Source: Paenibacillus bouchesdurhonensis
Lineage (GTDB): Bacteria > Bacillota > Bacilli > Paenibacillales > Paenibacillaceae
Length of the DNA: 64,000 nt
Assembly (NCBI RefSeq): GCF_900155685.1
Contig: NZ_LT732548.1
Location: 4,725,302 to 4,789,301 of the forward strand
Direction of reading: 5' to 3'
Position 1 is the first letter of the stretch. Every line of letters begins with the position of its first letter. The notes beneath the pieces are model-generated. The model ran no database searches. It saw only the letters and a program-made list of their open reading frames with translations, and had not been told where the DNA came from. Below, piece after piece: positions 1-64,000 of this stretch. Made by a program: the position numbers and the translations under genes.

Positions 1-45
1 TCTTCGGTCGAAAGAGCAAGACATAATACATCTCTCGCATGCAGT

Positions 46-82
46 AAAAAGGCTAAACAGGTTATCCTGCTTAGCCTTTTTA
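46..82 (+). terminator. Intrinsic terminator at left edge
   Basis: The arms AAAAAGGCTAA and TTAGCCTTTTT flank a loop that itself contains ACAGG/CCTG. A-rich and T-rich flanks make it usable on either strand. It probably ends a gene lying to the left of the window. Confidence 0.75.
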
Positions 83-129
83 AATTATAACGAGTCGTAA
101 ATATATTCCAATAAAAGGAGTTGCTTATT

Positions 130-861
130 TTGATAAATAAATATTTAAATATATGTATGCTATCCGCGGCGATAGCTCTTGCGCTTGCTGCCTGCAGCAG
201 CCCTAGCGGCAACAACCAGAACAGCATTACCAGCAATAACGGCAACGCATACTCGTCAACAACCGACGATAAGGACTTAATACATCTAGTCAAAGCCGAA
301 GACATCATCATTTCTGCGCCGGCAGCTGCAGATTCAGATGTTTATACTAGTCTGACCGTTCAAGCCGGCAAGCTGAGCAAGACCTTCCCTTGGAAGAACG
401 TAACTAACCCAACGTACCAGCCTACCGTTCACATCGCAGATGTCGACGGCGACAATCAGAATGAAATTATCATAATCCTGACAAGCGGCTATGGAACAGG
501 TGTAAATGAACAAGAAATTCATGTGCTCAATAAAGAGGATCTATCTGAGCTTGCCTTCGAGAATCCCCTGCAGGTTATAGAAAAGGAGATCACCTCGCAA
601 ATTATACATAACGAGGATCAAATCAAAGTCATGGTCGAGACGACCGGCAAGAAAGTGGAGAGAACCTACTCTGAATCGGATGCAGTGATGTGGAATGAAG
701 AGGTCGCGTTCGAGTCGATGATTAGCTACAGCGTCACCGATAACGTAATTACCGCAACCGTTCCGGGGAGTGTGTCCCCTGCTTTATTTGCCGTGTATGC
801 CAAACTGGAGTATGACTCGAGCCTAAAAGTAAAGACGATCAACATAGAGCCCATTCTATAA
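130..861 (+). CDS. Putative lipoprotein with a VCBS/FG-GAP-like motif
   Basis: This encodes a 243-residue predicted lipoprotein of unknown function. The N-terminus has a short basic stretch, a hydrophobic core and a lipobox (LAAC, lipid-anchor Cys near residue 21), followed by a Ser/Asn/Gly-rich linker, so it should be tethered to the outer face of the membrane. Around residues 98-115 the segment ADVDGDNQNEII resembles the Asp-rich calcium-binding loop of FG-GAP/VCBS repeats, and only one copy is visible. I chose the TTG at 130 because AAAGGAG ends 9 nt upstream; the earlier in-frame TTG at 121 directly abuts that site. It is a single gene between a terminator and the convergent ABC cluster. 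No specific function can be assigned. Confidence 0.7.
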   Translation: MINKYLNICMLSAAIALALAACSSPSGNNQNSITSNNGNAYSSTTDDKDLIHLVKAEDIIISAPAAADSDVYTSLTVQAGKLSKTFPWKNVTNPTYQPTVHIADVDGDNQNEIIIILTSGYGTGVNEQEIHVLNKEDLSELAFENPLQVIEKEITSQIIHNEDQIKVMVETTGKKVERTYSESDAVMWNEEVAFESMISYSVTDNVITATVPGSVSPALFAVYAKLEYDSSLKVKTINIEPIL

Positions 862-924
862 ACCAGTAAGCTATAATAAGCACAAGTAAAGGGTGAGGAG
901 TGGATGTGCTCCTCAGCTTATCCA

Positions 925-957
925 AACGAAAGAACCTCGCGCGGCGTGCCGCGCGAG
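925..957 (-). terminator. Terminator of the leftward ABC cluster
   Basis: A perfect 10-bp stem (CTCGCGCGGC/GCCGCGCGAG, 2-nt loop) lies at 936-957, followed on the minus strand by T-rich sequence. A second hairpin (TGAGGAG/CTCCTCA, 894-915) may serve the convergent lipoprotein gene. Confidence 0.7.
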
Positions 958-964
958 ACTCTCT

Positions 965-1723
965 CTATATTTCGACTTTCTTGCTCAGCAAATAGTCGAT
1001 AAGCACCAGCATCAACACCATGATCGCTCCCTCAAACAGCAGCTGTCCTGCCGACAGCAACGGAGTCGTAGATATGACCTCGGCATTCACACCCATAGTG
1101 GAGTGCTGCACACTGCCGATTCGAAACAGCATCATATCATATCCTCCAAAGAGCCACTGCTCGACCAATCCCACTGCATTTTGAATCAAAATGAACGCAA
1201 GGAGTCCGACCCAGGTACCTGCTTTGCCCCGTAAACTTACACTGGCTCCGATCGTCATCGACACAAGAATGCTCAGCATCAAAAAGGTGAGGGACCAGCC
1301 TATTAGAAAAATAATTTCGAACCAGCCCAGCACATCAGCAACGACCAGCTCCTGCGGCCACCATAAGTCAAAATAGACAAATCGACTATAAATCCAATAA
1401 TGAATAAAGGCTACAGCCCCTAACACTATGTTAAACAACCACCATAGGACTATGCAGGATACTGCATTCCACATCGGACGAATCGGCAGTAACCTGCGGC
1501 TGTAGGCTTTCATGTTATTCTCGTACGTCTTTGACGCAAGAATAATCAGAATAATTCCGGTCATCACATACAGCATAATGGAAAGCATAAACATGATCGA
1601 CTGTTCCCAGCCTCTGACATTGCCTACGACTCCGATTGCGATTTGCAGAACAACCAGCACAGCAAGAAGTCCGAGCGATAGATTCGCGTTCCGCTTCCAA
1701 TCGTACTTAAGCAGCCTCAACAT
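965..1723 (-). CDS. ABC-type export permease subunit
   Basis: A 252-residue polytopic membrane protein with about six hydrophobic segments, two of them near residues 15-35 and 45-65. It is the last gene of a five-gene cluster, and its start codon overlaps the stop of the ATPase gene (TAATG at 1723), so the two are translationally coupled. Size, membrane profile and partner fit the ABC-2-like permeases that pair with YtrB/YhcH-type ATPases. The substrate is unknown; envelope-stress or antimicrobial-peptide export is the usual role proposed for clusters carrying a YtrA-type regulator, and here that is only an inference. Confidence 0.75.
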   Translation of the reverse strand: MLRLLKYDWKRNANLSLGLLAVLVVLQIAIGVVGNVRGWEQSIMFMLSIMLYVMTGIILIILASKTYENNMKAYSRRLLPIRPMWNAVSCIVLWWLFNIVLGAVAFIHYWIYSRFVYFDLWWPQELVVADVLGWFEIIFLIGWSLTFLMLSILVSMTIGASVSLRGKAGTWVGLLAFILIQNAVGLVEQWLFGGYDMMLFRIGSVQHSTMGVNAEVISTTPLLSAGQLLFEGAIMVLMLVLIDYLLSKKVEI

Positions 1724-2418
1724 TACGCATACACCTCTTTAAACATGTCATCGACACTTTTGCCATACTTCATTCGGATCTCCTCTACCTCTTGCTGCAT
1801 TACGACTTCACCCTCGCGGATAAAAATGACTTCATCGAAAATCCGCTCGATATCCCTTACGAGGTGGGTCGAGATGAGCAAACTGCTATCCTCGTTATAA
1901 AATTCAACGATGGCATCAAGAATTTTATCCCGCGCAACCGGGTCAACTCCGCCAATCGGCTCATCCAGCAAATACAGCCTGGCGTTTCTCGATAACGTTA
2001 AAGTCAAATGCAGGCGCTCGTTCATCCCTTTGGACAAAGAGGTGATCCGATCCTTTTCATTTAAGCTCATAAACTCAAGCATCTTGCGCGCCTTTCCTTC
2101 ATCAAAGTCCTGGTAGAAATCCCGATAGAAATGAACCGCATCACGAACCTTCATCCAAGATTCTGTTAAGAGCTGATCCGGCATGAAGGCTACGTCCGTC
2201 TTTGTCTGGAGGCCCGCAGGATTACCCATCACCGCAGCCGTTCCGCGATTAGGCCGTATAAGCCCTGCAGCGATTTTCATAATCGTGCTTTTGCCGCTGC
2301 CGTTTGTTCCGAGCAGACCGACGATTTTTCCAGCCCCGACAGAAAAAGAAACATCGCGTAAAGCTTTCTTGGAACCGTAGGATTTGGATACATTTTGAAA
2401 GTCCAGTATATTATTCAC
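1723..2418 (-). CDS. ABC transporter ATP-binding protein, YtrB-like
   Basis: A 231-residue nucleotide-binding subunit. It has a Walker A motif (GTNGSGKST, about residues 37-45), a variant signature SLSKGMNERL, Walker B (LYLLDEPIGGVDP) and a switch His in ISTHL. The length and the SKGMNERLHL signature match the ATPases of GntR-linked exporters. The start is a GTG preceded by GAAGGGG. It would energise the permease encoded directly downstream. It lies just after the GntR gene, inside the same leftward transcript. Confidence 0.88.
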   Translation of the reverse strand: MNNILDFQNVSKSYGSKKALRDVSFSVGAGKIVGLLGTNGSGKSTIMKIAAGLIRPNRGTAAVMGNPAGLQTKTDVAFMPDQLLTESWMKVRDAVHFYRDFYQDFDEGKARKMLEFMSLNEKDRITSLSKGMNERLHLTLTLSRNARLYLLDEPIGGVDPVARDKILDAIVEFYNEDSSLLISTHLVRDIERIFDEVIFIREGEVVMQQEVEEIRMKYGKSVDDMFKEVYA

Positions 2419-2459
2419 TGTATTCGTTCCCCTTCTCTAACAATGATCTGACTAAAGCC

Positions 2460-2843
2460 TTAGTCGTTAGATTCGTTTGAATCGATATGAACCGCTTCAG
2501 CGACGATCGCGGCGATATCCTCACTCGTAAATCCGAGCTCCTGCATGCCATGAATGAACCGTTCCAGCAAATCTCCCGCCATTTCTTTTTTGATCATCAT
2601 AATTTTCGATTCCTCACTTGTCACATATCTTCCTAACCCTCTTCTCGTCTCTACAATCGCTTCCCGCTCCAGTTCCTGGAACGTCCGTTGTATGGTGTTC
2701 GGATTAATTTGCAGCTCAGCAGCAAGCTCGCGAACGGATGGTATCTTGTCTCCCGCCTTCAGCTTGCCAGTGACGATTTCTCTCTTGATATAGTTCATGA
2801 TCTGCAAATAAATCGGCAAATTATTATCGAATTCAATACTCAC
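2460..2843 (-). CDS. GntR-family regulator, YtrA subfamily
   Basis: A 127-residue transcriptional regulator with an N-terminal winged helix (SIEFDNNLPIYLQIMNYI through RTFQELEREAIVETRRGLG, about residues 1-75) and only a short C-terminal helical tail. This is the layout of the YtrA subfamily, which lacks a large effector domain. I placed the start at the GTG at 2843, behind GGAAAGGGG and giving the usual family length; the longer frame to 2885 has no better support. It sits between two ATPase-permease pairs and probably represses the whole cluster through the inverted repeat at 4607-4640. Confidence 0.88.
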   Translation of the reverse strand: MSIEFDNNLPIYLQIMNYIKREIVTGKLKAGDKIPSVRELAAELQINPNTIQRTFQELEREAIVETRRGLGRYVTSEESKIMMIKKEMAGDLLERFIHGMQELGFTSEDIAAIVAEAVHIDSNESND

Positions 2844-2890
2844 AATGTGTCGTACCCCTTTCCGCCCTATGCCTTCCGGAGCCATGCCCC

Positions 2891-3649
2891 TTAGGCGACA
2901 TCCCGTTTCTTAAACGTAACAAAGCTAGCTCCGAGAAACAAGAACATATAAACAGCCAATACGATGAGCGAAAAAGTCATGGTCATTCCCTGGAATGGCG
3001 GGCTGCCGTTTGCATACACCGACAAATCAGCATTCGCAAAAAGCAAATATTTACCGAATGAATATCTGGACATCATGGCAACGATAAGCCCTTCCAGCAT
3101 AAGCAGCGTCATTCCGATCCCAATCGTCGCTCCGCCGGAACGTATGAGCGTCCCGATCATAAACGTGACGGTCACATAGATCGTCATATATACGCCATGG
3201 TACAGCGCAGCGGCAAGCAAATTGCTTAGCTCGGCAATCCCCGAGAAGCCAAACATCACTGCTCCCGTAGCCAGCCCTACGAATAATGAGTACAGCGTCA
3301 GCACTATCGAATACAATAAAACGATCGTATACTTGGAGGCTAGAATTTTGCTGCGGCTGACCGAGCGAATCAATAACAGCTTGATCGTACCGCCGCTGAA
3401 TTCCTTAGAAACGATGCCCGCCGTGCTGATGATGCCCAGTATAACCAGGAGCTGTCCCAGCCCATTTTTCGCCACGACGACCTCCGCAAACTGCGGAGCG
3501 GTCAGGACATTTTGCAGTCCCCCCATAAACTGGGTCAAATATGCAAACAGTAAGATGAATACTGTAATGATCGCAAAGGGTACGAAAAAACTGCGCTTCT
3601 TGAACATTTTCAGCCATTCATTCCATGCGAGATTACCAAAACTACGCAA
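2891..3649 (-). CDS. ABC-2-type permease
   Basis: A 252-residue membrane subunit of a second exporter, opening LRSFGNLAWNEWLKMFKKRS and followed by about six transmembrane segments. The GIVSKEFSGGTIKLLL stretch is typical of ABC-2 permeases such as those of bacitracin/lantibiotic exporters (BcrB-like). The start is a TTG at 3649 with GGGAGGG 7 nt upstream, overlapping the end of the preceding ATPase gene by 8 nt. The longer open frame to 3868 is only a run-through of the ATPase gene. The substrate cannot be read from sequence. Confidence 0.82.
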   Translation of the reverse strand: MRSFGNLAWNEWLKMFKKRSFFVPFAIITVFILLFAYLTQFMGGLQNVLTAPQFAEVVVAKNGLGQLLVILGIISTAGIVSKEFSGGTIKLLLIRSVSRSKILASKYTIVLLYSIVLTLYSLFVGLATGAVMFGFSGIAELSNLLAAALYHGVYMTIYVTVTFMIGTLIRSGGATIGIGMTLLMLEGLIVAMMSRYSFGKYLLFANADLSVYANGSPPFQGMTMTFSLIVLAVYMFLFLGASFVTFKKRDVA

Positions 3650-4592
3650 TGCAATTCCCTCCCGTCCATTTGAGGAATTCATCTTCCAGCGATTCCCGGC
3701 TTTCCTCCATCCGGTACAAGCCGATCCGCTCTTCACCCAGCGCCTGCACAAGACGAGGAACATGACGATCGCGCACGACAACTGTGATCTCTCTTTGCTC
3801 CGCAGCAATTCCAGCAATGGTAACCTCCTCCATTCGCTGAAGCCTTTCTTTGGCCCGTCCGGCATCATCGATGCGCAGCTTCAACTTCACGTACTCCATC
3901 TCATTTTGCGGCGTATCCAAATCTCTTACCGTCACGAGTTCGCCTTGCTGGATCACGACGATCCGGCTGCACATCAGCTCTATCTCCGACAACAAATGGC
4001 TGGATACTAGAATCGCAATCCCTTCCTCCCGGGCTATCTGCTTCAAATAATCCCGCATCTCCCGGATGCCTGCCGGATCAAGCCCGTTCGTCGGCTCGTC
4101 AAGGATAAGAATCGACGGCCTGTGCAGCAGCGCCTGCGCGATGCCCAGCCGCTGACGCATGCCGAGCGAATACGCCTTTACCTTCTTATGCAGCGCCTGC
4201 TCCAGTCCTACCAGCTTCGCGACCTCTTGAATCCGCCCCTTTGTAATTCCTTCCGTCATCCGTTGATACTGCTTCAAATTATCGTAGCCGCTCATATAGC
4301 CGTAGAATTCAGGATTCTCAATAATACCGCCGATATGGCTGATCGCCTCCGTAAAATGTCGGCGCACGCTCTTACCCTTAACTAGAATATCGCCCTCACT
4401 CATGGAGATAAGCCCGACAATCATCCGGATGGTTGTCGTCTTGCCCGCCCCGTTAGGCCCCAGCAATCCGACGATCTCTCCTTTTTGTATATCAAACGAC
4501 AGCCGGTTTACAAGGTACTTGCTCCCTATTTTCTTGCTCACCTGATTCACCGAAAGCACGGTAGGATATGTCTCTAATTCGAGTACGCTCAT
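3642..4592 (-). CDS. ABC transporter ATP-binding protein, BcrA-like
   Basis: A 316-residue ATPase with Walker A (GPNGAGKTT), ABC signature (YSLGMRQRLGIAQAL), Walker B (ILILDEPTNGLDP) and switch His (VSSHLLSE), plus a C-terminal extension of about 85 residues as in bacitracin/lantibiotic-type exporters. It is the first gene of the cluster. Its start is ATG 4592 or the adjacent ATG 4595; AAGGGAG favours 4592. It is coupled to the permease by an 8-nt overlap. The promoter with overlapping operator lies 30-60 nt upstream. Confidence 0.9.
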   Translation of the reverse strand: MSVLELETYPTVLSVNQVSKKIGSKYLVNRLSFDIQKGEIVGLLGPNGAGKTTTIRMIVGLISMSEGDILVKGKSVRRHFTEAISHIGGIIENPEFYGYMSGYDNLKQYQRMTEGITKGRIQEVAKLVGLEQALHKKVKAYSLGMRQRLGIAQALLHRPSILILDEPTNGLDPAGIREMRDYLKQIAREEGIAILVSSHLLSEIELMCSRIVVIQQGELVTVRDLDTPQNEMEYVKLKLRIDDAGRAKERLQRMEEVTIAGIAAEQREITVVVRDRHVPRLVQALGEERIGLYRMEESRESLEDEFLKWTGGNCIA

Positions 4593-4606
4593 CATTCCAC
4601 TCCCTT

Positions 4607-4640
4607 GTACTAGTGTTATAGTTGAATAGTACACTAGCAC
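4607..4640 (-). promoter_or_regulatory. Operator-like inverted repeat over the -10 element
   Basis: On the minus strand GTGCTAGTGT and ACACTAGTAC form near-perfect 10-nt arms (9/10) separated by 14 nt. The upstream arm adjoins and partly overlaps the -10 hexamer at 4626-4631. The position and the YtrA-type gene in the same operon suggest autoregulation by that GntR protein. The match to a YtrA consensus is not claimed. Confidence 0.6.
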
Positions 4641-4654
4641 CGAACAACTGTAAA
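4626..4654 (-). promoter_or_regulatory. SigA-type promoter of the ABC cluster
   Basis: On the minus strand TTTACA (4649-4654), a 17-nt spacer and TACTAT (4626-4631) lie just upstream of the first ATPase gene. Both hexamers are close to consensus and the spacing is ideal. Confidence 0.75.
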
Positions 4655-4672
4655 GCCCTTTTTTCCTTTTTC

Positions 4673-4706
4673 GAAAAAAAACCGCCGGAGAGTTGTCTCT
4701 CCGGCG
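4673..4706 (-). terminator. Terminator of the xylo-oligosaccharide operon
   Basis: On the minus strand the stem GCCGGAGAG/CTCTCCGGC with a 4-nt loop is followed by eight T residues. It directly follows the response regulator gene and separates that operon from the ABC cluster promoter. Confidence 0.9.
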
Positions 4707-4723
4707 CCGGGTTATGAACAGGC

Positions 4724-5548
4724 TTATCTCATTTTCACTTGATCGCGATATTGTTTTGGGGTCATGTGTTCAAATTTCTTGAACATGCGGATGAAATAGC
4801 TCGTCGTTTGCAATCCGATTTGCTCCGAAATAGCATCCAAGCTTAGGGTCGAGCCTTCCAGCAGCTCCTTCGCTTTCTTCATCCGAAGCTGAGTGACGTA
4901 GTCGATGAAGGTAAGCCCCGCCTCCTCCTTGAACAACACGCTGAAATAGCTCGGATTGAGATGAACCTGCTGAGCCACCTCCTTGATCGTCAACACGTCG
5001 GAAATATGCTCATCGATATATTGAAGCGCTTTGACCACGTACTCATTGCTCGTATGCAAACTAAGCGGGTCTTTCCCTTGGCTGCGCTCTCCGTCCTCCT
5101 GTTGTGATTCCCCTGGTTTAAGCTGACGGGATTGCTGCTTCTTAAGTCGCTCCCTTCGCTCTTTCGCTAATCGAGCCGCATTCAGGGCTTTCTCGGCGGT
5201 CTGAATGAGCTCGGATTGCTGCACTGGCTTTAAGAGATAATCGATGGCCCCAAGCCGCAATCCCTGCTGTGCGTATTCGAATTCCGCGAATCCGGTGAGC
5301 AGAACGGCGGCAACCTCATTATTCTCTTCACGCAGCGTTTCCAGAAGCTCGATGCCGGTCATCAGAGGCATGCGGATATCGGTGATGAGCACATCATATT
5401 CCCGCTCACGCAGCATTTTCAGCGCCTGCATCCCGTTTTCCGCCACAGCGATTTCGGCCTTGTCGCCCTTCCATTGCTGCAGCGTATAGGATACACCCAT
5501 TCTCGTGTTGTATTCGTCGTCAACGACTAATATCGCCGGTATGCTCAT
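4724..5548 (-). CDS. Response regulator, AraC output (YesN-type)
   Basis: A 274-residue two-component regulator. The N-terminal receiver holds the acidic pair DDE near residues 10-12, the phospho-acceptor Asp57 (LITDIRMP) and the Lys in YLLKPV. The C-terminal third has two AraC helix-turn-helices (LTIKEVAQQVHLNPSYFSVL and LDAISEQIGLQT). I chose ATG 5548 because GGAGGTGG lies just upstream and the receiver begins there. The gene overlaps the kinase gene by 29 nt. It is the last gene of the sugar operon, so it most likely activates that operon in response to an extracellular saccharide. Confidence 0.92.
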   Translation of the reverse strand: MSIPAILVVDDEYNTRMGVSYTLQQWKGDKAEIAVAENGMQALKMLREREYDVLITDIRMPLMTGIELLETLREENNEVAAVLLTGFAEFEYAQQGLRLGAIDYLLKPVQQSELIQTAEKALNAARLAKERRERLKKQQSRQLKPGESQQEDGERSQGKDPLSLHTSNEYVVKALQYIDEHISDVLTIKEVAQQVHLNPSYFSVLFKEEAGLTFIDYVTQLRMKKAKELLEGSTLSLDAISEQIGLQTTSYFIRMFKKFEHMTPKQYRDQVKMR

Positions 5549-7295
5549 CCGGTTCCACCTCCTCCCGAGCAGCTGGAATCCGCACCTCAACGACAGTGCC
5601 TTCATGGGGACGACTGTAGATTTGAATGCCGTAATCAGCGCCATAATGGAACTGAATCAGCTTGCTGACGTTGAACATGCCAATCCCTTTGCCGCTGGAC
5701 ATAAATTCGACATTCATCTCATTTTGCAGTCGGCTTCTAATCTCATCCAGCTTGTCCGCGGTCATGCCGACACCGTTATCGGCAACAATGAACGAGACAA
5801 CTCCATCCTGCTCCCGAATTATCAGCTCAATCATTCCTCCGCTTTCCAGCGGTTCAATCCCATGAACGATCGCATTCTCAATAAGCGGCTGGATCGTCAG
5901 CTTCGGAATCCTCAGCTCATGCACTGCCGGGTTATCACGGATCTTGACCTGCAACCGTTCGTGCCAACGCATTTTCATAATATAGACATAACGCTTTACC
6001 TGCTCCAGTTCCTCAGCCACCGTCACAAAACCGTCTTCCCCCTTCGATTGAATACTGTAGCGGAACAAGTCGGCAAGGCGAATGACCATTTGAGCGAGCT
6101 CATCCTCTCCTTTGCGGATATGCGCCCAATACAACGAATCGAGCGTGTTAAATAAGAAGTGCGGATGGATTTGCGAATGCAGCGCTTTAATTTCGCTCTT
6201 GCTCTTGATCAGTTCTTTTTCATAGACTGATTTGATTAGGTGGTTGATCTCCCGTACCATATGGTTGTATTTCACGTTCAACAGATTGACCTCGCGGTTA
6301 AAATATTGATCAGGGTTTTCGCGAGGAGTCCCGCTTTTTCCCTTCTGCATCACTCTTGTCAGCCTTTTGATCGGAGAAGTAATCAGCAAGGAAAGGTAAT
6401 AGGATAGAAGCGCAAAAACGATGATGCTGAGAGTGCTGGCCCAAATCAGGACGTCCTGCAGGAAATGAATATCCTCCGTTAAAGCTTCCTTCAAAATCAT
6501 AATCTCCAACTGCCAGTCGGTCGCCTTGATCTTCCGCTGTACCGTGACGTAGTCCTCCTTGTTGATCCCGTCTCCGTCGGGGGGAAGAGGCAAAGCCAAA
6601 GTGCTCCCCGTCCTTGTCAGCGAAATCTCATTGCCATCTGCATCGAGCAGCCGCATGATGCTGCCCTTTGCTTTGGCGACATCTTTACTGATGAACTCAA
6701 TGAGGGAGGGCTTGATGCGAATGACCAAATATCCGCCGTTTCGATAATCCAGCTTCTCCAGCTTAATCCGCCGGATCGCCAGCAAATCCCCTGCATTCTG
6801 CGGGTCAAGGCCGATCCAAATCATCGACCCAACCTGATTTACATCGTTCGCTTCCTGGATATAACGTTCGCCAACACGCCCGGTAATCGTTTGGTCTACA
6901 ATCGGGTAAAGGCTGTTCTCCTCAGAGAACAGCTCAATTTCCCGGATCGTCTCCGAATATGCTGTTTTATCGATCAAAATTTTACGCAGCTGCATTTTCT
7001 CATCGTAAGTCGTAGCTTGCCCCTGCAATTCATCGGCAAGCTGCTCCTGAATCCGTTCATCCATCGTCAGTTGCAGAGTTAGAACATTAATCTCGCTGAG
7101 CAAGGATTCCAATCGCCCGCCAACCTGCTCGGCAATTTCGTCGATATATAGAGCAGCGTTCTCCTTCTGCACCTTGGACAGTAAATAATAGAGGCTGCTG
7201 ACCGTTAAAGACAACACGATAATCATCATAACAATGAAGCCTACAAAAATTTGCCCTCTCGTCTTGTCCAAGCCTAGTTTGCTCAGCAGTCTCAT
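5520..7295 (-). CDS. Sensor histidine kinase, YesM-type
   Basis: A 591-residue membrane kinase. One transmembrane helix lies near residues 15-37 and a second near 285-305, enclosing an extracytoplasmic sensor of the Cache/HAMP-kinase kind. A HAMP region follows (ITSPIKRLTRVM), then the His_kinase motif with the phospho-acceptor in ALHSQIHPHFLFNTLDSL (about residue 375), and an HATPase domain with N-box NAIVHGIE and G-box DNGVGM. GGAGG precedes ATG 7295. It partners the overlapping response regulator. The ligand is unknown; the operon suggests a xyloside or xylo-oligosaccharide. Confidence 0.92.
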   Translation of the reverse strand: MRLLSKLGLDKTRGQIFVGFIVMMIIVLSLTVSSLYYLLSKVQKENAALYIDEIAEQVGGRLESLLSEINVLTLQLTMDERIQEQLADELQGQATTYDEKMQLRKILIDKTAYSETIREIELFSEENSLYPIVDQTITGRVGERYIQEANDVNQVGSMIWIGLDPQNAGDLLAIRRIKLEKLDYRNGGYLVIRIKPSLIEFISKDVAKAKGSIMRLLDADGNEISLTRTGSTLALPLPPDGDGINKEDYVTVQRKIKATDWQLEIMILKEALTEDIHFLQDVLIWASTLSIIVFALLSYYLSLLITSPIKRLTRVMQKGKSGTPRENPDQYFNREVNLLNVKYNHMVREINHLIKSVYEKELIKSKSEIKALHSQIHPHFLFNTLDSLYWAHIRKGEDELAQMVIRLADLFRYSIQSKGEDGFVTVAEELEQVKRYVYIMKMRWHERLQVKIRDNPAVHELRIPKLTIQPLIENAIVHGIEPLESGGMIELIIREQDGVVSFIVADNGVGMTADKLDEIRSRLQNEMNVEFMSSGKGIGMFNVSKLIQFHYGADYGIQIYSRPHEGTVVEVRIPAAREEVEPDEHTGDISR

Positions 7296-7350
7296 ATTTA
7301 TTGCCTCCAGATTGTTCTAAGGGGAATAGCGAATCGGGCGGGAAGCCCGA

Positions 7351-8400
7351 CTACAGCTTTGGATAAATCATTACCTTGATGCTTGTTTCCTTCTCCGTAC
7401 GAGCGACTTCGATCGCTTCCTGAATATCCTGGAGCGCGTATTTATGTGTAATGACCTGTTCAATGTCGATATCGGATTTGCTCAATGCCTGGATCGCCGA
7501 TGGATACGTGTTCGCGTAGCGGAACAATCCGTAGACATCGATTTCGCCATCAATGATCGTATTGATATCGACCGGAATTTCCGACGCCGCCGGCATGCCG
7601 ACCAGAACAACCCGGCCTCCGCGATTCACAGCGCCAAACGCATCGGCGATGGCACGGCCATTACCGGAGGATTCGACGACAACGGTAACGCCTTTCCCAC
7701 CGGTCAGTTCGGCAAGGCGCTCCTTCAGATTCTCCTTCGACGGATCAATAACAGCAGTTGCTCCCATTTTCATCGCCAGCTCCTGGCGGAACGGAACAAC
7801 ATCGGTCGCATAAATTTCTGTGACGCCGTAAATTCTAGCGGCTTGGATCGCGAGAAGTCCAATTGGGCCAAGCCCTGTAACGAGCATCCGGTCAGCCGGG
7901 CTTACCTTGCCGCGGATCATCGCATGCATGCCTACCGAAAGCGGCTCCAGCAGAGCCCCCTCTTCAAAACTCATCTCATCCGGGAGTTGGAACAAGAAAT
8001 CACTGCGTACAGCAACATATTCTGCCCAAGCTCCATCGACCGGAGGCGTCGCCATAAACACGACGTCCGGGCAAAGGTTATACCGGCCAGATTTGCAATA
8101 ATCGCAGCGTCCGCAAGCGACTCCCGGCTCCACGGCGACCCGGTCGCCTACCGCCACATTGCTTACCTTCGCCCCCACCTGCATCACTTCCCCAGCCAGC
8201 TCATGACCAAGAATGATTGGCTTCTCCACCACATAACGCCCGATCCGGCCATGCTCATAATAATGAACATCCGAGCCGCAGACGCCGATGCAGTACACTT
8301 TGATGAGTGCTTCATCCTCTTTAATGCTAGGAATGGGCACCTGCTTGATTTCAATATCCATCGGTCTATTCAGTATGGCTGCATCCATCATATTCGACAT
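7351..8400 (-). CDS. Zinc-dependent polyol dehydrogenase (xylitol/sorbitol type)
   Basis: A 349-residue medium-chain dehydrogenase. The catalytic zinc ligands are seen in GVCGSDVHYYEHG and GHELAGE, and the structural zinc cluster in CGRCDYCKSGRYNLC. The Rossmann fold motif is TGLGPIGLLAIQAARIYG. The sequence matches L-iditol/sorbitol and xylitol dehydrogenases, which oxidise a polyol to the ketose with NAD. In this operon it would act after xylose release, for instance on xylitol or another pentitol, but the exact substrate is uncertain. Confidence 0.88.
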   Translation of the reverse strand: MSNMMDAAILNRPMDIEIKQVPIPSIKEDEALIKVYCIGVCGSDVHYYEHGRIGRYVVEKPIILGHELAGEVMQVGAKVSNVAVGDRVAVEPGVACGRCDYCKSGRYNLCPDVVFMATPPVDGAWAEYVAVRSDFLFQLPDEMSFEEGALLEPLSVGMHAMIRGKVSPADRMLVTGLGPIGLLAIQAARIYGVTEIYATDVVPFRQELAMKMGATAVIDPSKENLKERLAELTGGKGVTVVVESSGNGRAIADAFGAVNRGGRVVLVGMPAASEIPVDINTIIDGEIDVYGLFRYANTYPSAIQALSKSDIDIEQVITHKYALQDIQEAIEVARTEKETSIKVMIYPKL

Positions 8401-8513
8401 AGTCAGCTCTCCCTTAGTTTGAAATTGTTAAACTTCTGCCTCTCCGGCTCAAACATAGAATATATTAAGATCCTGCACTTCACTTATCTCGAATCATTGG
8501 CCGAAGCTTGTAT

Positions 8514-10121
8514 CTACTCATCCAGCTCGCGGTATGTGAAATAATCGAAATCGGCATGCAACTGGCGGCCGCTCAAGTCCTGGGCGCATATGCCGATAAA
8601 AGCTCCGGTAAAGCCCTGATCCAGAGCAATGCCGTCCTTGACCAGCTCCGCGTTCTCATCCGAGAGCTTGGTTGCGTCCATTTCCCCGCCGATCGGCAGC
8701 CACTCTACCCCATCCCTGGAATAGTAGAATCGCAGCACCTCCCTGCGAATGACCGCCTTCATATAGCAGCGTTCCCAGCCCTCGATAGAAATCGGCGACT
8801 CTAGGGGCTCGTCATACACTCCACGGTCGCTGGACATGATGCCTAAGCATTTGCCCAATTCCTCATCCCAGCTGATCCATAGGTAATAATAATTTTTCGT
8901 ATTATAGTAATAAATCAGACCTGCCAGCTGCTGATATGTCTCCGGCGCAAATTCGACAACCGTCTCGGCTTCTGCCAGAAAAGATTGCTGCCGGCGCGCC
9001 ACCAGACTTTGCCGGTGATGCGAATACAGCGACTCCCGGCCTTTCAGCCGCAGATAGCCCGGGCGCTCCTTCAGCGTCGCCCACCCCTCGGCGAGAGGCT
9101 CGCGCAGCGTGCTGAAGTGGCGACTGATCTCCACGCCGTCAAAGTGCTCCGTCTCCGGCTCCGGTGCAAATGGATGCTCCGGCAAGCTCGGCCCCGCTAC
9201 GCGCACCTGCGGCTCATGATCACCCGTTGTCAGACGCAGCCAGCCGTCCTCCGTCCATTCCACCTTCTGAATGGCCGTCTCCCGGCCGAGCGTGCAGCAC
9301 ATCGATGGCCGCAGCGGCCGTCCGCACAGATGCACAACGTACAACTCGCCCTGCTGCGTCTCCACCAGGCTGCCATGACCCGCCCGCTGCAGCGCAGCTT
9401 CCGGGCGATCCGCCGAGGTCAGCAGCGGACCATTCGGGTCAGCCTCATAAGTGCCGAGCAGCGTAGCTGAACGCGCCATCGTGATCGCATGCCCGTAGCG
9501 GGTTCCGCCTTCCGCAGTCATCAGATGATAATAACCGTTGGCTTTATAAATATGAGGCCCTTCTGTCAAACCTAGCGGCGTTCCCCGGAAGATGTTATGG
9601 ATCGGGCCGACCAGCCGCTGCTCCTCCTCCGAGTACTGCTGGATGACAATGCCGCCGAAATGGTTATTCCCTTTGCGGTGATCCCAGACCAAGTTCAGCA
9701 CCCATTTCGTGCCATCCTCCTCGTGGTACATTGAGGGATCGAAGCCGCTGCTGTTCAGGTAGATCGGCTCTGACCACGGGCCGCGAATATCCTTCGCGGT
9801 AACCAAGTAGTTATGCGTATCCTTGAACGGTCCCATATGGCTTTTGACATCGGTATATATTAAATAATAAGTTCCTTCATGATAACTCAGGCAGGGTGCC
9901 CACACTCCGCCGGAGTCTGGATTCCCCATCATGTCCAGCTGGCTCGTCCGGCTCAATGGATGGCCGATGAGCTGCCAGTTCTTCAAATCCCGAGAATGGT
10001 GGATCTGCACCCCCGGAAACCATTCAAACGTTGAAGTAGCGATATAATAATCATCGCCCACCCGAATAATCGATGGATCTGGGTTGAAGCCCCTCAAAAT
10101 CGGATTGATAATTTCAGACAC
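8514..10121 (-). CDS. GH43 beta-xylosidase
   Basis: A 535-residue glycoside hydrolase family 43 enzyme. The N-terminal five-blade propeller carries the expected triad: the base Asp in FNPDPSI (residue 15), the pKa-modulating Asp in SSGFDPSMY and the acid Glu in GLTEGPHIYK. A C-terminal beta-sandwich of about 200 residues follows, as in xylan 1,4-beta-xylosidases. There is no signal peptide, so it acts in the cytoplasm on imported oligosaccharides. I set the start at GTG 10121, where GGAGG sits 8 nt upstream and homology begins; ATG codons further up lack a comparable site. Confidence 0.9.
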   Translation of the reverse strand: MSEIINPILRGFNPDPSIIRVGDDYYIATSTFEWFPGVQIHHSRDLKNWQLIGHPLSRTSQLDMMGNPDSGGVWAPCLSYHEGTYYLIYTDVKSHMGPFKDTHNYLVTAKDIRGPWSEPIYLNSSGFDPSMYHEEDGTKWVLNLVWDHRKGNNHFGGIVIQQYSEEEQRLVGPIHNIFRGTPLGLTEGPHIYKANGYYHLMTAEGGTRYGHAITMARSATLLGTYEADPNGPLLTSADRPEAALQRAGHGSLVETQQGELYVVHLCGRPLRPSMCCTLGRETAIQKVEWTEDGWLRLTTGDHEPQVRVAGPSLPEHPFAPEPETEHFDGVEISRHFSTLREPLAEGWATLKERPGYLRLKGRESLYSHHRQSLVARRQQSFLAEAETVVEFAPETYQQLAGLIYYYNTKNYYYLWISWDEELGKCLGIMSSDRGVYDEPLESPISIEGWERCYMKAVIRREVLRFYYSRDGVEWLPIGGEMDATKLSDENAELVKDGIALDQGFTGAFIGICAQDLSGRQLHADFDYFTYRELDE

Positions 10122-10230
10122 CGCATATTCCTCCACTTCTGTTCTAGTTGTCTGCATCACTGCAAACTGCAGCTTTAACTGTTATAACTTCTCCTTAAAA
10201 TTCTTTAAGTTGCGTGCACTAAGCTATCTT

Positions 10231-10280
10231 GTACTATCACGTACTATGATGATCTTGTACTATGATGATCACGTACTATG
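10231..10280. repeat. Four spaced copies of GTACTAT before the xylosidase gene
   Basis: GTACTAT starts at 10231, 10241, 10257 and 10273. The last three sit in 16-nt units of the form GTACTATGATRATC. Single copies of the same heptamer recur in the operon promoter region (13623-13629, and inverted at 13719-13725). This may be a binding array or a short tandem duplication. Confidence 0.7.
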
Positions 10281-10364
10281 ATAATCTCTTCCTCGGAATC
10301 ATTGTTCTCTCTTCCCTGCATCCATTCTTTAATTCAACTTATATGATTCGATTCGCCGCAGCCC

Positions 10365-11618
10365 TTACTTGATCTTCGCCAGTTCTTCCTTCACGTCATT
10401 ATTGCTCTGACCTACGATGGCTCCCATCAGGTCAAGGAATTGGTCGGCACGTCTTGCGTCGAGCGTCTGGTCGTAGTATCCGAAGAAGCCTTCCAAGTTA
10501 TCACTAATCGACTTATCGTATTCATAAGCGAGCGGATGCATCTTGGAGTCGTCGAGTCCCGGATTTTTCATCGGGCTGATGTTGGCGCCCTCGTAAATTT
10601 CCTTTCTTTGTTCTGGACTGGACAGGAAACGAATCGCGGCATAAGCTGCATCCTGATCCGCCTTCGAGGAAATCGCCATACCTACGCCGAAGCCGCCTTG
10701 ATACACATTGACGCTGCCTTCGCCCCCGCTCACCGCAGGGAATGGCACGAAGCCTACCTTCTCCGCGAACTCATCGTTCAGAAAAGCCTCCATCGCCCAT
10801 TCGCCCTGTAAATACATCGCCGCGCGTCCATTCACGAACAGCGATTCTGCAGCAGCATAATCCAATCCTAAGAATCCGTTTACAAAACCTTTTCTATCGA
10901 TAGCCAGCTCTCTTAGCATCTCGCCAGCCTGGACGAAGCTGTCCTGCGTGAAATCGGCTTCCCCATTTTTGGCCTTCTCGAACGGCTCCGTTCCACCGAT
11001 GCGCTGAGCCAAATAAGAGAACCAGTGCAGCATCGGCCAGCGTTCTTTGCCAGCGATCGTAATCGGCGTAATATCCTTCGCATTCAACTGATCCACCACA
11101 GTCAAAAGTTCATCATAAGTCGTAGGCGGAGTCAAGCCATTCTCGGTGAAGATCTCTTTATTATACCAAAGTGATACGCCGCTGAATAAGACGGGAATCG
11201 CATAGGTCTTGTCCTCGTAAGTAAATGTATCCAAACCGCCTGGCAGCACATTATCTCTGAATTCTGCATCCTGGTTCAAGCTTTCCGTAATATCTCCCAG
11301 CATGCTGGTCGAGACGAGCGTATCGAATGTTTCCCCACTCCAATACGTAATGATGTCCGGCAGCTGATTGCCCGCAATCGCTACCTTCATTTTCGTTTTC
11401 AAGGCTTCGTCTTCAAAAAATTCGGCGGTTAGCCGGATATCCGGATGCTCATCATTGAATTCTTTAATCGAGTTCTCGATCGTTTCCCGGCTTCGCGTCT
11501 CCATGCTCCACATCGTTAATTCCTTTACGCCCGCCTGCTTCTTGCCCTCTCCTTGATTGGAGCATGCCGTAACTGTAAGCAATACAGCAAGCATCACTAG
11601 TACGAATGCCTTCTTCAT
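10365..11618 (-). CDS. ABC sugar-binding lipoprotein (family 1)
   Basis: A 417-residue extracellular solute-binding protein. It has a lipoprotein signal peptide with lipobox VTAC (Cys about residue 19) and the SBP_bac_1 fold. Motifs include LPDIITYWSG, IPVLFSGVSLWYNKEIF and the late GEWAMEAF helix. It captures oligosaccharides for the two permeases encoded upstream. No ATPase gene is present, as is usual for these Firmicute importers, which share an MsmX-type ATPase encoded elsewhere. Position with GH43 and a polyol dehydrogenase suggests xylo-oligosaccharides. Confidence 0.92.
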   Translation of the reverse strand: MKKAFVLVMLAVLLTVTACSNQGEGKKQAGVKELTMWSMETRSRETIENSIKEFNDEHPDIRLTAEFFEDEALKTKMKVAIAGNQLPDIITYWSGETFDTLVSTSMLGDITESLNQDAEFRDNVLPGGLDTFTYEDKTYAIPVLFSGVSLWYNKEIFTENGLTPPTTYDELLTVVDQLNAKDITPITIAGKERWPMLHWFSYLAQRIGGTEPFEKAKNGEADFTQDSFVQAGEMLRELAIDRKGFVNGFLGLDYAAAESLFVNGRAAMYLQGEWAMEAFLNDEFAEKVGFVPFPAVSGGEGSVNVYQGGFGVGMAISSKADQDAAYAAIRFLSSPEQRKEIYEGANISPMKNPGLDDSKMHPLAYEYDKSISDNLEGFFGYYDQTLDARRADQFLDLMGAIVGQSNNDVKEELAKIK

Positions 11619-11673
11619 TGGTGTTCCCCCTCGTTTTGTTAGTTTTATTATAAACCCCAGCCTGTCCCTGCTT

Positions 11674-12570
11674 CTAGCCCTTTACCGAGCCAGCCACAAC
11701 CCCCTTGTGAACGTACTTCTGCAGGAACATGTACATGATTAGAATCGGGGCTGTAGTTATGACCAATGCCGCGCTGATCAGTGAATAGTCTGCGCTAAAG
11801 TTGCCTTTAAACATCATCAGTCCGATCGGCAGCGTTTTCAAAGATTCTTTGGAAATCATCACTAACGGAAAGACGAAATCATTCATGATATTGAAAAAGG
11901 AAACGATGGTCACAGTGGCCAGCACCGGCTTAGCTAAAGGAAAGTATACGCGGAAAAAGCTCTGGTAAATACCGCAGCCGTCCACGGTTGCCGCCTCCTC
12001 GATCTCCCTTGGCACCTCCCGGAAAAATCCATAAGACAGAAACACCGCCACCGGCAGGTTAAAAGCGATGTATGGAAAAAACAAGGCCCAAAACGTATCA
12101 TAAGTACCGATCCGATTCGAGATCATGAACAATGGAATCAGCGTGCTGTGAACCGGTATAAGCATGCCTAGAAAGAACATCCCCAGCAAAAGACCGGAGC
12201 CTTTAAACGGACGAGTTGCAAAATAAAACCCGATCAAGGTCGCCACGATAAGCAGACCGATCACAGAGAACAGCGTAATGTACATACTGTTGAACAAATA
12301 GCCGCCGATTCCCTCGTTCCACGCTTTGGCAAAATTATCAAACCGCCACTCCGATGGCAATCCCCACGGATTCGCGAAATATTCCTTGTTGCTCTTAAAG
12401 GATGAGATGACCATCCAAACGAACGGATACCCCGTAAATACCAGATGAGTGAGCAGAATGACGTACAGCAGGGATCTCACGGCAGTTTTTCGGTTAAAAA
12501 ATCGTCTTTCGCTGTTCACTCCCGTGGTCTTCGGCTGTTGAGAATGCGCTGCTGCATGAGCTCTAAGCAA
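11674..12570 (-). CDS. Carbohydrate ABC permease, MalG type
   Basis: A 298-residue inner permease with six transmembrane segments and the EAA loop EIEEAATVDGCGIYQSFFRVY, where the ATPase docks. The start is a TTG at 12570 with AAAGGAGAGG 6 nt upstream. It is the second gene of the operon, between the MalF-type partner and the binding protein. Confidence 0.92.
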   Translation of the reverse strand: MLRAHAAAHSQQPKTTGVNSERRFFNRKTAVRSLLYVILLTHLVFTGYPFVWMVISSFKSNKEYFANPWGLPSEWRFDNFAKAWNEGIGGYLFNSMYITLFSVIGLLIVATLIGFYFATRPFKGSGLLLGMFFLGMLIPVHSTLIPLFMISNRIGTYDTFWALFFPYIAFNLPVAVFLSYGFFREVPREIEEAATVDGCGIYQSFFRVYFPLAKPVLATVTIVSFFNIMNDFVFPLVMISKESLKTLPIGLMMFKGNFSADYSLISAALVITTAPILIMYMFLQKYVHKGVVAGSVKG

Positions 12571-12662
12571 GATGACCCTCTCCTTTCTTTAGGATGATGA
12601 AATTAAATCCATTCATAAGCTTCTATTGCCTACGTTTAAGCTTCCTAGAGCTTGCGATTTTC

Positions 12663-13550
12663 CTATTGAAATTTGGCACTGCCCTTGTTCAGCAATTTGA
12701 AAATAAAGAATGCCAGGAACAACCCAAACAGCAGCAGGAAAGTCGAAATTGCACTGCCATAGCCGTAGTCCATCAGCTTGAAGGCGTTCTTCATCATATA
12801 ACTGGCAATAACTTCGCTGGAGTTGTTGGGGCCGCCGCCCGTCATAATATAGATCAGGTCAAAATACTTCAGCGAGTTGATGACGCAGTTCAGTACCGTG
12901 AACGTAATCGTTCCCCAGATCAGCGGAATCTGAATGTTGAATACGATCCTCCATTCACTAGCTCCTTCGACCCTCGCCGCCTCAAGTACTTCGTCCGAAA
13001 TATTTTGCAGCGCGGCGAAATATACAACGACGTAGAAGCCGATAAATTGCCAGGCAACGACCGCGATGACTGAGGCCAGTGCCGTCCCCGTCTCCCCGAG
13101 CCAGGCATGCGTCCAGCTCTGTAGGCCGAGCTTGATCAGCAGATTGTTCAGCAGGCCGAAGTTCGGATCATAGATTTGCGCCCACAGAATGCCCAGCACC
13201 GCAGTCGACAGCATGACTGGCGTAAAGTAGATCGTTTTCATAAAATTGGAGCCTCTCAGCTTATAGCCGAGCAAAATCGCCAGAAACAGTCCGACTGGCA
13301 GTTGAATCAGCAATGCTCCCAACGTAAGGTACAGTGAATTTTTCAGCGAAATCCATAGAACCGGATCCTGAAACAGCCGTGTATAATTGTCCATTCCGGT
13401 GAATATCATGGCCGAAATCGCATCCCACTGAAACAAGCTGTAATACATGCTCATGCCAATAGGAACAATGATAATCGCGGCGAAAATCAAAAGCGCAGGC
13501 CCCATAAAAAAGGCTCCGCTCGTCAGCCGCTTCATGCCCGTCTCTCTCAT
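12663..13550 (-). CDS. Carbohydrate ABC permease, MalF type
   Basis: A 295-residue permease with six transmembrane segments and the EAA loop LEAARVEGASEWRIVFNIQIP. It is the first gene of the leftward operon that runs to the terminator at 4673. It pairs with the MalG-type subunit to form the channel of the importer. A cre-like site lies about 100 nt upstream of its start. Confidence 0.92.
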   Translation of the reverse strand: MRETGMKRLTSGAFFMGPALLIFAAIIIVPIGMSMYYSLFQWDAISAMIFTGMDNYTRLFQDPVLWISLKNSLYLTLGALLIQLPVGLFLAILLGYKLRGSNFMKTIYFTPVMLSTAVLGILWAQIYDPNFGLLNNLLIKLGLQSWTHAWLGETGTALASVIAVVAWQFIGFYVVVYFAALQNISDEVLEAARVEGASEWRIVFNIQIPLIWGTITFTVLNCVINSLKYFDLIYIMTGGGPNNSSEVIASYMMKNAFKLMDYGYGSAISTFLLLFGLFLAFFIFKLLNKGSAKFQ

Positions 13551-13650
13551 TGCAGCTCTCCCCTTTCTCTTGATGACTATTGCCTTTTTGAAAATATCCT
13601 TAGTGTGTACTGCGGCATCAGCGTACTATTGTAACTGTTCCGCGACCACC

Positions 13651-13664
13651 TGTATCCGCTTTCA
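13651..13664 (-). promoter_or_regulatory. cre-like CcpA site of the sugar operon
   Basis: On the minus strand TGAAAGCGGATACA fits the degenerate Bacillus pattern WTGNNARCGNWWWCAW at 15 of 16 positions when flanks are included. It lies in the 302-nt gap upstream of the first permease gene. Carbon catabolite repression of a xyloside operon is expected biology. A clear -35/-10 pair is not obvious next to it. Confidence 0.6.
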
Positions 13665-13788
13665 ATAATAATTGTACCAACTGTGATTTGACTTGTTATG
13701 AAACGATGATTGGCTAAAATAGTACAACGATTGGATACTTAGTGAATTTATGCACAATGAAAAAGTGCAGCAATCCTTCTCAGAACCA

Positions 13789-13836
13789 CAAAAAAAGCAG
13801 CCTAATCGGTTAATCAATCACCGATATAGACTGCTT
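13789..13836 (-). terminator. Terminator of the ilvA/NUDIX unit
   Basis: On the minus strand AAGCAG-N-CTA-N-ATCGGT pairs with ACCGAT-TAG-N-CTGCTT, followed by seven T residues. It directly follows the NUDIX gene. Confidence 0.85.
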
Positions 13837-13852
13837 ATGAGAATCTTACCCT

Positions 13853-14476
13853 TTAATCAACAATCGTCGGCTGATCGGGATTCCTCAGGAACCCGAACAT
13901 CGTTTTGATCTGCTCCTCAGTGTTTCTTTGGAGCGATAGCTGTGGAAGATGGTTCTCCTCGTAGAAGGCTACGCCATTCGTTTCAAGCCCTGCTGCGGCC
14001 TCTCCACCGACAATTTCGCATTGAATAAATATTTTATAGACATGATATGGCTCTGGAGGGTGCTGATGAAATTTCTTATCCAGTACTGCGAGTAAACGAA
14101 CCGGCCTCACTTCATATCCTGCCTCTTCCTTGATTTCCTTCACCGCTACTTCGGATGGAGACAGTCCAATATCTCCCCAGCCCCCGGGCAATGCCCAGCC
14201 CCCGTCATGCTTCTCCCTGACGAGCAGTACCTTGTTATCCTTAAAAACAACGCCGCGAATATCGACCTTTGGCGTCGCGTATCCACGTTCATTGGCAAAC
14301 GACAGTTCAATAATCTCTCGATCCACCGTTGTATAGCTATCCAATATGTCAACGCTGATTTCACGGAGCAGCTCATAGCGTTCAGCATCATAGACATCCT
14401 TGGTGTAGGCAAGCCCGGTCTGAGCAAGTGCCTGAATTTGCTTCGCCCATTCCAGCCATTTTGGTGTCATGTTCAT
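13853..14476 (-). CDS. NUDIX hydrolase with NUDIX_N domain
   Basis: A 207-residue hydrolase of nucleoside diphosphates linked to another moiety. The first 65 residues form the helical N-terminal domain seen in ADP-ribose pyrophosphatase-like YjhB proteins (PKWLEWAKQIQALAQ...). The NUDIX box follows in the middle (GGWGDIGLSPSEVAVKEIKE, then EAGY), with Lys in place of the usual Arg of REXXEE. I used ATG 14476, 10 nt after GGAGG; a TTG at 14482 is too close to it. The gene follows ilvA in the same direction. The substrate is unproven. Confidence 0.85.
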   Translation of the reverse strand: MNMTPKWLEWAKQIQALAQTGLAYTKDVYDAERYELLREISVDILDSYTTVDREIIELSFANERGYATPKVDIRGVVFKDNKVLLVREKHDGGWALPGGWGDIGLSPSEVAVKEIKEEAGYEVRPVRLLAVLDKKFHQHPPEPYHVYKIFIQCEIVGGEAAAGLETNGVAFYEENHLPQLSLQRNTEEQIKTMFGFLRNPDQPTIVD

Positions 14477-14521
14477 TCTCAATCAGCCTCCGTTCGCTAA
14501 ATCAAACCCGTTCGTGCTTGA

Positions 14522-15796
14522 TCAGATCAATAAATTAAACAGATTCAAATCACGGTTCAACTCCGTATAGGTAATGCCTTTAGCGTCCATGCGGCCGATC
14601 AACGCCCCGTAATCCGCAGGGTCACTGAGCTCGATACCGACCAATGCCGGTCCATTCTCCTTATTGTGCTTCTTCGTGTACTCAAATCGGGTAATATCAT
14701 CGTTCGGCCCCAGCACGTCCTGCAGGAACTCACGGAGCGCTCCGGCACGCTGCGGAAAGTTCACCATGAAATAATGCTTCAACCCTTCATAAATGAGCGA
14801 ACGCTCCTTCATTTCCTGCATGCGATCGATGTCGTTGTTGCCGCCGCTGATAACGCAGACAACCGTCTTGCCGCGAATTTCATCCCGATACATATCAAGA
14901 GCGGAGACGGCAAGCGCTCCGGCAGGCTCTACTACAATCGCGCTGTCATTATATAAATCAAGAATCGTCGTACACGCCTTCCCTTCAGGCACCTTCACGA
15001 TATCATCCAGCAAATCGGCGCATATGCGATAATTCAAATCGCCCACGCGCTTCACGGCCGCACCGTCTACGAACTTATCAATCGTCTCCAGCGTAATGAC
15101 CTGCTGCTGCTCGAACGATTCGCTCATCGAAGCGGCTCCCAGCGGTTCAACCCCGATCAATTTCGTCTCCGGATTCATTGCCTTAATATACGTGCCGACG
15201 CCCGAGGCCAATCCGCCGCCGCCGATCGTCACAAACACATAATCTGCGGCCGCATCGAGATTCTCCAGAATTTCCATGCCGATCGTTCCGTTGCCGGCAA
15301 CAATTTTCGCGTCATCAAAAGGATGAATGAACGTCATGCCGCGATCCCGGCACGCCTTCATCGCTTCCTCATAAGCGTCGTCATAAGTATCTCCGGTCAA
15401 AATAACCTCCACATGCGAGCCGCCGAAGCGTTTGACCTGCTTTACCTTCTGATTAGGCGTCGTGCTCGGCATATAGATCGCGCCCGGAATACCTAGCGCA
15501 TTGCAGGAGAAGGCCACGCCTTGGGCATGGTTGCCCGCACTGGAGCACACGATTCCCTTCTCCAGTTCCTCTGGACTTAAGCTGCGAATTTTATTATATG
15601 CACCCCGTATTTTGAAAGAACGGACAACCTGCAAATCCTCTCGTTTCAAAAATACGCGGCATCCATATTTCGCTGACAATGTTGCATCCAATTGCAGCGG
15701 GGTACGCACCACCACTTCCTTAAGCACATGGTGCGCCCGAACGATTTCTTCCATACCTACCGTGCGTTGCCCTGTTTCTTGTTCCGTTTGATTCAT
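14522..15796 (-). CDS. ilvA: Threonine dehydratase (biosynthetic, short form)
   Basis: A 424-residue PLP enzyme that deaminates L-threonine to 2-oxobutanoate, the first step of isoleucine synthesis. PLP is bound by Lys62 in VVRSFKIRGAYNK; the phosphate loop is GGGGLASGVG. The C-terminal ~85 residues (YFMVNFPQRAGALREFLQDV) form one ACT-like regulatory domain, giving the length of Bacillus IlvA (about 422) rather than the longer E. coli form. GAGGAG precedes the ATG. No T-box or other leader fits the 81-nt gap upstream. Confidence 0.95.
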   Translation of the reverse strand: MNQTEQETGQRTVGMEEIVRAHHVLKEVVVRTPLQLDATLSAKYGCRVFLKREDLQVVRSFKIRGAYNKIRSLSPEELEKGIVCSSAGNHAQGVAFSCNALGIPGAIYMPSTTPNQKVKQVKRFGGSHVEVILTGDTYDDAYEEAMKACRDRGMTFIHPFDDAKIVAGNGTIGMEILENLDAAADYVFVTIGGGGLASGVGTYIKAMNPETKLIGVEPLGAASMSESFEQQQVITLETIDKFVDGAAVKRVGDLNYRICADLLDDIVKVPEGKACTTILDLYNDSAIVVEPAGALAVSALDMYRDEIRGKTVVCVISGGNNDIDRMQEMKERSLIYEGLKHYFMVNFPQRAGALREFLQDVLGPNDDITRFEYTKKHNKENGPALVGIELSDPADYGALIGRMDAKGITYTELNRDLNLFNLLI

Positions 15797-15877
15797 CTCT
15801 TCTCCTCATTTCACTTCAACAAATTAATGATTCATCTATTAAAATTAATTTCCGTTAAAATTAAACTCCGTCCTCGG

Positions 15878-16489
15878 TTAGAGCGGAAATGTCTGCCTAA
15901 ACCAGGCTGCCGCAGCTTCGATTTCCGTTCGAGTCAGGCTGTGACCCGCATTTTCCCAATGCAGCTTCAGCTTGGCTCCCGCTCCTTCCAGCAGGCTGCT
16001 GAGCTCCTCCGTCTCAGCTGGCGGACACATTCGATCATTGCGTCCCGCCCCGATGAACACGGGAACGTCCTTCAAATCCGGCAGCACCACGCTGCGCAGC
16101 GGCACCATCGGGTGATGCAAGACGGCGCCGCGAAGAGCGTCATGATAATGAAATAAGAGGCTTCCTGCGATATTGGCTCCATTCGAATATCCTACAGCAA
16201 CATAATTGCGCCGATCAAGATGATATTTCACAGCCGACTCATCAAGAAAGTCATACAGCTCTCTAGTTCTGTACGCCAAATCCTCCTCATCGAACAGCCC
16301 TTCCGCCAACCGCCGAAAAAAGCGGGACATCCCGTTTTCAAGCACATTTCCGCGAATACCGAGGACGGAAGAATTAGGCGACAGCGTCTGGGCAAGCGGC
16401 AGCAAATCGCTCTCCGTCCCTCCCGTTCCATGCAAGAGCACTAGCACCGGCGCTGATTCATCCTTGCCTTCGTGAAATAAATGCCTCAT
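15878..16489 (-). CDS. mhqD: Carboxylesterase/phospholipase, MhqD family
   Basis: A 203-residue alpha/beta hydrolase. The nucleophile Ser lies in GYSNGANIAG, the oxyanion strand in LLHGTGGTESDLL, the acid Asp in GAGRNDRMCP and the His near the C-terminus in NAGHSLT. It overlaps mhqO by 4 nt (ATGA). In Bacillus subtilis mhqED and mhqNOP are repressed by MhqR and induced by quinones and catechols. The pairing here supports a role in clearing quinone-derived thiol adducts, but no MhqR gene or clear MhqR box is in the window. Confidence 0.85.
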   Translation of the reverse strand: MRHLFHEGKDESAPVLVLLHGTGGTESDLLPLAQTLSPNSSVLGIRGNVLENGMSRFFRRLAEGLFDEEDLAYRTRELYDFLDESAVKYHLDRRNYVAVGYSNGANIAGSLLFHYHDALRGAVLHHPMVPLRSVVLPDLKDVPVFIGAGRNDRMCPPAETEELSSLLEGAGAKLKLHWENAGHSLTRTEIEAAAAWFRQTFPL

Positions 16490-17445
16490 TCCTCTGCCTC
16501 CTCTTCATCAAATTCCAAAGACCGAACCTGAAAATTGCTCAAATGGGGAAGTATCGCACTGCGATGCGGCTCATACCTCGCGGGCAGCATCAGTTCCTCA
16601 CCAAGCTGCTCCAACGGCTCATCGATCGTAAAGCCCGGCGGATCGGTAGCAATTTCGAACAAAATCCCGCCTGGTTCCCGGAAATACATTGCTTTGAAAT
16701 ATTCACGATCCACGATTCGCGTAGGACGAAGGCCGCATTGCTCAATCATTCTCCGCCACTCTTCCTGCTCCTTATCATCCCTTGCCCGCCAAGCGATATG
16801 ATGAACCGTTCCCGCTCCACCGCCGCTTCGCGGAATATCCTCTGCGTTCAAATCGATCCAGTTGCCTATATCCCCTGTCGCCTGATACCGAATAAGCCCT
16901 TCTTCTTCAGCAACCCGCCTCATATCAAGAATCAATTCCAGCACACCTGCGGTACTCTCGCTATCGCTGCTGAACAGCAATGCGCCGCCGAACCCCTTGA
17001 TCGCGTATTGCAAGGGCACCCCGCCAAAAGACCATGTACTCGCAGACCCCTCCGCTCGTTCCACGAGGTCGATCAACAGACCCGAATTATCCGTAAAGCG
17101 TATATATTCCTCGCCAAAGCGTGAGATATCCATATAAGGTATACTGAATTTCTTCAGACGCTTGCGCCAGAACAGCAGACTCCCCGGCGGAACGGCGTAA
17201 ACCGTTACCCCGACCTGCCCTCCCCCGATCATCCCGCTCTCCACTGCATCCTGTGGAAAAAAGGTCATGATCGTTCCTGGACTGCCCGACTCATTTCCAA
17301 AATATAAATGATACACTTCCGGTGCATCGAAATTCACCGTCTTCTTGACCAATCTCAGACCGAGGACGCCTGCGTAGAAATCCACGTTTCCCTGAACGTC
17401 CCCGACAAACGCCGTAATATGATGTATTCCTGCCGTGGTTGGCAT
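16486..17445 (-). CDS. mhqO: Ring-cleaving dioxygenase of the VOC superfamily, MhqO-like
   Basis: A 319-residue protein with two glyoxalase/bleomycin-resistance modules. The first opens ITAFVGDVQGNVDFYAGVLG and the second TVHHIAWRARDDKEQEEW. Metal-ligand candidates are His in GIHHIT and HHIAW and Glu in GILFEIATDPPG. This matches Firmicute ring-cleaving dioxygenases MhqA/MhqO that open hydroquinone-type rings. GGGAGG precedes the ATG. It is cotranscribed with mhqD. Confidence 0.88.
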   Translation of the reverse strand: MPTTAGIHHITAFVGDVQGNVDFYAGVLGLRLVKKTVNFDAPEVYHLYFGNESGSPGTIMTFFPQDAVESGMIGGGQVGVTVYAVPPGSLLFWRKRLKKFSIPYMDISRFGEEYIRFTDNSGLLIDLVERAEGSASTWSFGGVPLQYAIKGFGGALLFSSDSESTAGVLELILDMRRVAEEEGLIRYQATGDIGNWIDLNAEDIPRSGGGAGTVHHIAWRARDDKEQEEWRRMIEQCGLRPTRIVDREYFKAMYFREPGGILFEIATDPPGFTIDEPLEQLGEELMLPARYEPHRSAILPHLSNFQVRSLEFDEEEAEE

Positions 17446-17536
17446 GGCTCGTCCTCCCGAAAAAAACTTCTTCTCGTTATTATACGTAACCTACGGCAAC
17501 AATTCATCTTCTATTACAAAATATGGGCTGGAAAAT

Positions 17537-17566
17537 AACAAACAGCGTCAGACATAATCTGACGCT
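17537..17566 (-). terminator. Terminator-like hairpin after the small gene
   Basis: AGCGTCAGA/TCTGACGCT form a perfect 9-bp stem, followed on the minus strand by GTTTGTTATTTT. It would end transcription of the 82-residue gene before mhqO. Confidence 0.65.
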
Positions 17567-17615
17567 AAATGCTTGCTTTGATATTCCCATTATGGCTGGC
17601 GCTAATTCTGCACAA

Positions 17616-17864
17616 TCATTCCACTTGACCGCTGCGGCGCTTCCCCGCATGTCCCGTGTTTTCGAAGTCATCCGAAATATCCCGTTCTGCAGCATCCTTG
17701 GCCAACTCCGTGAGCTTCCATTCCGTCGATCCCATAATAAGATCTGCAGGAAACTCCTGCCCGCGGTACAAATATTCCGAACGGCCCCACTCATCCGTGT
17801 ACAGCCCTTCCACTTCCACCCTCTCGCGCGAAATTGGAAGCATATCCTTCTTTTCCTGACTCAT
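17616..17864 (-). CDS. Small hypothetical protein (82 aa)
   Basis: An 82-residue acidic, soluble protein with no membrane segment. The core reads VEGLYTDEWGRSEYLYRGQ followed by EFPADLIMGSTEWKLTEL, a compact mixed-charge domain. I do not recognise a named family, although small conserved Firmicute proteins of this look exist. I chose ATG 17864 (MSQEKKDML), with TGGAGG 12 nt upstream; an in-frame TTG start at 17891 is possible. It sits alone between purD and mhqO with a hairpin after it. Confidence 0.6.
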   Translation of the reverse strand: MSQEKKDMLPISRERVEVEGLYTDEWGRSEYLYRGQEFPADLIMGSTEWKLTELAKDAAERDISDDFENTGHAGKRRSGQVE

Positions 17865-18005
17865 GATCGATTCGACGCCTCCATTCAACAATATTCGGAA
17901 TACTCATATCGTTAAGATGCGCCGGAATGGACCGGGTTATCCGTCCTTAAAACAACCTCTACGGAATAAGCAAGGAATATAATATACTCTCGAATTTACG
18001 AATGC

Positions 18006-19271
18006 TTATACTAAGGCTTTTGCCGCAATATCGGAACGCTGATGCTTGCCCTCGAAGATGATGCGCTCCGCGGCGGCATAAGCCTTCTCGCGAGCTTCGG
18101 CAATATCCTGTCCCAACCCAACGACACCCAATACGCGTCCACCGTTCGTTATCCACTCCCCAGCTCCATTCTTCGCTGTTCCTGCATGGAATACAAGTGC
18201 ATCCCCGGCTTCATCCAGCCCGGAAATCGGCAGTCCCTTCGGATAGGACGCAGGATAGCCTCCTGAAGCAAGCACTACGCATACCGCCGCCTCATTGCTC
18301 CATTCGATTTCCACCTGATCCAAAGTTCCATTAACGGATGCAAGGAAGATCTCCAGCAGATCGCTCTTTAGTCTCGGAAGCACGACCTGGGTTTCCGGAT
18401 CGCCGAACCTTGCATTAAATTCAATTGTCTTCGGCTTGCCGTCCGGAGAAATCATCAGCCCGGCAAACAGCACGCCGCGGAATGGGCGACCTTCCGCCAC
18501 CATCGCCTTGGCCGTTGGCTTAATGATCGTCTCGACCGCTTCCTCGATGATGGAATCCGCGATATGCGGCAGCGGAGAGTATGTCCCCATGCCACCTGTA
18601 TTCGGCCCTTTGTCATTATCATAGACCTGCTTATGATCCTGCGCTGCCGACATCGGTCGCACGACTTCTCCATCCACAAAAGCAAGGATCGACATTTCCT
18701 GTCCTTCGAGGAACTCCTCAATGACCACTTGGCTGCCCGCGTCGCCAAATACCTTGCCGACCATAATGTCCTTCAAAGCCGCTTCCGCTTCCTCGCGTGT
18801 AAAAGCTACAGTTACCCCTTTGCCCGCAGCAAGACCGTCCGCCTTAATGACGATCGGTAGCTTCTGCTGATCGAGGTATGTCTTAGCCTTATCATAGTTA
18901 TCGAACTTCTCATAGGCAGCTGTAGGAATGTTGTATTTTTTCAGCAAATCCTTCATGAATGTCTTGCTGCCCTCGATATGAGCCGCATTTTTACGCGGCC
19001 CGAACACCGGAATACTCTTCGCCTCGAACGCATCCACGATCCCGTCCGCCAGCGGATCATCCGGCCCGACAACAACCAAACCAACTTGCTTCTCCTGAGC
19101 AAAGGCCGTCAATTTATCGAATTCATTGACCGCAATCGGAACAATCTCTGCCACTTGGCCAATTCCCGCATTACCCGGCGCGCAATAAATCGTCCCCGCC
19201 TTCGGGCTTTTGGCCAGCGCCCAACAGATCGCATGCTCCCGGCCGCCGCCGCCAATCACTAAAATATCCAT
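18006..19271 (-). CDS. purD: Phosphoribosylamine-glycine ligase
   Basis: A 421-residue ATP-grasp enzyme (GAR synthetase) for step 2 of purine synthesis, joining phosphoribosylamine and glycine. It begins MDILVIGGGGREHA, carries the ATP-grasp core (VIKADGLAAGKGVTVAF) and metal ligands in EFNARFGDPETQ. The start is ATG 19271 behind GGGGGGAG; the longer frame to 19337 adds non-homologous residues. It is the last gene of the purine operon, 124 nt after purH. No convincing T-run hairpin follows it. Confidence 0.97.
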   Translation of the reverse strand: MDILVIGGGGREHAICWALAKSPKAGTIYCAPGNAGIGQVAEIVPIAVNEFDKLTAFAQEKQVGLVVVGPDDPLADGIVDAFEAKSIPVFGPRKNAAHIEGSKTFMKDLLKKYNIPTAAYEKFDNYDKAKTYLDQQKLPIVIKADGLAAGKGVTVAFTREEAEAALKDIMVGKVFGDAGSQVVIEEFLEGQEMSILAFVDGEVVRPMSAAQDHKQVYDNDKGPNTGGMGTYSPLPHIADSIIEEAVETIIKPTAKAMVAEGRPFRGVLFAGLMISPDGKPKTIEFNARFGDPETQVVLPRLKSDLLEIFLASVNGTLDQVEIEWSNEAAVCVVLASGGYPASYPKGLPISGLDEAGDALVFHAGTAKNGAGEWITNGGRVLGVVGLGQDIAEAREKAYAAAERIIFEGKHQRSDIAAKALV

Positions 19272-19395
19272 ACTGCTCCCCCCTATAGCCAAACAGCAAA
19301 CGGCAGGCCGCCTCTGCTGTCCACCGTCCCTGTCCATCTGAAAAGTTTATATAAAGGTTACATCGTGATCAAAAGCTGACTTTAAAACTACCTCT

Positions 19396-20943
19396 CTAGT
19401 GCTTGAAGTGGCGAATGCCGGTGAAGACCATGGCAACCCCATACTTGTTCGCCATTTGGATGGATTCCTCGTCCTTGACCGAGCCGCCCGGCTGAATAAT
19501 AGCCGTTACGCCAGCTTTAGCAGCCGTCTCTACCGTATCGCCCATGGGGAAAAACGCATCGGAAGACAGCACGCTGCCCTTCACTTTATCTCCGGCCTGC
19601 TCGATGGCGATCTTCGCCGAGCCGACACGGTTCATTTGTCCGGCGCCCACGCCGATCGTCATATCATCCTTCGCCAGCACGATGGCGTTAGACTTCACAT
19701 GCTTAACTACTTTCCAAGCAAACAAAAGCTGCTTCAATTCTTCTTCGGATGGAGCACGATCCGTGACCACCTTCAGATCCGATTCCTGCAAAGAGTGAAC
19801 ATCGCTGTCCTGAACGATCATGCCGCCGTCAATCGAAGTAACGACAAGCTGGCTCTTGCGATTTACACCCAGCTCCAGTCCGTTCACCTTCAACAATCGG
19901 ATGTTTTTCTTCTGCGTCAGAACGGCAATGGCTTCATCCGTAAATCCAGGAGCAAGGATAATTTCTAAGAAAATCTCCTTAAGCAGCAGTGCCGTCGCTT
20001 CGTCAATAATACGGTTAGCTGCTACAATGCCGCCGAAGATCGATACCGGGTCAGCCTCATGCGCTTTGCGGAATGCCTCGTAAATGCTGGCTCCGATTCC
20101 CACGCCACAAGGATTCATATGCTTAACGACCACGACCGCCGGCTCTTCGAATTCCTTGACGATTTGCAGAGCCGCATTAGCGTCATTAATGTTATTATAG
20201 GAAAGCTCTTTGCCGTGCAGCTGTTCCGCCGAGGTGAGCGTATCCGCCGCAGCCAGTGGTTTGCGATAGAACGCCGCCTTCTGGTGTGGATTTTCGCCAT
20301 AACGAAGATTTTGGATCTTCTCATACGTGACTGTAAAACGTTCCGGAAGCGGGTCGCCGTTCACGTTCGACAAATAATCGGAAATCAAAGCATCGTAAGC
20401 CGCCGTATGACGGAAAACTTTGGCCGCAAGCTGTTTGCGCGTATCCAGGGTCGTATCCCCTTCGGCTGCAATTTCATCCAAGACCTTGCTATAATCACCC
20501 GAGTCAACGACAACAGAGACGAAGGCGTGATTTTTGGCAGCGGAACGCAGCATAGTTGGCCCGCCGATATCGATATTTTCAATCGCATCTTCATAAGTGA
20601 CATTCGGCTTCGCAATCGTCTCCTGGAACGGATACAAATTGACGACGACCAGATCGATATAATCCAGGCCAAGCTCCTGCATTTGCGCTTGGTGCTCGGC
20701 GCTGTCCCGTACCGCCAGCAGTCCGCTATGAACTGCAGGATGCAGCGTCTTCACGCGGCCATCGAGTACTTCCGGAAAGCCCGTTACATCAGATATGCCG
20801 ATGACAGGAATACCTTCCTTCGACAAAAGACTTTTCGTGCCCCCGGTTGAAATAATTTCTACTCCTAATTGCGACAGCCCGCGGCAAAAATCCACGATAC
20901 CCGTTTTATCCGAAACGCTAACCAGCGCTCTTTTGATACTCAC
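19396..20943 (-). CDS. purH: AICAR transformylase/IMP cyclohydrolase
   Basis: A 515-residue bifunctional enzyme for the last two steps to IMP. The N-terminal ~200 residues form the MGS-like IMP cyclohydrolase (GTKSLLSKEGIPV, DGRVKTLHPAVHSGLL). The rest is the formyltransferase, with the catalytic Lys-His pair in VVVKHMNPCG. Length is typical (about 512). It is separated from purN by an unusually long 288-nt spacer. Confidence 0.97.
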   Translation of the reverse strand: MSIKRALVSVSDKTGIVDFCRGLSQLGVEIISTGGTKSLLSKEGIPVIGISDVTGFPEVLDGRVKTLHPAVHSGLLAVRDSAEHQAQMQELGLDYIDLVVVNLYPFQETIAKPNVTYEDAIENIDIGGPTMLRSAAKNHAFVSVVVDSGDYSKVLDEIAAEGDTTLDTRKQLAAKVFRHTAAYDALISDYLSNVNGDPLPERFTVTYEKIQNLRYGENPHQKAAFYRKPLAAADTLTSAEQLHGKELSYNNINDANAALQIVKEFEEPAVVVVKHMNPCGVGIGASIYEAFRKAHEADPVSIFGGIVAANRIIDEATALLLKEIFLEIILAPGFTDEAIAVLTQKKNIRLLKVNGLELGVNRKSQLVVTSIDGGMIVQDSDVHSLQESDLKVVTDRAPSEEELKQLLFAWKVVKHVKSNAIVLAKDDMTIGVGAGQMNRVGSAKIAIEQAGDKVKGSVLSSDAFFPMGDTVETAAKAGVTAIIQPGGSVKDEESIQMANKYGVAMVFTGIRHFKH

Positions 20944-21047
20944 GATTGGCTTCCTCCTCTATATTATGGCAAGAATAACGCCTCGGCTTCATGCCGGACT
21001 AGCTAAAAGCTGATGTTTCCTATATTTCATTTGCTAGATAAATGACC

Positions 21048-21069
21048 CGATATTTCTCGGGAAATATCG
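21048..21069 (-). other. Hairpin in the 288-nt purN-purH spacer
   Basis: CGATATTTC and GAAATATCG form a perfect 9-bp stem with a 4-nt loop. No T-run follows, so it is not a terminator; it could be an mRNA processing or stability element. The remainder of 20944-21231 holds no credible gene, and only a weak internal promoter candidate (TTGACG, 16 nt, TAATGT on the minus strand). Confidence 0.5.
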
Positions 21070-21231
21070 AAAATGCCACATTAACCGCTGCAAGTAAAAC
21101 GTCAATCGACATACACTATAAGAACAAAGACGTGAATACGCAGTTTTCGCAAAACGATAGCACTGTTTTGTGACTCCACCATCATTTGAATCTATCCTAA
21201 GCTTGTTCGCACCGTTATACGATATGCAACA

Positions 21232-21864
21232 CTACGAAATCGTAATGTTCCGCCCATCGATCCGAATCTTTCCTCCCGCAAACCAACCAACCACCTGCGG
21301 ATACAAATCGCGCTCAGCGGCGTGAATCTTCTCTTCGAGAGATTCTCTCGTATCCCCCTGCTGGATTTCGACGACCTTCTGGGCAATGACCGGCCCGGTA
21401 TCCATTCCGCCGTCAACCAGATGCACGGTCACACCGGTGACTTTAACGCCATAAGACCAAGCCTGCCCGATCGCATCCTTTCCAGGAAAAGATGGCAGCA
21501 AGGACGGATGGATATTAATCATGCGCCCTTGATACGCATCTACCAGAACCGGAGTGAGAAGCAGCATATATCCCGCAAGCACAATCAAATCTACGCCTCT
21601 GCGTTCCAACTCTTCAGCGATCTCCACTTCATAGTCTTCACGGCGGGAATAGGCTTTCCGCTCAAACACAAAGCAATCCACGCCAGCACGATGCGCCCGT
21701 TCGACGACGGGAGCCTCCGGTTTATTGCAGACTAGCAGTACGATTTCCGCCCCTAATGTACCCTCGCGCGAAGCGTCTATGAGGGTTTGAAAATTGCTCC
21801 CCTGACCGGAGGCAAACACCGCGATCCGATAGGGTCTCCTGCTTCCAACAGATTGATCCGTCAT
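21232..21864 (-). CDS. purN: Phosphoribosylglycinamide formyltransferase
   Basis: A 210-residue enzyme that formylates GAR with 10-formyl-THF (step 3). It starts with a Rossmann-like AVFASGQGSNFQTLID. Conserved catalytic residues are seen in MINIHPSLLPSFPGKDA (Asn, His) and HLVDGGMDTGPVI (Asp). The start ATG overlaps the purM stop by one base (TAATG). Confidence 0.96.
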   Translation of the reverse strand: MTDQSVGSRRPYRIAVFASGQGSNFQTLIDASREGTLGAEIVLLVCNKPEAPVVERAHRAGVDCFVFERKAYSRREDYEVEIAEELERRGVDLIVLAGYMLLLTPVLVDAYQGRMINIHPSLLPSFPGKDAIGQAWSYGVKVTGVTVHLVDGGMDTGPVIAQKVVEIQQGDTRESLEEKIHAAERDLYPQVVGWFAGGKIRIDGRNITIS

Positions 21865-22907
21865 TATACTTCTGCTCCAGTGAACTTCACTTCCCTGCTG
21901 CCTTCCGTAACGCGACCGATAACATAAGGCGTTTCACCAGCAGCACGCAAAGTTTCAAGCGTCTTGTCCGCTTCTTCTGCAGCAACTACGATCACGAGTC
22001 CGATCCCCATGTTAAAGGTCGTAAACATATCACGGTTGCTCACATCGCCCTTCTTCTGGAGCAAGTCAAAGATCGGCAAAATCGGCCATGCGCCGTAATT
22101 GATTTCTGCACCAACATGTTCAGGAAGCACGCGAGGAATATTTTCAATAAATCCGCCGCCTGTAATATGCGCCATCCCTTTAACCTGCACTTGCTCCAGC
22201 AAAGCGAGGACCGGCTTCACATACAGCTTCGTCGGCGTCAGAAGCACATCGCCAAGCAGAGCGCCGTCAAGCTCAGGAAGCGAATCATGGAGGCTATAAC
22301 CGCATTGCTCAAGCAATAGCTTACGAACAAGGGAGAAGCCGTTGCTGTGCACACCGCTGGAGGCCAGGCCAATAATTGTATCGCCCGCTGCAATCTTGCT
22401 TCCGTTAATAATCTTGCTCTTATCTACTACCCCTACCGTGAACCCGGCAATATCATACTCGCCCTCGGCGTACATGCCTGGCATTTCTGCGGTTTCGCCA
22501 CCGATCAAGGCGCAGCCAGATTGACTGCAGCCATCTGCAATCCCGGACACAATCGCCTCGATCTTGGCCGGAATTACTTTATCGCAGGCGAGGTAGTCCA
22601 AGAAAAAGAGCGGCTCCGCCCCTTGAACGACAACGTCATTGACGCACATCGCCACCGCGTCAATCCCGATCGTATCATGCTTGTCCATCGCAAAAGCGAT
22701 TTTCAGCTTCGTTCCGACGCCATCCGTCCCCGAAACGAGGACTGGCTCCTCATATTTATCTTTGTTCAAGCCGAACAAAGCGCCAAAGCCGCCCAAATCC
22801 GTTAATACTTCAGGACGGAACGTCCGTTTGACGTGGCTTTTCATCCGCTCTACCGCTTCATTGCCCGCTGCGATGTCTACACCGGCATTTTTATAAGCTT
22901 CAGACAC
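21864..22907 (-). CDS. purM: AIR synthetase
   Basis: A 347-residue enzyme that closes FGAM to AIR with ATP. Typical motifs are [33 protein letters not shown] and the C-terminal [10 protein letters not shown] placed the start at GTG 22907 ([11 protein letters not shown]), with GAGGAG 9-10 nt upstream, which gives the family length of about 346; the frame extends to 22925. It overlaps purN. Confidence 0.96.
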
Positions 22908-22982
22908 GATGGACACTCTCCTCAAAATATTTTTAGGGGTTGTTCAAAAAGTCAATCATTGATCACAATTAATCACATTAAC

Positions 22983-24461
22983 TTAACAGCCGCAGCCGAA
23001 CTTCTCCTCACCCTCAAAATCCGTCCGCGTCGGATATTCGTTATCGAAGCAGGCCATGCACAGCCCGCCTTTATAATCCTTCGCGTTATCTCCTTCGACG
23101 GCGCCGATCAAGCCTTCGGCGCTTAAGAATTCCAGGGAATCCGCATTGATTTCCTGGCGGATTTCTTCAACGGTCTTTGAGGAAGCAATCAGCTCCGCCC
23201 GGCTCGGCGTATCGATGCCGTAGAAGCAAGGATTTCTAAACGGCGGTGAAGTGATCCGCACATGCACCTCCGTCGCTCCCGCTTCGCGCAGCAGATTTAC
23301 AATGCGGCGCGAGGTCGTCCCGCGGACGATCGAATCGTCGATCATCACGACGCGCTTGCCTTCGACGACTCGGCGCACGGCGCTCAGTTTCATCTTCACG
23401 CCCTGTTCGCGCAGCTCCTGGCTCGGCTGAATGAAGGTACGGCCCGTATATTTATTTTTGATCAAGCCAAGCTCATACGGAATCCCCGTCTGCTCGGCGT
23501 AGCCGATTGCTGCGGAAATACTGGAATCCGGAACGCCGGTAACGACGTCGGCATCAACGAACGATTCCTGTGCCATGACTTGACCCATCCGTTTGCGAGC
23601 CGCATGCATATTGGAACCGTTCATATCGCTGTCAGGACGGGAGAAATAAATATACTCCATGGCGCATAGCGCCTTGCGCTTAGGCTCTGCATAACGATCC
23701 TCATGCACGCCCTCCGCGTCCAGCACCAGCATTTCGCCCGGCAATATATCGCGGATCGTTTCCGCTCCGACGACCTCAAACGCACAGGTCTCGGATGAGA
23801 ATACATAAGCGTCGCCCAGACGGCCCATCGTTAGCGGACGAAGCCCATGCGGATCGCTGGCGACGATCATACGGTCATTCGTCAGCAGCAGGAACGCGAA
23901 CCCGCCGATCAATTGGCCGAGCGCGTCTCTTGCTGCTTCGACGAAATCCTTGGATGACCGGGCGATCAAATGCGCAATTACTTCCGTATCGCTGGTTGTT
24001 TGAAAGATGGAGCCGCTCTGCTCCAATTGATGACGGATTTGCGGGGCATTGACGATGTTGCCGTTCGTAGCTACCGCGAGATCTCCATCCCGATATTTAA
24101 AAATCAGCGGCTGCGCATTCATCAGACTGGTGTCCCCGTTCGTGGAATAACGGACATGCCCAATGGAACGGTCGCCATGCAGCGAGCTCAGTCTGTCCCG
24201 ATCGAACACTTCCTTCACGAGCCCCATGCCCCGGTAATAATTGAACTCCTCACCGTTCGTTACGCATAGTCCTGCGCTCTCTTCCCCCCGGTGCTGCAGC
24301 GCGTGCAGGCCGTAGTAGGACAAAGAGGCGGCTTCGGGGTGACCGAACACCCCGAATACACCGCATTCCTCTTTTAGCGTATCAAATATATCACTCTTGC
24401 CTGTTCCTTGATTATAATAGTCTCCTGTCCAAAGCCCTTGCGGAATTATTGCATCAGACAT
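22983..24461 (-). CDS. purF: Amidophosphoribosyltransferase
   Basis: A 492-residue committed-step enzyme that makes phosphoribosylamine from PRPP and glutamine. The Ntn nucleophile is Cys33 ([11 protein letters not shown]), so the predicted propeptide is about 32 residues, longer than the 11 residues of the Bacillus subtilis enzyme. Start ATG 24461 is well supported by GGGAGG upstream. The PRPP loop is [16 protein letters not shown]. Cys residues in [11 protein letters not shown] and the terminal GCGC provide 4Fe-4S ligands, as in the Bacillus type. It overlaps purL by 16 nt. Confidence 0.97.
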
Positions 24462-26689
24462 GGAATTACATCCTCCCAGACCTGCTTCAGCTCGCTTACC
24501 GGTCTGTTCAGCACGGAGCGGGCATTCACCGAAATCTCCAGATTGTCGCCTGTAACTTGACCGATGTTTTGAACCGGAACGCCGTAGGATGCGATCAACT
24601 GCTCCAGCTCTGCCGCCTTATCCGGAGATGCCGATAGCAGGATGCGGGATTGAGACTCACTGAATAGGGCAAAGTCAGGACGAAGCTCTGTCGCAAAATT
24701 GACTTTGGCGCCAAGGCTGCCGCTGATGCAGGACTCGGCCAGAGCTACGGCCAGCCCCCCTTCGGACAAATCATGCGCAGATTGCACAAGCCCCTTTTGA
24801 ATCGCTGCCAGCACGCTGTCCAGCAATTTTTTCTCGACGTTCAGGTCAAGCGCCGGTGGCCGTCCCTCCGTCACGTCATGAACGACCGCCTGGAATTCAC
24901 TTCCGCCAAGCTCAGCAAAAGTCTCGCCAAGCAGGAATACAGCGTCTCCCTCCGCCTTAAAGCCTTGCGTCGTAATATGATCCGTATCATGTACGAGGCC
25001 AACCATGCCAACAACCGGTGTTGGGTAAATTGCGCCTTTGGAATTCTCATTATACAAACTGACGTTACCGCCAATAACTGGAGCATCCAGCACACGACAG
25101 GCTTCCGCCATGCCGTCAACCGCTTTTTCCATTTGCCAGAAAATATCGGGCTTCTCCGGGCTTCCGAAGTTCAGGTTGTCCGTAATCGCCAGCGGCTCGG
25201 CTCCAGAGCAGACCACGTTGCGCGCCGCTTCGCTGACCGCGATGCGTCCGCCAACCTCTGGATCCAGATATACAAACCGTCCGTTGCAGTCTGTAGTCAT
25301 AGCGAGTCCCTTGCGCGTGCCGCGAATCGTCACGACCGCCGCGTCCGAGCCCGGTTGAACCGCCGTGCTGGTACGAACCATGTAATCATATTGGTTATAT
25401 ACCCACGCTTTGCTCGCTACGGAAGGAGAGGATAATACTTTATCCAATGCTCCGTTCAAATCCGTAACCTCGTCGTAGCGCAGTGTATCTACATTCGCAT
25501 TTTCTTCATAGTAAGCCGGTACAGCCGATGGCTTGTTATAAATCGGGCACTCGTCGACAAGCGCCGTTACCGGCATATCGCCAACAACTTCACCTTGGTG
25601 GATCAGTCTTAGACGTCCGTCGTCCGTCACTTTACCCACCTTGGCGCAAATTACGCCCCAACGCTCGAAAATCTCCAGCGCCTGCGCCTCATCCTTCGGC
25701 TCGACGACGAACAGCATGCGCTCTTGAGACTCGGAGAGCATCATTTCATATGGCGTCATGCCTTCTTCGCGCTGCGGCACCTCATCCAAATACAGCTCCA
25801 GACCGTTGCCGGCCTTACTTGCCATCTCCGCGCTGGAGCAGGTTAGACCCGCTGCGCCCATATCCTGAATACCAAGCACGATACCGGAGTTAATCAGCTC
25901 CAGACATGCCTCCATCACCAGCTTCTCCATAAATGGATCGCCGACCTGTACAGCCGTCCGCTTTGATTCGGACTCTTCCGTCAACTCTTCCGAAGCAAAT
26001 GTTGCCCCGTGAATACCGTCGCGGCCTGTCGGAGGCCCCACATAAAACACTGGGTTGCCTACGCCCTTCGCGACGCCGCGCTGGATTTTATCATGCTCGA
26101 TCAAACCTACGCACATTGCGTTAACTAGTGGATTGCCGTCATAGGCATCATCAAACACCACTTCGCCGCCAACCGTCGGAATGCCGATACAGTTGCCATA
26201 GCCGGCAATCCCGGATACGACATGCTCGAACAAGTACTTTACGCGGTCGCTTTCCAGCTTGCCGAAGCGCAGGGAGTTGAGCAGGGCAACCGGTCTTGCG
26301 CCCATAGAGAAAATATCGCGGATAATGCCGCCCACGCCTGTCGCCGCCCCTTGGTACGGTTCAACCGCAGAGGGGTGGTTATGGCTTTCGATTTTAAATA
26401 CAACCGCTTGGTTGTCGCCGATATCTACGATTCCGGCGCCTTCGCCCGGCCCCATGAGGACGCGCGGCCCTTCAGTCGGGAAGCGGCGAAGCAGCGGTTT
26501 GGAATTTTTATAGGCACAGTGCTCAGACCACATGACGCTGAATACGCCGATTTCCGTATAGTTCGGTTTACGTCCCAGAAATCCGCAAATCAGTTCGTAC
26601 TCACTGTCCGATACGCCCATTTGTTTATAAATTTGCTGTTCTGCGATTTGCTCTGCATTCGGTTCTTTAGCGGACACTTGCTGACTCAT
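24446..26689 (-). CDS. purL: FGAM synthetase, small-type PurL
   Basis: A 747-residue catalytic subunit of the PurLQS complex, which converts FGAR to FGAM. Visible motifs are [36 protein letters not shown] and [16 protein letters not shown]. The small-type enzyme lacks the glutaminase domain, which is supplied by PurQ, with PurS as bridge; all three genes are adjacent here. It overlaps purQ by 23 nt. Confidence 0.98.
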
Positions 26690-27356
26690 GCCGATCCCTC
26701 CAAGCCTTTAATATCGATGTAAACATACGTTTGCCGTCCTCTGATCCAAGCAGGCTGTCCACTGCACGCTCAGGATGCGGCATCATGCCCACGACGTTCC
26801 CGCGTTCATTGGAAACTCCCGCAATGTCGTCTACGGAACCATTTGGATTATCCACATAACGGAAAATAATTTGATTGTTCGCCTTCAATTGAGCGTGCGT
26901 TGCTTCATCGCAATAATAGTTCCCCTCGCCATGGGCGATCGGGATATGAATCTCCTCGCCCTTCTGGTATTGGGTAGTGAACGGATTATCGTTGTTCTCT
27001 ACGCGAAGCACGGTATCATGGCAGCGGAATTTCAGCGACGTGTTGCGGCGCAGTGTGCCAGGGAGCAATCCGGCTTCGGTCAAAATTTGAAATCCGTTGC
27101 AAATGCCAAGAATATATTTGCCTTGCTCGGCGGCTTTGGCTACCTCGGCCATTACCGGAGCGAATCTTGCGATCGCCCCGCAGCGAAGATAGTCGCCATA
27201 AGAGAACCCGCCAGGAACAAGAATACAGTCATAAGCGGAAAGATCAGTGGCCGTGTGCCACACGTAATCGACTGGCTCGCCTAATGTGTCTTCCACGGCT
27301 TTATAGCAGTCGATATCACAGTTGGAACCGGGAAATACGAGTACTGCGAATTTCAT
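26667..27356 (-). CDS. purQ: FGAM synthetase glutaminase subunit
   Basis: A 229-residue class I glutamine amidotransferase. The nucleophile Cys lies in [12 protein letters not shown], and the His/Glu pair in [10 protein letters not shown]. It delivers ammonia to PurL. The start [16 protein letters not shown] is standard. It lies 3 nt after purS. Confidence 0.97.
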
Positions 27357-27359
27357 GGA

Positions 27360-27605
27360 TTAGCCCTCCAATTCAAAGCGGTAATCTTCGACGACCGTGT
27401 TGGCCAACAGCTTCTCACACATCTCTTTTACACGGGCTTCCGCCTCATTGCGATCATTGGTATCCAGCTGCAGCTCCAAATACTTACCGATACGGACACT
27501 CTCAACCTCTGCAAATCCCATAGAATGCAGGGCACCTTGTACGGCAACTCCTTGCGGATCAAGTACGCTTTGCTTGATGGTGACATAAACGGACGCTTTA
27601 ATCAT
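27360..27605 (-). CDS. purS: FGAM synthetase subunit PurS
   Basis: An 81-residue ferredoxin-like subunit that bridges PurL and PurQ. It starts MIKASVYVTIKQSVLDPQG at ATG 27605, behind AGGAGG; the longer open frame to 27704 is not coding. Length fits the family (about 84). The spacer to purC is 165 nt. Confidence 0.96.
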   Translation of the reverse strand: MIKASVYVTIKQSVLDPQGVAVQGALHSMGFAEVESVRIGKYLELQLDTNDRNEAEARVKEMCEKLLANTVVEDYRFELEG

Positions 27606-27770
27606 ATTCCTCGTGTTCCTCCTAATGAATGATATAAATGAATCAAGTGCTGATTGTTGCAATATATTTATAAGCCTTCGCGACAAATGCGGCTGATGAA
27701 GCATCGCTTGTGAATCGCTTGTGTGTTCTTCCGCCGCTAGTCACTACAGCCTTGATACTGTAATTAAACT

Positions 27771-28670
27771 TCAGACTAACCGCTGACCGGTCAGGCGATA
27801 AAATATTTCCCGATATCGACAGGCCGTCTCTTCAACGACGGATGAGGGCAGTGGGGCGGGCTTGCTGTTCTTGTCCCAACCGGAGCCGGCAAGATAAGTA
27901 CGTACCGGCTCTTTATCCATGCTGTCGATATCCATATCGAGCACGTAATTTTCCTTCGCCCAGAAACGTGCCGCATCCGGGGTGAAAATTTCGTCGATCA
28001 GGATAAGCTCGCCATCCACCGAGCCGAATTCCAGCTTGCAGTCCGCGAGGATAATTCCCCGCTGGTCGCAGTACTGACGAGCGAACTCATACAGCTCCAA
28101 GCTCCGGGTGCGCAGTTGCTCGGCAAGCTCTGTCCCGACCAGTTCCGACATCCGCTCGAAGGAGATGTCCTCGTCATGGCCGACATCATTTTTCGAGGAA
28201 GGCGTAAATATCGGCTCTGGCAGCTTGGCGTTCTTTCTCAGACCTGCAGGCAGCTCTGTGCCATTGATCTCCCCGGTCTCCTCATACTGCCTCCAGCCGC
28301 CTCCCGTGACATAACCGCGTACGACACATTCAATAGGAATGCGCTCGGCTCTGCGGGCGACCATGATCCGATCCCTCAACAGATGCTTGTACTCCGGCTT
28401 CACCGTATCCCCAATACGATCCGGATCGGCATGAATAACATGATTGTCGATAAGATCGCTAGTCAGTGAGAACCAATGTGCGCTAAGACGATTGAGGACG
28501 CTGCCCTTGTCAGGCACAGCCGGCTCCAGCACGTAATCGAAAGCGGAAATGCGATCCGTCACCACGATTAGATAATGCTCTCCCAAATCGTACAGCTCCC
28601 GGACTTTGCCTTTATATAGCAGCGGCGCGTTTACCAGCTCCTCCGCCGTGGAAATCGCCTGTGATTCCAT
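27771..28670 (-). CDS. purC: SAICAR synthetase, long form
   Basis: A 299-residue ligase joining CAIR and aspartate. It starts at ATG 28670 behind GGGGGCAGGG. Motifs include LLYKGKVRELYDLG, VVTDRISAFDYVL and FTPSSKNDVGHDEDIS. The length and the TPSSK segment match the yeast/actinobacterial-like form (about 300 residues), not the roughly 240-residue form of Bacillus subtilis. It nevertheless sits in the normal purC position between purB and purS. Confidence 0.95.
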   Translation of the reverse strand: MESQAISTAEELVNAPLLYKGKVRELYDLGEHYLIVVTDRISAFDYVLEPAVPDKGSVLNRLSAHWFSLTSDLIDNHVIHADPDRIGDTVKPEYKHLLRDRIMVARRAERIPIECVVRGYVTGGGWRQYEETGEINGTELPAGLRKNAKLPEPIFTPSSKNDVGHDEDISFERMSELVGTELAEQLRTRSLELYEFARQYCDQRGIILADCKLEFGSVDGELILIDEIFTPDAARFWAKENYVLDMDIDSMDKEPVRTYLAGSGWDKNSKPAPLPSSVVEETACRYREIFYRLTGQRLV

Positions 28671-28697
28671 TGTCCCTGCCCCCTGCATTTCGTAGTA

Positions 28698-29996
28698 TTA
28701 ATCAGACAATCCGAGCTTGCGGAAAATCGTATCTACATGCTTCAAATGCCAGGACGGGTTAAACGCATCCTCAATTTCCTCCGAGCCTAGAACAGCCGTA
28801 ATTTCCGGCGCCTCTTCGATCAGTTCGCGGAACTGGCGCTGCGTCTCCCAAGCCTGCATCGCCCGGGGCTGAACCGTATCATAGGCCTGCTCGCGGCTGA
28901 AACCCTTGTCGATCAGCTTCGTCATGACGCGTCCGGAGAAAGGAACCCCGAACGTACGGCTCATGTTGCGCTTCATGTTCTCCGGGAATACCGTCAGGTT
29001 CTTTACGATATTGCCGAAGCGATTCAGCATATAATTGAGCAGCATCGTCGCATCCGGCAGGATCACGCGCTCTACGGAAGAGTGCGAGATATCGCGTTCA
29101 TGCCACAGCGTCACGTTCTCGTAAGCGGACACCATATGCCCGCGGATGACGCGGGACAAACCGGAAATATTCTCGCTGCCGATTGGGTTGCGCTTGTGCG
29201 GCATGGCGGAGGAGCCTTTTTGGCCTTTAGCGAAGGCCTCCTCGACCTCTCGGAACTCGCTCTTCTGCAGGGCACGGATTTCGGTAGCGAATTTATCGAG
29301 CGATGTGGCGATTAGCGCTAGGGTCGCCATATATTCGGCATGGCGGTCACGCTGCAGCGTCTGCGTAGAGATCGGAGCCGGCTGCGTGCCTAGCTTCTTG
29401 CAAACATACTCCTCCACGAACGGGTCAATGTTTGCGTAAGTACCGACGGCTCCGGATATTTTACCGAACTGCACACCATCTGCCGCCCGGCGGAAACGCT
29501 CCAGATTCCGTTTCATCTCCTCATGCCATAAGGCCATCTTCAGGCCGAAAGTCGTCGGCTCCGCATGTACGCCATGGGTACGACCCATCATCGGCGTGTC
29601 CTTGTAGGCAAGTGCCTTTTCCCGCACAATTTCGATAAAACTCAAAATATCTCGTTCCAGTATCTCATTCGCTTGCTTCAGCAGATAACCTAGAGCCGTG
29701 TCGACGACGTCCGTGGAAGTAAGCCCGTAATGCACCCACTTGCGCTCCGCTCCGAGGCTTTCCGATACCGCGCGGGTAAACGCGATCACATCGTGGCGGG
29801 TCTCCTGCTCGATTTCGTAAATGCGATCGATATCAAAGGATGCCTTCTCGCGCAGCAGCCTGGCATCTTCCTTCGGAATGACTCCAAGTTCAGCCCAAGC
29901 CTCGCATGCGCAAATCTCTACCTCCAGCCACGCTTTGAACTTGTTCTTCTCGGTCCAGATCGCTCTCATCTCGGGTCTGCTGTAACGTTCGATCAT
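28698..29996 (-). CDS. purB: Adenylosuccinate lyase
   Basis: A 432-residue fumarase-superfamily lyase acting twice in the pathway, on SAICAR and on adenylosuccinate. It begins [14 protein letters not shown]. Catalytic residues lie in [15 protein letters not shown] (His) and the signature loop [15 protein letters not shown] (Ser). ATG 29996 has GGAGG upstream and overlaps the end of purK by 4 nt. Confidence 0.97.
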
Positions 29997-31258
29997 ATGA
30001 GCTGGTTCCTCCAAATTTTAGTTTGGTCTATAAAATCAATGCCTTCCTGCACATCGCTGCACAGTATGTTGACATGTCCCATTTTGCGTTTGGCGGCCGA
30101 CCCAGTCTTGCCGTATAAATGCACCTTTGGCACCAAGTTTGCTGACGCCGCAGCGTCTGGCCCTAGTGAGCCCCAGTTCCCTGCGGATACGGCTTCCGCC
30201 ACGGCCTCCACATGCTCACCGAGCACGTTCACCATGACGACCGGCGTCAGCAGCTTCGACTCACCGAGCGGTAGATTGCAAATTGCCCGGATATGCTGCT
30301 CGAATTGCGATGTCGTGCAGGCCTCCATCGTATAATGTCCCGAATTATGCGGGCGCGGCGCCAGCTCATTCACATAAATCCGTCCGTCTCCGGTCAGGAA
30401 CATTTCCACGGCGAGGAGCCCAACGGCTCCCATCGACTCCGCGATCCGTGCAGCAAGCCGTTCAGCCTCTCGCTGCACTTCCTGCTCGATTCTTGCAGGA
30501 ACGATCGATGCGTGCAAAATATTATCCACATGGATATTCTCCGCAACCGGGAACGTTCGGATTTCACCGCGCGGGCTGCGCGCTGCGATGACGGACAATT
30601 CCTTCACGAAGGGAATAAATTGCTCCAATACGAGCTCTGTGCCCGCCTGGCTTAATTCGGCATAGGCCGGGCTGATTTCCGCTTCGGAGCGGATTACCCA
30701 TTGCCCTTTGCCGTCATACCCACCCGTCGCAGTCTTCAGCACGCTGGGAATGCCCAGCCGTGCTACGGCCTCGCGCAGCTGCTGCTCGCTGCTGATCTCC
30801 GCATAGGGAGCTACAGTAGCTCCAGCCGCTTCCACGGCCCGCTTCTCGCGCAGGCGATGCTGCGTCGTATATAGAAGCTGGCTGCCTTGCGGAACATAAG
30901 ATAATTCTTCGAGCAGCGCCGCCACTTCTGCGTCCACGTTCTCGAATTCATACGTGATCACGTCGGATCGCTCGGCCAATCCCCTCGCTGCCTCCTGATC
31001 ATCGTATCCGGCGACGATTTGCTCCGCTACTTGACCGCATGGAGACGATGGCGTCGGATCGAGCGTCACAAATCGATAGCCGAGGTTGGTGCCAGCCAGC
31101 GTCATCATTCGCCCAAGCTGTCCTCCCCCAAGGACACCGATCGTCGAGCCCGGCGGAATGACGTTTCCTACGCGTTCGCTATGCCGCTGTTCAGCGCTGC
31201 CGTTCGCGGCAGCCCGGCCCTTAGATCCGTTCACTGCACCAGAATTTTCGTTCATCAC
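29993..31258 (-). CDS. purK: N5-CAIR synthetase
   Basis: A 421-residue ATP-grasp enzyme making N5-carboxyaminoimidazole ribonucleotide. It has an N-terminal tail of about 30 Ala/Ser/Gly-rich residues before [16 protein letters not shown], longer than usual; later starts are possible but ATG 31258 overlaps purE in the usual ATGA manner. Core motifs are [16 protein letters not shown] and [15 protein letters not shown]. Confidence 0.95.
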
Positions 31259-31758
31259 TTGTTCTCCCCCAGCTCAGCAGAGCTGTCTAGCACTTGGTCA
31301 CGAATACGGTCGCGGCGCTCCTGCACACGAGATGACACTTCAGAATCGAAGGCCCCGATCATTTGCGCTGCAAGCAAACCGGCGTTAATCGCGCCCGCCT
31401 TGCCGATCGCCACAGTAGCAACCGGAATTCCCCCCGGCATTTGCACGATAGAGAGCAGGGAGTCCAGACCGTTCAAGGCCGCCGACTTCACCGGGACGCC
31501 GATAACGGGAAGAATCGTCTTTGATGCGACCATACCCGGCAAATGAGCTGCTCCGCCCGCGCCTGCGATGATGACCTTTAAACCGCGCTCTGCCGCTTGC
31601 TCCGCAAATTCAAACATCAAATCCGGCGTGCGGTGTGCAGATACCACCTGCTTCTCATAAGGTATTTGAAGCTCCTCCAAAACAGCGCAAGCATGGGACA
31701 TCGTTTCCCAGTCCGATGTACTGCCCATGATTACTGCAACCTGTGCCTGTGCTGACAT
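31255..31758 (-). CDS. purE: N5-CAIR mutase
   Basis: A 167-residue class I PurE that moves the carboxylate of N5-CAIR to CAIR. It has [19 protein letters not shown] and [12 protein letters not shown]. It is the first gene of the operon, behind GAAGGAG, and follows a leader carrying a guanine riboswitch. Confidence 0.97.
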
Positions 31759-31831
31759 GCCTCAACCCGCTCCTTCAATTAAAGTATTTGGTCTTTCTGT
31801 TCGTTTATCCCCCAGCTCCAGCCAAGACATT

Positions 31832-31884
31832 AAAAAAGTCCGGAGTATTCTGGAAAATAACGAGTATTTTCAGATTCCCGGACC
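31832..31884 (-). terminator. Riboswitch-controlled terminator upstream of purE
   Basis: On the minus strand GTCCGG...CCGGAC closes an imperfect long hairpin (with CTG/CAG and AAAATA/TATTTT inside) followed by TTTTTT. It lies between the guanine aptamer and purE. Its 5' arm can alternatively pair with the aptamer 3' end (32092-32113). Confidence 0.85.
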
Positions 31885-31986
31885 AGAGAGAATACACCGG
31901 ATTCACAACAAGCAGCATGCAGTGTGATTCCGCGTTTGTCTTATGACTACAGAAGTAAGTATGATGTCGCCACGAGCGCGCTTCCG

Positions 31987-32073
31987 TCATGCGCGTAATA
32001 TCGGCGCAGAGCTGGAAACACCCCAACCGTCTTCATCGTCTGTAATCATAACGAAGAAAGCCTCTTCTTGCAT
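31987..32073 (-). other. Possible 28-codon leader ORF in the pur leader
   Basis: ATG 32073 is preceded by AGGAAGAAGG and the frame runs 28 codons (MQEEAFFVMITDDEDGWGVS...) to TGA 31987. It lies inside the long loop between aptamer and terminator. Nothing beyond the weak ribosome binding site shows it is translated. Confidence 0.2.
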
Positions 32074-32098
32074 AACAACCTTCTTCCTGACGTATTCC

Positions 32099-32165
32099 CT
32101 CGTAGTCCGAAAATTTACGGTTTTCAGGTAGAAACTTCCGAGCCATATCCCCGGATTTATACGAG
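32099..32165 (-). ncRNA. Guanine-class purine riboswitch aptamer
   Basis: On the minus strand P1 is CTCGTA/TACGAG. P2 and P3 carry the conserved loops GATATGG and CCGTAAA, and the junction contains AGTTTCTACC. The specificity base is C (GGACTACG), as in guanine/hypoxanthine sensors, rather than the U of adenine sensors. It lies in the leader of the pur operon and should lower expression when guanine is plentiful. Confidence 0.95.
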
Positions 32166-32201
32166 ATCATTCAAACTAGCGGTCACCCGCTGTCCTTTAT
32201 C

Positions 32202-32231
32202 AGTTTAACAATCCCGCCTAGCTCATGTCAA
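32202..32231 (-). promoter_or_regulatory. Promoter of the pur operon
   Basis: On the minus strand TTGACA (32226-32231), an 18-nt spacer and TAAACT (32202-32207) with an upstream TG (TGT) extension. Transcription would begin about 30 nt before the aptamer. Confidence 0.7.
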
Positions 32232-32233
32232 CT

Positions 32234-32278
32234 AAAACACGAACATTATTAATTCCCGTAATCAGAATGTTCGTTTTT
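32234..32278 (-). promoter_or_regulatory. PurR inverted Pur box
   Basis: AAAAACGAACATT and its inverse AATGTTCGTGTTT flank an 18-nt spacer, immediately upstream of the -35 element. Each arm resembles the Bacillus PurBox AWWWCCGAACWWT. This suggests PRPP-responsive PurR repression in addition to the riboswitch. Confidence 0.82.
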
Positions 32279-32362
32279 TCACGCTATCTTAAGTTAAAAA
32301 CAAGAAAAACACGCTTAAGGAAGCGAAGGCTCCAGAGAGAAGCGGCATGCTTGTCTTATATA

Positions 32363-32394
32363 TAAAAAAGAGAATGCCCCTAAGGACACTCTCC
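32363..32394 (-). terminator. Terminator of the universal stress protein gene
   Basis: On the minus strand GAGAGTG/CATTCTC with CC/GG inside forms a stem followed by TTTTTTA. It separates this gene from the pur promoter. Confidence 0.8.
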
Positions 32395-32404
32395 CTTAAA
32401 TTGC

Positions 32405-32839
32405 TTATTTAACGACCAGCACAGGCACCTTGGCATGCTGAACAACGTTATGGCTGACGCTGCCAAGGACGAATTCGCGAATGCCTCCAAGGCCGCGGCT
32501 GCCGATGACGATAATGTCGTTATTGTTCTTCTTCACATAATCCAAAATGACTTCCGCCGGCGCGCCCTGAAACAGCTCGACCTTCCCGTTCACACCTGCA
32601 GCCTGCAATCGGCTCTTCGCTTCCTCTACCGTCTTCTCAGCCAGCTCGTAGAAATCCTGATTTACGGATGCGGGCACGGGCGCATATCCCTCTGCGACAT
32701 AGAAACGTGGAAAATCAAAAACATGTACCACTTCCAGAGTAGCTTCCGGTGTTAATTTTACTAGTTCGATCGCCTTATCCAGCGCTTTGGTACCTGCCTT
32801 GGAACCATCATAAGCTGCAACAATTTTGGTAAACAACAT
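32405..32839 (-). CDS. Universal stress protein, UspA family
   Basis: A 144-residue soluble protein of the ATP-binding UspA class. It starts FTKIVAAYDGSKAGTKALDKAI and carries the nucleotide motif IVIGSRGLGGIREFVLGSVSHNV, written here in two parts: GSRGLGG and GSVSHNVVQHA. Its physiological role is not clear from context; it is a single gene with its own terminator. Confidence 0.93.
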   Translation of the reverse strand: MLFTKIVAAYDGSKAGTKALDKAIELVKLTPEATLEVVHVFDFPRFYVAEGYAPVPASVNQDFYELAEKTVEEAKSRLQAAGVNGKVELFQGAPAEVILDYVKKNNNDIIVIGSRGLGGIREFVLGSVSHNVVQHAKVPVLVVK

Positions 32840-32921
32840 AAGTCAGCACCTCTCCTTGTCTAGTTTAGAAATACAAGTGGAGCGAGATCGTGCAATTCCT
32901 CTACTTCATTAAATAAACCAT

Positions 32922-33185
32922 TTAGAACAAAAAATAACCCAGCAGCACCGCATTCAGCAATAGAAGCAGCGGAATGCCTATCCGGAAGCTGGCATGCTTC
33001 GTTTTGTGCCGCTTTACGTTCATGGCCGTCAGCACACCAAGCGAACCGCCGATGGCTGCCAAGAGAAACAATGTCCGCTCAGGAATTCGATCGCGCCTCT
33101 GCCGGGCCCGGCGCTTATCATCGGCCATAACTAGATATGAAATAACATTAATAATTAGAAACCAGAGCAGCAACCCGGATTTCAT
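32922..33185 (-). CDS. DUF1294 family membrane protein
   Basis: An 87-residue integral membrane protein. It has a hydrophobic segment at residues 3-20, a basic loop (DDKRRARQRRDRIPERTL), a second segment (LLAAIGGSLGVLTAMNV), the conserved HKTKHASF motif and a last hydrophobic stretch. This order defines DUF1294. The start at ATG 33185 follows GGGGGCGG; an in-frame ATG at 33206 is possible. Function is unknown. Confidence 0.85.
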   Translation of the reverse strand: MKSGLLLWFLIINVISYLVMADDKRRARQRRDRIPERTLFLLAAIGGSLGVLTAMNVKRHKTKHASFRIGIPLLLLLNAVLLGYFLF

Positions 33186-33264
33186 GCTCACCGCCCCCAT
33201 CTTCATCCGTCTATGCAGAGCTTCGTTTCCCTTGATTCTATTATAACGCTAACGCTATAAATAC

Positions 33265-33290
33265 AAAAGGCTCCCGCATGGGAGCCTTTG
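33265..33290 (-). terminator. Bidirectional terminator
   Basis: AAAGGCTCCC/GGGAGCCTTT form a perfect 10-bp stem with a 4-nt loop. It follows the 43-residue gene on the minus strand. Confidence 0.8.
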
Positions 33291-33301
33291 TCGACGCAGC
33301 A

Positions 33302-33433
33302 CTACATCTTCGGTATTTCATTTAAGCTCGGCGGCCTCTTGGCCTGCTTCTTCAGCTTAGGCTCTACCGCTTCTTCCATAATACTGGATTTGTTCTGCTG
33401 ATCCTTGATCTTCGTTGATTTGTGATGGGGCAT
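33302..33433 (-). CDS. Small basic protein (43 aa)
   Basis: A short gene with an excellent ribosome binding site (GGAGGTGATGAGC before ATG 33433) and a terminator after it. The product is highly charged and Lys-rich, with His-His near the start (PHHKSTKIKDQQNKSS) and a Pro-rich end (KRPPSLNEIPKM). No membrane segment or known domain is seen. It may be a sporulation- or stress-associated small protein, but that is a guess from composition. Confidence 0.6.
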   Translation of the reverse strand: MPHHKSTKIKDQQNKSSIMEEAVEPKLKKQAKRPPSLNEIPKM

Positions 33434-33525
33434 GCTCATCACCTCCTATTCATAGGTTCTCGAGCATGCCGCTGTTTTATGCGAAGAGGAAGACAGGGTA
33501 ATATCCAAACATCGGCAGAAGTCTT

Positions 33526-35658
33526 CTACTTGTTCTTATTCTCCATAGCCGCCTTCAGCAATTCTCCCAGGTTGGAGCCAATGGATTCCTGCTTTTTCGT
33601 ATACTGGCTAACGAGCCTCTTCTCCTCCCGCTTGTTCATGCGTTTAGGGTCGTTATTGCTCAGCGTTTCCGTAATGCCACAAGGCAGACATTGAACGTAG
33701 CGGCCAGCCTTGCCTTCCTTCAGCTCCATCTTCTTATGGCACTGCGGACAACGCCGGTTGGACAGGCGCTTCTCGCCGGAACGGCGGTAGCCGCAATCTT
33801 CGCTTGGACAGATGAGCATCAGCCCCCGCCCCGTCTTCTTCTCCAGCAGCCTCGTACCGCAATCCGGACAATGGCTGTTGGACACATTATGCGGCTTATA
33901 GGTCGCATCGCTTTTCTTCACGCCAGCCACGAGCCCCTGAGCCATATCGCGTATCCCCTCTAGGAACGGGCCAGGCTTGCCCTGCCCCCGAGCGATCCGC
34001 TCCAGCTCTGCCTCCCATTTCGCCGTCAGATCCGGCGACCGCAGATCGCTCGGAGCGAGCTCAATCAACTGCTTGCCCTTTCCTGTCGGATGCAGCAGGT
34101 TTCCCTGCCGCTCAATCGTATCCGAGCTGACCAGCTTCTCGATAATATCGGCTCGGGTCGCCGGCGTGCCTAATCCGTGCTTCTCCATTTGCGTCAGCAA
34201 TGCCGCCTCGCTGTACCGCTTCGGCGGCATAGTACGGCCGCTTTGAATGCGACAGCGCTTCACAGTCACACTGTCTCCTTCCTTCAGTTCTGGAAGCAGC
34301 GCGCCGCTGCCTTCAAGCGATTCCTCATCCTCCTCGTCTTCATCCACAGGCTGACCGTCATAGACGGCCCGCCAGCCGCTGTCCTTCATCGTCGTGCCTT
34401 TGGCATGGAGGGCCTCCCCGGCGACATCCAAAGTAACAGCGACATTGTCATAACGGGCCGCCGGATAGAATAGACTGATGAACCGCCTTACGATCAAATC
34501 ATATAACCTGCGCTCTTCTGTGCTGAGCTCATTGAGCAGTACCGTCTGCTCGGTCGGAATGATTGCGTGATGATCGGTAACTTTACTGTCATCGATAATC
34601 CGTTTACCCAAAGAGAGCGGCTTGCGCAGCAGCGGTCTTGCTAAAGGGGCGTAAGGGCCGATCGCCACGCTCGTCAGTCTCTCCTTCAGCGTGTCCTTCA
34701 TATCGGACGTCAAATAACGCGAGTCCGTACGCGGATAAGTTACGAGCTTATGCTGTTCATACAGCCGCTGCAATACATTAGAGGTCTGCTTGGCGGAAAA
34801 CCCGAGCAAGCGGTTCGCATCCCGCTGCAGCTCTGTCAAATCGTATGCCAAAGGATGCGGCACATTCTTCTCGCTCTTCTTGAGTTTCACGATTTTGCCG
34901 GAGCGGCCGTCGAGCTTCCCTTGAAGCTGCTTCACCTTCTCCGGGTCAAAAATCCGCGAATCATTATTCGCGCCCCGCCATACGGCTTCGAACGTTCCCA
35001 GATCAACGCGCAGTGTGCTGTATTCCTCCGATCGGAACGAGACAATCTCGTTCTCCCGCTGCATAATCATGCCCAGCGTTGGCGTCTGCACCCGCCCCGC
35101 GGATAGCGGCGAACCGAATTTGGTGGTCAGTGCCCGAGTAACGTTCAGTCCGATCATCCAGTCCGCTTCCGCCCGGCATCTTGCCGACTGGTACAGCCGA
35201 TCGTATTGATTCCCCGGCTTAAGCGAAGCAAAGCCCTCCTTGATCGCCTTATCGGTCTGCGAGGAGATCCACAGCCGCTGGAACGGCTTGTTCCATTTCG
35301 CCATATCCATGATCCATCTAGCCAGCAGTTCTCCTTCGCGCGCAGCATCCGTTGCAATGATGAGAGAATTGATATCCTGCCTTCTCATCAGCTGCTGCAC
35401 GGCCTTGAACTGATGGCTGCTCTCCCGCAGCACCTTCAGCTTCATTTTCCCAGGTAAAATCGGCAGATCCTCCAAGGCCCAGGAACGGAACTTAGCATCA
35501 TAGTCCTCCGGCTCCGCAAGCCCGACCAGATGGCCCAGCGCCCAGGTCACGACATACTTCGGCCCTTCCAAATAACTCTTATGCTTATCGCGGCAGCCCA
35601 TCACTCGCGCGATTTCTCGCGCTACGGACGGCTTCTCCGCTAGTACTAATGTTTTCAT
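33526..35658 (-). CDS. topB: DNA topoisomerase III
   Basis: A 710-residue type IA topoisomerase. The Toprim domain opens KTLVLAEKPSVAREIARVMG, with the acidic pair in ATDAAREGE. The active-site Tyr lies in VTYPRTDSRYL. The C-terminus has zinc-ribbon Cys clusters (CPDCGTRL, CPSEDCG, CPQCHKKM, CLPCG). It decatenates and relaxes negatively supercoiled DNA. Length agrees with Bacillus TopB (about 727). It is transcribed alone, with AAAGGAG upstream. Confidence 0.96.
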   Translation of the reverse strand: MKTLVLAEKPSVAREIARVMGCRDKHKSYLEGPKYVVTWALGHLVGLAEPEDYDAKFRSWALEDLPILPGKMKLKVLRESSHQFKAVQQLMRRQDINSLIIATDAAREGELLARWIMDMAKWNKPFQRLWISSQTDKAIKEGFASLKPGNQYDRLYQSARCRAEADWMIGLNVTRALTTKFGSPLSAGRVQTPTLGMIMQRENEIVSFRSEEYSTLRVDLGTFEAVWRGANNDSRIFDPEKVKQLQGKLDGRSGKIVKLKKSEKNVPHPLAYDLTELQRDANRLLGFSAKQTSNVLQRLYEQHKLVTYPRTDSRYLTSDMKDTLKERLTSVAIGPYAPLARPLLRKPLSLGKRIIDDSKVTDHHAIIPTEQTVLLNELSTEERRLYDLIVRRFISLFYPAARYDNVAVTLDVAGEALHAKGTTMKDSGWRAVYDGQPVDEDEEDEESLEGSGALLPELKEGDSVTVKRCRIQSGRTMPPKRYSEAALLTQMEKHGLGTPATRADIIEKLVSSDTIERQGNLLHPTGKGKQLIELAPSDLRSPDLTAKWEAELERIARGQGKPGPFLEGIRDMAQGLVAGVKKSDATYKPHNVSNSHCPDCGTRLLEKKTGRGLMLICPSEDCGYRRSGEKRLSNRRCPQCHKKMELKEGKAGRYVQCLPCGITETLSNNDPKRMNKREEKRLVSQYTKKQESIGSNLGELLKAAMENKNK

Positions 35659-35912
35659 GGGTCACAGATGCACTCCTTTCAAAGTTTATTATAGCATCCG
35701 TGGGAGTGCGCAACGAAATCTTCAAGATTTTAAATTGAGCGCACGAGGTAGCAAGCTTAGGCTTAGGTTATTTTAAGTAGGCTTTTGAAGAAGGCTTTCT
35801 CGAACGTTGGATCTTTATAAACATTGAATAAATTTATTGTTTTTCTGGGATTTTAATGCAATGGTTAATGTACTAATGATAAAGCTATACAACAAAGGAA
35901 AATTAATATATA

Positions 35913-35942
35913 TTATTACCAGGTACTAAAACCTGATAATAA
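35913..35942 (+). promoter_or_regulatory. FapR operator-like sites upstream of fabH
   Basis: TTATTACCAGGTACTAA (35913-35929) matches the FapR-type palindrome TTAGTACCTRRTACTAA closely (about 15/17). An overlapping second copy, CTAAAACCTGATAATAA (35926-35942), is weaker. They lie about 85 nt before fabH. The rest of the 367-nt gap from topB (35659-36026) is AT-rich and shows no gene; I could not fix a promoter with confidence. Confidence 0.72.
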
Positions 35943-36026
35943 TATTAGGCCATAATTTAGATTTTCATACAAGATATCGAAGCATGTTTTTTACAAACCC
36001 ATTTCCACAATGAAGGAGCGATTGAT

Positions 36027-37025
36027 TTGACGCCTGTATCCAAATCGCGGATTACCGCCATCGGTACTTACGTTCCCGAGAAAATATTGACGAATGAGGA
36101 TCTGGAGAAGCTGGTTGAAACGAATGACGAATGGATCGTTCAACGAACAGGAATTCAAGAGCGGCACATTACGGCAGACGACGAATTCACCTCCGATTTA
36201 TGCATCCGCGCCGTCGAGAAGCTCCGCAGCACCTACAACGTCTTGCTGGATGATGTCGATCTTATTCTCGTAGCGACGACTACTCCCGATTACTCATTCC
36301 CTAGCGTATCATGCAAAATTCAAAAGCATTTCGAAATGGGAAACACCGGGGCAGTGGATCTGAATGCGACATGCGCGGGCTTCTCCTATGCCCTTCATCT
36401 GGCTAATGGACTGATCACTTCAGGGCTACATAGGAAAGTGCTTGTGGTCGCGGGCGAAACGATGAGCAAGATAACGGATTACAGCGATCGGAGCACGTGC
36501 ATTCTATTTGGCGATGGAGCCGGGGCTGTGCTTGTCGAGCGGGAAGATACAGAATCAGGCTGTTTTGAGGCCGTCGTCATGGGCACGCAAGGAGCCGGGG
36601 GAATCAACGTATATCGCTCCGGTCTCTCCCGGGCCATGGACGGTCAACCTTTGGAAGGCAACGGTAAAATCGTGCAAAATGGACGCGAAGTATTCAAATG
36701 GGCGGTACGCACCGTGACTGCCGGGATTGAGCAGCTGCTGGAGCAGGCTAATGTAAGTCGGGAGCAGATCGACTGGTTCATTCCGCACAGCGCCAATTTG
36801 CGCATGATTGAATCTATCTGTGAGAAAGCGAATATCCCTTTGGGCAAAACACTGCAAAGCGTTCAGCTTATGGGCAATACCTCCTCGGCATCGATTCCCC
36901 TTGCCCTGCAAGCGGGAATCGATGCCGGCCAGTTGAAGCCCGGCGACAGATTGCTCATTTATGGCTTCGGCAGCGGCCTTACTCATGCAGGACTCATTGT
37001 GCGATGGGGCGTACCCGCTATATAA
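36027..37025 (+). CDS. fabH: 3-oxoacyl-ACP synthase III
   Basis: A 332-residue ketoacyl-ACP synthase III that condenses acyl-CoA with malonyl-ACP to start fatty acid synthesis. The triad is Cys116 (NATCAGFSYAL), His254 (FIPHSANLRM) and Asn284 (MGNTSSASIP). The start is TTG 36027 with AAGGAG 8 nt upstream. No other fab gene is near, so it is probably a second copy such as FabHB, which in Bacilli primes branched-chain acids. FapR-like sites upstream suggest malonyl-CoA control. Confidence 0.93.
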   Translation: MTPVSKSRITAIGTYVPEKILTNEDLEKLVETNDEWIVQRTGIQERHITADDEFTSDLCIRAVEKLRSTYNVLLDDVDLILVATTTPDYSFPSVSCKIQKHFEMGNTGAVDLNATCAGFSYALHLANGLITSGLHRKVLVVAGETMSKITDYSDRSTCILFGDGAGAVLVEREDTESGCFEAVVMGTQGAGGINVYRSGLSRAMDGQPLEGNGKIVQNGREVFKWAVRTVTAGIEQLLEQANVSREQIDWFIPHSANLRMIESICEKANIPLGKTLQSVQLMGNTSSASIPLALQAGIDAGQLKPGDRLLIYGFGSGLTHAGLIVRWGVPAI

Positions 37026-37060
37026 TTAGCAGGATGAACAACTAGAGAAGGGGCGCAGTG

Positions 37061-37630
37061 ATGGCACAGCTATTTTTTAAGTACGGGGCAATGAACAGCG
37101 GCAAATCGATTGAGATTCTAAAAGTGGCCCATAATTACGAGGAACAGAACAAACCGGTGATGCTCTTCACGTCGGCTCTCGACGACCGGGATGAGGTGGG
37201 CTACATTTCCTCGCGCATCGGCCTGCGCAGGCCAGCGATCCCGATCAAGGACGATACCGACATCTTTGGCCTGGTTAGCCGTCAGGAGCCACGGCCCTAC
37301 TGCGTGCTTGTAGACGAGTGTCAATTTTTGAACAAGGACAGCATCGAGCAGCTTGTCCGCATCGTCGACGAACTCGACGTTCCCGTCATGGGCTTCGGCC
37401 TCAAGAACGATTTCCAGAATCAACTCTTCGAGGGCAGCAAGCTAATGCTGATTTATGCGGATAAAATAGAGGAAATGAAGACGATTTGCTGGTTCTGCGA
37501 GCGCAAAGCTACGATGAACCTACGCGTCGAGAACGGGAAGCCCGTCTACACGGGAGAGCAAATCCAAATCGGCGGCAATGAGTCCTACTACCCTGTATGC
37601 CGGAAATGTCATCGTAATCCTCCATTATAG
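37061..37630 (+). CDS. tdk: Thymidine kinase
   Basis: A 189-residue type II thymidine kinase. It has a P-loop GAMNSGKS, the VLVDECQFL motif and zinc-binding Cys in [13 protein letters not shown] and CRKCHRNPP. It phosphorylates thymidine for salvage. I chose ATG 37061, 7 nt after GAAGGGG, over the GTG at 37058. It is 35 nt behind fabH and probably shares its transcript. Confidence 0.94.
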
Positions 37631-37644
37631 TTATCCTATATAGT

Positions 37645-37677
37645 AAGAAGGCACATGCACCCTGCATGCGCCTTCTT
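37645..37677 (+). terminator. Strong hairpin after tdk
   Basis: AAGAAGGC/GCCTTCTT outer arms with GCATGC-related inner pairing form a long stem. The T-run is poor, so it may act as a bidirectional terminator or barrier between convergent genes. Confidence 0.65.
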
Positions 37678-37708
37678 AAAGTTCAACGAACATAGAATCC
37701 CCTATTTG

Positions 37709-38374
37709 TCACTCTTCCGTCAATGCCAGTCTTCTCCTCCGTCTTAGCCTTTTTCTGCGTCCAAAAAAAGTTTCCCGAAACAACAGATTACGGTATTTAA
37801 ATTTGCTAAACGGATATTTGAAAGTCAGTGCAATGCCTTGATCCTCGATTTTAACCGACTTCAGTGCTTGAGTGTGTACGGTACCTCGTACTAGCTGTCT
37901 CACTAATTGCGAGTTTTTGCGGCGAATCGCAATAGCCAGCTTGCAGGCGAATGATCTGTCATGGGCAAGCCTGTGATATAGCGGCAGTACTGCCCGGGCT
38001 ATCGCCTGGTGAACTCGGGGCTCGAACATGAATTGCACGGTTCCCGGAGGAATCGTCGTTCCGTTCGTATACACGAGTTTGGGAAAAATAAAGTCGATAA
38101 AATAGCCGATCCCGTTTGTGCCCAGGCCTTGCCTCGCTGCAGACGGAGCTACCGAAGCGAGCAGCCTTCTCATCAAATTTAAATTCGCTGTAACCACTGC
38201 CTTGCTCCATATAGCGGCGAACCTTTCACTCGTTGCGACAGCTCTATAGAACGGCAGCATACTGACCGCTACTTTTTGCAGAATATTCGCATTGACCTTA
38301 ATTTTGTCCGCATGTACCCTTATTTCGTCGCGTCCGCAGCTTCCTGCGCTTCTACGGCGTAATACCCTTCCCAT
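37709..38374 (-). CDS. Hypothetical protein with an internal 40-residue repeat
   Basis: A 221-residue basic protein that I do not recognise. Residues 33-72 and 123-162 align without gaps at about one third identity, sharing the pattern LPxY...F.A.....N..L.R.L, which points to a duplicated helical unit. Between them lies YFIDFIFPKLVYTNGTTIPPG. The C-terminus is Arg-rich (GRRKRLRRRRRLAL), which could bind nucleic acid or acidic polymers. There is no signal peptide. AAGGAGG precedes the ATG. It is convergent with tdk and stands alone. Confidence 0.65.
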   Translation of the reverse strand: MGRVLRRRSAGSCGRDEIRVHADKIKVNANILQKVAVSMLPFYRAVATSERFAAIWSKAVVTANLNLMRRLLASVAPSAARQGLGTNGIGYFIDFIFPKLVYTNGTTIPPGTVQFMFEPRVHQAIARAVLPLYHRLAHDRSFACKLAIAIRRKNSQLVRQLVRGTVHTQALKSVKIEDQGIALTFKYPFSKFKYRNLLFRETFFGRRKRLRRRRRLALTEE

Positions 38375-38454
38375 CTCTATTCCTCCTTAGAACGATCGAG
38401 TTGTCCGTTCATCGTTGCGTTAAATATCGTTTCTATAATATATGGAGTAGTCGC

Positions 38455-38484
38455 TTGTCACGGTTGGGCTTTTGTCTCTACAAT
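38455..38484 (+). promoter_or_regulatory. Promoter for the small protein-sulfurtransferase pair
   Basis: TTGTCA (38455-38460), an 18-nt spacer and TACAAT (38479-38484), ending about 70 nt before the next start codon. Confidence 0.65.
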
Positions 38485-38552
38485 AGAGAAGTCAGATGAA
38501 GTAGTTTACGGGCAGCATACCTTCTGCCCGCCTCAAAGGAGATGGTAACCAA

Positions 38553-38765
38553 ATGCCCACGATTCGACGTCTTATCACAGAACAGGATTTACAAACAGCG
38601 ATGGATCTAGGCCTTCGTATCCGCGTTTTTCGCGACAACCACCTCATCGAATCCGGATCGATCATTATCCGCCTCACCGAGGATACCGTTATCACGCAAT
38701 CCAGCGTGAGCGATCTTACCTACCATAACCGGAACAACTGTCAGTTCTTTGAGTTGAAGAAGTAA
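38553..38765 (+). CDS. Small hypothetical protein (70 aa) with a dead paralogue in the window
   Basis: A 70-residue soluble protein with AAGGAG 11 nt upstream. The sequence has a helical start (TEQDLQTAMDLGLRIRVFRD) and beta-rich remainder (SGSIIIRLTEDTVITQSSV), suggesting a compact alpha/beta domain. I do not know the family. It is followed 23 nt later by a sulfurtransferase gene, likely in one transcript. A decayed copy with an in-frame stop lies at 58373-58516, beside doxX. Confidence 0.7.
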   Translation: MPTIRRLITEQDLQTAMDLGLRIRVFRDNHLIESGSIIIRLTEDTVITQSSVSDLTYHNRNNCQFFELKK

Positions 38766-38788
38766 TTAGATGAAGGGAGAAAATGATC

Positions 38789-39646
38789 ATGGCAAACCCA
38801 AGCCCGCTCGTTTCAAAAAAGTGGCTCTTAGCCCGCATGTATGAGCCGAATATCGTTATCGTCGATTGCCGATTTCAGCTCGGAGCACCGGAAGCCGGCA
38901 GAGAGGCGTATAACGAAGCCCATATGCCCGGCGCAGTCTATCTCGACTTGGAGAGCGATCTTTCCGCTCCCGTTGGCGAGCATGGCGGCAGGCATCCGCT
39001 GCCCGATCCAGAAGCTCTGGCGTTGCGTCTCGGCCAGGCCGGTATCAACAATGACAGCATAGTCGTGGCCTATGATGACCAAGGGGGGATGAATGCCTCC
39101 AGACTATGGTGGCTGCTGCGCTGGCTGGGGCACGATCAGGTGTATGTCATGGCTGAGGGATTCGCAGCGTGGAAGAAGGACGGCTATCCCGTAACCGCGG
39201 ATCAACCAGTCATCGTTCCTTCCTCATTCCAGCCTGCTGTACGGCCGAATTTGATTGCAGATGTGAACGATGTTCGCAGCGCTATTGGCAATCCCGAGAT
39301 GTTATTGGTGGACTCTCGTGAGGCGCCTCGTTATTTGGGAGACACCGAACCTATTGATGCCAAAGCAGGACATATCCCTAGCGCCGTCAACGCTTTCTGG
39401 AAGAACAATCTGGATGCCGAGGGGAAATGGACGTCCGAGGAACAACGCCGGGCAGGATTGTCTGAAGTGATAAATGCTCTAAATGCTGGCCGGGAGGTTA
39501 TCGTCTACTGCGGCTCAGGCGTGAGCGCTTGTCCAAATATTGTGGCGCTCCATTCACTCGGATATGATAATGTGCGGCTGTATGCCGGGAGCTGGAGCGA
39601 TTGGATCTCGTATGAGGAAAACCCGATTGCAACGGGAGAAGAGTAA
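38789..39646 (+). CDS. Thiosulfate/3-mercaptopyruvate sulfurtransferase
   Basis: A 285-residue tandem rhodanese. The N-terminal domain is inactive in type (VDCRFQLGAPEAGREAYNEAH); the C-terminal domain holds the active-site loop CGSGVSAC, with the persulfide-forming Cys first. Start ATG 38789 is 9 nt after AAGGGAG. It transfers sulfane sulfur to cyanide or thiols. The last 18 codons are duplicated as a fragment at 40540-40596. Confidence 0.93.
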   Translation: MANPSPLVSKKWLLARMYEPNIVIVDCRFQLGAPEAGREAYNEAHMPGAVYLDLESDLSAPVGEHGGRHPLPDPEALALRLGQAGINNDSIVVAYDDQGGMNASRLWWLLRWLGHDQVYVMAEGFAAWKKDGYPVTADQPVIVPSSFQPAVRPNLIADVNDVRSAIGNPEMLLVDSREAPRYLGDTEPIDAKAGHIPSAVNAFWKNNLDAEGKWTSEEQRRAGLSEVINALNAGREVIVYCGSGVSACPNIVALHSLGYDNVRLYAGSWSDWISYEENPIATGEE

Positions 39647-39677
39647 GAACCGAGAGGCCGTGTCAGACGCGGCTTTG

Positions 39678-39722
39678 GGGCTGGGACAGGTTGCCGGGAG
39701 GCGGGCTGTTACAGCCCTTTTT
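39678..39722 (+). terminator. Terminator of the sulfurtransferase unit
   Basis: GGGCTG..ACAG and CTGT..CAGCCC pair around a GC-rich loop, followed by TTTTT. The inner and distal part (39691-39716) matches the doxX terminator at 59253-59294 in about 23 of 26 bases. Confidence 0.8.
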
Positions 39723-39891
39723 GGGCTTTTCATTCGGCAGCTTGCAAACAATAAGTCGAAGAAGCAGTTGCAAGAACATCGGAACCAGCCACAGTCCGGC
39801 AGTTAGGTTAGGTGATTGTTGAACGCCTAGAAACTTTTAAAGGTATAATTATGACAAGTGTCTGAGGAGATATCATCATTATTAATGATAG

Positions 39892-39963
39892 CGGAACATT
39901 TCACTTGTGAATTTCGCAAAGATAGCCGAAACGCTCGGTGTAGATATAGGCGAGTTGAGTTGT
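39892..39963 (+). pseudogene. Fragment of an XRE-type HTH regulator
   Basis: A short frame reads ISLVNFAKIAETLGVDIGEL, which strongly resembles the last helices of a Cro/CI (HTH_3) domain. It is preceded by an in-frame stop and followed by unrelated sequence, so it is a remnant rather than a gene. Confidence 0.45.
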
Positions 39964-40047
39964 TCGGGTACATCTCCGAAGTTACAGAAACCAAGATACT
40001 CTCGCTGGTTCGATCATGCGGCATCCGGAATACCGCTCCGGTATCTG

Positions 40048-40341
40048 TTACTTCATCAATTGCTGAAGCTTTTGAAGCGCTGATAATATATTTGTCATTT
40101 CAACTGGCGTCAGTTTCTCATTGTATATTCTGACAAGCTGCTCATTAAATTTCTCTATTTCTTTTTTATACAGCAGCCCTTTTTCTCCTAATTCTATAGA
40201 AAATGCGCGCTTATCCTCCGCACTCTGCTTTTTCATAATATAGCCTTCTGTCTCAAGCTTGGCCAATTGCTGACTTACAGCGCTTTTTGTAATCTCCATT
40301 TTGTCAGCGAGCTCAGAAGGTGATATTGACGGATACCGCAT
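40048..40341 (-). pseudogene. MarR-family regulator lacking its N-terminus
   Basis: A 97-residue frame with the MarR winged helix (SPSELADKMEITKSAVSQQ, then AKLETEGYIMKKQSAEDKRA) and a C-terminal dimer helix. Intact MarR proteins have about 40 further residues before FIMRYPSISPSEL. The frame upstream meets a TGA within six codons, and no ribosome binding site stands before ATG 40341. It is therefore probably inactive. It lies among other gene fragments. Confidence 0.6.
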
Positions 40342-40380
40342 AATGAAGGAATTGGTTCAAGCGTCGTCAGGAGGAAGCGG

Positions 40381-40452
40381 ATGGAAACTAAACTTTTCGT
40401 AGAGCAAATTAATCAAACGCTTGAAGACATATGGTTAAATACGTATTGTTAG
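40381..40452 (+). pseudogene. Orphan gene start (23 codons)
   Basis: AGGAGG 7 nt before ATG 40381 begins METKLFVEQINQTLEDIW..., ending at TAG after 23 codons. The good ribosome binding site and helical N-terminus suggest the broken-off start of a gene. It resembles what would be missing from the adjacent MarR fragment but is on the opposite strand. Confidence 0.35.
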
Positions 40453-40539
40453 CGGTAACTACCTAGCTTCATTTGTACTCTTGTTGGCGTTCCGTTCGGC
40501 TTGGTTCAGCCACAGGTGGGTGACTTGCAATAGATAAGC

Positions 40540-40596
40540 AGTTGGAGCGATTGGATCAGTTATGAGAAGAATTCCATTGCCGCTGGAAAAGAGTAA
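40540..40596 (+). pseudogene. Sulfurtransferase C-terminal fragment
   Basis: Eighteen codons plus stop encode SWSDWISYEKNSIAAGKE, nearly the same as the last 18 residues of the intact sulfurtransferase (SWSDWISYEENPIATGEE). The upstream part of the gene is missing. Confidence 0.75.
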
Positions 40597-40600
40597 ACAC

Positions 40601-40629
40601 AAAGAACCCGCGTCCGACGCGGGTTCTTT
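40601..40629 (-). terminator. Terminator hairpin of the catabolic operon
   Basis: AAAGAACCCGCGTC/ACGCGGGTTCTTT-type arms form a 13-bp stem. On the minus strand TTTGTGTTT follows. It lies 71 nt after the glycosidase-like gene and can work on both strands. Confidence 0.75.
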
Positions 40630-40699
40630 GCAGTTTGGGGCTATGGTGATGTATTCTACGCTTAATCTTTGGCGTGATCCCAACACGCTTTGCTTCTGT

Positions 40700-42331
40700 T
40701 TATTGCTTAAGCCATCGTTGCTTTAGATTATCCGTATAATTAAGGATATGCTGTGCATATCGGTAAGGCTCTAAATCCGGATTAAGCCCGGATTGCTGCA
40801 GGATGCTCTGTATGCTGCTTCCTATATCCTCCAGAGTTGCAAGAATCATCTCTTGTTGCTCCTCGCTAACATTGGCCTTTTCAGGATCTACAACTCTTGC
40901 AGGAAATAAGAGAGCATTCCATGATGTTATGCGTGGTAGCTTGGCTTCAATCACTTCGAATAAAGCTTGAACCGCCGCTCTTTCACTCTCAGGATAACAG
41001 GAGTAATAGTCGGTAAGAATCTCCTCCATTTGATCACTCCACAACGCTTTGCAAAATACATAACTATTAAATCCATGTACCCATTTCCACGGATAAGGAT
41101 CAGACCCTCGATACGGAACGACTAAGTTCACCATACCGAGCAGGTTCTGCTGCTCGTAATATGCTACGTCCTTCAGAATGCGCTGTGGTAGAAAAGGGAA
41201 CAAGTTCGTCAGCATGAAATGATCGCTATAGTATTCAAAGATAGTTAGCTTACGCTCCGTGCTTCTAAGTCTACGTGCCCAGTCCTCTAACGCCTCTTTC
41301 GCCCTGCGATCACTTTCATGCGGACTGTTATCGTATCCGTACCGGTAATCCCGACCCCAAAAAGCATATAGTGTATCAACTTCAGTAGATGGCTTTGCTT
41401 CATTTCGCTCTAGCATATTCCAAGCTAGGCCTGCGTTATAGGCAATATGTTCTACTTCTACATCTAGTCCAGATTGACATAAGCTAGCCTTCAATTTTTC
41501 TGTAAATTGTACATAATATTCGAGGAAGCCTTCTGTTTGCCGATCCGCGATGTCTTCCGGCCACAGCGATATTCGAGTTAAATTGGGCACGGTATGACAA
41601 TATGCTGTAATATCCTGTAGAAGCTGGGTTTGCCATGTACTATCTTTGAAGTTCAGCTGTGACTTGGCTGTATACGGATGATCTGCTTCGGCGTTCAAAT
41701 CCTCGTATTCTTTTCTATTCAAAATAAACTTCATACTATGACCGCCGAGCGTGACCTGGATTCCGCGTTTAATCAATTCGGGAGCAATTTCTTCACCCAC
41801 TTGGTCCCATAGTGAAAAAGTAAAGAACATTTCATTGATTTTATTATGACCGAACCAATCGATCATTTCTTTTAAGTAGTGTGGCTCATTGATCGTTTCG
41901 AATACAAATCCTCTGCGTTCCATTCTTGGAGCATACCATCGAATTGTCTCTCGAGCAGGTTTTGAATCTACCGGATACTGCTGCTTCATGTTAGATGTGC
42001 TAGATGTCGAACCAGGATATACACAGTGAATACCCCAAGCCTCCTGCGCGTATTGATATACAGCGTATAATGCTGCTCGCTCTGATTTGCCTGAAAGAAC
42101 AATCTTGTTCTCCGTCTCATAGATGACGAATTCATCACTAAAGCCAGAGTCTCTCCATTCATCCACGCCTAGCAGTTCTGGTTGCCCATTCTTCAGCTCT
42201 TCCCATGTCCCGACCCACACCTCATCCGTAGGCATAGTTGCAGCCCTACCGGAGAGCTGCAACAATCTGTTCCATTCCTCGCAAGCAAAAGCAAGTACAG
42301 GATGATTACTTTGCATGATTAGTTTACTCAT
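40700..42331 (-). CDS. Putative glycoside hydrolase (alpha-glucuronidase/GH20-N-like fold)
   Basis: A 543-residue cytoplasmic protein. Residues 1-110 resemble the small N-terminal domain shared by alpha-glucuronidases and GH20 enzymes (KIVLSGKSERAALYAVYQYA). The rest looks like a TIM barrel, with ETINEPHYLKEMIDWFGHNK, MFFTFSLWDQVGEEIAPEL and a GGHSMKFIL loop. No family can be named with certainty and the catalytic acids are not identified. Start ATG 42331 has GGAGAGG 9 nt upstream and overlaps the FAD gene by 8 nt. It is the last gene of the operon. Confidence 0.65.
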   Translation of the reverse strand: MSKLIMQSNHPVLAFACEEWNRLLQLSGRAATMPTDEVWVGTWEELKNGQPELLGVDEWRDSGFSDEFVIYETENKIVLSGKSERAALYAVYQYAQEAWGIHCVYPGSTSSTSNMKQQYPVDSKPARETIRWYAPRMERRGFVFETINEPHYLKEMIDWFGHNKINEMFFTFSLWDQVGEEIAPELIKRGIQVTLGGHSMKFILNRKEYEDLNAEADHPYTAKSQLNFKDSTWQTQLLQDITAYCHTVPNLTRISLWPEDIADRQTEGFLEYYVQFTEKLKASLCQSGLDVEVEHIAYNAGLAWNMLERNEAKPSTEVDTLYAFWGRDYRYGYDNSPHESDRRAKEALEDWARRLRSTERKLTIFEYYSDHFMLTNLFPFLPQRILKDVAYYEQQNLLGMVNLVVPYRGSDPYPWKWVHGFNSYVFCKALWSDQMEEILTDYYSCYPESERAAVQALFEVIEAKLPRITSWNALLFPARVVDPEKANVSEEQQEMILATLEDIGSSIQSILQQSGLNPDLEPYRYAQHILNYTDNLKQRWLKQ

Positions 42332-43694
42332 CACGGACAACCCTCTCCACCAATCCTAGTTCAGCATTCCCTTCTATTAACCTTTCCTGCAATTCAAGAA
42401 TAGGAACCTCCGCCGCAGCGCAGTTATACAGCGCAGCTATCGCAGCTGCGGCGCCAGCGGCCTGACCAACCGCCATACAGCTAGGGGTCAAACGAGTCGT
42501 AGCCTGGGCCTCATGTGTCGTGGAAATACATCTGCCAGCTAATAATAAATTTGAGTTGTTTAGCGGAACAATGCTGCGATATGGAATATCGTATGCGCCG
42601 CCTTCCCGAATAAAATTAGCCGTAACACCTTTACCCTCCGGATTATGAATGTCAATTGGATAACCACTTCGAGCAATAACGTCATCAAATCTTTTTCCAT
42701 CTAATACATCGGTGCCATTCAACATATATTTTCCGATAATCCGCCTTGATTCTCTAACCCCGATCTGAGTTCCAACCGCTGTAACACTAGCATTTTGAAA
42801 TCCCGGAATGGATTTTTGGAAGAACGCCTCTAACAGCAGTACTTGTTTGCGACCTTCGATCTCCGCCTCGGTCAAATCCTCAACATTTGTTGGATCCAAG
42901 CCTGATACCCGAGATACGTTTACAAGCACTTCATCCTCACCAGGTCCGCTAAAAAACAAGATTCCCTCACGCTGGATATGAAGAGCTGCATCCCTCCACT
43001 TTGTATAGAACCCCATAACTCCTGTAAGAGGCAAGGTATTCAACTCCGAAATCAATGATTTTTCGTAGAATTCTGTAGGATTCTCCTGCATATATTGCTT
43101 GACCTGATTCAGATCAACGCCCTTCATACGAAACTTCATTGTCATCGGCTGTACTTTATGTTCGAGATTTCCCTGCTCCCAAGGAGCACCTGCCATATAA
43201 GCAATATCTCCCTCTCCAGTTGCATCAACAAACACCTTTGCTCGGAGCGTCGATATTCCACTTTTATTGTAAAGGGAAATACCACGTATACGATCTCCCT
43301 CGGTTTGAACATCAATAGCCGCTGTATGAAGCAGAATGTCTACTCCCGCTTCCTGAAGCATGTCGCAAGACAAAACCTTGAACACCTCAGGATTATAGGG
43401 CGTCAGTGTATGAACAAATCCAACAGTATCCCTTAAGTGACCAGGGGATGCGCCAAGAGCTATCAGTCGATCAACAATTTCTTGAGCGATCCCTTTAATA
43501 ACTTGCTCACCTGTTGCCGTATGAAAGGTCATCCAAGGGTATACCATCGCAGAGGTAGACATACCGCCTAGGAAGCCATAACGCTCCACGAGAATCGTTT
43601 TCGCTCCATTTCTCGCCGCGCTAATAGCAGCCGTAATTCCCGCCGGACCTCCTCCAAGAACTGCTACATCATATTCTTTCTGCAATATAGACAA
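42324..43694 (-). CDS. FAD-dependent oxidoreductase
   Basis: A 456-residue flavoprotein of the FAD_oxidored (PF12831-like) group. It has the Rossmann motif DVAVLGGGPAGITAAISAARNG, the motif VFVDATGEGDIAYMAG and the late FAD contact LLLAGRCISTTHEAQ. Such proteins often sit beside glycosidases and ABC importers in Paenibacillus. I used TTG 43694, 9 nt after GGGAG; ATG 43712 is an alternative. The substrate is unknown, though oxidation of a sugar or sugar acid fits the neighbours. Confidence 0.78.
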   Translation of the reverse strand: MSILQKEYDVAVLGGGPAGITAAISAARNGAKTILVERYGFLGGMSTSAMVYPWMTFHTATGEQVIKGIAQEIVDRLIALGASPGHLRDTVGFVHTLTPYNPEVFKVLSCDMLQEAGVDILLHTAAIDVQTEGDRIRGISLYNKSGISTLRAKVFVDATGEGDIAYMAGAPWEQGNLEHKVQPMTMKFRMKGVDLNQVKQYMQENPTEFYEKSLISELNTLPLTGVMGFYTKWRDAALHIQREGILFFSGPGEDEVLVNVSRVSGLDPTNVEDLTEAEIEGRKQVLLLEAFFQKSIPGFQNASVTAVGTQIGVRESRRIIGKYMLNGTDVLDGKRFDDVIARSGYPIDIHNPEGKGVTANFIREGGAYDIPYRSIVPLNNSNLLLAGRCISTTHEAQATTRLTPSCMAVGQAAGAAAAIAALYNCAAAEVPILELQERLIEGNAELGLVERVVRDE

Positions 43695-43723
43695 TAAACT
43701 CCACTCCCTCATGATTAAGAACT

Positions 43724-44923
43724 TTAAAACCTATCTAAGTTGTAAAAGACAGAGTTTTGCTTCGGAAAGAGAGCCCCAAGCACAGGGTCATGAAGTGCTT
43801 CCGGGTTAGAATTATCACAGCCTTGAAATAGTAAGATCGTAAATTCCTCTTGAGTTAAGGCTATTCTTGAATATTCAATCCCTTGCCGTGGATCAGCTTC
43901 GATCGATATCTGTCCGTCCGAATAATGAATATATGCTTCTTGCCCTGCGCAATGCAATTCAATCTGCAGAGATTTCCCGGCATATGCTTTGTTGTTCTGT
44001 AGCCTCTTTTGGAAAAGGGCAGCCAGCTTGGTCAGTAAAGGCTGGAGCCTGATTATTTTCCACATCATATAGCGATTCGTCTTCTTCTTTGCTCCCCATG
44101 AGATTAATTTTTCGGTCAAATGATGGTCTTCGGGAAGGTATGCTAGTATTCGATTAACTTCAGGACGCTGTTCAACCAAAGCCTGAAACAAGGGAACAAC
44201 GGCACTTTCCTCGCCCTGGAGATAACCTAATTCCTCCAGATAGGCAGCCCCATCCTCTGTCTGCTCAGAAATATGCCCATATGCTACAGTCACACCATTC
44301 CGTATAACCAAAAGACAGGTAGACGCTTTCCATTTAGGCCATTGAAGCCGATCATTCCAGTGGGCCGCCGGCCTAATCACCGTGCAGGTTCTGGTCTCGT
44401 TAAATTGCTTGTATATGGTGGAAATATCGTTAATATAAGTCGGATCAAACGGACGGATATCATAATTTGAATTACCGTTCACCGTGATGTTTGCCGTATT
44501 TAATTCATACAAAGTTTGAGGAAAGGTACTCCAACCCGATTTTTCGTAAAAAGGGGTAATGATAGCAAAAAGCAATGAAAGGTCATATTCCTGCTGCTCC
44601 ATCCATTCAGTTAAGCGATGCAGCATTTGCTTACAGTATCCCTTCCCTTGATACTCGGGAACTGTAGCTACACTCCCTATTCCTCCGACTTTCACTTCTG
44701 CTTCCTCAACACGGATGTTGCAAGGGAACACTTGTATAGTAGAAGCGATAGCCTCTTGCTGCAGCGCAATCCATGTAGTAGAGCTATCATAAGCTGAATC
44801 ATGATCTAGACGCATTTGAAAAAAATCTCTCCCAACGGGGAATGCGTTTCCGAGAATGTCATAGACGGATTCCAACTCAGCACGATTTGCAATGCTGCGA
44901 ACCTCAAGTTGATCGTTTATCAC
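43724..44923 (-). CDS. GNAT acetyltransferase, Eis-like
   Basis: A 399-residue N-acetyltransferase. The acetyl-CoA loop is VPEYQGKGYCKQML (about residues 88-101), preceded by GGIGSVATV. A second GNAT-like half and an SCP2-like C-terminal domain (after about residue 300) give the Eis arrangement. The acceptor is unknown; an amino sugar or amine released by the locus is possible. It lies between the FAD and zinc dehydrogenase genes of the same transcript. Confidence 0.8.
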   Translation of the reverse strand: MINDQLEVRSIANRAELESVYDILGNAFPVGRDFFQMRLDHDSAYDSSTTWIALQQEAIASTIQVFPCNIRVEEAEVKVGGIGSVATVPEYQGKGYCKQMLHRLTEWMEQQEYDLSLLFAIITPFYEKSGWSTFPQTLYELNTANITVNGNSNYDIRPFDPTYINDISTIYKQFNETRTCTVIRPAAHWNDRLQWPKWKASTCLLVIRNGVTVAYGHISEQTEDGAAYLEELGYLQGEESAVVPLFQALVEQRPEVNRILAYLPEDHHLTEKLISWGAKKKTNRYMMWKIIRLQPLLTKLAALFQKRLQNNKAYAGKSLQIELHCAGQEAYIHYSDGQISIEADPRQGIEYSRIALTQEEFTILLFQGCDNSNPEALHDPVLGALFPKQNSVFYNLDRF

Positions 44924-44943
44924 TGAAAATACAAGCCTCCATC

Positions 44944-45939
44944 CTAGTATTTGATGACTGTAGCAATCGTTTCCGTTGGCGTCCTATAATTCATATAGGC
45001 TTCTTCAGCGTCATCTATGGAATAGAGATTAGTTATGAGGTTCTTAATCGAGATTCGCCCGTCAGCTAACAAACGAATGTATTCCTCAACATTTCTACCT
45101 TCCGTCCAACGAACATGACCGATCGGATAATCTTTATTCTCTCTTTCATACTGAGGGTCATACCGACCTGGACCACCAGCGCGCGAGATGAGCACTTGAG
45201 CTTCTTTTCCGAACATTAGCTCTCTAGAGAATTCAGCTGTCAGATCACCGACAATAACGATTTTCCCACGATCGCGAATCCATTTGAGCGAGCTATTAAT
45301 CAATTGTTCTCCCGGTCCGCTTGCACAATGCAAGACAGCATCTACCCCGTAACGTCCCGCCGCATCGGCTAATCGTTCTTCCATCTCCGCTTGACTATGA
45401 TACATATGAGAGAATCCGCGCTCTTGAAGCATGGCTACCCGATCCTCTCTCAGATCCAAGCCTATAGTTCTATAAGCCGCAGCTTGAGCAATCTGCGTGA
45501 TCATGTTACCTAGAATACCAAGCCCGACGATGACAACGGACTCTCCGAATTGCAGTTGAGCCACACGGAGTGCATGAATTGCAATCGCCCCAAGACCAGC
45601 AAAGGCCGCCTCTTGTGGATCAACATGGTCAGGAACAACTGTTACCAAATTTGCGGGAACAGCCAGCCATTCCGCATGATGCACATAGGGGGCGCCATAG
45701 CAGGCTACGCGTTGCCCTACTTGAATATGCTGAATACCATCGCCGACTTGTTCGACAATTCCCACTGCATTGTAGCCTAACGTGACGAGTCGATCAGATG
45801 CCTGTCTAACCAATATCATTTCCGTGCCAGGACTAATAGCTGAATATTCAGTCCGTATAAGCACATGACCGTGCAACAATTTCGGTTTCTCCCGCACTGT
45901 AATGATAATTTTTCCGTTTTGAGTCGTAATCGTCTTCAT
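44944..45939 (-). CDS. Zinc-type alcohol dehydrogenase-like oxidoreductase
   Basis: A 331-residue MDR-family dehydrogenase with GYNAVGIVEQVGDGI and nucleotide-binding motif IVGLGILGNMITQIA. It lacks the four-Cys structural zinc cluster, and the usual catalytic Cys is replaced (EYSAISPGTE), as in the threonine-dehydrogenase-like/Bdh subgroup found in sugar-degradation loci. I selected ATG 45939, 11 nt after GGAG, rather than the GTG at 45951. Confidence 0.78.
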   Translation of the reverse strand: MKTITTQNGKIIITVREKPKLLHGHVLIRTEYSAISPGTEMILVRQASDRLVTLGYNAVGIVEQVGDGIQHIQVGQRVACYGAPYVHHAEWLAVPANLVTVVPDHVDPQEAAFAGLGAIAIHALRVAQLQFGESVVIVGLGILGNMITQIAQAAAYRTIGLDLREDRVAMLQERGFSHMYHSQAEMEERLADAAGRYGVDAVLHCASGPGEQLINSSLKWIRDRGKIVIVGDLTAEFSRELMFGKEAQVLISRAGGPGRYDPQYERENKDYPIGHVRWTEGRNVEEYIRLLADGRISIKNLITNLYSIDDAEEAYMNYRTPTETIATVIKY

Positions 45940-45961
45940 CTCGTATTTCACTCCAGACCTA

Positions 45962-48208
45962 TCATTTCATATTTTGTTTTCGATATTCACTCGGAGAAAT
46001 GCCAAAATACTTCTTGAATGTCGTCGTGAAGGTCGAAGAATTTAAATACCCCGTCTTCTCTCCAATTTCACCGATAGATAATAAACTGTCCTTCAGCAAC
46101 TCCCTGGCATGTGATAATCTCACTTTATTAAGATATTCGACATAGTTGATACCAAACGTCTTCTTAAAGTAACTCGAGAAATATTTTGGCGAGGTTTCCA
46201 CAACCTCCGCAATATGATCTAAATATAAGTTCTCCATATAGTGCAGCTCGATGTACCGAGAAATAAAGCTAGGATTCAGTTTATTAGCTTCTTCAGACTT
46301 ACTATGTTCAGAAATATGCTTCGCTACATCTATAAGCGCTTTCTCAACATCCAGATAATCATGTGCGTAATCGATCTTCCGTAAAAACTGTTGTTCAAGC
46401 TTATACAATCTATTGTCCGCATTAGCAGTATCCTCTGCATGTCTCAGCATATACATGAACATCGTCTTGGCAATATGAGCCATTTGATGATGATGCACAT
46501 TGCGAGCTGCATTCTCCCTGAACGTCTCAGAAATAATCTCCTTCCCTTCCTGCAGCTTTCCATTTGAAATATAATTGGATAGCTTCTCGATTTTATCGAA
46601 AGGGAAATACAGACTCCATTTGTATTGAATCTTCTCAACATCCAGTACATTAGACTTTTCATTAACTATTCTATATAGCATGCCATTTACCACGTTACGA
46701 TACGCTAACTTATAATTCTCAAATTCTGTAGCGTACATCTTGCTTACACTAACATAGATTGAATAACCTGCCAGCTCTCCTTGTTCCAGGTTAGTAAACA
46801 ATAGTTTCAAACGCTTTAACAACACTGCACGCTCATCTGGTTTAATACCAACAAGCGAGACGAATTGCAGGTTGTTATCGTAGAACAACTGAACATCACT
46901 TTGTTCTTTCAACAAGGCTGAATTGAGAACGTCTATAATCTTCTCTATTGATAATGCCGCTTGCTGCTCCATACCCTTCTTATTCAAATGAATCATGAGT
47001 AACACAAAGTACTCGCTGCGCAAAATATCTCTGCAATATTTTTGCATCTCTAGACCATGCTCCGAAGTAGAGTAAGCATATTCATCCACTGCTTGAAAAA
47101 ACACACTTCTTTGCACTGTGAATTCCATATTTTCCATCTGTTTCTTGGTAGAGTCGATTTCCATTTGCATTTTTACAATACCGCTTAATATTTTACGGAA
47201 ATCATTCCCTCTATTGTTGCCGCCGCCTAACTGACGAATAATTTTCTTGACAGGCTTATATAAGTAGACACTTAGAAATAAAGATATCAAGACCGCACAG
47301 ATGATAGCTGATAACATAATCATTTTGTTTGCTTTTGTTACTGAATCGATATTATGGAATTGATATGGCGCTTTATCAACATACATAAATCCGTTAAAGT
47401 CGGATTTATATATGTTATATTGATAATCTTTTTTTGTTAAAGTGGCTTCATGAAATGAATTGAAATAAACATCATCAAGCAAGCCAGATAAATCAGAATT
47501 AGCATCTGTACTAAGAATGACTCTTCGCTCTTGATCAAGTACGATCAGTGAAGCACCTGGAATCATCAATTCCTGGTTCACATACTCCAATAAAGCGGCC
47601 TCATCTATTAAAATAATTATATTTTTATTCGAAATACGAACCTTATTACCACCTACTGCGACCATAAGCTTTTTTCTATGCTGAGATGTATCCGTTGCGA
47701 CTTTGAAATATTGTCCTGGTAATATTTTAAATGAATTCTTCCCCTTTGCATAAGTCCGCCAATAGCTCTCATTGTACAAATCATGCTTGTACTTGTTCTG
47801 GAACAAATGACTAAGGCTGCTTGTGCCGGTTGAGGTAATGGCTAGATCCATATCATCATAGAAAACAATCACTTCTTCAATGAAATCAACTGAAGAGACT
47901 AGCGTAGCAATACTCTCTTGCATCGTATAGACCTTAAGCATGTCAATACGTCCGTCTTCTTCCGACTCCAGACTGCTATAAGGAAGTCCATGAATAGAGT
48001 GAATAATGTTGTTAATCGAACGAAAGCTATTGTCGAACGATTGAATCATTGTCTTTATTGCTAGTGTGTTGTTTTGGGCGACTTTTTCATAAATATCAGA
48101 TATTGAATTTTTGTATACGAAATAATTGGATACGAACATTATGCCGACGACTAGGAGCAACGAACAAAAGATTTGAATGATGCCCAAATTTGTGATGTAA
48201 CGCTTCAA
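45962..48208 (-). CDS. Membrane-bound AraC-type regulator with extracellular sensor
   Basis: A 748-residue one-component regulator. A transmembrane helix lies at about residues 8-30 and a second at about 290-312, enclosing an extracytoplasmic Cache-like domain. A long cytoplasmic linker follows, then two AraC helix-turn-helices at the C-terminus (LDHIAEVVETSPKYFSSYF and IGEIGEKTGYLNSSTFTTTF). The start is TTG 48208 behind GGAAGGGA. It lies after the importer genes and should sense an external saccharide and activate this operon. Confidence 0.88.
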   Translation of the reverse strand: MKRYITNLGIIQIFCSLLLVVGIMFVSNYFVYKNSISDIYEKVAQNNTLAIKTMIQSFDNSFRSINNIIHSIHGLPYSSLESEEDGRIDMLKVYTMQESIATLVSSVDFIEEVIVFYDDMDLAITSTGTSSLSHLFQNKYKHDLYNESYWRTYAKGKNSFKILPGQYFKVATDTSQHRKKLMVAVGGNKVRISNKNIIILIDEAALLEYVNQELMIPGASLIVLDQERRVILSTDANSDLSGLLDDVYFNSFHEATLTKKDYQYNIYKSDFNGFMYVDKAPYQFHNIDSVTKANKMIMLSAIICAVLISLFLSVYLYKPVKKIIRQLGGGNNRGNDFRKILSGIVKMQMEIDSTKKQMENMEFTVQRSVFFQAVDEYAYSTSEHGLEMQKYCRDILRSEYFVLLMIHLNKKGMEQQAALSIEKIIDVLNSALLKEQSDVQLFYDNNLQFVSLVGIKPDERAVLLKRLKLLFTNLEQGELAGYSIYVSVSKMYATEFENYKLAYRNVVNGMLYRIVNEKSNVLDVEKIQYKWSLYFPFDKIEKLSNYISNGKLQEGKEIISETFRENAARNVHHHQMAHIAKTMFMYMLRHAEDTANADNRLYKLEQQFLRKIDYAHDYLDVEKALIDVAKHISEHSKSEEANKLNPSFISRYIELHYMENLYLDHIAEVVETSPKYFSSYFKKTFGINYVEYLNKVRLSHARELLKDSLLSIGEIGEKTGYLNSSTFTTTFKKYFGISPSEYRKQNMK

Positions 48209-48265
48209 GTAGTAGCCATCCCTTCCGCATGTTTCTTTGTCCAATTAAGTATACAACAATTAATG

Positions 48266-49129
48266 TCAACCCTTTTCGGAACCTAGCATCACACCTTGGG
48301 CAAAATATTTTTGAACAAATGGATAGATCATTAAGACCGGAATCATCGACAGCACAATTGTGGCATTCTTCTTCGCCTGAGGCGCTAAGGCTGCCGCATC
48401 GACAAGTCCTGGACCACTACCATCATTAAAAATAAGCATGTCTCTTAATACGACCTGAAGCGGGTACAAGCTTTGTTCATTCAAATAAATCAATGGGAGG
48501 AAGAAGCTGTTCCAGTGTCCCATGAAATAAAAGAGCCCAATTGATGCAAGCGCTGGTTTGGAGAGCGGAATCAAGATATTAAACAATATCCGATACTCGG
48601 AAGCACCATCAATAAGTGCCGCTTCACGGACTTGCGCAGACATATTCTCATAGAAGCTTTTCAGAATAATCAATTCCATCGTCCAAATCGCATTAGGGAT
48701 AACCAATGCCCATACTGAATCAGTCAATCCAAGCGTATTAACGATGATGTAGTTTGGAATTATACCTGGATTCAAGAACATCGTTAGAACGATACCAAAC
48801 ATCCAATATTTACGCCAAATGAAGTCGGGCCGGGACAGTGGATAGGCAGCTATAGAAGTAACTAACAAGTTAATGAAGGTTCCAAGCCCCGTATAAAATA
48901 TTGTATTTAAATAGGCTCTCGGTATCCGTGTGTCTTTTAGAACCTCCTTATAAGCTTCTAAGTTAATACCCTTGGGAAATAGGGTGACTTGGCCCTGAAC
49001 AACGGAAGCTGTGTCGCTTAGAGAAATTGCTAGAATATAGACAATGGGGTAGACCGTAGCAATTCCAATGCAGCATAGGATCAGTCCATTGATTAATCCA
49101 AATAGGGAAAACTTTGATTCTCCTACCAT
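48266..49129 (-). CDS. Oligosaccharide ABC permease, YtcP type
   Basis: A 287-residue MalG-like permease with six transmembrane segments and the EAA loop VREAALIDGASEYRILFNILIP. The sequence is of the YtcP/LplC kind, which works with large binding lipoproteins of about 540 residues. It overlaps the partner permease gene by 7 nt. Confidence 0.92.
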   Translation of the reverse strand: MVGESKFSLFGLINGLILCCIGIATVYPIVYILAISLSDTASVVQGQVTLFPKGINLEAYKEVLKDTRIPRAYLNTIFYTGLGTFINLLVTSIAAYPLSRPDFIWRKYWMFGIVLTMFLNPGIIPNYIIVNTLGLTDSVWALVIPNAIWTMELIILKSFYENMSAQVREAALIDGASEYRILFNILIPLSKPALASIGLFYFMGHWNSFFLPLIYLNEQSLYPLQVVLRDMLIFNDGSGPGLVDAAALAPQAKKNATIVLSMIPVLMIYPFVQKYFAQGVMLGSEKG

Positions 49130-50100
49130 AGCCCTTTACCTCCAGCCTTTCTGCTTATAAAGTTTGCCGACAGTAGCATGATCATTGCGACCAATGCTTC
49201 AAACATGCCAACAGCTGCAGCATAGCTGTAATTCGCCTCGACTAAGCCTTTTCTGTATACATAAGTGGAGAATACATCAGCCACTTCATACGTAGTCGGA
49301 GTGTAGAGAAGCAATACCTTCTCATATCCAATTCGAATCATATTGCCCGTTTTCATAATGAAAAGAATAAGAATCGTTGGCATTAGGCTTGGTATCGTAA
49401 TATGCCACATGCTTCTCAGCCTGCTGCTTCCGTCGACCTTTGCCGCTTCATATAGCGTCGGACTAATACCGGCGATCGCAGCTAGGTAAATAATGGCTTC
49501 GTAACCCATAAGGGCCCAAATATCGGATGCAACATAAATGGTTCGGAACCATTCCGGCATAATCAAAAAGTAAATCTTTTCAAATCCAAGCGCTGCAATC
49601 AGCTTGTTAATCAAGCCGCTGCTGGGTGATAGGAAGTCTATAACCATACTACTGACAATTACAACAGACAAGAATGAGGGTAGATAAGTAAATGTCTGAA
49701 TTGATTTTTTTAACCATTTCACTCGGAGTTCATTTAGCGAAATTGCTAATAGAATCGGAACTGGGAAACCAAATATCAAAGCGAAAAATCCGAGTGCTAG
49801 TGTGTTTTTGAATAACAGCAAAAAATCATTACTCGAGAAAAACCTGACGAAGTGCTTAAGACCGACCCATTTACTGCCGATAATTCCTTCGAATACACTG
49901 TAATCTTTAAATGCAATAATCAAGCCGTACAATGGTCCATATCGGAAAATAATATAAAATATAAGACAAGGCAGAAATAGGAGCAATAACTGTCTATCCC
50001 GTTTCATATGCTTTAGCGTCCGCATGAACGATGCAGTAATCCGTGATAATAAGGATGGCTTACTCAGTGTAAGTCCCTTATCCGTGCTAGGGTTTGGCAC
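49123..50100 (-). CDS. Oligosaccharide ABC permease, LplB/YteP type
   Basis: A 325-residue MalF-like permease with an N-terminal cytoplasmic extension of about 35 residues, six transmembrane segments and the EAA loop LYEAAKVDGSSRLRSMWHITIP. It matches the LplB/YteP subgroup used for complex polysaccharide fragments in Bacillus and Paenibacillus. It follows the binding protein gene. Confidence 0.92.
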   Translation of the reverse strand: MPNPSTDKGLTLSKPSLLSRITASFMRTLKHMKRDRQLLLLFLPCLIFYIIFRYGPLYGLIIAFKDYSVFEGIIGSKWVGLKHFVRFFSSNDFLLLFKNTLALGFFALIFGFPVPILLAISLNELRVKWLKKSIQTFTYLPSFLSVVIVSSMVIDFLSPSSGLINKLIAALGFEKIYFLIMPEWFRTIYVASDIWALMGYEAIIYLAAIAGISPTLYEAAKVDGSSRLRSMWHITIPSLMPTILILFIMKTGNMIRIGYEKVLLLYTPTTYEVADVFSTYVYRKGLVEANYSYAAAVGMFEALVAMIMLLSANFISRKAGGKGLW

Positions 50101-50185
50101 GTCTCTTCTCCTCCCGGGTGACGATAAATGGCACTCGGAACATAATTTCCCTCCGTGCCATTCATCGTCCTAATCTTTCTATATA

Positions 50186-51802
50186 TTATTTATTTGCTTC
50201 AAAACGTTTTTGAGCTTGGTTGAATACTTCTACGTATTTACTTGCCCCGTTCTTCTCAGCTGTTACTAGCCAATCAGCCCATTCTTTATCTCCATAGTTC
50301 TTATTAAGGATATATTTTGAATTGAATTCATTCATCGATTTCTCAATCGATGTTTGCAATTCTGCAATAAGGGCAATCTCATCTTCTGTAAGATTCAATA
50401 CAGGATCTTCAGGTTCAAATTTATTAGCTGATACCATTTTGTCTTGAGCCTCTTGCTCTTTCTCTGTGTAGTTGTAGTATACAGAGCGTCTATCTGGGTT
50501 AAGATACATGCCTTCAATCCACATGCCATAATGCTCTTCCAGTACTTTAATTTCTATGCTAGGCAGGTCGGCTAGCTCCGGATATACTGGCTTCCCGTTC
50601 TCATCAAAGTTAAAGTTCACACCTTCTACACCAAGCGTGATAAGCTCGGAACCCGATGGGCTCGTCAGATAATCTAACAATTTCAATGCAGCTTCTTTAT
50701 TCTCGTTATTAGCAACGGTGATTCCAAAGTCTGCATTGATTAAAGGCAATGTACGGATATTTCCCGTAGGCCCAATTGGGTTAGCATAACGCAGGTCATA
50801 CTCAGGATATTGCGAGCTTACTTGGTTGTAGAATAGATCCAGACGTCCAATCCAGTCCCACGTTACGAACGCTTTATCTGTAGTCATTTTAGCTGTCCAG
50901 GAATCCGTGGTATCTGTCAAGAATTCTTGATCAAGCAAGCCTTCGTTATACAGCTTTTTCAAGAAATCAAGCATCTCTTTATGCTCTGGTTGAACTCCTG
51001 CTAATTTCCAAGTTTTATCGGATTCGGAATAGATAGCAGGGTAGCTTGCTCCTCCGATCCCCCAGCCATAGGAAAGATCTTTAAAGATCGTCTCCTTTGT
51101 TTTGGATGCCATTGGATATGAATCCGGATAAATTTCTTTTAATTTTTTCAGTGCTTGATAGAACTCTTCCGTGTTTGTCCACTCAGGAATGTCGTGCTTA
51201 TCGAAAATATCTTTTCTGTACATCATGCCATGGTTAACATCACGATTCATGTTGTAAACCGGCCATGTATAAATGTTGTTATTCTCGTCTCCATAGGAAT
51301 TAACAACCCAAGGATTTTCATCAACATATAGTCTTTTGAAATTTGGCAGCATATCAACATAGTCGTTGATTGCAACTACTGCTTTTTGTTGACCGATTCT
51401 CTTCAGCTCATCCCGTTTAAGCCCGTGAAAAATATCTGGAAGCTTACCCGATGCAACAATTAAACGAAGCTTATCCTGGAAAGTAGCAGGGGAATAATGT
51501 TGAAAATCTACTGTAATTCCTGTACGTTTCTCGATTTCCTTAGCAACTAGCTTGTCGTTAAGCGGAGTTTCACTTACAACCATCCAAGTCAACTTTGTTG
51601 GTTTATCTACCAGTGGAAGCTTCAACCCGCCGGTATCACCATATTCATTAGTGATATCTTCAACCACCGTATTGGATGGGGCATTTGTTGCTCCGCCACT
51701 TGAGTTTGTTTCTTTTCCCCCTGCATTTTTTGAACCGCATCCAGCCAATAGTGTACCGACCAGTACTAGAATGAGCGTCATACTAAGAAGCCTTTTTGAC
51801 AT
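50186..51802 (-). CDS. Large sugar-binding lipoprotein, LplA type
   Basis: A 538-residue extracellular solute-binding lipoprotein with lipobox LLAGC (Cys about 22) and a Ser/Gly/Asn-rich linker. Conserved parts are LRLIVASGKLPDIFHG, MMYRKDIFDKHDIPEW and LLDYLTSPSGSEL. The size is typical of the LplA/YtcQ family that binds larger oligosaccharides. It is the first gene of the operon, behind GGGGAGG, with a promoter and cre-like site upstream. Confidence 0.92.
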   Translation of the reverse strand: MSKRLLSMTLILVLVGTLLAGCGSKNAGGKETNSSGGATNAPSNTVVEDITNEYGDTGGLKLPLVDKPTKLTWMVVSETPLNDKLVAKEIEKRTGITVDFQHYSPATFQDKLRLIVASGKLPDIFHGLKRDELKRIGQQKAVVAINDYVDMLPNFKRLYVDENPWVVNSYGDENNNIYTWPVYNMNRDVNHGMMYRKDIFDKHDIPEWTNTEEFYQALKKLKEIYPDSYPMASKTKETIFKDLSYGWGIGGASYPAIYSESDKTWKLAGVQPEHKEMLDFLKKLYNEGLLDQEFLTDTTDSWTAKMTTDKAFVTWDWIGRLDLFYNQVSSQYPEYDLRYANPIGPTGNIRTLPLINADFGITVANNENKEAALKLLDYLTSPSGSELITLGVEGVNFNFDENGKPVYPELADLPSIEIKVLEEHYGMWIEGMYLNPDRRSVYYNYTEKEQEAQDKMVSANKFEPEDPVLNLTEDEIALIAELQTSIEKSMNEFNSKYILNKNYGDKEWADWLVTAEKNGASKYVEVFNQAQKRFEANK

Positions 51803-51875
51803 TGTTATACCTCCCCTTTGTAATAGAAAAAGTAAAGCATTTGTTGTGACCGAAGTGCTCCTTCGGACAATTCAC

Positions 51876-51904
51876 ATTGTAGATCGGTTCATACGCCTCG
51901 TAAA
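51876..51904 (-). promoter_or_regulatory. Promoter of the importer operon
   Basis: On the minus strand TTTACG (51899-51904), a 17-nt spacer and TACAAT (51876-51881). A CCGAAG/CTTCGG hairpin follows in the leader (51849-51866 region). The remaining part of the 310-nt gap (51803-52112) is AT-rich with no gene. Confidence 0.75.
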
Positions 51905-51917
51905 TAAAGCGTTTTCA
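51904..51917 (-). promoter_or_regulatory. cre-like CcpA site at the importer promoter
   Basis: On the minus strand TGAAAACGCTTTAT matches TGWAARCGYTWNCW at 13 of 14 positions. It abuts and shares a base with the -35 hexamer, so CcpA binding there would be expected to block transcription on preferred sugars. Confidence 0.7.
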
Positions 51918-52112
51918 TCCGCTGTGTTTTTTCGACATCCACCGAGGTGAAAAGTTAGAAGAACCCTTATTTATCAACGTTTTTTTGATGTGGAATTTGC
52001 TAAATAGGTGGAAAATGCTATATAAACACTTTGATTTTTTTCCATTCACGGCATATCGCCATTTTTAGGAATCCAAACAACTGGGTTTAAATCAATTGTA
52101 AATGGAGGGTTC

Positions 52113-53021
52113 TTACAGCGATACTGACTGCCCTATCCTTTTACTTTCCTCGGCTGCCTCTATAAAGCGAATAATCTCTAAGGTCTCATTCCAATCTAAT
52201 GGAGATTTATGACTATCGAATAGAATCATTATCTGCTCAAGTAAGCTAGCGTAAAAAGGCTTTGCGCTTGAATCAACCTCGATCAACGAGGTTTGTCCTG
52301 CTCGGCTAATCGTTGCGAAGAATGGACTTTCTGGCAAACGGCTGAGCTTAACTGTTCCCGTACGCCCACCTTCCCAATGGGCAGCTATTAAATCATGCTC
52401 TTCTGTAGTCGTAACGCTAACCTCCAGGCAGCCTGTGCCCATAATTGCATATAGAAGCTCTATCGAATGAATCCCATACCAATAATAGTAGGATTGGGTC
52501 GGCTCCACGGCCAAAGGGCCGCCAACAACAGCTCGAATCACGGTCGCCGGGTTCTCGCGTTCCAAATCATCTGTTATTTGCTGCGCATACCTTAAAGCCG
52601 AGCAGCTCATAATCGGGAGCTGATATTGCTGCGCGATTCGAAATATCTCTTTAGCACTTATCGTGTCCAGAGCTAGAGGTTTGTCAATAAAGACTGGCTT
52701 GCCGTATGGAGCTATTCGCCTAAATTGGTCAAGATGTACCCGGCCATCCGCAGATGTTAGCAAAATTGCATCACAGCTCGCAGCAACCTCTTCTGGAGAA
52801 TTTAATCTACGAACCCCGAATTCAAGCTCCAGCTTTGCCATAAAACCTTCCACTCGATCCGCACTAAGCGGAAAGTCATTAGAGCCCCCTAAAAAAGCTG
52901 CCACAACCTTCCCTCCCGATACATGATTTGCATCGGATGAGTCGTTGAGCAGCTTAGTAAATGCAACAGAATGGGAGGAGTCCGTACCAATAAGACCTAT
53001 TTTCAAATCATCCACTAGCAT
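52113..53021 (-). CDS. Gfo/Idh/MocA-family oxidoreductase
   Basis: A 302-residue NAD(P)-dependent dehydrogenase. The N-terminal Rossmann fold opens DDLKIGLIGTDSSHSVAF, in which the usual GxGxxG is altered. The cofactor-side motif is KPVFIDKPLALD, in the place of the family EKP signature (Lys conserved). The C-terminal alpha/beta domain holds YYWYGIHSIELLYAIMG, where His is a likely catalytic residue. ATG 53021 overlaps the serine dehydratase stop (TGATG). It probably oxidises a sugar or sugar acid. Confidence 0.85.
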   Translation of the reverse strand: MLVDDLKIGLIGTDSSHSVAFTKLLNDSSDANHVSGGKVVAAFLGGSNDFPLSADRVEGFMAKLELEFGVRRLNSPEEVAASCDAILLTSADGRVHLDQFRRIAPYGKPVFIDKPLALDTISAKEIFRIAQQYQLPIMSCSALRYAQQITDDLERENPATVIRAVVGGPLAVEPTQSYYYWYGIHSIELLYAIMGTGCLEVSVTTTEEHDLIAAHWEGGRTGTVKLSRLPESPFFATISRAGQTSLIEVDSSAKPFYASLLEQIMILFDSHKSPLDWNETLEIIRFIEAAEESKRIGQSVSL

Positions 53022-53905
53022 CAACTCTCCTCTTTTTCATAAAGCTCTTTCATAATTTTTCTCCCCGTGGGTGTTTGTGCAAGTCCGCCCATCGCCGTCT
53101 CCCGATGCTTCTCAGGCATTGCACTGCCAACCTCGAGCATAACGTCAATCACTTCGTCCGATGGAATGACACTCTTGACCCCGGCAAGTGCCATATCTGC
53201 GGCCGCCATTGCCGTAACGGCACCAAAACCATTACGAACGATGCAAGGAACTTCCACCAATCCCCCGACCGGATCGCATATAAGGCCAAGTGAGTTTTTC
53301 AACGCCAATCCTACCGCATGAACCGCCTGCTCCGGTGTACCACCGCGAAGCTCCACCAATGCTCCAGCTGCCATGCCAATCGCAGAGCCTACCTCAGCTT
53401 GACACCCGCCTTCGGCGCCCGACACGAATGAGTTATTCGCGATAACATAGCCTATTGCTCCCGCACTAAAGAGGCCATGAACCATATGCTCATCGCTCCA
53501 GCCAAATCTTTCTTGCGAGCTAACGAACACGCCTGGTATAATGCCGCAGGAGCCTGCCGTCGGAGTAGCGATAATTCGCCCCATTGATGCATTGATCTCA
53601 GAGACCGCTAAAGCATACGCCATCGCGCTGCAAGCCTCCGTCCCTAAAGAAACGACCCCGTTGTGCATATAAGCTCGAACTCGCTTGGCGTCTCCGCCCG
53701 TCAATCCACTACGGGGCTTCAAATCGCTGTCTATTCCTTTGTAAACCGCTTCTTTCATAATGTCATAATATGCGGCCATTTTCTCTAGCACTAGCTCAGT
53801 GCTCTTCCCCGTCTCTGCCGCCTGCTCCGTAATCATCAGCTGCCCTATCGTAACGGACTCTTTAACGCATAATTGTATCAATTGCTCTAAATTAGAGAAC
53901 CTCAT
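53021..53905 (-). CDS. sdaAA: L-serine dehydratase, alpha subunit
   Basis: A 294-residue iron-sulfur subunit of the two-chain L-serine ammonia-lyase, giving pyruvate and ammonia. The conserved blocks are SGLTGGDAKRV, TPTAGSCGIIPGV, EGGCQAEVGSA and LICDPVGGLVEVPCI, which include the cluster Cys. It overlaps sdaAB by 4 nt. Its presence inside a sugar-type locus is unusual. Confidence 0.95.
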   Translation of the reverse strand: MRFSNLEQLIQLCVKESVTIGQLMITEQAAETGKSTELVLEKMAAYYDIMKEAVYKGIDSDLKPRSGLTGGDAKRVRAYMHNGVVSLGTEACSAMAYALAVSEINASMGRIIATPTAGSCGIIPGVFVSSQERFGWSDEHMVHGLFSAGAIGYVIANNSFVSGAEGGCQAEVGSAIGMAAGALVELRGGTPEQAVHAVGLALKNSLGLICDPVGGLVEVPCIVRNGFGAVTAMAAADMALAGVKSVIPSDEVIDVMLEVGSAMPEKHRETAMGGLAQTPTGRKIMKELYEKEES

Positions 53906-54585
53906 AGTATATCCCCTTTGGAAGTGAGATTAATAACGCGAACCATGTAAACATCAGGTATTTCAACGATCTGGTCGATAAACTCGGTACGCAATACCTC
54001 ATCACTCTCAATCACGGTTAGAGCATCCCCGCTTCTGGACTTTCGATCAACCTCCATATAGCCAATATTGGCATCAGCATGCTTGAATATATCCGTCATT
54101 TCAGCTAGGATCCCCCGGCGATCCGCATGAAAAATTAATAAGGTTGGATAGTTGGCCGTAAATTTAACATCGAAATCATCAATGCCTACGATTTCAATAT
54201 TGCCGCCACCGATGGAACACCCTAGTACAATGACTTGCTGCTCTCCTCTGCGAAGAATAAACGTTGCCGTATTGGGGTGCATGCCTGCCTTCTGAGCTGT
54301 ACGAAGTTGTACTTCCATCCCAGCTTCCTTTGCCCTGTCAAAAGCATCTTTGATCCGCATATCATCGGTTTCATAATTTAGCAGACCTGCGATAACAGCA
54401 AGATCCGTGCCGTGGCCGCGATAGGTTGTAGCGAAGGATCCATAGAAAATGATTTCAGCATATTCTGGCAGCCCTCCGAGCACATGTCTGGCCGTTCTTC
54501 CCAGCCGAACTGCTCCGGCGGTATGGGAGCTGGAGGGCCCCACCATGCTCGGACCGATAATAGAAAACACATCCTTAAACCGCAT
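53902..54585 (-). CDS. sdaAB: L-serine dehydratase, beta subunit
   Basis: A 227-residue beta subunit with GPSMVGPSSSHTAGAVRLG at the start, the phosphate-like Ser/His motif of the family, and a C-terminal ACT domain (LLIFHADRRGILAEMTDI) that usually senses serine. Length is typical of Bacillus SdaAB (about 220). It lies 20 nt after the DapA-family gene. Confidence 0.95.
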   Translation of the reverse strand: MRFKDVFSIIGPSMVGPSSSHTAGAVRLGRTARHVLGGLPEYAEIIFYGSFATTYRGHGTDLAVIAGLLNYETDDMRIKDAFDRAKEAGMEVQLRTAQKAGMHPNTATFILRRGEQQVIVLGCSIGGGNIEIVGIDDFDVKFTANYPTLLIFHADRRGILAEMTDIFKHADANIGYMEVDRKSRSGDALTVIESDEVLRTEFIDQIVEIPDVYMVRVINLTSKGDIL

Positions 54586-54605
54586 GTTTGAGTCCTCCTG
54601 TTTGA

Positions 54606-55673
54606 TTAATCTTCAAGCCACTCCGTAAGATGTGCAGACACAAACTCATCATCGTGCAGTTGTGGATAATCCCGATATACACGATCAATCTCCTCCATTT
54701 GTCCCGGAGACAGCGTTTCATTTGGATTCAAGCACCACGTGCCTTGCAGCAAGCCCTGGCGACGCAGTACCTCATGTATACCTGGTATACAGCCTTTAAA
54801 ATGATGTGCAGGATCAAAAAATGCAGCATTTGTATCTGTTACTTGTACATTTCTCGTTAACCATTCCTTTGACAGTTCTCCATGTTTTCGGACAGTCTTA
54901 ATTTCCTCCAACAATTCTACGGCCTTTTTGGTCCAAACCGCCCAATGACCTAGTAATCCTCCGACAACGGTCTTCTCGATCGTTTCACCATCGACTTCAA
55001 AGCGATAAGTGGTCAATAAATCATTGATGATATTATCATCATTACCCGTATATAATGCGATTTCATCTCGTCTACTTGAGTAGCAAACAGCCCGAGCGAC
55101 ATCAATGGTCTGATAGCGATTAAAAGGTGCCATCTTGATAGCGACTACGTTTGGAATTTCCGCAAATTTGCACCAAAAATCAAAACTGAAAATCTGCCCA
55201 CCCACCGATGGCTGTAAGTAAAAACCGATGACAGGCATAATAGCTGCTACCTGCTTTGTTCTATCCAAAATTTCTTCCTCACTACAGTCAGTAAGACCTC
55301 CCATACTCAACAATGCTGCATCATAACCTAGGGATTGTGCGAATCGTGTTTCACTAATTGCTTGTTCTATAGGCCCACAAATCCCTGCGACCTTAATAAA
55401 GGGACGTTGTATATTCGCCCTCGCGATTTCTTCTGCGGCCATTTGCAGAACAGTCTCAAATAAATTGTGGGGTTCATCGCGAATTTCAAATTGGGTCGAA
55501 TGGACACCGACGGCGATTCCGCCTGCTCCGGAAGCAACATAGTAACGAGTTAACGCACGTTGATGTCGTTCGTCCAGCTGTCGATTCTTATCCAGTGCTA
55601 GGGGATGTGCAGGTATAACAAGCCCTTCATGTAGCGCTTTCAACAATTCGGAAGAAAGAGTAGTAGTAGTCAT
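54606..55673 (-). CDS. Dihydrodipicolinate synthase/NAL-family lyase
   Basis: A 355-residue class I aldolase of the DapA superfamily. The Schiff-base Lys is probably Lys180 in NVVAIKMAPFNRY, and the catalytic Tyr is Tyr152 in VIGFYLQPSVGG. It is longer than DapA (about 290) through a C-terminal extension. It is not next to lysine genes, so a role in cleaving or forming a 2-keto acid from a sugar acid is more likely than lysine synthesis. Its start follows the SDR gene stop without a gap. Confidence 0.82.
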   Translation of the reverse strand: MTTTTLSSELLKALHEGLVIPAHPLALDKNRQLDERHQRALTRYYVASGAGGIAVGVHSTQFEIRDEPHNLFETVLQMAAEEIARANIQRPFIKVAGICGPIEQAISETRFAQSLGYDAALLSMGGLTDCSEEEILDRTKQVAAIMPVIGFYLQPSVGGQIFSFDFWCKFAEIPNVVAIKMAPFNRYQTIDVARAVCYSSRRDEIALYTGNDDNIINDLLTTYRFEVDGETIEKTVVGGLLGHWAVWTKKAVELLEEIKTVRKHGELSKEWLTRNVQVTDTNAAFFDPAHHFKGCIPGIHEVLRRQGLLQGTWCLNPNETLSPGQMEEIDRVYRDYPQLHDDEFVSAHLTEWLED

Positions 55674-56690
55674 TTAGTATTTCCCCTTTCTTTCTTGGAA
55701 ATGAGTCGGTTTATTCCATGTGGCTCCACCCGCCTGAACCCATTCAGCCAGCCAATCAATCATTTGAAGTAACGATACCGATGGGTACCCAAATCGTTGA
55801 TGCGACTTCGATGCGTTATTCAGCAGCGCAATCTCCGATTCTGTGCCTTCAAACAGGGCTTCTTTACCCATACGCTTCGCAAATTCTTCAGCAGCCCAAC
55901 GAATAGACATCGTTTCTGGCCCAGTAATGTTCATAACAGCTGGTGGATTCGAACACTCTGTTAAGCAACGCAACGCCATTTCATTGGCATCTCCCTGCCA
56001 AATTACATTAGCATGCCCCATAGTCAAGTTAATCACTCGTTGTTCATTCACAGCCTTTGCGATTTCCAATAGCACTCCATAACGCATATCAATCGCATAA
56101 TTCAAACGATAGAACAGCATGGGCGTTCCGTTTTTATGGGAATGATATTCAAAAACACGCTCGCGACCTAAAGTTGATTGCGCGTATTCTCCTAACGGTT
56201 CAGGCGATACCGACTCATTTGCCCCTCCACTACCAATAGGCATGAAAGGATAAATATTACCTGATGAAAATACGACAATTCGGGAATCCTTAAATTTCTC
56301 CGCCACTCTGCCTGGCAAATAAGTATTCATCCCCCATGTGAAATGCTCTCTGCCCGTTGTTCCAAATTTATTACCAGCCATATAAATGATATTGTCTGCA
56401 TGAGGCAATTGACTAAGCTCATCATCATTCAATAAGTTACAGGAAATCGTCTCGACCCCCGCTTCCTCTAGCTCACGTCTCGCTTCTTCGTCTGAAAACC
56501 GTGATACACCGATAACACGCTTATTTAATCCACCTTTACGGATTGCATTTTTAGCTAGCCTAGCTAAGCTTGGCCCCATTTTTCCGCCTACTCCAAGAAT
56601 CATGATATCTCCATCAACCGAAGATAACTCCTTTACTAAGGCCTCAGAGGGCTCAGCTAATTTCGCTTCCAATTCCTCAAGTGTTTTCAA
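55674..56690 (-). CDS. NAD-dependent epimerase/dehydratase (extended SDR)
   Basis: A 338-residue SDR. The cofactor loop is MILGVGGKMGPSLARLA (about residues 30-46). The active-site region has VFSSGNIYPFMP instead of the normal Ser-x(n)-YxxxK arrangement, and Tyr in LGEYAQSTLGRE may serve as the catalytic base, without the usual Lys three or four residues later. It is the first gene after the palindromic promoter. A sugar-nucleotide or sugar-acid substrate is likely but unproven. Confidence 0.8.
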   Translation of the reverse strand: MKTLEELEAKLAEPSEALVKELSSVDGDIMILGVGGKMGPSLARLAKNAIRKGGLNKRVIGVSRFSDEEARRELEEAGVETISCNLLNDDELSQLPHADNIIYMAGNKFGTTGREHFTWGMNTYLPGRVAEKFKDSRIVVFSSGNIYPFMPIGSGGANESVSPEPLGEYAQSTLGRERVFEYHSHKNGTPMLFYRLNYAIDMRYGVLLEIAKAVNEQRVINLTMGHANVIWQGDANEMALRCLTECSNPPAVMNITGPETMSIRWAAEEFAKRMGKEALFEGTESEIALLNNASKSHQRFGYPSVSLLQMIDWLAEWVQAGGATWNKPTHFQERKGKY

Positions 56691-56725
56691 TGCGATTTTC
56701 CCCTTTCTAGTATGAATCTATCTCC

Positions 56726-56755
56726 ATCATACCGACAGGGGTTATATAAAGACAA
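56726..56755 (-). promoter_or_regulatory. Promoter of the SDR-lyase-serine dehydratase unit
   Basis: On the minus strand TTGTCT (56750-56755), an 18-nt spacer and TATGAT (56726-56731), 35 nt before the SDR start codon. The -35 hexamer is inside the palindrome described next. Confidence 0.72.
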
Positions 56756-56773
56756 ATCTTTTAATTGTCTTTA
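56747..56773. promoter_or_regulatory. 27-bp palindromic operator over the -35
   Basis: TAAAGACAA and TTGTCTTTA are perfect 9-bp inverted arms around a 9-bp AT-rich centre. One arm contains the -35 hexamer of the downstream unit. The adjacent gene (56788-58113) encodes a regulator, which is the obvious candidate to bind here as a repressor or inducer-sensitive switch. Confidence 0.75.
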
Positions 56774-56787
56774 AATCAGTAAATAGG

Positions 56788-58113
56788 CTAGAACATCGTT
56801 TTATCCTTCAAAAAAGAAAAGCGGTAAATTTGCCGTGGCCTTCCTCTCGGAACCTTCTCCACACCAGAAATATCAACGAGTCCATTATCGATCCAGAGTA
56901 ACAGCAACCGATGAGCACTACGTACCGTGATATCAAGCAAAGCAGCAAGCTCATGAACCATATATTCATATTTGCCGTACTTTGCTGTGTGAGATAGCAG
57001 TTTGCTTAAATAAGCGCTTGTCATGCCAGCGTCTTCTGCTTTCTTGATAAGTTCCGCATGCGTTGGCGATAATACGTTCTGGATGGGATCTGCCATTTCG
57101 AGAGGACCGATCAGCGTCTGATCCTCACGAATAATAAAGCAGATATTTCCCCCGGCTTCCCTTGATTTGCGAAGGGCGGCTCTGGCATTTGTACCCGCTT
57201 CATTTGCCGAGGTTCCAAACCCTACTCCCAGGCTTAAGGAAATGCCTAATGAATGGTTGGCCTCTTTGGCTAGTGGAATCGTTTTGTAACCACCCGTCTC
57301 CCTCTCAAAGATCCCCCTAGTTGTGAAGAATAAATATTCATCTCCACCTAACGGTGTCAAGTAGCCGTCAAGTGATTCAACATAATCCAGAACCATACGA
57401 TGAATATCCAGCTTTAGCTTTTGAACCTCATGCTCATTATTCCGCATCATCACCAGCTTGCCGAAATCATCGACCTTAATCATCCCAACGACAATTTGCG
57501 ATTCTTTATTACGGCGAGATTCCGTTGATAGAAGCGCACGCTCCAACGTCACGCTCATATCCTGATCCGAAGGAATTAGCCATTCGTTCGCAGCCTGAAG
57601 ATCAGACAGCTTCCGTGCTACGGATTCCACCCCCGTAATGGCGAATGAGCATGCACCCGTGTTCAACAGGTTATGATGGAATGCAAATAGCTTGTCCGGT
57701 GAGGCATGAGCAGGACCGCTATAAACTACCACCTTCGTCTGCTCGATCCCAAGGTCTTTGAGCGCACTCATAACCATGGATTTCGTAAGCGAATCTACAG
57801 ATATTCCACCGCTGAGGTGACCTGTCTGTAAAGCACGAAATAACGTTTTGTACAGCCCAGCCCCCGTTAGTGGAACATAATGCACAGGTACCGTTACATT
57901 GATATTTTCTCTAACTTTACGATGCGATTGCGCACCGAATAATAGAAGCGCCTCTACCTCCAGCATTAAAGTTTCAACGACTGACGGGACTTGCTCCTCA
58001 TCATTAACGATCCGTACAATCGGAGTAAATGTAGGAAATGCCTTTATAACCTTTAGTAGCTTATCTACAACATACTGCATGCCAACGATTCCAATCTTAA
58101 TTTGCATATGCAC
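56788..58113 (-). CDS. Regulator with GGDEF-like domain and C-terminal HTH
   Basis: A 441-residue regulator of unusual design. Residues 1-200 look like a sensor (KIGIVGMQYVVDKLLKVI). Residues 205-330 resemble a cyclase-type palm domain with GGDEY at 256-260 (LTPLGGDEYLFF) in the GGDEF position. Residues 375-435 hold a winged-helix-like HTH (LAALLDITVRSAHRLLLLW). Start GTG 58113 has AAAGGA 7 nt upstream. A nucleotide-sensing rather than signalling role for the palm domain is possible. It probably acts at the palindrome just downstream of its own gene. Confidence 0.7.
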   Translation of the reverse strand: MHMQIKIGIVGMQYVVDKLLKVIKAFPTFTPIVRIVNDEEQVPSVVETLMLEVEALLLFGAQSHRKVRENINVTVPVHYVPLTGAGLYKTLFRALQTGHLSGGISVDSLTKSMVMSALKDLGIEQTKVVVYSGPAHASPDKLFAFHHNLLNTGACSFAITGVESVARKLSDLQAANEWLIPSDQDMSVTLERALLSTESRRNKESQIVVGMIKVDDFGKLVMMRNNEHEVQKLKLDIHRMVLDYVESLDGYLTPLGGDEYLFFTTRGIFERETGGYKTIPLAKEANHSLGISLSLGVGFGTSANEAGTNARAALRKSREAGGNICFIIREDQTLIGPLEMADPIQNVLSPTHAELIKKAEDAGMTSAYLSKLLSHTAKYGKYEYMVHELAALLDITVRSAHRLLLLWIDNGLVDISGVEKVPRGRPRQIYRFSFLKDKTMF

Positions 58114-58372
58114 GGGTCATTCCTTTCAATATTTCGCAAGCCTCTTTGTGACGACTTTTGCTTTAAACGAGATCTTGTCCTCGATAGTTAGTTCATGCTT
58201 GAAAAACTCCAATTAAACTGGCCGCATTACCGTTTTTTCCCATACCAGTACATACTTCATCTCGTGTAACTCGCAGAACTATCTTATCATTTTTTGCAAG
58301 TAAATTCGTAACTTTAACGCTCACTCCCGAAATAATCTATCCTGAGATAAGTATTATCCTTATAACATTATC

Positions 58373-58516
58373 ATTCGTATATTCCGCGATAATCACTTGA
58401 TTGAATTCGGAAGCACTCTGATTCGTTTCACCGATGAGACGATTATTACATAATCCAATGTAAGTGACTTAACCTACCATTCCAGACGAGCTTGTCAGTG
58501 CTTTGAGATTAATAAC
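58373..58516 (+). pseudogene. Decayed paralogue of the 70-residue gene at 38553
   Basis: The frame reads RIFRDNHLIEFGSTLIRF, then TDETIIT, a TAA stop, and SNVSDLTYH further on. It aligns codon for codon with the intact gene (RVFRDNHLIESGSIIIRL, TEDTVIT-Q-SSVSDLTYH), with the Gln codon turned into TAA. The N-terminal third is unrecognisable. The remaining parts of the 493-nt gap 58114-58606 show no gene; they contain the divergent promoters. Confidence 0.8.
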
Positions 58517-58606
58517 AAACGAAATATCCAACTTTATCCTTTGCTATTTATATAAAATGGTATACGATTAAAAAATAATTTGTTAAAATTTAAAGGAGAT
58601 GATGCT

Positions 58607-59191
58607 ATGACGATTAAAGATGAGTTGCGAGGGAAAAACATCATTATTCCTGACAATCCGGTATCGAATTTTTTGTTTAATAACACGAGATCGGCCCTTT
58701 TGTGGTTAGTTATTCGACTGTATTTGGGTTATGCCTGGTTAACCGCAGGATGGCACAAGGTAACTAGCGATCAGTGGGTTGGGAGCAATGCAGGTGCGGG
58801 ACTGACAGGATTCGTTAAAGGAGCGGTCGGCAAAGCTGCAGAAGGGAAAGACGTAACGGGATGGTATGCATCGTTTTTGGAAAGCATGGTGCTCCCCAAT
58901 GCCCCGCTCTTCTCTTATCTTGTTGCCTTTGGAGAACTCCTCGTGGGGCTAGGCCTGATCCTTGGCTTGTTAACGGGAATTGCCGCTTTCTTCGGCGCCT
59001 TCATGAATGCGAGCTTCCTGTTTGCCGGTACCTTGAGCACGAATCCGCTGCTGTTCATCCTAGCAACTTGGATTGTACTGGCCTGGAAGGTCGCCGGATG
59101 GTATGGGCTCGATAGATGGGCGCTTCCTCTGCTTGGAACGCCATGGAGCAAAAGCCGACGCAATAAGGACGATCAAACGGCAGCAACATAA
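58607..59191 (+). CDS. DoxX family membrane protein
   Basis: A 194-residue protein with four predicted membrane helices and the DoxX-type beginning LWLVIRLYLGYAWLTAGWHKV. A Gly-rich loop (SNAGAGLTGFVKGAVGKAAE) follows. The start is ATG 58607, behind AAAGGAGATGATGCT; the open frame from 58580 is not needed. DoxX proteins are linked to thiosulfate/quinone redox or membrane stress roles, and a sulfurtransferase is at 38.8 kb. Function here is unproven. Confidence 0.85.
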   Translation: MTIKDELRGKNIIIPDNPVSNFLFNNTRSALLWLVIRLYLGYAWLTAGWHKVTSDQWVGSNAGAGLTGFVKGAVGKAAEGKDVTGWYASFLESMVLPNAPLFSYLVAFGELLVGLGLILGLLTGIAAFFGAFMNASFLFAGTLSTNPLLFILATWIVLAWKVAGWYGLDRWALPLLGTPWSKSRRNKDDQTAAT

Positions 59192-59252
59192 ATTAGTTAG
59201 CAAACACGAAGGACATACTGAGCTTTATCGAGAATTCAATTACATTTGTACG

Positions 59253-59294
59253 GGCTGCAACAAATTGCCGAGAGGCGGACTGTTGCAGCCTTTT
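59253..59294 (+). terminator. Terminator of doxX
   Basis: GGCTGCAACA/TGTTGCAGCC form a perfect 10-bp stem followed by TTTT. The loop with TTGCCGAGAGGCGGAC closely matches the terminator at 39678-39722. Confidence 0.82.
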
Positions 59295-59399
59295 ATTATG
59301 CAAACACAATCTATTTAAGGCGTAATATTTCCCATTAAAGCTTTGCTGAAGCTTTCATCTCCGAACCAACTATATTCAAATACTACCTTCTTTACAAAA

Positions 59400-60167
59400 T
59401 TACGCTCCCTGAATATCCGCCATTTCCAGCACAACAGGACAATGATCGCTGCCCATAACATGACAATCGATCTGTGCATCCACCAAGCTCTCACTCAGCC
59501 GGTTCGAGACCAGAAAATAATCGATCCTCCAACCGATATTCCGCTCTCTTACCTTCGGCATATATGACCACCAGCTGTAGACATTATCCCGATCGGGATA
59601 GAAATAACGGAACGTGTCTATAAATCCCGCCTCTAACAGCTTCGTCATTTTCTCCCGCTCCTCCAGCGTAAAGCCGGAATTACCGACGTTCGATTTGGCA
59701 TTCTTGATGTCGATCTCCCGATGCGCGACATTCATATCCCCAGTTACGATAACCGGTTTATGCCGATCCAGCCCTACCAAGTAACTGCGAAACCGCTCCT
59801 CCCACTCCAATCGATCGGGCAGCCTGGATAAGTCCCGCTTCGCATTCGGCGTGTATACATTCACCAAATAGAATGCCTCGTACTCCAGCGTAATGATTCG
59901 CCCTTCCGGCTCCGAATCCTCTTCTATCCCGTATCGCACAGATAGCGGCTTGATTCTCGTAAACACGGCGGTTCCTGAATAGCCCTTCTTCTCTGCATAG
60001 TTCCAATACTGCTCATATTCTTCGCCGAGCTCCAGGTCGATTTGCCCGGCCTGAAGCTTCGTTTCCTGAACGCAAAATATATCCGCATCCGCTGTCCGGA
60101 AATAATCATAAAATCCTTTGTTTACACATGCTCTAAGCCCGTTGACATTCCATGACACCAGCTTCAT
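59400..60167 (-). CDS. exoA: Exodeoxyribonuclease III
   Basis: A 255-residue AP endonuclease/3'-exonuclease of the ExoIII class. Catalytic motifs are SWNVNGLRACVNKGF, the Glu in VQETKL, TGDMNVAHREIDI (Asp/Asn) and the C-terminal GSDHCPV (Asp-His). It repairs abasic sites. It starts MKLVSWNVNG, with GAAGG upstream. Confidence 0.96.
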   Translation of the reverse strand: MKLVSWNVNGLRACVNKGFYDYFRTADADIFCVQETKLQAGQIDLELGEEYEQYWNYAEKKGYSGTAVFTRIKPLSVRYGIEEDSEPEGRIITLEYEAFYLVNVYTPNAKRDLSRLPDRLEWEERFRSYLVGLDRHKPVIVTGDMNVAHREIDIKNAKSNVGNSGFTLEEREKMTKLLEAGFIDTFRYFYPDRDNVYSWWSYMPKVRERNIGWRIDYFLVSNRLSESLVDAQIDCHVMGSDHCPVVLEMADIQGA

Positions 60168-60227
60168 TCCTTCTATCTCCTCTGCCTTGATATCACCATA
60201 ATTTCTCTTATATTTTGAAGCCTTAAC

Positions 60228-60258
60228 TCAAAATTTACAATCTTTATTCAAAATTTAC
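60228..60258. repeat. Direct repeat TCAAAATTTAC, 20-bp period
   Basis: TCAAAATTTAC occurs at 60228-60238 and 60248-60258, exactly 20 bp apart, in the divergent gap between exoA and the LuxR-type gene. The two-turn spacing suits tandem binding of a dimeric activator. Confidence 0.5.
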
Positions 60259-60331
60259 GTTTACCGACCCGATAAATAGGAAGAGAGCTACATTTTTTTT
60301 GAATTGAAAGGCCGTAAGGGGGTTACACATC

Positions 60332-61069
60332 ATGTCAGAAAAAATAGCTGCATCACATCAATCGTCCTCAAGCTCAGCCGCCGTCTTTACATCCCAATCG
60401 CATTTTGTGCAAATTGTGCGCAGCAACAAATCACTGATTACTATATTTCAAGAGTGCATCGACAACATTAAGGAGCATTTATCAGGCACCTACCTGTTTC
60501 TCCTCACCGATGAGGAAGGAGTCCTGTTGGCTATGGACTATTGCCAAAACCTGCAAGAGGTCGTGCGCAAGTCCGAGATTCGCGTAGGCATGTATTTTAC
60601 GGAGGAGAGCTGCGGGGTCAATGCAATATCGGAAGCGATGGCCCGCCGAAGTCCAATTTATTTGCCACCGGAAGAACACGAAAGTCCCTTCTTTAAGAAC
60701 TGGCACTGCTTCTCCACACCGCTGACCCTCGGGTCGCGAACGATAGGCTATCTTGATGTCTCCACCATTAACGCGAATATGAAAAGCGAACTGATCGCCA
60801 TCGCCAAGCTGATTCCGGGTAACATGCTGAGCAGCCTGCAAAACCTGGCGGAGGCACAACCGCCGGAAAAGCCGCCAGTTCCTCTGACGGCGCGCCAACT
60901 GCATGTGCTTAGACTAATTGCGCAAGGCCAGACAGTCAAGTCCATCGCCCTTAAGTTAAATATTAAAGAATGTACCGTGAATCATCATAAAAAGATCATT
61001 TTCGAAAAGCTAGGTGTCCAGTCTAGTACGGAAGCCGTATCGGTTGCCAGTCGGATGTCCTACTTATAG
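60332..61069 (+). CDS. GAF-LuxR transcriptional regulator
   Basis: A 245-residue regulator. After a Ser-rich N-terminus comes a GAF-like sensor (YLFLLTDEEGVLLAMDYC, RVGMYFTEESCGVNAISEAM) resembling those of AcoR-type activators. The LuxR helix-turn-helix ends it (LTARQLHVLRLIAQGQTVKS, followed by LKLNIKECTVNHHKKII). GGGGG precedes the ATG. The signal and target are unknown; it may regulate itself or the convergent amino-acid permease. Confidence 0.88.
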   Translation: MSEKIAASHQSSSSSAAVFTSQSHFVQIVRSNKSLITIFQECIDNIKEHLSGTYLFLLTDEEGVLLAMDYCQNLQEVVRKSEIRVGMYFTEESCGVNAISEAMARRSPIYLPPEEHESPFFKNWHCFSTPLTLGSRTIGYLDVSTINANMKSELIAIAKLIPGNMLSSLQNLAEAQPPEKPPVPLTARQLHVLRLIAQGQTVKSIALKLNIKECTVNHHKKIIFEKLGVQSSTEAVSVASRMSYL

Positions 61070-61098
61070 GCAACTAGCACCTAAAACATACCTATACA

Positions 61099-61118
61099 TT
61101 CTTATAGGTGAACTATGT
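61099..61118. other. Inverted repeat ACCTATA/TATAGGT
   Basis: Seven-bp arms with a 6-nt spacer lie shortly after the LuxR-type gene. No T-run follows, so it looks more like an operator than a terminator. The next 170 bases up to 61290 hold no gene; they include a CGGTGAA/TTCACCG hairpin. Confidence 0.35.
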
Positions 61119-61289
61119 TAATATATGTGCTAAACTTTTTACAGATACCTGAAACAAAACAATGCCCTAATTCTCGACAAATCATAGTTCTGAGCCCCAT
61201 CGGAGGCGCGATGTAAATTGGGCGGTGAAAAGATTGGTAAATCGGGTTCACCGATCTCTTCCCCCTGACACATCTAAGGACGCCTATCC

Positions 61290-61326
61290 AAAAAAGGAGA
61301 TAGCGATTGACGCTGCCTCCTTTTTT
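61290..61326. terminator. Bidirectional terminator by the amino-acid permease
   Basis: AAAAAAGGAG/CTCCTTTTTT form a perfect 10-bp outer stem and AGCG/CGCT an inner one. It lies 18 nt after the permease stop on the minus strand. Confidence 0.88.
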
Positions 61327-61344
61327 GCCTGCGCTTATATATGC

Positions 61345-62718
61345 TTATGTGGGCTCTCCCTCCGGCCTCGCTCTTCGCACCTTGCCTCTGTCCTTGCTTT
61401 GCTCCCTGCTCCAAATCCGCTTCATCAGCAGCATTACTCCTCCAATCAGCACTACAAACCCCAGGCTGATCCACAAGCCCGGCCGGCTCATGGGATGGAG
61501 CACTGTGCCGCTTATGGCTAAAACGATGATTGCCGTGCTGATCCAGCGCTTCGTCTGCCCCCAGCCGCTTAGCTTCAGCAGCCTTCCGGACGTAAATAGG
61601 ATGAAGATCCAGTTGTACATAAGCATCAGGCCTGCCGCAGTCGTCACGTACTCATACATTTTCTCCGGCATGAGCAGGGCTAACAGAATGGATCCGCTCA
61701 GAGCTAGGGCGGTAACGCCAATCGCATAATAGGGAGTCTCTCTTTGCCCGCCACTCACCCTAGCAAATACCGGAGGAGCATCTTTATTTTTGGCTAAAGT
61801 CACGAGGATCGTAATTACGGCAAATAGGGAAGCAATCATCGTTGAGAATCCGGCTATAATGAAAGCCCCATTAAAAAGATGCGGCACAAAGCTCAAGCCA
61901 TAACCTTTAAGCGAAGCGACAAACGGACTCTCTTTCGTGCCCATGGTGTTCCAGGGGACTAGGCTTAGCGCCAGCACCAAAGAAGCCGTGTAAAGAACCG
62001 TCAATGTTCCAATCATCCATCGTCCCGCCTTAGGGCCTTCCTTAGGATCCTTCAAACGAATTGCCAGAAGGCCCATAACCTCGATCCCCCCGAAGGCGTA
62101 GAACGCATATATGAGGCTGGACCATCCGCCTATTGCTCCTGCTGGGAAAAGAGGAACGGGCCAATTGGGCGCATGCTTCCCCCCGCCGAGCCAGCCTAAA
62201 ATTGCAGCGCCGGCAATCGCCAGAAAGGCGATAATCGCCGCCAGCTTCATGACCGCAAACAAATGCTCTGCCCGTTCGAACCCTTTTGTCCCCAATATAA
62301 TAATAACTAAGCCGAGTACGGCATAAATCAAAGCGAATACCCACATCGGCAGCCCTGGGAACCAAAAGCGGGTAAATAGTGACAATGCTGCCATCTGGCT
62401 TCCCATAATTAAAATCTCCGAAGAAAGATATACCCATCCGCTCCCGAAGCCAGCCCAGCGCCCGAAACCTTTCCGCGCATACACGCAAAACGAGCCCTCC
62501 TGCGGGTCTTGCGAGCTCATGCGGGCAAGCACGTCAAATACGACGAATGTTCCGATTGCAGCCAGTAAAAATGCTGGGATGATGGCCGGTCCTCCAATTT
62601 TTACGCCTACGCCCGTGCCAAGGAAATAGCCAGTACCGATCGTGCAGGCTACTCCCATTAACGACAATTGCCACCAGTGCAGCGGCTTATCCTTTGCTTC
62701 CTTGCTTGTCTTGTTCAA
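61345..62718 (-). CDS. Amino-acid permease, APC superfamily
   Basis: A 457-residue transporter with about twelve hydrophobic helices. The first holds the APC motif GVACTIGTGYFLGTGVGVKIGG, quoted here only in part as TIGTGYFLGTG. Further motifs are SWL-like segments such as YASGGIEVMGL in the form YAFGGIEVMGLLA. The C-terminal tail is basic and cytoplasmic. I selected TTG 62718, 6 nt after AAGGAG; the frame continues to 62766. The substrate is probably an amino acid but cannot be specified. Confidence 0.85.
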   Translation of the reverse strand: MNKTSKEAKDKPLHWWQLSLMGVACTIGTGYFLGTGVGVKIGGPAIIPAFLLAAIGTFVVFDVLARMSSQDPQEGSFCVYARKGFGRWAGFGSGWVYLSSEILIMGSQMAALSLFTRFWFPGLPMWVFALIYAVLGLVIIILGTKGFERAEHLFAVMKLAAIIAFLAIAGAAILGWLGGGKHAPNWPVPLFPAGAIGGWSSLIYAFYAFGGIEVMGLLAIRLKDPKEGPKAGRWMIGTLTVLYTASLVLALSLVPWNTMGTKESPFVASLKGYGLSFVPHLFNGAFIIAGFSTMIASLFAVITILVTLAKNKDAPPVFARVSGGQRETPYYAIGVTALALSGSILLALLMPEKMYEYVTTAAGLMLMYNWIFILFTSGRLLKLSGWGQTKRWISTAIIVLAISGTVLHPMSRPGLWISLGFVVLIGGVMLLMKRIWSREQSKDRGKVRRARPEGEPT

Positions 62719-62804
62719 GGCAAACTCCTTATCCTCAACCATGTATTTGCACTTTGCACCAATCATGGCTTATTGTGCTGACAAGGGGGCGTAAATATTC
62801 TGCG

Positions 62805-63293
62805 CTAAACTGATATTTCTGCGGGCACGGCTCCCAAAGCCGCTTCCGCCAGCAGCTTCATGTAGTCGAGCGACTGCTCCAAAGGCATCCCTTTACCGAA
62901 ATAGCTGTATTTTCTCCCACTCATAAGTACATAGACATCGATCTGGTCTGCCGGCCTTCCGTAAGCAGAATGCCAGAACACATTCGTCATATGGACGAAT
63001 GCTAGGATCACTTCAGCATCATCCTGAGCCAAGAACTTCTGGACAATAAATTCTTCTGCCTGCTTGCTGTGCCAGACGGCCTGAAAAATCATGACCAGAT
63101 TCAGCTCCAATTCTGCAACGTTCGTATTCCACTGTTCATAGAGAGCCACGGGATAATCCATTGAATTGGCTTCTTTAAATATTCTTTCCAATTGCTCGAT
63201 CATGGTGAGATACACATGCCGGTAATGGGTTTCGCCTAAAAAATCCTCGACTCGCTTCGGCCAACGGCGCTCCAGCAGTACATGTATCGGCAT
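62805..63293 (-). CDS. Hypothetical protein (162 aa)
   Basis: A 162-residue soluble protein of mostly helical character. It opens MPIHVLLERRWPKRVEDFLG and contains EANSMDYPVALYEQWN and AYGRPADQIDVYVLMSGRKY. It has no signal peptide or recognised domain. Start ATG 63293 follows GGAGG at 11 nt. It stands between the permease gene (86 nt away) and the flavodoxin remnant. I cannot name its function. Confidence 0.6.
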   Translation of the reverse strand: MPIHVLLERRWPKRVEDFLGETHYRHVYLTMIEQLERIFKEANSMDYPVALYEQWNTNVAELELNLVMIFQAVWHSKQAEEFIVQKFLAQDDAEVILAFVHMTNVFWHSAYGRPADQIDVYVLMSGRKYSYFGKGMPLEQSLDYMKLLAEAALGAVPAEISV

Positions 63294-63373
63294 CCGGCTT
63301 CTTGCCTCCGGCATCATGCCCTAATATTCATTAATCGTGTGCCCTACCGCATATTGCACTCTTTGGCGCCATG

Positions 63374-63600
63374 TCAGCCTTTTACACGGAAGAGAGATGC
63401 CTTCTGCGGAATAAGTCCGAAGCCATTCTCTCTTCCAATTCATCCAGAGCTCCGCAATATAATCGATAACTGGTGTCTCCACTTCCGAACAAGGCGGTCA
63501 CTGCTTCCTTCCAGTCAAGCTCAAGCATCTCATCCATGAAATCAAGGAACTCATCGGGCAGTTCTCCGTCGCCCCAAGTGTAGGCGCCAAGCAAAGTCAA
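63374..63600 (-). pseudogene. Flavodoxin remnant
   Basis: The frame gives LLGAYTWGDGELPDEFLDF and ALFGSGDTSYRLYCGALDEL, the middle and late parts of a short-chain flavodoxin (FMN loops WGDGELP and GSGDTSY). About 50 N-terminal residues with the P-loop are absent. Near the end a one-base shift moves the C-terminus (GLIPQKASLFRVKG) into another frame. It begins exactly at the phosphatase stop (63597). Confidence 0.75.
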
Positions 63601-64000
63601 ATAAACTGTTCTAATTCAAACTCATCCAGCAGCTTTCCTTCCACATCATAAGCCTGATAAATCAAGGTGCTTCCGTTAATCGTGACCCCGGCAAACATTT
63701 GCTTTCCATTTTGAAAATGAACGGCATGATAGAACCGATCCTTCTTCTTCTCGTTAAATTTCTGTCCTGCTGTATTTATAGTGACATACACCGTGCCCTC
63801 GCCCGAAGCGGCAACCTTCCCGCCATGAACAGGATAAGAACGCGAGTATTCGTGATTATGCCCCTGCAGCACCAGATCAACACGGAACTCATCGAACACC
63901 TCGGCCCATTCCTGAATCTTGCTATAGCTATTTCCGCCGTATACCGGACGGTGGATGGCAACGATTTTCCACAGCTTGTCCGTGCTCTGTAGATCCTTGC
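63597..64000 (-). CDS. Metallophosphatase, C-terminal part (cut by window edge)
   Basis: The frame is open to the right edge and covers about 133 residues of a calcineurin-like phosphatase, probably of the purple-acid type. Metal-binding motifs seen are AIHRPVYGGN and LVLQGHNHEYSRSYPV (GHNH with the His ligands). A small C-terminal beta domain follows, ending DEFELEQFI. The N-terminal part, including the first metal motifs, lies outside the window. Confidence 0.82.
   Translation of the reverse strand, partial: KDLQSTDKLWKIVAIHRPVYGGNSYSKIQEWAEVFDEFRVDLVLQGHNHEYSRSYPVHGGKVAASGEGTVYVTINTAGQKFNEKKKDRFYHAVHFQNGKQMFAGVTINGSTLIYQAYDVEGKLLDEFELEQFI

Follow-up and report, generated by a model that had tools for sequence, protein, structure and literature searches.

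How can a purine-sensing aptamer control a transcription terminator that lies far downstream of it? This question is raised by a leader in Paenibacillus bouchesdurhonensis, located in a window of 64,000 nt (contig NZ_LT732548.1, positions 4,725,302 to 4,789,301 of the forward strand), which is the whole stretch of DNA analyzed here. Positions refer to this window; those written from high to low are read along its minus strand (-).

The purE leader and its long-range helix

The locus is recognizable as a guanine-type purine riboswitch ahead of purE, in which the distance from the sensor to the terminator is unusually long. The aptamer model RF00167 matches at 32184-32083 (-) over its full length (model positions 1-102 of 102) with 80.9 bits and an E value of 6.2e-13, the gathering score being 37. 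The motif GACUA at 32107-32103 (-) marks the guanine type; a C occupies position 74 of J3/1 (C74), which the available text of PMC9756952 describes as the base-reading position of purine aptamers. Besides the aptamer, no Rfam family reached its gathering score in the window leader. The intrinsic terminator begins 218 nt 3' of GACUA and upstream of purE, and the wide separation pointed out in the initial annotation is thus real. Its arms are GTCCGG (31883-31878) and CCGGAC (31843-31838), followed by a U tract at 31837-31832 (-). After purE come purK, purB, purC, purS and purQ, presumably in one operon. The coordinates are collected in Table 1.

Table 1. Features of the purE leader, in window coordinates.
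Feature	Position	Strand	Remarks
PurR-box-like inverted pair ACGAACATT...AATGTTCGT	32239..32273	-	sequence
sigma-A type promoter (predicted), TTGACA-18-TAAACT, TG before second hexamer	32202..32231	-	10/12 matches
guanine-type purine aptamer (RF00167)	32083..32184	-	P1 ~32167-32160 with 32104-32097; full-model match
antiterminator 5' strand (predicted), inner CGGAC	32105..32109	-	end of P3 3' strand and J3/1 including ligand-reading C
antiterminator 5' strand (predicted), outer	32092..32101	-	GAGG of P1 3' strand; GAAUAC of clamp
spacer of 196 nt within the predicted clamp loop	31896..32091	-	variable in sequence and length; single genome copy
clamp 3' strand GUAUUC	31890..31895	-	5' of terminator arm
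antiterminator 3' strand (predicted) UCUCUGGUCCG	31879..31889	-	overlaps terminator 5' arm
intrinsic terminator GUCCGG...CCGGAC-UUUUUU	31832..31884	-	hairpin -16.9 kcal/mol, tail TTTTTTAA
purE, first gene of presumed operon	31255..31758	-	TIGR01162, 219.3 bits

The transcript probably starts near 32196, as estimated from the promoter match; two sigma-A type sites of such match quality were observed in the region, with 1.2 expected. The inverted pair further upstream is one that we take to be a PurR-box-like operator. In 39 of the 40 own-genus leaders, both of its half-site words are present within the 190 nt that precede the aptamer. The upstream gene at 32366-32839 (-) resembles a universal stress protein gene, with all matches under the curated cut-offs (best E value 3e-08), and is accompanied by a terminator-like hairpin at 32397-32366.

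The 3' end of the aptamer, together with about 10 nt of flanking sequence 3' of it, can pair with the region of the terminator 5' arm. The long-range helix has 15 standard pairs and closes a loop of 196 nt (32091-31896), just as the initial annotation had claimed for GTATTC/GAATAC, GTCCG/CGGAC and GAG/CTC. Its inner part joins CGGAC (32109-32105) to GTCCG (31883-31879); the middle part joins GAG (32101-32099) to CTC (31888-31886) and adds the pair G32098.U31889; the outer part, here called the clamp, joins GAAUAC (32097-32092) to GUAUUC (31895-31890), all on the minus strand. This complementarity is beyond chance. Extended over 26 nt, the best duplex has -30.4 kcal/mol against a mean of -15.9, and none of 100 dinucleotide shuffles reached this value. 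The minimum free energy of the whole leader has a z score of -3.66 versus 100 shuffles, and the unconstrained fold of minimum energy is the antiterminated one, which contains the long-range helix. It is favoured over the aptamer fold by 2.1 kcal/mol when the transcript ends at 31890, by 7.6 at 31878, 11.9 at 31862, 10.5 at 31845 and 7.6 kcal/mol at full length, in energies that exclude the loop-loop contacts of the aptamer. A ligand of nanomolar affinity, equivalent to roughly -11 kcal/mol, could tip the balance away from the antiterminated fold.

We consider it very likely that the leader is a guanine-I type OFF riboswitch, which controls the pur operon by transcription termination through the long-range antiterminator, with a spacer that is mainly a passive loop. 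Guanine binding, the direction of control and the strand exchange are what we infer in this scheme. When guanine is scarce, the polymerase would make the spacer and then the clamp strand GUAUUC, which would pair with GAAUAC at the outer edge of P1. From there, branch migration would run by way of P1 into J3/1 and P3 and dismantle the ligand site; the same migration would occupy the terminator 5' arm, letting transcription reach purE. With guanine bound, the aptamer would resist the migration; the clamp may still form, GUCCGG would stay available for the terminator, and transcription would stop. The clamp would keep the spacer closed, helped in many relatives by the folding of the spacer itself, and spacer length would mainly set the delay from aptamer synthesis to the decision.

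Terminator distance and spacer in related leaders

Leaders of purE were collected from 40 own-genus genomes, whose leaders are not independent of each other, and from 94 fetched of the 141 other own-family genomes. The aptamer was found by pattern in 132 leaders (40 own genus, 92 others). Dropped rows were L046 and L048, which are second copies of L037 and L039, and L067 and L119, which have no aptamer by pattern; L079 has no main terminator and was left out of later counts, which thus comprise 131 leaders (91 others). Only terminators that begin 40 nt or more after GACUA were accepted as the main one; dropping this rule changes the choice in 6 of the 131 leaders and leaves the median start the same. 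Positions of U tracts are accurate to about 2 nt.

In the 131 own-family leaders the main terminator starts at a median of 126 nt after GACUA (66-421 nt), and the median for the U tract is 169 nt. The window, with its 218 nt, is long but not extreme; L008 reaches 421 nt. Of the 131 leaders, 4, 0 and 0 have their main U tract no more than 100, 65 and 50 nt past the Rfam 3' end (9, 4 and 2 without the 40-nt rule), and some terminator-like hairpin occurs within 100 nt of this end in 40 of them. A separate scan of named loci covered 24 of 80, 12 of which carry an aptamer. One leader from a record labelled Bacillus sp. (L176, terminator at 133 nt) was grouped with the own family because of its aptamer and its PurE, which is 81% identical. 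The terminator lies at 91 nt in L171 and L172, at 133 nt in L173 and at 208 nt in L174; with 62 nt in Paenibacillus aestuarii (L177) and 72 nt in Paenibacillus validus (L196) it is closer than in most. The leader L027 has 808 nt from GACTA to the purE motif and a long stretch between terminator and purE, in which repeated AACGGTTGC-like words were noticed by eye.

The purE leaders outside the family share with those inside it an aptamer ahead of purE and a terminator 3' of the aptamer. Their distances are about 25, 27, 52, 117 and 134 nt (L141, L152, L166, L168 and L169), and the strongest terminator of Bacillus-like purE leaders lies at 56, 64, 64, 27 and 79 nt (L175, L178, L179, L182 and L184). 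The class-sample scan covered 3 own-genome and 30 class loci, of which 3 gave no pattern match and at least one was misplaced; only the own-genome xpt and five leaders with a purE start were used from it. A set of 45 xpt and permease loci left 36 for counting (14 xpt, 22 NCS2 permease) after removal of 6 without a pattern match and 3 without a terminator. The 14 own-genus xpt riboswitches have their terminator at a median of 94 nt; the distances at the NCS2 permease loci (8 to 361 nt) are unreliable.

The initial annotation had taken expression platforms of a few tens of nucleotides as the norm and the inserted segment as peculiar. This norm is too short, both for the xpt riboswitches and for the purE leaders outside the family with their 25 to 134 nt, and the segment is nothing peculiar: a long platform is the rule in the own-family sample. 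Because long platforms also occur in purE leaders outside the family, they are typical of the family, where they are commoner, and not exclusive to it.

The permease loci differ in their aptamers. In the genus, the purine aptamers that precede NCS2-type permease genes carry GGCUA instead of GACUA, in all sequences displayed among the 25 permease loci that match the pattern. The one in the genome of the window (L003 1518-1586) scores as 2dG-II with 60.5 bits (cut-off 60), and those of L278, L282, L287, L298, L305, L314 and L317 score as RF00167. The ligand of the GGCUA aptamers may differ.

The spacer is the most changeable part of the comparison among the seven closest species (PurE at least 93% identical). 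It is 34% identical among them, while the aptamer is 93% and the switch region 84% identical, and its length varies about sixfold, from 61 to 382 nt. This variation bears on a kinetic explanation, by which the long spacer gives a delay that lets guanine binding come near equilibrium, so that length is selected for sensitivity. In line with it, 66 nt is the shortest distance from the aptamer core to the start of a main terminator among the 131 leaders, albeit as a lower bound that is helped by the 40-nt rule (once this rule is lifted, the U tract is within 84 nt in 4 of 131). However, the differences in length between such close species argue against tight selection, and we regard kinetic tuning as possible but rather doubtful.

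Less probable still is a spacer that is itself regulatory, be it as a second sensor, a protein site, a leader peptide or an independent attenuator. The spacers are more stable than their shuffles overall, with a mean z of -1.9 and 98 of 129 below -1 (the two of the 131 spacers shorter than 30 nt were left out); extremes are L028 with -6.6 and L027 with -5.1, and the window spacer is only slightly stable (z -1.1). Terminator-like hairpins inside the spacer occur in 13 of 39 own-genus leaders against 5.0 expected, an unexplained excess with many cases in one subgroup. The window spacer also contains an ORF of 28 codons (32073-31987, -) with an SD-like AGAAGG upstream, and an ATG with similar first five residues is present in L010 and L011, in reading frames of different length (15 and 45 residues). 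Against these points stand the low identity and the variable length among the closest species, the lack of any Rfam family besides the aptamer in the window leader, the presence of the spacer in only one copy per genome of the window, and the family-wide count of hairpins, which is 17 of 129 against 10.6 expected. As a conserved element, a leader peptide was rejected: L006 lacks the ORF, which has two codons in L007 and is unrelated in L008 and L009. A mobile or repeated insert was likewise rejected, the spacer being single copy in the genome. Taken together, we hold an active spacer to be unlikely.

In the subgroup, L014, L016, L017, L020, L022 and L023 have a hairpin with a T run 19-49 nt after GACTA, inside the antiterminator loop, and L026, L027 and L028 have a similar loop hairpin with a T run at slightly different positions. 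This element looks like a second terminator or a pause site. A conserved second terminator close to the aptamer in relatives was the finding which, according to the initial annotation, would speak against the long-range switch. It is borne out in part, namely for this own-genus subgroup; it is absent in the window, and the family-wide count is that given above. As the true platform, a second terminator near the aptamer was rejected on these two grounds, with the own-genus excess standing against them.

Covariation of the helix and its proposed outer clamp

Next to the distances, the pairing itself was compared between leaders. The duplex beats 100 of 100 shuffles in 65 of the 132 leaders and has a rank of at most 5 in 89. 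It is not clearly above the shuffles (rank above 5) in the other 43, which are 3 of the 40 own-genus leaders and 40 of the 92 others. In 86 of the 89 leaders with a rank of at most 5 there is overlap between the pairing partner and the main terminator's 5' arm, and in these 86 the long-range loop measures 29-378 nt.

Covariation within the genus was analyzed in 40 distinct rows, whose segments were aligned without structural information. The helix is paired in 541 of 639 cells, while helices slid by 1-3 positions reach only 28-48%. Both sides are changed in 24 cells versus 10.2 in shuffles (0 of 500 reach this number) and 5-14 in slid helices; there are 20 extra pair types versus 15.1 in shuffles (2 of 500 reach this number). 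The pairs of CGGAC/GUCCG, at the end of P3 and in J3/1, are kept in 39-40 of the 40 rows. The GAG/CTC segment, which the initial annotation had included, pairs in the window, but these pairs within P1 are the least conserved of the helix, with 24, 19 and 38 of 40 rows paired. The helix pairs do not lead the ranking by APC-corrected mutual information in the own-genus alignment, where the best of them stands at 36 of 6804; the invariance of the core columns is part of the reason.

An alignment-free swap test paired the aptamer-side strand of each leader with its own distal strand or with those of other genera. The cognate duplexes have -13.4 versus -9.1 kcal/mol, and the own partner is better in 122 of 131 leaders; the remaining 9 do not prefer it. 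Because leaders within one genus are not independent, the permutations took one leader per genus; 0 of 2,000 matched the observed value in each of 50 draws. The same preference is obtained with the clamp only, in strands that leave out the terminator arm and the conserved part of P1: -10.0 versus -6.6 kcal/mol, 120 of 131 better, p at most 0.0005. A control stretch beyond the U tract gave no signal in this test (-5.15 versus -5.14 kcal/mol, better in 57 of 131).

By these tests the long-range helix covaries both within the genus and between genera, the very comparison of related pur leaders in which a lack of covariation was to have counted against it. The pairing and its conservation can be regarded as established for these sequences. 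Covariation thus supports an antiterminator that takes one strand from P1 and one from the terminator, more weakly so at the GAG/CTC pairs. It is very improbable that the complementarity is a by-product of a likeness between the 3' arm of the terminator and the 3' end of the aptamer, with no long-range switch and a terminator that is constitutive or otherwise controlled. In favour of this view, CGGAC hardly varies among the aptamers, and the pairing of this motif with GUCCG is not evidence by itself. Against it, the part of the helix that belongs to neither aptamer nor terminator shows coevolution between genera, in a test whose control was clean, and shuffles and slid helices fail.

According to the initial annotation the helix excludes both P1 and the terminator. 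Its distal half, GAAUAC/GUAUUC, need not do so. Being external to both P1 and the terminator arm, the clamp could be present in either state. When P1 and the terminator were forced in the fold, at least four clamp pairs formed in 39 of 40 own-genus leaders and in 73 of 91 other leaders; the numbers expected on the basis of shuffled spacers are 15.5 and 38.3. The window leader has 7 clamp pairs in the forced fold, and as many are given by 3 of 20 shuffled spacers, which is weak. Over the group, the folds thus predict a stem that is able to coexist with P1 and the terminator, and they do so weakly for the window alone; going by these models, the clamp may persist.

A clamp that holds both strands would let the inner helix migrate locally, so that distance hardly matters. 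Tentatively, and with somewhat more doubt than belief, we consider that the own-family purE riboswitches are a distinct clamped type with a long platform, in which a helix outside P1 and terminator persists in both states and switching, by branch migration into J3/1 and P3, hardly depends on distance, with loops of 29 to 378 nt. Two observations lower our estimate slightly, for this type as for the riboswitch as a whole: other groups have long platforms too, and a weaker hairpin is found near the aptamer in 40 of the 131 leaders. If true, such a type would leave the RNA between sensor and terminator open to almost any insertion or deletion in evolution.

Comparison with known purine riboswitches

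Published collections of purine riboswitches reach only a short distance beyond the aptamer. In the available text of Ritz 2013 (PMC3723493), members of RF00167 were extended by 100 nt and those without a terminator were dropped; in that of Hertz 2026 (PMC13273304), the sequence after the purine aptamer was limited to 45-65 nt. A survey of contiguous riboswitches (PMC12452182) scanned 50 nt past the aptamer. As far as these texts go, the models of Ritz 2013 and Hertz 2026 include covariation of P1, antiterminator and terminator, as do the own-family leaders; the difference is that the main U tract of the latter lies within 100 nt in 4 of 131 and within 65 nt in none. Terminator searches that reach 50 to 100 nt, as described in these texts, would thus miss the main terminator of most such pur switches. 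Where a weaker hairpin is within reach of a survey (40 of 131 leaders), the wrong terminator could be taken.

Among the matches listed in the open-licence literature, outside which most of the older work on pur leaders lies, no title or abstract describes such an arrangement. Close species with spacers of about 60 to 380 nt offer a natural test series for the effects of the distance, or time, from aptamer to decision. To our knowledge, this effect has been approached mainly with engineered constructs.

The closest known system is yxjA (nupG) of B. subtilis, which the available text of PMC9756952 describes as an OFF switch with a guanine aptamer, whose central helix invades P1 by strand exchange. 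Its P4 stem was seen together with P1 by probing and is also part of the predicted antiterminated conformation. The leaders studied here resemble it, as far as that text describes it, in the guanine aptamer, the predicted OFF switch by strand exchange and the P4-like clamp, in their case from sequence alone; judging from the predicted structure and the coevolution over the group, the clamp could be the counterpart of P4. There are two differences from the system as described there. The whole yxjA switch measures about 195-220 nt, whereas here the P4-like stem alone closes 196 nt, and 29-378 nt in relatives. Furthermore, the central helices of yxjA, xpt and some others do not overlap the aptamer junction; unlike these, the helix in the window does not avoid the junction and includes J3/1 and the end of P3, by pairs that nearly all own-genus leaders keep. 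The kind of purine riboswitch is therefore known, and the long platform with a clamp is a new variant of it, the function of which is predicted.
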